IMG/VR virus record: IMGVR_UViG_3300025810_000112
Coordinates: 1-20,977 of that record
Strand: one strand, 5' to 3'
DNA length: 20,977 nucleotides
Origin: a virus
Below are positions 1 through 20,977 of the stretch, piece after piece (position 1 is the first letter of the stretch; every line of letters starts with the position of its first letter). Under the pieces are notes generated by a model. That model did not search any database. It saw only the letters and a list, made by a program, of their open reading frames with translations, and was not told the DNA's origin. The position numbers were made by a program, and so were the translations under genes.

Positions 1-44
1 TGGTGCCTCAAAAATATTTTTCAACTTTTTACAAGGAGATTTTC

Positions 45-293
45 ATGGTTGATAGATTAAATGCAGTTGTCCCACTTGAGGGAAAAGATGGCAAGACGTA
101 TTGGCATAATATTGGTAAGGCTTTTCAAAATAAATTAGGAGGATGGGATATTATATTTAATTCTCTTCCGATACAGACGAAGGACAAGAATGGGGCTTTG
201 ATTATGAAGGTAATGCTATTACCTCAGAAAGACAATTCTACATCCCCTTCGCCAAAACCTACTAATCAATTTGACGACAACGTGCCGTTCTAA
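45..293 (+). CDS. Small protein with SSB-like acidic C-terminal tip
   Basis: An 82-residue protein. I chose the ATG at 45 because AAGGAG sits at 33-38 with 6 bases of spacing; the frame is open upstream to the window edge but has no comparable site there. The body (residues 1-60) alternates hydrophobic and polar residues with aromatic positions (TYWHNIG, GGWDIIF), which suggests a small beta-rich fold. It is followed by a Pro/Ser/Thr/Asn linker and ends exactly in FDDNVPF. Bacterial single-stranded DNA-binding proteins end in an acidic tip of the DDDIPF type that recruits replication and repair partners. The tip supports an SSB-like or SSB-mimicking role (inference); at 82 residues it is much shorter than usual SSB (about 110-180), and I cannot confirm an OB fold. 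The stop overlaps the next start by one base, so it is co-translated with terS. Confidence 0.7.
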   Translation: MVDRLNAVVPLEGKDGKTYWHNIGKAFQNKLGGWDIIFNSLPIQTKDKNGALIMKVMLLPQKDNSTSPSPKPTNQFDDNVPF

Positions 294-685
294 TGGTTAA
301 GAGAGTTCTTCCACGTCTGGATAATTTTGCGAGTGTCCGCCAGATCAAGAGAAAGATCAAGGGCAGCGATGTTATTTATAAAAACCGAGAGGCATTAGCG
401 AGTGAGCTGATTAATATTGGTACTGCTAATATCTCGGATGTCGTTGAATGGGAAGGTGGTATCGCCAAGGTCAAGGACGTGAAGGACATACCAGAACATG
501 CTTTATCAGCTATCAAGAGAGTTCGTATTCTAAAAGATGGTACGTTAGATATCGAGATGGTTGATAAGGTGCGTGTTTTACAGATGCTAGCGAAGAGTGC
601 AGGTTTATTGGATCAAGAATCCGAGGGTGACAAGCCTGCGGTCATAGATATAAAAATGGTAGGACCTACCGAGGAGAAGGAGTAA
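293..685 (+). CDS. terS: Terminase small subunit (Terminase_2-like)
   Basis: A 130-residue protein, likely the DNA-recognition subunit of the packaging motor, which binds the packaging site and presents DNA to the large subunit. The central and C-terminal part matches the Terminase_2 pattern: a segment SDVVEWEGG, then VKDIPEHALSAIKRVRI, then the helix DKVRVLQMLAKSAGLL (about residues 98-113), the position where that family has a K-x-LELLGKHLGL-type helix. The N-terminus is shorter than usual and I see no clear helix-turn-helix; the basic stretch RQIKRKIK (17-24) may contact DNA. The start is coupled to the previous gene (TAATG). It lies about 1.3 kb before the large subunit, separated by a methyltransferase cassette, whereas these two genes are usually adjacent. 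The assignment rests on motif memory and position. Confidence 0.7.
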   Translation: MVKRVLPRLDNFASVRQIKRKIKGSDVIYKNREALASELINIGTANISDVVEWEGGIAKVKDVKDIPEHALSAIKRVRILKDGTLDIEMVDKVRVLQMLAKSAGLLDQESEGDKPAVIDIKMVGPTEEKE

Positions 686-686
686 T

Positions 687-962
687 ATGTTAACAGATCG
701 GCAAATTAAATTAATTAAACCACCTACAACAGGACGTAAATCATACACTGATAGGAATGGATTATGTCTAAGAGTAACTGCGAATAACCATAAGAGTTGG
801 AGTATTCAATATCGTCACAATGGACGTAAGTATAGATATACTTTGGGTAAGTACCCTTTGATATCATTAGTGGATGCTCGTAGATTAACGATACTAAAAC
901 TAAGGGAGATCATTTATGAAGATGTACAGAATGCTAGAGGAAAAACAAAAGGAAGTGCATAA
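687..962 (+). CDS. Stand-alone integrase arm-type DNA-binding domain (DUF4102-like)
   Basis: A 91-residue protein with a strong ribosome binding site (GAGGAGAAGGAG at 671-682). Residues 2-72 match the N-terminal domain of P4-type tyrosine integrases: LTDRQIKLIKPP, then SYTDRNGLCLRVT, then SWSIQYRHNGRKYRYTLGKY and a DAR helix. In integrases this three-stranded sheet plus helix binds arm-type sites of the attachment locus. Here the protein ends about 19 residues after the DAR helix, and the expected core-binding and catalytic domains (R-HxxR-Y) are absent in every forward frame downstream, where a methyltransferase begins. It could be a remnant, but the intact frame and strong binding site favour a functional small DNA-binding protein (inference), such as a regulator or competitor for arm sites. 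The last 47 bases overlap the next small ORF. Confidence 0.8.
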   Translation: MLTDRQIKLIKPPTTGRKSYTDRNGLCLRVTANNHKSWSIQYRHNGRKYRYTLGKYPLISLVDARRLTILKLREIIYEDVQNARGKTKGSA

Positions 963-1026
963 TCTCCAGATGAGGTTAAAGAAATGCATTGAGGAAAAAG
1001 AGAAGCTCAAGAATGGTAAAACATAA
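916..1026 (+). CDS. Putative 36-aa coiled-coil protein
   Basis: A short frame that bridges the integrase-arm ORF and the methyltransferase. It starts at ATG 916 behind AGGGAG at 903-908 (7-base spacing) and stops at TAA 1024-1026. The product begins MKMYRMLEEKQKEV and continues as a single charged helix with hydrophobic residues at heptad-like spacing (M, L, V, L, M, L, I, L), ending in NGKT. It overlaps the upstream gene by 47 bases and the methyltransferase start by 14 bases, so it could couple translation of the methyltransferase, whose own ribosome binding site is weak. No homologue is recognised. Evidence is the ribosome binding site, the amphipathic composition and the junction geometry; it may also be fortuitous. 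Confidence 0.5.
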   Translation: MKMYRMLEEKQKEVHNLQMRLKKCIEEKEKLKNGKT

Positions 1027-2008
1027 GTTATTAGATTTATTTTCTGGTATTGGTGGTTTTAGTTTAGCAGCTGATAAGTTTGGCATTGAGACTATTGCCT
1101 TTGTAGAAAAAGAACCTTTCTGCCAAAAAGTCTTGAAAAAACATTGGAACGATGTTCCGATTATTGATGATATAAGAAAAATAAAAGGAGAAGACTATGA
1201 TTCAGCAACGATTGTTTCCGGAGGATTCCCCTGCCAACCCTTCTCGGTCGCAGGCAAACGCAAAGGACAAGATGACGATAGATACCTCTGGGATGAAACT
1301 ATTAGAGTTGTTGCCGAGTGTAAACCGAGGTGGTTTATTGGAGAAAATGTTGACGGACTTGTTAACATCCAAAACGGCATGGTACTCCGACAGGTGCAAG
1401 ATGACCTGGAAAAAGAGGGTTTCCAAGTCCAATGTCTTGTTATTCCAGCTTCAGGCATCGGTGCTTGGCACCAAAGGAAAAGAGTCTGGATTGTGGGCCA
1501 CTCCCAACACAATGGATCATCTACCACCAAGGAGCAAAGAGGGAACACTCAAACTTCAACAAGGTCACAGAAAAGGGAGAACTCGTCCCTCCAATCTGAG
1601 GGAACAAGTAGATCCAGAAACGATGGCAATGTATCCAACACCATCGGCGAGTTGTCAGATGGATGTAGTAGCACCACCAGACACAGTAAATCAGAACTCA
1701 AAGGGATGGTCAGTGACGAGGCTAAAAACTGGAACAAAGTTCGGAGCGAAACTGAACGATGTGATCAACAAACTAGATCACGAGGGGATGTATCCACCTC
1801 CAATGGCGAGGGACAAGTCAGTTCCATCAGTAGCCCTCAAGGACAACGTACATGGTGGCAAACTGAGTCCAAACTTCGTGGAGTTCCTAATGGGGTATCC
1901 TATGAATTACACAAAGATAGAGTCAACAGAATCAAAGCACTCGGTAACTCCATAGTACCACAAATCGCTGAACAATTATTTAAGAGTATAATTTATGCAG
2001 AACAGTAA
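1013..2008 (+). CDS. DNA (cytosine-5) methyltransferase
   Basis: A 331-residue C5-methyltransferase, which transfers methyl groups from S-adenosylmethionine to cytosine, in phages often to evade host restriction. Visible motifs: I, DLFSGIGGFS (residues 8-17, cofactor binding); IV, GGFPCQPFS with catalytic Cys74; VI, ENV with Glu111; VIII, QRKRVWIVG with Arg155/Arg157; X, ALGNSIVPQIAEQL from about 309. Between motif VIII and the end, roughly residues 165-295 are rich in Ser, Thr, Arg, Gln and Asn with almost no hydrophobic core, unlike a normal target-recognition domain; this stretch lies within a second long ORF (1197-1955). I prefer ATG 1013, directly before the conserved core; a TTG at 989 adds eight basic residues. 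The 3' end overlaps terL by 14 bases. No restriction endonuclease neighbour is seen, so it reads as an orphan methyltransferase. Confidence 0.93.
   Translation: MVKHKLLDLFSGIGGFSLAADKFGIETIAFVEKEPFCQKVLKKHWNDVPIIDDIRKIKGEDYDSATIVSGGFPCQPFSVAGKRKGQDDDRYLWDETIRVVAECKPRWFIGENVDGLVNIQNGMVLRQVQDDLEKEGFQVQCLVIPASGIGAWHQRKRVWIVGHSQHNGSSTTKEQRGNTQTSTRSQKRENSSLQSEGTSRSRNDGNVSNTIGELSDGCSSTTRHSKSELKGMVSDEAKNWNKVRSETERCDQQTRSRGDVSTSNGEGQVSSISSPQGQRTWWQTESKLRGVPNGVSYELHKDRVNRIKALGNSIVPQIAEQLFKSIIYAEQ
1197..1955 (+). CDS. Nested 252-aa ORF inside the methyltransferase gene
   Basis: A 252-codon frame wholly inside the methyltransferase gene in another forward frame. Its ATG has a near-ideal ribosome binding site, AAGGAG at 1185-1190 with a 6-base spacer. 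The product looks like a folded protein: SPANPSRSQANAKDK near the N-terminus, TIDTSGMKLLELL, RCKMTWKKRVSKSNVLLFQL (about 66-85), SGLWATPN, MYPTPSASCQ, MYPPPMARDK, and a C-terminal block GGKLSPNFVEFLMGYPMNYT. I recall similar sequences (SPAN..., TSG..CLE/LLEL, W..TRC.LTWK, PTP.A.D, L.P.WVEWLMG.P.GWT) overlapping methyltransferase genes in many phages and metagenomes, but cannot check this here. The function is unknown; a methyltransferase partner, specificity factor or anti-restriction protein are possibilities only. Over the same DNA the methyltransferase frame is low in complexity, suggesting this frame carries the selective constraint. Confidence 0.7.
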   Translation: MIQQRLFPEDSPANPSRSQANAKDKMTIDTSGMKLLELLPSVNRGGLLEKMLTDLLTSKTAWYSDRCKMTWKKRVSKSNVLLFQLQASVLGTKGKESGLWATPNTMDHLPPRSKEGTLKLQQGHRKGRTRPSNLREQVDPETMAMYPTPSASCQMDVVAPPDTVNQNSKGWSVTRLKTGTKFGAKLNDVINKLDHEGMYPPPMARDKSVPSVALKDNVHGGKLSPNFVEFLMGYPMNYTKIESTESKHSVTP

Positions 2009-3512
2009 TATCCCAGGACTAAAACTCGACTTTAGTAAATCGCCTACTGTATGGAAGTTCCTTAATGACAACTCTTTCGTCAGAGGTTTGATAGGTCCTG
2101 TCGGTTCTGGGAAATCGTATGCTTGCTGTGCTGAGATATTCAAAAGAGCTGTCCAACAAAAACCGAGCAAGCGAGATGGTATCAAGTATTCTCGATTTGT
2201 TATTGTAAGAAACTCATATCCGATGTTGAAAACTACGACACTCAAAACGTGGCTTGAATTATTTCCAGAGCATATCTATGGACCTGTTCGCAACTCACCA
2301 CCGATAACACATCACATAAAATTACCGAGTCGAGAAGGAGCTGCAGGCATTGACCTGGAAGTAATCTTCCTTGCACTAGATCAGCCTAAAGACGTCCGTA
2401 AGCTATTATCTCTTGAAGTGACAGGAGGATGGATCAATGAGGCAAGGGAGTTGCCAAAGTCAATAGTGGATGGTCTAACTCATAGGGTAGGACGATACCC
2501 TGTGAAGGATGATGGTGGTCCGACATGGCGAGGAGTTATTCTGGATACTAACCCATGCGATGACGATCATTGGATATATAGATTATCCGAGAAAGAACCG
2601 CCGAAAGGAAAGTTTGCGTGGAAATTTTTCCGACAACCGCCTGGAGTATTCGAGGCGAAGGAAGTGCCAGAAGAAATGCCAGAGGCTCAAGGCTTTGTAC
2701 ATTCCGCAGGTAAATGGTGGCAGACGAATGATAAGGCTGAGAATCTCAATAATTTACCTGTCGGATATTACGAACAGCTTCTGGGTGGTAAGAATCTAGA
2801 TTGGATACGTTGTTATGCCGAGGGTAAGTTTACTTATGTACAAGAGGGCAAGCCTGTATGGAGTGAGTATGACGATGCGAGTATGGTCGATGATTGTCAG
2901 ATACTAGATGGAGTACCGATACAGATCGGACTTGACTTTGGATTAACACCTGCCGCTGTATTTGCGCAGAGAACTCCGAAGGGTGTATGGAATGTATTAC
3001 ATGAGCTTGTCACTTTCGATATGGGGTTAGAAAGATTCTGTACTTTACTGAAAGAGGATATCGATAGATTCTTTCCGAAGCATGAGTTACAGATATGGGG
3101 TGATCCTGCAGGTATGCAACGTGACCAGATATTTGAGAACACAAGTTTTGAACATCTTAAAACTCATGGACTCTTTGCCAAACCTACTGCGACTAATGAT
3201 TTTAGAACGAGACGAGAAGCATTGGCGATGCCGATGACGAGATTAGTTGAGAACAAGCCTGGCTTCAGAATAGATCGTAAATGTGTTCGCTTGAGAAAAT
3301 CGTTGAGTGGCGGATACCATTTTAAGAGAGTAGCTATTGGAGCAGGGCAAGAAAGATTTAGGGATACACCGAACAAGAATGAGCATTCGCATATCGGAGA
3401 TGCTGCAGGATATTGTCTGCTCGGAGGTGGAGAGCATAGACGAATGACTAAGGGTAATAGACCACACCTCAAACCGATGGTCGCTAAAATAGATTTTGAT
3501 CCGTTACAATGA
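1995..3512 (+). CDS. terL: Terminase large subunit (ATPase-nuclease)
   Basis: A 505-residue packaging motor that pumps DNA through the portal and cuts it. The ATPase half shows Walker A GPVGSGKS (residues 34-41), a region RFVIVRNSYPMLKTTTLKTW (67-86), and a Walker B-like segment TGGWINEARE (143-152) with Glu149 as likely catalytic glutamate. The RNase H-like nuclease half shows GLDFGLTPAA with Asp314, WGDPAG with Asp370, and HIGDAAGY with Asp469, the expected three acidic metal ligands. The length is normal for the family. The start overlaps the methyltransferase by 14 bases with no strong binding site, so translation is probably coupled; the stop overlaps the next ATG (ATGA). Confidence 0.96.
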   Translation: MQNSNIPGLKLDFSKSPTVWKFLNDNSFVRGLIGPVGSGKSYACCAEIFKRAVQQKPSKRDGIKYSRFVIVRNSYPMLKTTTLKTWLELFPEHIYGPVRNSPPITHHIKLPSREGAAGIDLEVIFLALDQPKDVRKLLSLEVTGGWINEARELPKSIVDGLTHRVGRYPVKDDGGPTWRGVILDTNPCDDDHWIYRLSEKEPPKGKFAWKFFRQPPGVFEAKEVPEEMPEAQGFVHSAGKWWQTNDKAENLNNLPVGYYEQLLGGKNLDWIRCYAEGKFTYVQEGKPVWSEYDDASMVDDCQILDGVPIQIGLDFGLTPAAVFAQRTPKGVWNVLHELVTFDMGLERFCTLLKEDIDRFFPKHELQIWGDPAGMQRDQIFENTSFEHLKTHGLFAKPTATNDFRTRREALAMPMTRLVENKPGFRIDRKCVRLRKSLSGGYHFKRVAIGAGQERFRDTPNKNEHSHIGDAAGYCLLGGGEHRRMTKGNRPHLKPMVAKIDFDPLQ

Positions 3513-3724
3513 TGTATTTATTTGTCGAATCTATTGCCACACTAACCGCTATAATTTCTATTTATCTTTATGGGAATGGTTGGAAGTATTCTGGATACTT
3601 TGGGTTGTTCTCACAATTTTGGTGGATTCTATTTACCTACATCAATGACCATAAGACTCTTTACTTTCTCTGCCTGTGTATGTGCATTACCCATATCCGC
3701 AACATAAGGAAAATGAATAAATGA
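3509..3724 (+). CDS. Small three-segment membrane protein
   Basis: A 71-residue protein with three hydrophobic stretches, about residues 3-21 (starting YLFVESIATL), 28-45 (SGYFGLFSQFWWILFTYI) and 49-63 (KTLYFLCLCMCIT), ending in a basic tail RNIRKMNK. It starts within the terL stop (ATGA), with a second ATG three bases later, and its own stop overlaps the next start, so it is tightly coupled. The family is not recognised. A holin-like role is possible from size and topology, but no endolysin is adjacent and this position in the packaging cluster is not diagnostic. The pattern also resembles small phage membrane proteins with a transporter-like aromatic segment (weak impression). Confidence 0.7.
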   Translation: MMYLFVESIATLTAIISIYLYGNGWKYSGYFGLFSQFWWILFTYINDHKTLYFLCLCMCITHIRNIRKMNK

Positions 3725-4227
3725 CATTTACTTGCGAAGAATTAAACCAAGCAACAAATCTGGATGGGGTCGATTATAAATTTATTCCGTTTCATTATAC
3801 GCATCTCAAGATGATGGAGTTCCGAGAGTCCGAACATTCTCTCATGAACAGCTTTGTAGATTACGAAGAAAAAATAAAAACGTGTCCGATGGAGGGGTTG
3901 TCATTTAGTGGAGTATCCTTTGGAGACATTGCCTGTTGTTTTGGCATACTGCCTTTATGGGAAGGAGTATATGAGGCATGGATGTTACCATGTAAAGACC
4001 TAACCAAAAATAAATTTAAGTTTCATAGAGCAAGTCTCAAGTTTTTTGAATACGTTGCAAAACGCTTAAATATTCATAGATTACAGATAAATGTTAGTAG
4101 TCAGAATTGCCTAGCATACAAATGGGCTAAAAAGTGTTACTTTACTGAGGAAGGATTGTTACGAAAGTTCGGTCCAGATAAAACTGACTTTTATATTATG
4201 AGTCGATTGTTTAACGATAAGGAGTAG
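3721..4227 (+). CDS. GNAT-like acetyltransferase-fold protein
   Basis: A 168-residue protein with the layout of an acyl-CoA N-acyltransferase fold: an N-terminal part with FIPFHYTHLKMMEFRESE, a central strand pair around GDIACCFGILPLWEGVYEAW, a helix region FKFHRASLKFFEYVAKRLN, and a C-terminal NVSSQNCLAYKWAKKCYFTE segment that corresponds to the usual GNAT 'A..ly.k.GF..EG' end. The glycine-rich acetyl-CoA loop (Q/RxxGxG/A) is not clear, so it may not be an active enzyme. T7 gp13, needed for virion assembly, is reported to have a GNAT-like fold, and a similar gene in this cluster could be its counterpart (inference). The start overlaps the previous stop by four bases. Confidence 0.6.
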   Translation: MTFTCEELNQATNLDGVDYKFIPFHYTHLKMMEFRESEHSLMNSFVDYEEKIKTCPMEGLSFSGVSFGDIACCFGILPLWEGVYEAWMLPCKDLTKNKFKFHRASLKFFEYVAKRLNIHRLQINVSSQNCLAYKWAKKCYFTEEGLLRKFGPDKTDFYIMSRLFNDKE

Positions 4228-4229
4228 AT

Positions 4230-4481
4230 ATGGGCGGATTTTTTTCACCACCAAAACCAAAAGCACCTCCAGGTCCTTCTAAGGCGGAGCTTGATGCGAT
4301 AGCTCGTAGAGAAAGACAGGCGGAGCAAACTAAAGCCAGAGAATCTAGAGAGATTGCAGCTCGTAAAAGAACGAGACGTGGTTCTCAAGGATTAATGACA
4401 GCCTTTGTAGGTAGAAGACCAGAAGATCAAGGAGGTCAACAGACCCTCGGTCCAAGTAGGAATCCAAGAGACTATGGCTAA
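4230..4481 (+). CDS. Small basic MGGFF-type phage protein
   Basis: An 83-residue protein with a strong ribosome binding site (AAGGAG at 4219-4224, inside the end of the previous gene). It begins MGGFFSPPKPKAPPGPSKAE, a proline-rich start seen in small phage structural-region proteins, followed by a charged helix (about 20-50) with many Arg/Lys/Glu and a glycine-rich end. There is no enzymatic motif. It lies in a cluster of four tiny genes ahead of the portal gene. Function is unknown; a role in head assembly or DNA packaging is only suggested by location. Confidence 0.75.
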   Translation: MGGFFSPPKPKAPPGPSKAELDAIARRERQAEQTKARESREIAARKRTRRGSQGLMTAFVGRRPEDQGGQQTLGPSRNPRDYG

Positions 4482-4516
4482 AAAATATATTAGAAACCCT
4501 AAAAAAAGGAGAGACG

Positions 4517-4687
4517 ATGCCAAAAGTTATGTACAAAACTAAAGATGGTATGAAAACCAAAATGTTTCCGTACAATAAATCTGGGGTAGATCAAGCCAAG
4601 TCATTCGCCAAGTTAGTGAATGGTAAGGTTGAAATGTCTATGAAAAACTCTAAGATGAAGTATGCTAAAAAAACACAAAAATCCTAA
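4517..4687 (+). CDS. 56-aa lysine-rich protein
   Basis: A short frame with an excellent ribosome binding site, AAGGAG at 4506-4511, five bases before ATG 4517; the stop is at 4685-4687. The product starts MPKVMYKTKDGMKTKMFPYN, continues AKSFAKLVNGKVEM, and ends in a lysine/methionine-rich tail. The layout 'MPKV...K.FPY...G...AK..AK..NGKV' resembles tiny basic proteins I associate with marine phage head clusters (memory, not verified). It overlaps the next gene by 26 bases and supplies that gene's upstream translation. Function is unknown. Confidence 0.72.
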   Translation: MPKVMYKTKDGMKTKMFPYNKSGVDQAKSFAKLVNGKVEMSMKNSKMKYAKKTQKS

Positions 4688-4931
4688 AGGTGGTTTGACT
4701 CAAGCAGGCAGAGATTACTTCAAGAGAAAAGAGGGAGCTAATCTAAAACCACCTGTTAAGAAGGGAGTAAATTCGAGACGTGTAAGTTTCGCAGCTCGCT
4801 TTGCAGGAATGAAAGGTCCTATGAAAAACCCAGACGGAACACCAACCAGAAAAGCACTAGCCCTACGAGCATGGGGTTTTAGGAACGAAGAGTCAGCTCG
4901 TAACTTTGCTAACAAACATAAGAAGGCATAA
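4662..4931 (+). CDS. DUF6321-like basic protein
   Basis: An 89-residue, strongly basic protein. It matches the pattern of DUF6321 proteins in marine and other phages: KNPKGGLTQAGRDYFKRKEG (residues 6-25), NLKPPVKKGVNSRRVSF (27-43), AARFAGMKGPMKNPDGTPTR (44-63), then KALALRAWGF. Its biochemical role is not known to me. The ATG at 4662 lies inside the preceding gene, with only a weak purine-rich site, so translational coupling is likely. The stop overlaps the next ATG (TAATG). Net positive charge and position before the portal gene would suit a nucleic-acid-binding or head protein (inference). Confidence 0.75.
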   Translation: MLKKHKNPKGGLTQAGRDYFKRKEGANLKPPVKKGVNSRRVSFAARFAGMKGPMKNPDGTPTRKALALRAWGFRNEESARNFANKHKKA

Positions 4932-5194
4932 TGACAAAAACTATAAACATGACATACGAAGACTTTATAAAAACAAGTAGAACAGGTCTTAAAAAAACTA
5001 TTACAGGATTAGGTCCACTTGGATATTTAGTGCAGGGTAAACAGTTTGATAGAATGTTTAGTAATTTAGAAAAAGATGTTCAAAATAAAATGCGGACGAA
5101 TCAAGTGCAATTTGTAGGCTCAAGCAACAGACCAAGAGGAAGAGCAAATTTAAGGGTTAAAAGACGTTCATTAATGAAAGCTAAGAGGACATAA
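4931..5194 (+). CDS. 87-aa basic protein of unknown function
   Basis: An 87-residue protein that starts and stops at one-base overlaps with its neighbours (TAATG at both ends), clearly part of the same translated cluster. The N-terminal half is mixed (MTYEDFIKTSRTGLKKTIT, then GLGPLGYLVQGKQFDRMFS); the C-terminal third (from about 60) is highly basic with Arg/Lys repeats (RPRGRANLRVKRRSLMKAKR), a likely nucleic-acid-binding tail. I do not recognise the family. Confidence 0.75.
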   Translation: MTKTINMTYEDFIKTSRTGLKKTITGLGPLGYLVQGKQFDRMFSNLEKDVQNKMRTNQVQFVGSSNRPRGRANLRVKRRSLMKAKRT

Positions 5195-6753
5195 TGGCAA
5201 AACTAAACGCTCAACAACTAAAAAGAAAATACGATTTAAGTAATAGTCATAAGGATAATTGGAGATCAATTTACGAAGATGCATACCGCTATGCTTTACC
5301 TATGAGAAACCTCTACGATGGGTACTACGAGTCCAATACACCAGGTCAAGATAAGATGGCGAGAGTGTTTGACTCTACTGCTATAGATAGTACGCAAAAA
5401 TTTGCAAATAAATTACAGAGTGGTTTATTCCCACCTGCTACTCAGTGGTGTCGTCTAGTGCCTGGTTCTGAGATACCGAAAGAAAGGCAAATAGAAACGC
5501 AACAGATTTTAGATGGCTATAACAACAGAATGTTCGATATAATGCGACAATCTAATTTTGACCAAGCTATGGGCGAATTTCTTCTTGAACTCAGCATTGG
5601 CAGTGCGATCATGCTGATCCAACCTGGAGACGAAGTGACTCCGATTCGTTATACTGCTGTACCGACATTCTTAGTTACCTTTGAGGAAGGTCCATTCGGC
5701 ACTGTTGATAAAGTCTATAGAAGAATGAAAAAACCTTACGGAGTATTAGATCAAGAATTTCCAGATGTAAAAATACCCCAAGATATGAAGAACAGTTATC
5801 AAGGTCGAGAAAGCGAGATGGTTGAGCTGATCGAGGGTACTTACTACGACAAGGATACAGGTAAATATCATTATCAGATTGTTGATTATAATGGAAAGCA
5901 TGAGCTTGTTTATAGAGAGTTAAAATCATTTCCTTGGGTGGTAGCACGTTACATGAAAGCTGCTAACGAAAGATATGGTCGAGGACCTGTACTTACTGCC
6001 TTACCAGATATTAAAACATTGAACAGAGTATTAGAACTTACACTTAAAAATGCTTCACTAACTATTGCAGGAGTCTACACCGCAGTAGATTCTGGAGTTT
6101 TGAATCCTGGCGCAATAAACCTAATTCCTGGTGCGATCATACCTGTCAACAGTAACGGAGGTCCTAGAGGAGCTGACCTACAACCATTACCAAGAAGTGG
6201 TGACCCTCAGTTATCTCAGATTGTGGCGAATGACTTACGGATGAATATTAAGAAAATTATGTTAGACGAATCTTTGCCACCAGATACTATGTCAGCTCGA
6301 ACTGCACTTGAGGTTGCCGAGAGAATGAAACAACTATCGCAAAACTTAGGAGCTGCGTTTGGTCGATTGATTAATGAGACTATGTATCCTGTAGTAAGAA
6401 GAACTCTAGAAGTTATGGATCAACTCGGTATTATCCAATTACCACTGAAGGTAAACGGACTACAAGTTAAGGTACAGCCGATTGGTGAACTTGCTATGGC
6501 GAGCAATATGACGAAAGTAAATCAAGTAATGCAATACGCACAGATAGCTAGTTCGTTAGGACCAACAGGCCAGATGACTATTAAGGTAGAACAAATTGCC
6601 GACTACATTGCGGATGCTATGGGAATACCTGCGGATATTAGAACTACTTACGAAGAGAGAATGCAGATGCAACAAGTTATGGCGGAGCAAGCTCAGATGA
6701 TGGCTCAACAGCAACAAGCTCAGCAAGCACCACCACCACAGGAAGAACAGTAA
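5194..6753 (+). CDS. Portal / head-tail connector protein (T7 gp8-like)
   Basis: A 519-residue portal protein, close in length to T7 gp8 (536). Portals form the dodecameric ring at one capsid vertex through which DNA enters and leaves and to which the tail attaches. Family signs: NWRSIYEDAYRYALPMRN (residues 22-39), ARVFDSTAIDSTQKFANKLQ (56-75) and SGLFPPATQWCRL (76-88), the usual N-terminal connector signature, and later RTALEVAERMKQLSQNLGAA in the crown-proximal region. The last 35 residues are Gln/Met/Ala/Pro-rich (QAQMMAQQQQAQQAPPP), a low-complexity tail common in this family. It starts on the previous stop (TAATG). Confidence 0.95.
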   Translation: MAKLNAQQLKRKYDLSNSHKDNWRSIYEDAYRYALPMRNLYDGYYESNTPGQDKMARVFDSTAIDSTQKFANKLQSGLFPPATQWCRLVPGSEIPKERQIETQQILDGYNNRMFDIMRQSNFDQAMGEFLLELSIGSAIMLIQPGDEVTPIRYTAVPTFLVTFEEGPFGTVDKVYRRMKKPYGVLDQEFPDVKIPQDMKNSYQGRESEMVELIEGTYYDKDTGKYHYQIVDYNGKHELVYRELKSFPWVVARYMKAANERYGRGPVLTALPDIKTLNRVLELTLKNASLTIAGVYTAVDSGVLNPGAINLIPGAIIPVNSNGGPRGADLQPLPRSGDPQLSQIVANDLRMNIKKIMLDESLPPDTMSARTALEVAERMKQLSQNLGAAFGRLINETMYPVVRRTLEVMDQLGIIQLPLKVNGLQVKVQPIGELAMASNMTKVNQVMQYAQIASSLGPTGQMTIKVEQIADYIADAMGIPADIRTTYEERMQMQQVMAEQAQMMAQQQQAQQAPPPQEEQ

Positions 6754-6842
6754 TGAATTTTAATTATGGTGGATATGATCCACAGCTATGGAGGGCAAAA
6801 AAAAATGAAAGTAACAAACGAAGAACAAAAAAATATAAATAG
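6753..6842 (+). CDS. Putative 29-aa peptide
   Basis: A 29-codon frame whose ATG overlaps the portal stop (TAATG, as at 4931 and 5194). The product begins MNFNYGGYDPQLWRAKKNES and ends in a basic KRRTKKYK tail. It overlaps the next gene's start by 38 bases. An aromatic and glycine-rich front with a basic end looks protein-like, and the junction geometry is the same as at genuine genes nearby. No homologue is recognised; it may serve only to carry ribosomes from the portal gene to the next start. Confidence 0.4.
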   Translation: MNFNYGGYDPQLWRAKKNESNKRRTKKYK

Positions 6843-7101
6843 TCCAGGTTGGGAAGGCTTAGATGCAACACCTAACCCACATCAAAAGATAGAACCTACT
6901 GACTTGGATAAATTATATCAACGAGTTTTTTCATCACAAGATGGGAAAAAATTACTGATACATCTCAAGGACACATACCTCGACACTCCAACTTGGACAC
7001 CTGGGTATGATAATAGCTTTGGATATTATAGAGATGGTCAGAATACGATTATAAGAGAAATAATAACCAGAATAAGGAGGGCTAATTATGATCGAAAATG
7101 A
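6805..7101 (+). CDS. Bbp19-like phage protein
   Basis: A 98-residue protein. I chose ATG 6805 because GGAGG lies at 6790-6794; an in-frame ATG at 6766 has no comparable site. The C-terminal two thirds match the pattern of Bbp19-like phage proteins: LDKLYQRVFSSQDGKKLLIH, then TWTPGYDNSFGYYRDGQNTI and an amphipathic helix IREIITRIRRA. These small proteins are commonly encoded between portal and scaffold or capsid genes in podoviruses; their exact role is not established. It overlaps the scaffold start by 14 bases. Confidence 0.7.
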   Translation: MKVTNEEQKNINSPGWEGLDATPNPHQKIEPTDLDKLYQRVFSSQDGKKLLIHLKDTYLDTPTWTPGYDNSFGYYRDGQNTIIREIITRIRRANYDRK

Positions 7102-7894
7102 AGAAGTAAAACAAGAAGAAGAACAACCTACACCACAACCAGAAGAGTCAAAAGGCTTGATGGCTGATGCAGAACAACAAGCAGAAGAAGTGGTTGAGGA
7201 TGGAATGCCTACAGGTAAACAAGAAGATATCTATGACGGAGAGGATTTAGAAAACCTTGAGTTTACGAGACCAGAAACATTTCCAGAAAAATTCTGGCAT
7301 GAGAAGGATGGTCCAGACGTTGAAGGTTTAGCCAAGGCATACGGAGAACTAGAAAAGAAATTTCACTCTGGTAATGGTAAAGCTCCTAAAGAATATAGCT
7401 TAGATAATATTAAGGAACTTGGCTTTGCGGAGGATGATCCTGTGGTCAATACTTTTAAGGAGTGGTCTAAAAATAACAACGTACCTCAAGATGCCTTTGA
7501 CGAACTCGCAGGTAAGATTGCTGAAATGGGTATGCAAGCTCAACAGGATGAAGAGATACATATCCAAGAGGAGAAAACTAAACTCGGTGAGAATGCCGAC
7601 AATATTATTAACTCTAACGTCAAGTGGGGTAGGGGGTTAGTTAACAAAGGTATGTTATCTGAGGATGATTACAATGAACTTGAAGTATGGGGAGGCACAG
7701 CTTCTGGTCAGAGACTTCTCAATAAATTTAGAGGCATGATGGGAGAACGTGAGATACCGACTGCTACAGTGGAAGGTCAGCGAATGGATGAGGAAGAATT
7801 AAAATCCTTAGTTGCCGATCCTAGATATGGAACTGATGAAAGATTCCGTAAAGATGTAGAACGTAAGTTTGTGGAGTATTACGACAAAAGATAG
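7088..7894 (+). CDS. Capsid scaffolding protein (T7 gp9-like)
   Basis: A 268-residue acidic protein behind a strong AAGGAGGG site. The first 60 residues are Glu/Gln/Pro-rich and likely disordered (EEVKQEEEQPTPQPEESKG). The middle contains FPEKFWHEKDGPDVEGLAKA and YSLDNIKELGFAEDDPVVN, features of podovirus scaffolds, then NELEVWGGTASGQRLLNKFR. The C-terminal YGTDERFRKDVERKFVEYY is a charged helix of the kind that contacts coat protein. Scaffold directs prohead assembly and leaves before DNA fills the head. Position between portal and capsid genes supports this. Confidence 0.88.
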   Translation: MIENEEVKQEEEQPTPQPEESKGLMADAEQQAEEVVEDGMPTGKQEDIYDGEDLENLEFTRPETFPEKFWHEKDGPDVEGLAKAYGELEKKFHSGNGKAPKEYSLDNIKELGFAEDDPVVNTFKEWSKNNNVPQDAFDELAGKIAEMGMQAQQDEEIHIQEEKTKLGENADNIINSNVKWGRGLVNKGMLSEDDYNELEVWGGTASGQRLLNKFRGMMGEREIPTATVEGQRMDEEELKSLVADPRYGTDERFRKDVERKFVEYYDKR

Positions 7895-8023
7895 ATGAAA
7901 GAAGAAAAGCCGAAACATATAATCCCTCTACGAGACTGTAGGGGGTCTCGGTTTCCCAATAAAAAGCGAAGGCTTGTTGAATATAAAAACCCTGTAGTTT
8001 ACTACGGAAAAAGTTCGACTTGA
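7895..8023 (+). CDS. Possible 42-aa ORF after scaffold
   Basis: An ATG placed directly after the scaffold stop (TAGATG) opens 42 codons to TGA 8021-8023. The product, starting MKEEKPKHIIPLRDCRGSRF, is basic and has no recognised family. There is no clear ribosome binding site of its own, and its DNA contains competing hairpins (7924-7950). It may be translated by coupling from the scaffold gene, or it may be chance. It accounts for the first 129 bases of the scaffold-capsid gap. Confidence 0.3.
   Translation: MKEEKPKHIIPLRDCRGSRFPNKKRRLVEYKNPVVYYGKSST
7924..7950 (+). other. Two mutually exclusive hairpins
   Basis: Two stems compete for the same bases: CCCTCTA (7924-7930) with TAGGGGG (7939-7945), seven pairs including one G-T; and CGAGAC (7931-7936) with GTCTCG (7945-7950), six perfect pairs. 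Neither is followed by a good T-run (only GTTTCCC), so it is not a convincing terminator. It could be a processing site or weak attenuator between scaffold and capsid genes (inference). Confidence 0.4.
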
Positions 8024-8048
8024 AAATAATCTAAAAAAAAGTTATAAA
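8020..8048 (+). promoter_or_regulatory. Sigma70-like promoter for the capsid transcript
   Basis: TTGAAA at 8020-8025 (five of six consensus bases), exactly 17 bases, then TATAAA at 8043-8048 (five of six). The spacer is A/T-rich. A start at about 8055 would place the first transcribed bases just before the structured leader at 8058. It lies 150 bases ahead of the capsid ATG in the only long non-coding gap of the window, where extra capsid transcription is expected. AT-rich DNA gives chance matches, but the spacing and position are good. Confidence 0.6.
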
Positions 8049-8057
8049 TAAAGTATT

Positions 8058-8132
8058 AACTTACAACCCTAATCTAGGGCAAGTTTGGCTACTCAGAAAT
8101 GAGTCGTTGCAAGAACGTAATCTTGTAGCCAA
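8058..8132 (+). ncRNA. Structured 5' leader RNA with three-way junction
   Basis: A compact fold is readable by eye. Hairpin 1: AACTT (8058-8062) pairs AAGTT (8081-8085), enclosing CCCTA (8067-8071) and TAGGG (8075-8079) around a three-base loop. Then a three-way junction: closing stem TTGGCTA (8085-8091) with TAGCCAA (8126-8132); arm 2 CTCA (8092-8095) and TGAG (8100-8103) with a GAAA tetraloop; arm 3 CAAGA (8110-8114) and TCTTG (8121-8125) with loop ACGTAA; only six bases (8104-8109) are unpaired in the junction. Base 8085 is shared by hairpin 1 and the closing stem. Six Ts follow at 8140-8145, and a weaker hairpin (8150-8168) runs into Ts at 8167-8172. It would form the capsid mRNA 5' leader; roles in mRNA stability, processing or attenuation are inference. 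Not a tRNA: there is no T-arm. Confidence 0.55.
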
Positions 8133-8198
8133 GGCTGAATTTTTTCAATAACCGATAGGCGATTAGTTTTTTATATTTAACTTTAATAAGGAGTACAA

Positions 8199-9053
8199 AT
8201 GAGTACAGGACTATCAACTGCATTTATCACTCTCTTTGAGGCTGAAGTAAAACAAGCCTACCAGGGTGAAGCAGTACTAAGAAATGCTGTACGAATGAGA
8301 ACTAATGTTAATGGTTCAACTGTAAAATTTCCTACTATCGGAAAAGGTGTATCTCAAGTAAGAACACCACAAACAGACGTTGTTCCGTTAAACACTTCAT
8401 TCGGATCAGTGACAGCGACTATGACAGATTACATAGCTGCTGAATATAGCGATATTTTCGACCAAGCAAAAGTGAACTTCGATGAGAGACAAGAGTTGGC
8501 TCAAGTTGTTGGTAAAGCGATTGCTAGAAGAGAAGATCAAATAATAATCGATGTAATGGAAGCAGCTTCTCCAGGCACTACGATTGCTAATACAGTTGTA
8601 ACTTCTGGTTCAGCCGCAGCTTCTGACTTGAATATTGGTAAAATCATTGCAGCTAAGAAAGCTCTTGATGCAGCTAATGTTCCTCCAAGCGACAGACACG
8701 CAATTATTCATGCGAACAATCTCGCAGGTCTTCTTGGCGATGAAAGGGCAATTAGTGGCGATTTCCAAAACATCAAAGCACTTGTCGCAGGTGAGCTTAA
8801 CACTATGATGGGCTTTCAGTTTCATATTGTAGGTGATAGAGACGAAGGCGGCTTAAATCTTGATGGATCAAGTGACAGGAAAACTTTTTTCTTTCATAAG
8901 TCATCTACAGGCTGTGGTGTATCAGTAGCACCTAAGGTTGAGGTGAACTATATACCGGAAAAAACGTCCTTCCTGGTAAGTGCCATGTATAGTGCTGGAG
9001 CAGCGGTTATTGATACTGCCGGTCTAGTTCAAGTAACTTGTAGAGAGTCTTAG
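8199..9053 (+). CDS. Major capsid protein
   Basis: A 284-residue protein directly after the scaffold gene, with its own promoter-like element, leader and strong AAGGAG site (8188-8193). It begins MSTGLSTAFITLFEAEVKQA. Features of HK97-fold coat proteins of podoviruses are visible: an N-terminal helix, then GSTVKFPTIGKGVSQVRT, a mid segment AAEYSDIFDQAKVNFDERQE leading to the long spine helix, AIARREDQIIIDVMEAAS, and a C-terminal beta-rich part ending VIDTAGLVQVTCRES. Residues about 145-185 (AAKKALDAANVPPSDRHAII) resemble the peripheral-domain region in which a loop over bound protein neighbours is common. It is shorter than T7 gp10A (345). The assignment is from order, size and these patterns. 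Confidence 0.87.
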   Translation: MSTGLSTAFITLFEAEVKQAYQGEAVLRNAVRMRTNVNGSTVKFPTIGKGVSQVRTPQTDVVPLNTSFGSVTATMTDYIAAEYSDIFDQAKVNFDERQELAQVVGKAIARREDQIIIDVMEAASPGTTIANTVVTSGSAAASDLNIGKIIAAKKALDAANVPPSDRHAIIHANNLAGLLGDERAISGDFQNIKALVAGELNTMMGFQFHIVGDRDEGGLNLDGSSDRKTFFFHKSSTGCGVSVAPKVEVNYIPEKTSFLVSAMYSAGAAVIDTAGLVQVTCRES

Positions 9054-9063
9054 GAGGTAAATT

Positions 9064-9339
9064 ATGGCATTCGCAAGAACAGGATGGAATCCTATTGGTG
9101 GCATGAGCAAACGAGGTAGTGCTCCACAAATGTGGACGTACACTTCAGCAGATGCTATCGCAACTGTAAATACTTCTGGATATTTTAATAGTGTATCTGA
9201 TGAAGTAAAAGTTGGTGATCTAATTTATGTTCACGACTCAAACACACCTACTGCTTCTCTAGTAATTGTATTAAGCAATGCTAGTGGTGTAGTTGATGTG
9301 AGTGATGGAACAGCAATTAGTGTTGCTGACTCTGACTAA
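9064..9339 (+). CDS. Probable capsid decoration / head structural protein
   Basis: A 91-residue protein, ten bases after the capsid gene, with a very strong AGGAGG site overlapping the capsid stop. The sequence is mostly beta-type, rich in Val, Ser, Thr, Gly and Asp (MWTYTSADAIATVNTSGYFN, VGDLIYVHDS, SLVIVLSNASGVVDVSDGT), with no helix of note and no catalytic motif. It shares the capsid transcript and is followed by a terminator, so it would be made at a high level. A small beta protein in this position is most simply a head decoration protein (inference); a short fibre or adhesion protein is the alternative. Confidence 0.6.
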   Translation: MAFARTGWNPIGGMSKRGSAPQMWTYTSADAIATVNTSGYFNSVSDEVKVGDLIYVHDSNTPTASLVIVLSNASGVVDVSDGTAISVADSD

Positions 9340-9349
9340 ATAATAAACT

Positions 9350-9375
9350 GTGGGGAGCTTCGGCTCCCTACTTTT
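9350..9375 (+). terminator. Intrinsic terminator after capsid/decoration genes
   Basis: Nine-pair stem GTGGGGAGC (9350-9358) with GCTCCCTAC (9363-9371), one G-T pair, a TTCG tetraloop (9359-9362), then TTTT at 9372-9375. It occupies the gap between the decoration and tail tubular A genes, the same relative place as the main late terminator after gene 10 in T7. Partial read-through would lower tail-gene expression relative to capsid. Confidence 0.9.
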
Positions 9376-9389
9376 ATAAGGAATTTTTT

Positions 9390-10007
9390 ATGGCAGCAGG
9401 AGATACTCAAGTCAGCATAGCAAACCAATCCCTACTACTATTAGGAGCTGACACTATATCAAACTTTACTAACGGAACTGCTGTCGGCAATGCGTGTTCA
9501 ATCATATATCCCAAAGTTAAAGCTACTACTCTAGGAATGTATCCTTGGAGTTTTACTTTAAAAAAGGAACAGCTTTCTCGATTATCAACAGCTCCCACCG
9601 CACATTTTCTATATCAATTCGCCCTCCCCCCAGATATGTTAAATAGTGTACCAAGAACTGTCTATGCAAGTAGTGATCGAGGAGCTGCTCCTATTACTGA
9701 TTGGACAATACAAGGTCAGACATTATTAACGGATAGAGAACAAATATTTGTAGACTATCAACAGGATATCGTAGAGGGTAAACTACCAACGTATTTCGTA
9801 CAACTCCTTGTATATATGTTAGCCTGGAACTTGGCTGAAACAATTACAGATCAAACCGAGAAAGGTGCATACTATAAACAGATTGCCCTCGGTACTGTAG
9901 CTGAGAACAATAGAGGTGGATACTTTAGAACTGCTATTAACTTAGATGGCGCAGGAGAAACCCCACCTGTTATTGCTCAGTATTTACTTACTGAGGTTCG
10001 CAGTTAA
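9390..10007 (+). CDS. Tail tubular protein A (T7 gp11-like adaptor)
   Basis: A 205-residue protein, close to T7 gp11 (196). This adaptor ring joins portal to tail nozzle. The N-terminus carries the family signature: IANQSLLLLGADTISNFTNG, then CSIIYPKVKATTLGMYPWSF and KEQLSRL; later YQFALPPDMLNSVPRTVY, and TYFVQLLVYMLAWNLAETIT in the helical part. The ribosome binding site (AAGGA at 9378-9382) lies just past the terminator, so translation does not depend on the capsid message. Its stop overlaps the nozzle start (TAATG). Confidence 0.9.
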   Translation: MAAGDTQVSIANQSLLLLGADTISNFTNGTAVGNACSIIYPKVKATTLGMYPWSFTLKKEQLSRLSTAPTAHFLYQFALPPDMLNSVPRTVYASSDRGAAPITDWTIQGQTLLTDREQIFVDYQQDIVEGKLPTYFVQLLVYMLAWNLAETITDQTEKGAYYKQIALGTVAENNRGGYFRTAINLDGAGETPPVIAQYLLTEVRS

Positions 10008-12259
10008 TGTCGAGAATAGTTCAGTATCAATCGTCATTCACTATGGGTGAGTTTGACCCTCTCGTAAAAGGTAGGGTGGACATTCAGCAATATCAGAATG
10101 CTTTAGAGAAAGCGACTAACATTGTTTGTATTCCGCAAGGAGCTATAGAACGTAGACCTGGCACTCAGTTTCTACTCGACATCACTAGTCATTTAGGATC
10201 TGGTATTACAGCTCAACAAGGCATACGACTTATTCCATTTGAATTTTCTACTACCGATTCGTTTATGTTAGTCTTCGTTAAAATCTCTACTGCATCATCT
10301 AACAATACGAGGATGTTTGTTTTTAATAGTGGCTCACTTGTAACTAATATTAATGGGTCTGGTAATAATTATTTAACACTTACCTTTGGTAATATATCTT
10401 TCGACAAGGTGTCGTTTACGCAATCAGCCGACACACTCATAATTGTTAATGAGGATTTAGCTCCTTTGAAAATAGAGAGAGGTGCAACTAATACTGCGTG
10501 GACCGCTACTACCATTACTCTTACTTCACCAAAGTTTGCTTTTAATTTAAATACCACCACACCTTCTGGAACAATTACACCAAGCTCGATTGATGGCACA
10601 TCCGATATAACAGCTTCTACACACGTTTTTCATGATGGTGCAAGCGATACTGCTCAAGCAGGTGGCACTAATACAATTACGTTACACAGTGGAGCTTCGA
10701 GTAATAATGATATTTATAATGGCTCAACAATAAAAATTACAGGAGGTACAGGCTCTGGACAAACTAGAATTATATCGGATTATGTACATTCAAGCAAAGT
10801 AGCCACTGTTTCAGAGAATTGGACTACACAACCAGACAACACGTCTACATTTACAATTACAAGTATGGTCGGACAGTATGTTCAAGTAATTAACGGATTC
10901 GGTCGAGCAAAGATTGTTGAGATTACTTCTAGTACAAAAGTTAAAACCAATGTAGAAGTTCCGTTCTATAATACGTCAGCTCAAAGTGATTATGAGTTAG
11001 AGTTTGGGTATGAGGATGTATTTAGCACTGATCGAGGCTTTCCTAGAAGTGCAGTATTTCATGAGGGTCGTTTATACTTTGGCGGTACTAAATCTTTACC
11101 TTCCGCATTGATTGGTAGTAAGATATCCGACTTCTTTAATTTCTTAGAATCAGAAGGGCTTGATGACGATTCCATATTTGCTTTATTATCATCGGATACT
11201 GTTAACGCAATTACAGGTTTGCGTAGTGGACGTGATTTACAAATATTTACGACAGGCAATGAGTGGTACGTTCAGCAGGCTGAGTCCGAACCGATTACTC
11301 CGCAAAACCTCACATTAAAAGCAGCCACTAAATCTGGATCAAAAGAAAACATTATGCCTGTAGCTGCGGAGGGTGGTACTATATTCTTACAGCGATCTGG
11401 AAAAGCCTTACGAGAATTTTTATTTAGTGACGTAGAGTTATCCTATCAATCTAATAACATATCCTTACTATCTAGCCACCTTCTTAAAAGTCCTGTTAAG
11501 ATTACGTTCAGACGAGCCACCTCTACTGACGATGGTGATTTATTAATTATTGTGAATGGAACCGATGGCACTATGGCAGCATACTCTATACATAGAACAC
11601 AAAAGGTTGTAGCTCCTTCAGAGTTTATTACGGACGGAACTTTTGAAGATTGTAGTGTGGATATTAACGATATATATGTTATTGTAAAAAGAACAATTAA
11701 TTCATCAACAAAATATTATGTGGAGTTATTAGATGATGACAGAACTACTGATGCTAGCTTCCAGCTTTTTGATGGGAGTAATGATGGGTCTAAGCCTACC
11801 TCAACAACAGTATCCGGTCTTACACACCTGGAAGGAGAAACTGTGGAAGTTATTAGGGATGATATATTCTTGGGTACGAAAACTGTTTCGTCTGGGCAAA
11901 TAACGATAGATCAAGTCCCTACGACTTATGTCGAGGTGGGTTTACATTACGATGTCCTAGCTAAAACATTACCTGCCGAACCAAGACTTTCTTCTGGCAC
12001 TATGGTAGGACGTAAGAAAAGAATTGTAGATGCTAGTCCTATTTTATTTCAGACACAAAACATTGCGATCAATGGTAAAGAAGTTCCGTTAAAACAATTT
12101 CCCTACACTTTAGATTCTTCTGAGACTGTATTTTCTGGACGTAAAAGAGTGACTCCGATACTTGGATTTAGTACGGAAGCTCAGATAGAGATAACCCAAA
12201 CTAAGCCCTTGTTTTTTACGTTACTTGGTTTAGAATACAATGTGAGTGGTAGTCAATGA
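10007..12259 (+). CDS. Tail nozzle protein (tail tubular B, T7 gp12-like)
   Basis: A 750-residue protein, near T7 gp12 (794), forming the tail tube tip below the adaptor. The typical start is present: QSSFTMGEFDPLVKGRVDIQ (residues 8-27), then a segment ending IPQGAIERRPGTQFLLD, the usual 'G.LsP.l.gR.D...y..g......i..pqGg..rRPGt.f' pattern. VFSTDRGFPRSAVFHEGRLY and FGGTKSLPSALIGSKISDFF, around residues 340-380, mark the beta-propeller part, also typical. Residues about 187-287 appear to be an inserted beta module (TNTITLHSGASSNNDIYNGS, KITGGTGSGQTRIISDYVHS, SKVATVSENWTTQPD) of a kind found in varied phage structural proteins. It overlaps both neighbours by 1-4 bases. Confidence 0.88.
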   Translation: MSRIVQYQSSFTMGEFDPLVKGRVDIQQYQNALEKATNIVCIPQGAIERRPGTQFLLDITSHLGSGITAQQGIRLIPFEFSTTDSFMLVFVKISTASSNNTRMFVFNSGSLVTNINGSGNNYLTLTFGNISFDKVSFTQSADTLIIVNEDLAPLKIERGATNTAWTATTITLTSPKFAFNLNTTTPSGTITPSSIDGTSDITASTHVFHDGASDTAQAGGTNTITLHSGASSNNDIYNGSTIKITGGTGSGQTRIISDYVHSSKVATVSENWTTQPDNTSTFTITSMVGQYVQVINGFGRAKIVEITSSTKVKTNVEVPFYNTSAQSDYELEFGYEDVFSTDRGFPRSAVFHEGRLYFGGTKSLPSALIGSKISDFFNFLESEGLDDDSIFALLSSDTVNAITGLRSGRDLQIFTTGNEWYVQQAESEPITPQNLTLKAATKSGSKENIMPVAAEGGTIFLQRSGKALREFLFSDVELSYQSNNISLLSSHLLKSPVKITFRRATSTDDGDLLIIVNGTDGTMAAYSIHRTQKVVAPSEFITDGTFEDCSVDINDIYVIVKRTINSSTKYYVELLDDDRTTDASFQLFDGSNDGSKPTSTTVSGLTHLEGETVEVIRDDIFLGTKTVSSGQITIDQVPTTYVEVGLHYDVLAKTLPAEPRLSSGTMVGRKKRIVDASPILFQTQNIAINGKEVPLKQFPYTLDSSETVFSGRKRVTPILGFSTEAQIEITQTKPLFFTLLGLEYNVSGSQ

Positions 12260-12837
12260 GTGCGTCAGCGGTATTTGGTGGAATTGGTTTAGTAATGTCT
12301 GCATTGCAGTACAGGAGTACTGTAGCCGCAGGAAAATCCGAACAAGAGTTTTATAATGCTCAAGCTCGTAACAGAAGATTACAGGGCAGAGTAGAAGCAG
12401 TAGAAGCTAAAGAAAAAGGCAATGAGATACTGAGACGAGCTAAAGTGGCTCTAGCCTCAAACCTTGCAGGAGGATATGCAAGTGCAGTTATTCCTACAGT
12501 GGGATCAGTTCAGACAGTAAGCAGGCAACAAGTATTACGACCTGCCTCACTAGACTTTGGTATAACTGAGATGGATGCATTGTTAGCGGTAGAACAAGCG
12601 AACAGAGAAGCAGGATACTTAGAGTACAGAGGTCAGATGGCTGCCTCTCAAGCTCGAACTAAAGCTCTCGGTAACTTAGCAATGGCAGGCTTTCAAGCAG
12701 GACTATCTGGTGCATTCGAAGGACTAAGCCTAGGTGGTGGCTCTGGATATTCAGCTAGTGCTTTTCAAGGAGTAGGTGCCGCAGGAACAAGAAATGTATC
12801 TATGGCAAGTAGAGTAGGACCAGCATTCGGAGGATAG
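12256..12837 (+). CDS. Internal virion protein (T7 gp14-like)
   Basis: A 193-residue protein, essentially the length of T7 gp14 (196). It has a short hydrophobic front (SAVFGGIGLVMSALQYRSTV), then a long Ala/Gln/Glu/Arg-rich helical part (AQARNRRLQGRVEAVEAKEK and the like), a middle with VGSVQTVSRQQVLRPASLDF and MDALLAVEQANREAGYLEYR, and a Gly/Ser/Ala-rich tail. T7 gp14 leaves the head first and forms a pore in the outer membrane. Gene order (after nozzle, before a gp15-like gene) supports the match. The ATG overlaps the nozzle stop. Confidence 0.78.
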   Translation: MSASAVFGGIGLVMSALQYRSTVAAGKSEQEFYNAQARNRRLQGRVEAVEAKEKGNEILRRAKVALASNLAGGYASAVIPTVGSVQTVSRQQVLRPASLDFGITEMDALLAVEQANREAGYLEYRGQMAASQARTKALGNLAMAGFQAGLSGAFEGLSLGGGSGYSASAFQGVGAAGTRNVSMASRVGPAFGG

Positions 12838-14586
12838 ATGGCAACAAGAAGAACATTACAAAGACAATTTTTTAGTCCAAGCTATGACCCAAGTGCTTCC
12901 GCTGAAGCAGGAATGTTTGAACAGCAGGCAAGTGGCATGAGTCAGCTTGCTAGTAGTCTTAATCAAATGTCAAACTTTTTCTATAAGGAGATGGAGACAA
13001 GAGCAGTAGAGGAAGGCGAAATGTATGGAGCTGCTAATCCAATCACCCTTGAACAATTAGCTAATGCCAGGAAAACAGGAGAAGATGTTTTAAAGAATTA
13101 TGGATACGGAGCAAAAGGTAGAGCAGCTAGAAGTGCTGCATTAGAAGGTCTGATCTTAGATGTTGAGACCACTGCCTTGCAACAATTTACTGATATAGAT
13201 GTAAAATCAAAACAAGATAAAGTATCTATTGAGGAATATGCAGATAGGCTTGACTCGGCTGTCAATGGTTATACTGACATGATAAAAAAGTTTCCAGAAG
13301 TTCAGACAAAGGTAAAGGCTAGTCTAAGTGTTACTGCTAATGGATATTTAAAAAATTACGCAACAGATGTAGCAAAGATACAAGAGCAAAATGATAAACG
13401 ATTGTATACAGAGGCTGTGTTTACTAGGTATGAAAAATTAGGAGCTGATATATCTGCTGTACTTGATTCTGGTGGTAGCCTAGCTGATTTATATAATAAA
13501 ACAAGACGAGATATATCTGATGCAGCTTACGTCACTAATATATCACCTTCTGTATTTAAAAAAGATTTAGATACTAGTAGAGAAAAATTTACTGATTATT
13601 TATTTAAAGCAGGATTTGATGAGGCATTTAGAAACGATAAAGCAAGTGACGATGCCCTAGCCTTACTTAGTAATAATAAAACTGACAATGAAAGAATAAA
13701 TAAGATATACAATTTTTTACAGGCAGACGAGAAAGAACAATTTATAAAACATTTAATAGATCAAGAAGAACTAAATATAAAAGCCCAAGATGATGAGATT
13801 AAATTATATAATAAACAAAATGATCGAATAGAAAAAGATTTTAATACTGCAATAATACAAGAAAATTACGATGTTGCAGAACAACTACTATCTCAATTAC
13901 CTATAGATAAACAAAACACCTTGCAAACAATCTTAGCAAAACGAGGTCCAGATATACATCCACTTATTTTAAATGAAGAACAAAGAGTAAAGTCTGACGA
14001 CTTATTTTTAAAAGCTACACGAGGATCACTGACATCAAAAGAACTTCTAGATAATAGAGAAAACATTCTTTACGCAGACTACCAAACCCTAGCAAAAGAA
14101 ATTGCTAGAAACGAAGACACTGAATTTAAGAACAAAACAAAATATTTTGAACAATCTTATAAAATTAATTTAGATACAAGAGGACTCACAGAGATAGAAA
14201 AAAATGACAGAGAGTTAGCCAATGAATTGTTAAGAGGTTTGTATGATGATTATCTCAAAGCCAAAGGTCGAGGTGAAGACTTTGATATAAGTGCTGAGAT
14301 AAGAAAAAGAGAAAAGTTACAAATTATTGAGTTTAGAGATAAAGCAAACCAAAACTTATTAGGACAAAAAGATAGGTATCTTAAAGAAATATCTTTCATG
14401 AAATATGGTGGAGAGAGGGAAAATCCAAAAAAAATGTTGTCATTACAGGATGCTTTACAATATATTGAATTCATTACTCAACAAGGGTTGTCAACAGCAG
14501 CAGAAAGGAATAAAAACATTGTACCTGATACTGTTACTAATATAGAAAAAAAATTAAAAAAAATACAAGAAATAGAGAATAAATAA
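12838..14586 (+). CDS. Internal virion (ejection) protein, T7 gp15-like
   Basis: A 582-residue protein directly abutting the previous stop, with GGAGGA as ribosome binding site. The front (MATRRTLQRQFFSPSYDPSA) is followed by almost wholly helical, charged sequence: MSQLASSLNQMSNFFYKEME, then RAVEEGEMYGAANPITLEQL, the usual opening of podovirus gp15-type ejection proteins. After about residue 300 it becomes a Lys/Glu/Asn/Ile-rich series of helices with coiled-coil potential. In T7, gp15 joins gp16 in a tube that spans periplasm and inner membrane during DNA entry. It is shorter than T7 gp15 (747). Assignment is by order and the N-terminal block. Confidence 0.72.
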   Translation: MATRRTLQRQFFSPSYDPSASAEAGMFEQQASGMSQLASSLNQMSNFFYKEMETRAVEEGEMYGAANPITLEQLANARKTGEDVLKNYGYGAKGRAARSAALEGLILDVETTALQQFTDIDVKSKQDKVSIEEYADRLDSAVNGYTDMIKKFPEVQTKVKASLSVTANGYLKNYATDVAKIQEQNDKRLYTEAVFTRYEKLGADISAVLDSGGSLADLYNKTRRDISDAAYVTNISPSVFKKDLDTSREKFTDYLFKAGFDEAFRNDKASDDALALLSNNKTDNERINKIYNFLQADEKEQFIKHLIDQEELNIKAQDDEIKLYNKQNDRIEKDFNTAIIQENYDVAEQLLSQLPIDKQNTLQTILAKRGPDIHPLILNEEQRVKSDDLFLKATRGSLTSKELLDNRENILYADYQTLAKEIARNEDTEFKNKTKYFEQSYKINLDTRGLTEIEKNDRELANELLRGLYDDYLKAKGRGEDFDISAEIRKREKLQIIEFRDKANQNLLGQKDRYLKEISFMKYGGERENPKKMLSLQDALQYIEFITQQGLSTAAERNKNIVPDTVTNIEKKLKKIQEIENK

Positions 14587-14588
14587 TT

Positions 14589-16451
14589 ATGGATGTGTTT
14601 GAAGAAATATTTAAAAGACAAGAGTTTGAAAACAATGGTATAGAGTATGACCTTGAATTAAAGGATGGTGTATTCCAGGCTATTGTAAAAGACCCAGACC
14701 CCTCGTTTCTTGAAAGCATAGGAGAAGGTCTAGAAAGAGTAGCAGGTACTACTGCAAGTATCGGAGCAGGAGCTGTAGGTGCTACGTTAGGTTTCCCTAC
14801 TGATCTAGCTAGTTTATTTGCAAGTATAGGCAAGTCTGTCGGTGCAGAAGATGGTAAGAAACTAGAAACATTTGCGAATACATTTGAGACATTATCTAGA
14901 GAAAATTATGGATCACAGTTTTATAAAGGAATGTTTGATAGTTTTGTTGATGATCTAAGTGTATCAGATCAAAAGAAAGAAGATTTTAAATCTGGCTTTG
15001 TAGCAGGGGAGTTTTTAGGTGTAGGTAATGTAGGCAAAGAAGCTGCCAAGCAAGCTCCTACAGTTGCCAAAAGTATTAAAGAAACATCAGAACAAGTGGG
15101 AGAAGCGGCACAAAAAAGAGTAGATGAGAATCAAGGTTCGATGACTATGTCTAGTATGGGTGTAGGTGAAATGGGTAAGATGGTTGATAAAGGGTTGTCC
15201 AAACTAGCTCCTACAGATTTAAGAATTTCTGGAAGATTTCCTACAGCAGTAAAACCAGAAGCTGACCCTATAGAAAACAAACTTGATATTGGTCTAAATG
15301 AAGTAAAATCAAATAAAAAAATATTTGAGAATAATATAAATCTCATCAAAGATTACCCAAATTTAAAAAAAGATGAAATACAAAAGTCTGCTGATGAAGT
15401 TTCAGAAACTTACATTAATCACCTTAAAGATAACTTACTTTGGCTTTATGATAAAGTTCCAGAGCAAACAAGACAAAGATCGAAATTATGGTATGACGGA
15501 GCAAACAAAGTTACAAAAAATTGGGCAAAAGAATTTGATACGAATGAACAATCAGTTGCAGCTGTTATTGCAGCTTTATCGCCTCAAAAGGATTGGTATA
15601 TGAATGCTAGTCTGGCATATAGAGTATTAGATATAATGAAAAATAAGAAAGATATTATGTTTGACAATACTATGAAGGCGAAAGCAAAAACCATAATACC
15701 ACAGAGATATAGTAAACAATTAACAAATATACTAAATAAAAAATTATCAGACCTAGACTCTACATTAGAAAAATCTATTTGGTTAAGAATTTATGATGAA
15801 ACATACAATGATAGATCGTTTAAAACATTAACTCCAGAAGGAGACTTCGCTGATTTTGTAAAAACTGATAAAGGTGAAAATGCTAAAACAGCATGGAATA
15901 GTTTAAACATGATTTCAAAAGCTATTGATGCATATGAAAGCGGTGGAGATGTTAAGGTTATATCTAAATTAATGGGCAATAAACACAAGGTTAGAAATTT
16001 CTATAATAATATAATCGATCCTAACTCTTCCGCAGGTGATGTTACTATTGACACTCATGCAGTTGCTGCTGCTACATTAAGACCATTATCTGGAAATAGT
16101 ACACCTGTACACCACAATTTTGGAACATCACCAGAAATAAAGAAGAAGCCTAAAGATTTTACAGGAGCTATGAAAAATTCTGCAATCACAGGAGTACAAG
16201 GAAGTTATGGTATTTATGTTGATGCATATAGAAAAGCTGCAAAAGAAAGAGGAGTTTTACCACGAGAAATGCAATCAATTACATGGGAGGCTGTAAGAGG
16301 ATTGTTTCCATCTACATATAAGCAAAAGCAAAACATTGAGGATATAGACAATTTGTGGTATCAATATAGAAATAACAAACTTAACTTAGATGAGGTGAGA
16401 AATGAGATTGAGCGAAAAGCAGGAGGAATCAATCCCCCAGAATGGGAATGA
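14589..16451 (+). CDS. Ejection protein with HhH-GPD (DNA glycosylase)-like domain
   Basis: A 620-residue protein in the ejection-protein block. Residues about 35-85 are Gly/Ala-rich and hydrophobic (RVAGTTASIGAGAVGATLGF), a possible membrane-active segment. Residues about 285-580 match a conserved phage domain (I believe DUF7178, unverified) that to my eye has the HhH-GPD layout of endonuclease III: helix VIAALSPQKDWYMNASLAYR (326-345), beside LIAVLLSAQATDVSVNKATA in E. coli Nth; then HKVRNFYNNI with Lys467; then VTIDTHAVAAATLRPL with Asp488. Nth has catalytic Lys120 and Asp138 in a similar RKTAN...VDTHIFRV arrangement. The Lys-Asp distance is 21 here against 18. It later contains REMQSITWEAVRGLF. 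Domain identity is moderately sure; enzymatic activity and delivery into the cell are inference. It starts three bases after the previous stop with a weak binding site. Confidence 0.65.
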   Translation: MDVFEEIFKRQEFENNGIEYDLELKDGVFQAIVKDPDPSFLESIGEGLERVAGTTASIGAGAVGATLGFPTDLASLFASIGKSVGAEDGKKLETFANTFETLSRENYGSQFYKGMFDSFVDDLSVSDQKKEDFKSGFVAGEFLGVGNVGKEAAKQAPTVAKSIKETSEQVGEAAQKRVDENQGSMTMSSMGVGEMGKMVDKGLSKLAPTDLRISGRFPTAVKPEADPIENKLDIGLNEVKSNKKIFENNINLIKDYPNLKKDEIQKSADEVSETYINHLKDNLLWLYDKVPEQTRQRSKLWYDGANKVTKNWAKEFDTNEQSVAAVIAALSPQKDWYMNASLAYRVLDIMKNKKDIMFDNTMKAKAKTIIPQRYSKQLTNILNKKLSDLDSTLEKSIWLRIYDETYNDRSFKTLTPEGDFADFVKTDKGENAKTAWNSLNMISKAIDAYESGGDVKVISKLMGNKHKVRNFYNNIIDPNSSAGDVTIDTHAVAAATLRPLSGNSTPVHHNFGTSPEIKKKPKDFTGAMKNSAITGVQGSYGIYVDAYRKAAKERGVLPREMQSITWEAVRGLFPSTYKQKQNIEDIDNLWYQYRNNKLNLDEVRNEIERKAGGINPPEWE

Positions 16452-16596
16452 TAATGATGCAAAAAAACTTATGAAAAAGTTAAATTTAGCTTATACAAGA
16501 GAAAATTATTTAGACCTAATGTATCTAGGAGATGTGCCAGAAAAATTATCAGCAGAAGAAGAGTTAGAATTGCCATTAGAATTTCAAAAAAAATAG
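16402..16596 (+). CDS. Small conserved phage protein (64 aa)
   Basis: A 64-residue protein whose ATG lies 50 bases inside the end of the preceding gene, behind GAGGTGA (16392-16398). The C-terminal half, TRENYLDLMYLGDVPEKLSA followed by EEELELPLEF, follows a pattern I know from small phage proteins in the ejection/tail region ('R..Yi.lay.g..P..w..E.EaelP..'), function unknown. Acidic C-terminal end. It ends seven bases before the next gene. Confidence 0.68.
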   Translation: MRLSEKQEESIPQNGNDNDAKKLMKKLNLAYTRENYLDLMYLGDVPEKLSAEEELELPLEFQKK

Positions 16597-16603
16597 GTAA
16601 GTA

Positions 16604-19444
16604 ATGTTTAAAAAATTTATAAAATTTACTGAAGAGGCTGAGAAAAAAGTATATGGAAAAGATATTCCAGATGATAAAGATATTGTTCAGCAAGAAGGTA
16701 AAATAATAATTAAAAGAACTTCTGAAGCAGAAGCTGCCGAAATGTCAGAGGCATTTAACAAAGTATTTAAAAATTCTACTACTATTGATGGAAGAGAAGT
16801 ATTAGAAAATCTTGACGCAATGGAAATACCAACCACTTTTACAGGTGATTATTTAAATATAATAAAACAAAAAAATAAAAAACTATTTGATTATTTAAAA
16901 AGAGGTAAGGTTACTACAGCAGACATGATTCGGTATGCTGAGCAATTAGGAGAAAGACAAATTATTAGAAAGCTCATTAAACTTGAGCCAGGAGAATTAG
17001 TAAAAGCAGATGATATTTTTGCAGGTATGTTAGTGGTGCATAAGAATCTAAGAAAAATTGAAAAGAATTACAAAAAAATAGATAGTCTTAGTGACACAGA
17101 TGTAGAAGTAAAAAAATTAAATGAAGAGATTGGTTTCCTATCATCTATAAACAAAAACATAGGACTAAATATTAAAGCTGTTAGATCAGAATTTGGTCGA
17201 GGCTTGAGAGACCCTTTAGGTGGTAATGTAATAGAACGTGTTGTATTTCAAGAGACTCCGTCTAAAGGTGCAAGTATTCCTGTAATAAAAAGAGCGGCTA
17301 AATCATACCTTGCGTTACCTGCAAATAATAGAAGTAACTTTTTAGCAAAAGATGGATGGCTTGCAAAAACAAATAGAGTTGTACAAGAGATATATATAAA
17401 TGCTCTTCTATCATCTCCTGTTACACACATGGTAAATATAGCAGGTAATGCTGCGTTTCAATTCAAATCTCTTTTTGATACAGGAATAGCAGGAACAGTA
17501 GGTTCTATTCGAGTTGGAGCTAAAAAATTATTAGGTCAAGAATTTGATGAATATGATCGAGTTATGGTAGGAGAAGCTGCTGCCGAATTATTTGGTGGTC
17601 TGATGTCACAAGGAAATGCTCTAGCTTTGATGAGTAAAACTTTTATTAAAGGAGAAGCCCCAGACTTGTTAACAAAAACAGAATTAGAAGAAATGAGAGC
17701 AATAGGTAAAGAAAGAAGTGTTGGAGGTATAATTAAACAATTTAAAGAGGGAGATCATGTAGGCTCTTTCTTGAGTGCTATTGGTTCTGCTAACAGTATA
17801 CCTGGGCGATTACTAGCGACAGGCGATGAATATTTTAAAGTAACTTCTAGAGGAAGGTACATATACAAAGAGGCTTATAAAGAAGCTATGACCAACTATC
17901 AAATTACAAGAAATGCTGACAATGGATCAGCAGAAGAAGCTATGAAATCTTTTAAAGAAACGTTAATTGATAGAATAGAAAATCCAACTGAAGCCACAAT
18001 AGAAGGCTCAAAACAATTTGCAAAAAAAATGACTTTTCAACAAGAGTTAGGAAATAGTTTGCCAGAGAAAGGTGTAAAGGCTTTGATGGAAATTAGTCCT
18101 TTAATGAGGTATCTAATACCATTTGTTAGAACACCTACCAACATAATTAAAGAGGCACTAGGCTCAACCTTAAATGCAGTAAACCCAAAATTTTATCAAC
18201 AACTCAGAAATGCTTCTGGCAGAGAGTTCGATCAGTTAGTAGGTAAACTTGTGGTCGGTAATGGTATAGCTGCTACTATGGTTGGTTATTCATTAGGATT
18301 AATGGGAGATGACATCAAAATTACAGGAGCAGGACCTTCAGCTAAAGGAGCAAAAAAATATTGGGATGCAGCTGGTATACCTCAGTATAGTATTGGTATA
18401 AAACAAGAAGATGGAACGTATGAGTGGACAAGCTATTCTCGTTTTGATCCTATATCTGGTATTCTAGCTATGTCTGCTGATACTGCGTACTACATACAAA
18501 ACGAAGATAATCCAGATGCAATACAAGGAATCATGAATGCACTTACTGTAAGTATCACTAACTACGCAGGTCAACTTCCTTTTTTACAAGGAGTTTCTGA
18601 TTTAACAAGAATGTTTGGTGACATACAATCCGACCCTATGAGAAGTAAAGATGCGTTACTAAAATTTTTAGGTCAAAAAACAGGTAATGTTGTAACTTCG
18701 CTTGGTAGGGTGGCAGGACCTGCGTCTGGTGTATTCCAAGATTATCTTGCAGAATATTCTGGTTTACCAATTCCTCCGAGTAGTTCTTCATATACAGCTA
18801 CACTTGAGAGAGTTCAAGACCCTACATTAAATGAAGTTTATAAATTAGAAGACTTAGAAGTACAAAGACAATTACCTTCTTTTATGCGAGGGTTTTATAT
18901 TGCATTGCAACAAGCTAAGTCTCGTAACCCAAGATTTAGTAAAGACCTATTACCTAAACTTAATTTTTGGGGAGAAGAACTTAAACAAACAGAAGGCAGA
19001 TGGGATGAATATTTTAATCCATTTAAAAGAACAACGAGTAGAGGTGAAAGTCCGTTAGAAAAAGAGCTTATTAATTTAGCTAATAAAACAGGTAATGCTT
19101 TTGCAAATCATCCAAGAGCTTTTCTTGCAGGAAAACAACGAGTAGAACTATCAGCTCCGCTATACAATACCTATGTTAAAAATATAAATACTATTGATGA
19201 TAGAGGTAGATTGCCAGATGATCCTGGATATAACTTTGAGTCTTCGTTAGTAAGAAAGTTGGAAAGTATTGTAAGAGGTGATGGAAGAATAGGACGAACA
19301 TACCAAGAAACAAGAGACCCAGGAGATAGATATAGTATTCTCAATGCTGTTCTGACAAGTAAAAGAAAACAGGCAAGAGATAAATTGTACGAAGGCACAG
19401 ACCTTGAGACACAAAAATTGAACTTTTATTTAGGCAGAGAATAG
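16604..19444 (+). CDS. Large ejection/virion protein with LPD38-like domain
   Basis: A 946-residue protein in the place of T7 gp16 (1318). The N-terminal 200 residues are charged helices. INALLSSPVTHMVNIAGNAA (from about 265) is a segment typical of giant polyvalent and internal virion proteins. ISPLMRYLIPFVRTPTNIIK (from about 497), GNGIAATMVGYSLGLMG (about 553-569, hydrophobic) and TSYSRFDPISGILAMSADTA (from about 610) fit the LPD38 family (large polyvalent protein-associated domain 38). No lytic transglycosylase signature (catalytic Glu in an ESxxxPxA-type block) is seen, whereas T7 gp16 has one at its N-terminus. The likely role is formation of the DNA-entry conduit (inference). Ribosome binding site weak (AGGTAAG). 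Confidence 0.75.
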   Translation: MFKKFIKFTEEAEKKVYGKDIPDDKDIVQQEGKIIIKRTSEAEAAEMSEAFNKVFKNSTTIDGREVLENLDAMEIPTTFTGDYLNIIKQKNKKLFDYLKRGKVTTADMIRYAEQLGERQIIRKLIKLEPGELVKADDIFAGMLVVHKNLRKIEKNYKKIDSLSDTDVEVKKLNEEIGFLSSINKNIGLNIKAVRSEFGRGLRDPLGGNVIERVVFQETPSKGASIPVIKRAAKSYLALPANNRSNFLAKDGWLAKTNRVVQEIYINALLSSPVTHMVNIAGNAAFQFKSLFDTGIAGTVGSIRVGAKKLLGQEFDEYDRVMVGEAAAELFGGLMSQGNALALMSKTFIKGEAPDLLTKTELEEMRAIGKERSVGGIIKQFKEGDHVGSFLSAIGSANSIPGRLLATGDEYFKVTSRGRYIYKEAYKEAMTNYQITRNADNGSAEEAMKSFKETLIDRIENPTEATIEGSKQFAKKMTFQQELGNSLPEKGVKALMEISPLMRYLIPFVRTPTNIIKEALGSTLNAVNPKFYQQLRNASGREFDQLVGKLVVGNGIAATMVGYSLGLMGDDIKITGAGPSAKGAKKYWDAAGIPQYSIGIKQEDGTYEWTSYSRFDPISGILAMSADTAYYIQNEDNPDAIQGIMNALTVSITNYAGQLPFLQGVSDLTRMFGDIQSDPMRSKDALLKFLGQKTGNVVTSLGRVAGPASGVFQDYLAEYSGLPIPPSSSSYTATLERVQDPTLNEVYKLEDLEVQRQLPSFMRGFYIALQQAKSRNPRFSKDLLPKLNFWGEELKQTEGRWDEYFNPFKRTTSRGESPLEKELINLANKTGNAFANHPRAFLAGKQRVELSAPLYNTYVKNINTIDDRGRLPDDPGYNFESSLVRKLESIVRGDGRIGRTYQETRDPGDRYSILNAVLTSKRKQARDKLYEGTDLETQKLNFYLGRE

Positions 19445-19468
19445 TGTATAAATTATATAGGAGTTTTT

Positions 19469-20695
19469 ATGGCAACCTTCGACATTAACGACACCACCAG
19501 ACGTGTCCAATATACAACCAATGGCTCACAAACACAGTTCGCTTTTAGTTTCCAGATCAATGCCGACAGTGAATTAAAGGTCATACTCGGTGAGACTACA
19601 CTAACACTATCTGCAAACTACACAGTAACAATAGCCACTAACGGAACAGGTACAGTTGACTTTTCTTCAGCTCCTACTACAGGACAGAAACTAACCATCT
19701 TAGCTAACAAACCTTTATCGAGGGAGAGTGTGTATTCTACAGGAGCTTCGTTTACAGCAGCAGCACTAGAGACAGATTTCGATAATACCATTATGGTCCT
19801 TCAGCAATTTGAAGAAAAAATCGATCGTACCTTACAGTTACCAGAGTTTGTTACAGGTTCAACTCCGCCAAGTTTAATAGTTCCTTATAACGATACTGCC
19901 TCGGATAACTCTAATAAAGTAATTGGATACAATACAGCTGGAACTGCTTTAACATTATTAAGTAAGGGTGTCACGTCAGTAAGTGTTACTACGAATACCT
20001 TATCACCAGGATCGAGTGCGACAGGCGCTGCTAGTATCACTGGAGATGCATTGAGTCTAACATTGGGAATACCAACAGGAGCAACAGGATCTGGTATAGC
20101 TACACTTGCGGATGATACATCTCCACAATTAGGGGCTAATTTAGATTTAGTTACATTTGATATTGTTACCACAAGTAATCGAGACCTTGAATTAGCACCA
20201 AATGGAACAGGCCATGTAACAGTAAAAGGTAATACAAATTCTGGTGCAATACAATTTAACTGCGAGAGTAATTCACATGGACAAATAGTAAAAGCACAGC
20301 CTCATAGTGCAGGAGTAACAAATGAATTGACTCTGCCTCCAGGCGGCAATCAAGAACTTGTAGGTGCCACTGCTACACAAACTCTTACTAACAAAACAAT
20401 TAATGTTTCACAATTAACAGGCACATATACAACCGCACAAGTTTCCAAAACAGAAACAGCTACAATATCTACTAGCAAAACATTAGACTTTGATGCTAAT
20501 CAAAACTTTATTCTTACTCTAGGAAGTGGTGCAAATACTTTGACCAATCCTACAACTGAAGCAGGTAATGTAGGGCAAACAGGTGTAATGATATTTATAC
20601 AGCCAAGTAGTGGTAGTGCAGGAACAGTAAGTTTAGGCACAGATTATGAAACACCAGCAGCACAGATTATGAAACACCAGCAGCAGGAGGATTAA
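19469..20695 (+). CDS. Tail fibre protein (T7 gp17-like N-terminus), C-terminus frameshifted
   Basis: A 408-residue product as read. Residues about 3-125 match the T7-type fibre anchoring domain: DTTRRVQYTTNGSQTQFAFS, then a repeated strand pattern, KLTILANKPLSRESVYSTGA and ALETDFDNTIMVLQQFEEKI. The middle (LGANLDLVTFDIVTTSNRDL, NGTGHVTVKGNTNSGAIQFN, SNSHGQIVKAQPHSAGVTNE, QTLTNKTINV) is typical of marine phage fibres. A 23-bp tandem duplication at 20638-20683 shifts the frame so the protein ends ...AAQIMKHQQQED. Removing one copy would give a 433-residue protein ending at 20793 in PYIIKADNSILLGSPQLAFG, a natural fibre end. AGGAG at 19459-19463 precedes the ATG. Confidence 0.9.
   Translation: MATFDINDTTRRVQYTTNGSQTQFAFSFQINADSELKVILGETTLTLSANYTVTIATNGTGTVDFSSAPTTGQKLTILANKPLSRESVYSTGASFTAAALETDFDNTIMVLQQFEEKIDRTLQLPEFVTGSTPPSLIVPYNDTASDNSNKVIGYNTAGTALTLLSKGVTSVSVTTNTLSPGSSATGAASITGDALSLTLGIPTGATGSGIATLADDTSPQLGANLDLVTFDIVTTSNRDLELAPNGTGHVTVKGNTNSGAIQFNCESNSHGQIVKAQPHSAGVTNELTLPPGGNQELVGATATQTLTNKTINVSQLTGTYTTAQVSKTETATISTSKTLDFDANQNFILTLGSGANTLTNPTTEAGNVGQTGVMIFIQPSSGSAGTVSLGTDYETPAAQIMKHQQQED
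20638..20683 (+). repeat. 23-bp perfect tandem duplication in fibre gene
   Basis: Two adjacent identical 23-base units (20638-20660 and 20661-20683), each beginning CACAGATTATG and ending ACCAGCAG. Because 23 is not a multiple of three, the second copy shifts the fibre frame and leads to TAA at 20693-20695. The sequence after copy 2 continues the ancestral frame (GGA GGA TTA ACT). Confidence 0.97.
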
Positions 20696-20793
20696 CTTTA
20701 AGTTCAACTAATAGTGCATACGATGTCGTACCTTATATAATAAAAGCTGACAACTCTATATTACTAGGTAGTCCTCAACTTGCATTTGGATAG
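20684..20793 (+). pseudogene. Detached C-terminal end of the tail fibre
   Basis: In the frame that continues from copy 2 of the repeat, the sequence reads GGLTLSSTNSAYDVVPYIIK then ADNSILLGSPQLAFG and stops at TAG 20791-20793. This closes the fibre frame perfectly if one repeat copy is removed. In the window as given it is out of frame with the fibre and has no start codon of its own; a TGA at 20647 blocks the frame upstream. Confidence 0.85.
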
Positions 20794-20796
20794 AAT

Positions 20797-20977
20797 ATGT
20801 TTAGTAACGAATTATGGCAAAAATCTGGAGTTAGCACATACTCTATAGACCAATCAATTAGATTTAATGATGATGATTCTGCTTATATGCAAAGAACTCA
20901 TGGTGCTGGTGGTAATGTAGATAAATGGTCATTAAGTTTTTGGCTTAAAAGAAGTACATTAGGTACAGAACAATATG
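20797..20977 (+). CDS. LamG / concanavalin-like tail protein, N-terminal part
   Basis: A frame open from ATG 20797 to the window edge (60 residues). The start MFSNELWQKSGVSTYSIDQS leads into SIRFNDDDSAYMQRT and KWSLSFWLKRSTLGTEQY, a pattern seen at the front of phage tail proteins with LamG-like jelly-roll domains ('S.rFn..dsayL.rT......tWt.s.WvKRs.lg..q'). Such domains bind carbohydrate, so this is probably a receptor-binding or adhesin subunit acting with the fibre. No good ribosome binding site is visible; it starts three bases after the ancestral fibre stop, suggesting coupling in the unshifted gene. Confidence 0.68.
   Translation, partial: MFSNELWQKSGVSTYSIDQSIRFNDDDSAYMQRTHGAGGNVDKWSLSFWLKRSTLGTEQY

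Follow-up and report, generated by a model that had tools for sequence, protein, structure and literature searches.

Does a 252-codon reading frame that lies entirely inside a phage cytosine methyltransferase gene encode a protein of its own, and what would that protein do? The window analyzed here is a stretch of 20,977 nucleotides (positions 1 to 20,977 of IMG/VR virus record IMGVR_UViG_3300025810_000112). Its terminase large subunit has 67% DNA identity over ~1 kb to that of Methylophilales phage MEP301, and the virus is apparently a marine tailed phage. The methyltransferase gene is located between the terminase small- and large-subunit genes; it and the features within it are on the plus strand. 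We call its 331 aa product alpha, the C5-cytosine methyltransferase catalytic subunit (1013–2008; PF00145, 4.9e-56), and the 252 aa product of the nested frame beta (1197–1955; PHROG_1008, 3e-23). Our reading is that alpha and beta, encoded by the same DNA segment, are the two subunits of a heterodimeric C5 methyltransferase of the M.EcoHK31I type, with beta as the specificity subunit. We put the probability of this reading at about 0.86.

The surroundings are compact. The end of alpha overlaps the ATG of the terminase large subunit at 1995 (overlap 1995–2008), so alpha, beta and the terminase form one tightly overlapping run. A 91-aa ORF (687–962) that lies between the gene for the terminase small subunit and that for the methyltransferase encodes an integrase arm DNA-binding domain (PF13356, 1.9e-15) on its own, without a catalytic domain.

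As the initial annotation described, beta occupies another forward frame, +1 relative to alpha, and runs uninterrupted from an ATG at 1197 to a stop at 1953–1955, with the Shine-Dalgarno sequence AAGGAG (1185–1190) 6 nt upstream of the ATG. In a 100% identical locus, the longest +1 run is 256 codons from stop to stop. Shuffling synonymous codons there 1000 times gave longest +1 runs that averaged 93 codons and never exceeded 205, and 7.7 stops were expected in the stretch. Relatives of the nested protein were collected as 588 IMG/VR stretches with that protein as query; as a less biased sample, 79 loci were fetched with alpha as the sole query. In the combined set, which includes those 79, a +1 frame matching beta is open across the matched region in 159 of 159 viral loci and the relative frame is constant. 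Insertions that enlarge beta to more than 500 codons keep both frames open. Synonymous permutation of alpha predicts a mean of 9.7 stops per nested stretch, and none is present in any of 69 non-redundant loci (each p<0.01). As a control, 80 single-chain phage C5 methyltransferases retrieved with M.HhaI as query had longest +1 runs with a median of 58 and a maximum of 150 codons. The initial annotation had named two results that would undo the nested gene, a lack of phage homologs and stop codons in this frame in close relatives whose methyltransferase is intact; neither was found.

The start site and N-terminus of beta are also conserved. A Shine-Dalgarno match of at least 5 nt precedes the nested start in 54 of 63 loci (13.6 expected), and its exact position varies among lineages. 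Constraint on alpha alone yields about 27 bits of apparent similarity to beta, and real loci were therefore scored against synonymous shuffles of alpha. The beta N-terminus reached a median of 62 bits in real loci versus 27 bits in the shuffles, and the real score was above all 100 alpha shuffles in 55 of 71 distant bacterial loci. The portion of +1-frame similarity that alpha imposes by itself is what speaks for the nested frame as a functionless by-product of codon bias and a conserved methyltransferase. We consider this extremely improbable, because stop avoidance, Shine-Dalgarno conservation and the phasing of substitutions (below) all exceed the controls. The nested frame is a real gene, and both frames are coding.

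Selection changes frame along the DNA. We compared 28 independent pairs of related loci and sorted their differences by alpha codon position. Upstream of beta and over motifs IV–VIII, 59–62% of differences fall at alpha position 3 (62% over IV–VIII), and alpha constraint dominates in the part of beta that overlaps these motifs. Position 1 of alpha codons corresponds to position 3 of beta codons; it takes 54% of differences in the segments of beta that follow motif VIII, here called cassettes, and 64% in motif IX. Over motif X, 61% are at alpha position 3 again. Both switches are significant by chi-square (p ~5e-46 for the first, ~5e-30 for the last). Single-chain methyltransferase controls have 65% of differences at position 3 in both halves, with no frame switch. 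The excess at position 1 over the cassettes and motif IX thus marks beta as the mainly selected frame between motifs VIII and X.

The motifs of a C5 methyltransferase are divided between the two frames. Alpha carries motifs I–VIII and X. In the window these include motif I (DLFSGIGG, AdoMet binding; 1034–1057), motif IV (PCQPFS, with the PCQ and the catalytic Cys; 1229–1246) and motif VI (ENV; 1343–1351), all at invariant columns of our alignment A2, motif VIII (QRKRVWIV; 1472–1495), identified in the same alignment, and motif X (ALGNSIVPQIAEQL; 1937–1978), which lies at invariant columns and aligns with the C-terminal motif X region of M.HhaI. The target-recognition domain (TRD) region and motif IX are absent from this chain; motif IX sits in the +1 frame. 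Between motifs VIII and X, alpha is a low-complexity sequence rich in Ser, Thr and Arg. In the AlphaFold (AF2) model of alpha, most of residues 1–166 and about 302–330 are modeled with confidence, pLDDT is <50 for 167–298, and the top Foldseek match is M.HhaI. The segment between VIII and X is probably a merely readable linker to motif X.

Beta lacks catalytic motifs and has the single motif that alpha misses. Its C-terminal end is GGKLSPNFVEFLMGYPMNYT followed by a short tail. The C-terminal element LSPNFVEFLMGYPMNYT singled out by the initial annotation is present and corresponds to C5 methyltransferase motif IX (GKLSPNFVEFLMGYPMNYT; 1857–1913), in which KLSPNFVEFLMGYPMNY resembles KLHPRECARVMGYPDSY of M.HhaI (residues 272–289). 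When the beta profile is compared with a profile of canonical C5 methyltransferases, the best local match is exactly motif IX; the match is short (17–18 columns) and weak over the whole profiles (P-value 0.013), and reaches 3e-5 when restricted to their ends.

Between motifs VIII and IX, beta proteins have 1–8 segments each (median 44 aa), every one opening like MYPTP or LWATP, which makes a tandem array of TRD-size cassettes. With boundaries defined by a simple pattern and clustering at 55% identity, 69 proteins yield 59 cassette clusters, many of which recur at differing positions with differing neighbors. The window beta has three cassettes, of types 0-1-36. The first (LWATPNTMD...DPETMA; 1491–1628) is the commonest type, seen 35 times and in 33 of these as the first cassette. 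The second (MYPTPSASCQMD...LDHEG; 1629–1787) belongs to a type found at positions 1–4 in other beta proteins, and the third (MYPPPMARDKSV...; 1788–1856) is the last before motif IX. Multispecific C5 methyltransferases of Bacillus phages (the SPbeta, phi3T and rho11 group) likewise have several tandem cassettes of ~40–50 aa between motifs VIII and IX and serve in anti-restriction. The cassettes of beta match those tandem TRDs in position, size and shuffling, and are predicted to act as TRDs and recognize DNA. Unlike those enzymes, which are single chains in one frame, the present system has its cassettes on a separate nested subunit, so that no one polypeptide holds the whole enzyme and each cassette must remain open in two frames.

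Beta could instead be an independent protein, for example an anti-restriction protein or a regulator acting on alpha or on transcription, with no more than an overlap of genes linking it to the methyltransferase. Its fold is not predictable: AF2 of beta alone has low confidence (pLDDT 56, pTM 0.26), the model has no structural match in the PDB, sequence searches of the PDB, NCBIfam and PADLOC found nothing, and no Pfam family matched. The poor model counts against our reading, and the lack of a predicted fold and of a Pfam family would suit a protein of another kind. Against this stand the presence in beta of motif IX, the placement of the variable array exactly between VIII and IX, as for TRDs, the ability of motif X to move into the beta frame (below), and the loci themselves, among which no free-standing beta without a methyltransferase was recognized in those examined. 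Taken together, these make an independent protein very unlikely. The roles put forward in the initial annotation fare accordingly: specificity or helper subunit gains support from motif IX and the cassettes, and for an anti-restriction protein or a regulator we found no support beyond the likely anti-restriction use of the enzyme.

The variant loci bear on a further alternative. In seven loci (L305 and six from IMG/VR: L342, L347, L355, L387, L394 and L401), motif IX and then motif X are in the beta frame and alpha stops soon after motif VIII, so the beta frame stands where a C5 methyltransferase would have its C-terminal half. In two of them, L355 and L387, the beta ATG overlaps the start region of alpha, and a single Shine-Dalgarno site might serve both frames. 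A programmed +1 ribosomal frameshift after motif VIII would yield a single-chain methyltransferase, with the upstream part of the nested frame not separately translated. Motif IX does lie in the +1 frame after motif VIII, and in the seven loci motif X does too, so one shift gives the canonical order there; in two further loci, L340 and L328, both frames are shifted by what looks like a single-base indel, so that one ORF holds the N-terminal half together with motif IX. A frameshift nonetheless leaves the upstream part of beta unaccounted for. Before any site where a shift would be useful, the nested frame already runs open for ~90–100 codons (in the segment upstream of motif VIII alone, no stop was observed in 63 loci, with 5.2 expected), a Shine-Dalgarno site and start are conserved where it begins, and its N-terminal sequence is conserved beyond alpha constraint. 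The common layout, which includes the window, would also need a second, backward shift to reach motif X. We regard a frameshift as very unlikely.

The two-subunit reading has precedents. M.EaeI and M.EcoHK31I are two-polypeptide C5 methyltransferases of YGGCCR restriction-modification systems. According to work by Lee, Kam and Shaw in 1995, an alternative frame within the gene of the large EcoHK31I polypeptide reportedly encodes the small one, and activity is said to require both. At this locus, too, the small subunit lies inside the large one in another frame. In M.EcoHK31I, motifs I–VIII and X are on the large polypeptide and motif IX is on the small one (PMC3404938), the same division as between alpha and beta. 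The predicted TRD of M.EcoHK31I was assigned to the larger subunit (PMC3404938), whereas we place recognition on beta, a difference that counts against our reading. Also unlike M.EcoHK31I, the present pairs occur in phages and prophages, the window has no recognized endonuclease gene, and beta carries 1–8 interchangeable cassettes. M.AquI is another natural two-polypeptide C5 methyltransferase, split within the variable region (PMC3404938). The seven loci above resemble the M.AquI type in having IX and X on the second polypeptide, but their two frames overlap across most of alpha. The window differs further from M.AquI: motif X is on alpha, beta is fully nested, and IX and X are not together on the second polypeptide.

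In the mechanism we propose, alpha would bind AdoMet and contribute the catalytic cysteine, supplying core motifs I–VIII and the C-terminal motif X. Beta would be translated in the +1 frame from its own Shine-Dalgarno site and ATG and would bind alpha, completing the small domain with motif IX, and its cassette array would set the methylated sequence or sequences. We propose a physical complex of alpha and beta, activity only with both subunits present, and specificity set by beta. No restriction-endonuclease gene was recognized in the 21-kb record (small ORFs scanned in part) and alpha lies between the terminase subunits; the phage enzyme is therefore likely an orphan anti-restriction methyltransferase.

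A broader proposal, to which we give slightly better than even odds, is that split multispecific cytosine methyltransferases occur phage-wide, with a library of exchangeable cassettes in one frame whose DNA is a linker in the other. They would be retargeted by dual-frame cassette swaps, and the frame of motif X would move between the genes. How overlapping genes arise can be tested with this pair, because selection switches cleanly between frames and a variant layout exists. That the TRD-IX segment was displaced into another frame long ago seems more likely than de novo overprinting of the whole of beta, because this segment carries the C5 methyltransferase family's own motif IX.

The initial annotation also held that the overlapping gene is widespread, and the searches bear this out. 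The beta profile matches phages of Paenibacillus larvae, Pseudomonas, Lacticaseibacillus and Bordetella, gene 58 of E. coli phage N15, a Paenibacillus polymyxa plasmid and E. coli prophages; relatives of N15 gene 58 in the latter have the +1 beta frame. Matched bacterial contigs come from Bacillota, Bacteroidota, Alpha-, Gamma- and Deltaproteobacteria, Spirochaetota, Acidobacteriota, Planctomycetota and others. Homologs are always in +1 within a C5 methyltransferase, the exceptions being a few loci where an indel is evident or the gene layout has changed. One match, on a Lokiarchaeota chromosome, adjoins masked bases and may be contamination. Neighbors in the few bacterial loci scanned are prophage-like or mobile (DUF1376, Lin1244_N, DnaC/IstB-like, D12 methylase, transposase). 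In Bacillota, phrog_1008 is present in 3 of 299 genomes, a low and patchy frequency as expected for prophage cargo. Few fully nested gene pairs known to us are as broadly distributed as this one, which reaches phages and prophages of Bacillota, Bacteroidota, Proteobacteria, Spirochaetes and others.

The description of this gene as little-described holds in part. The frame-nested two-subunit kind of C5 methyltransferase is already known from a few restriction-modification enzymes, so with M.EcoHK31I as precedent the kind is not wholly undescribed. What appears to be new is its reach across phages and prophages, together with the array of cassettes coded in two frames and the motif-X variant: a search of the open-access literature found no description of a phage-wide nested methyltransferase gene or of the other two. 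Beta proteins are already grouped by the PHROG_1008 and phrog_31772 profiles, both named 'DNA methyltransferase', a name that suits the overlapping alpha and not beta. The pair stays hidden because annotation keeps a single frame or gives beta this name. By implication, many phage C5 methyltransferases would look inactive if only the annotated ORF were expressed and the nested start had been lost (e.g. by codon optimization). The pair also offers a natural two-part methyltransferase with modular specificity.

Existing records and single loci show further irregularities. Paenibacillus phage records label both ORFs as methyltransferases. In KT997847.1 the public annotation splits the methyltransferase: CDS26 ('putative cytosine-specific methyltransferase') corresponds to the beta frame, and the recorded alpha seems to be frameshifted. 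In three loci the alpha linker is interrupted by a single in-frame stop while beta is intact (L140, 3558–3562; L252, 3152–3156; L276, 4053–4057), which would sever motif X from the catalytic core. These three, and the indel loci L328 and L340, could be sequencing errors, decay or real variants. One contig (L007) has a second, partial alpha-like methyltransferase frame (6372–6746) about 2.5 kb downstream of the first.
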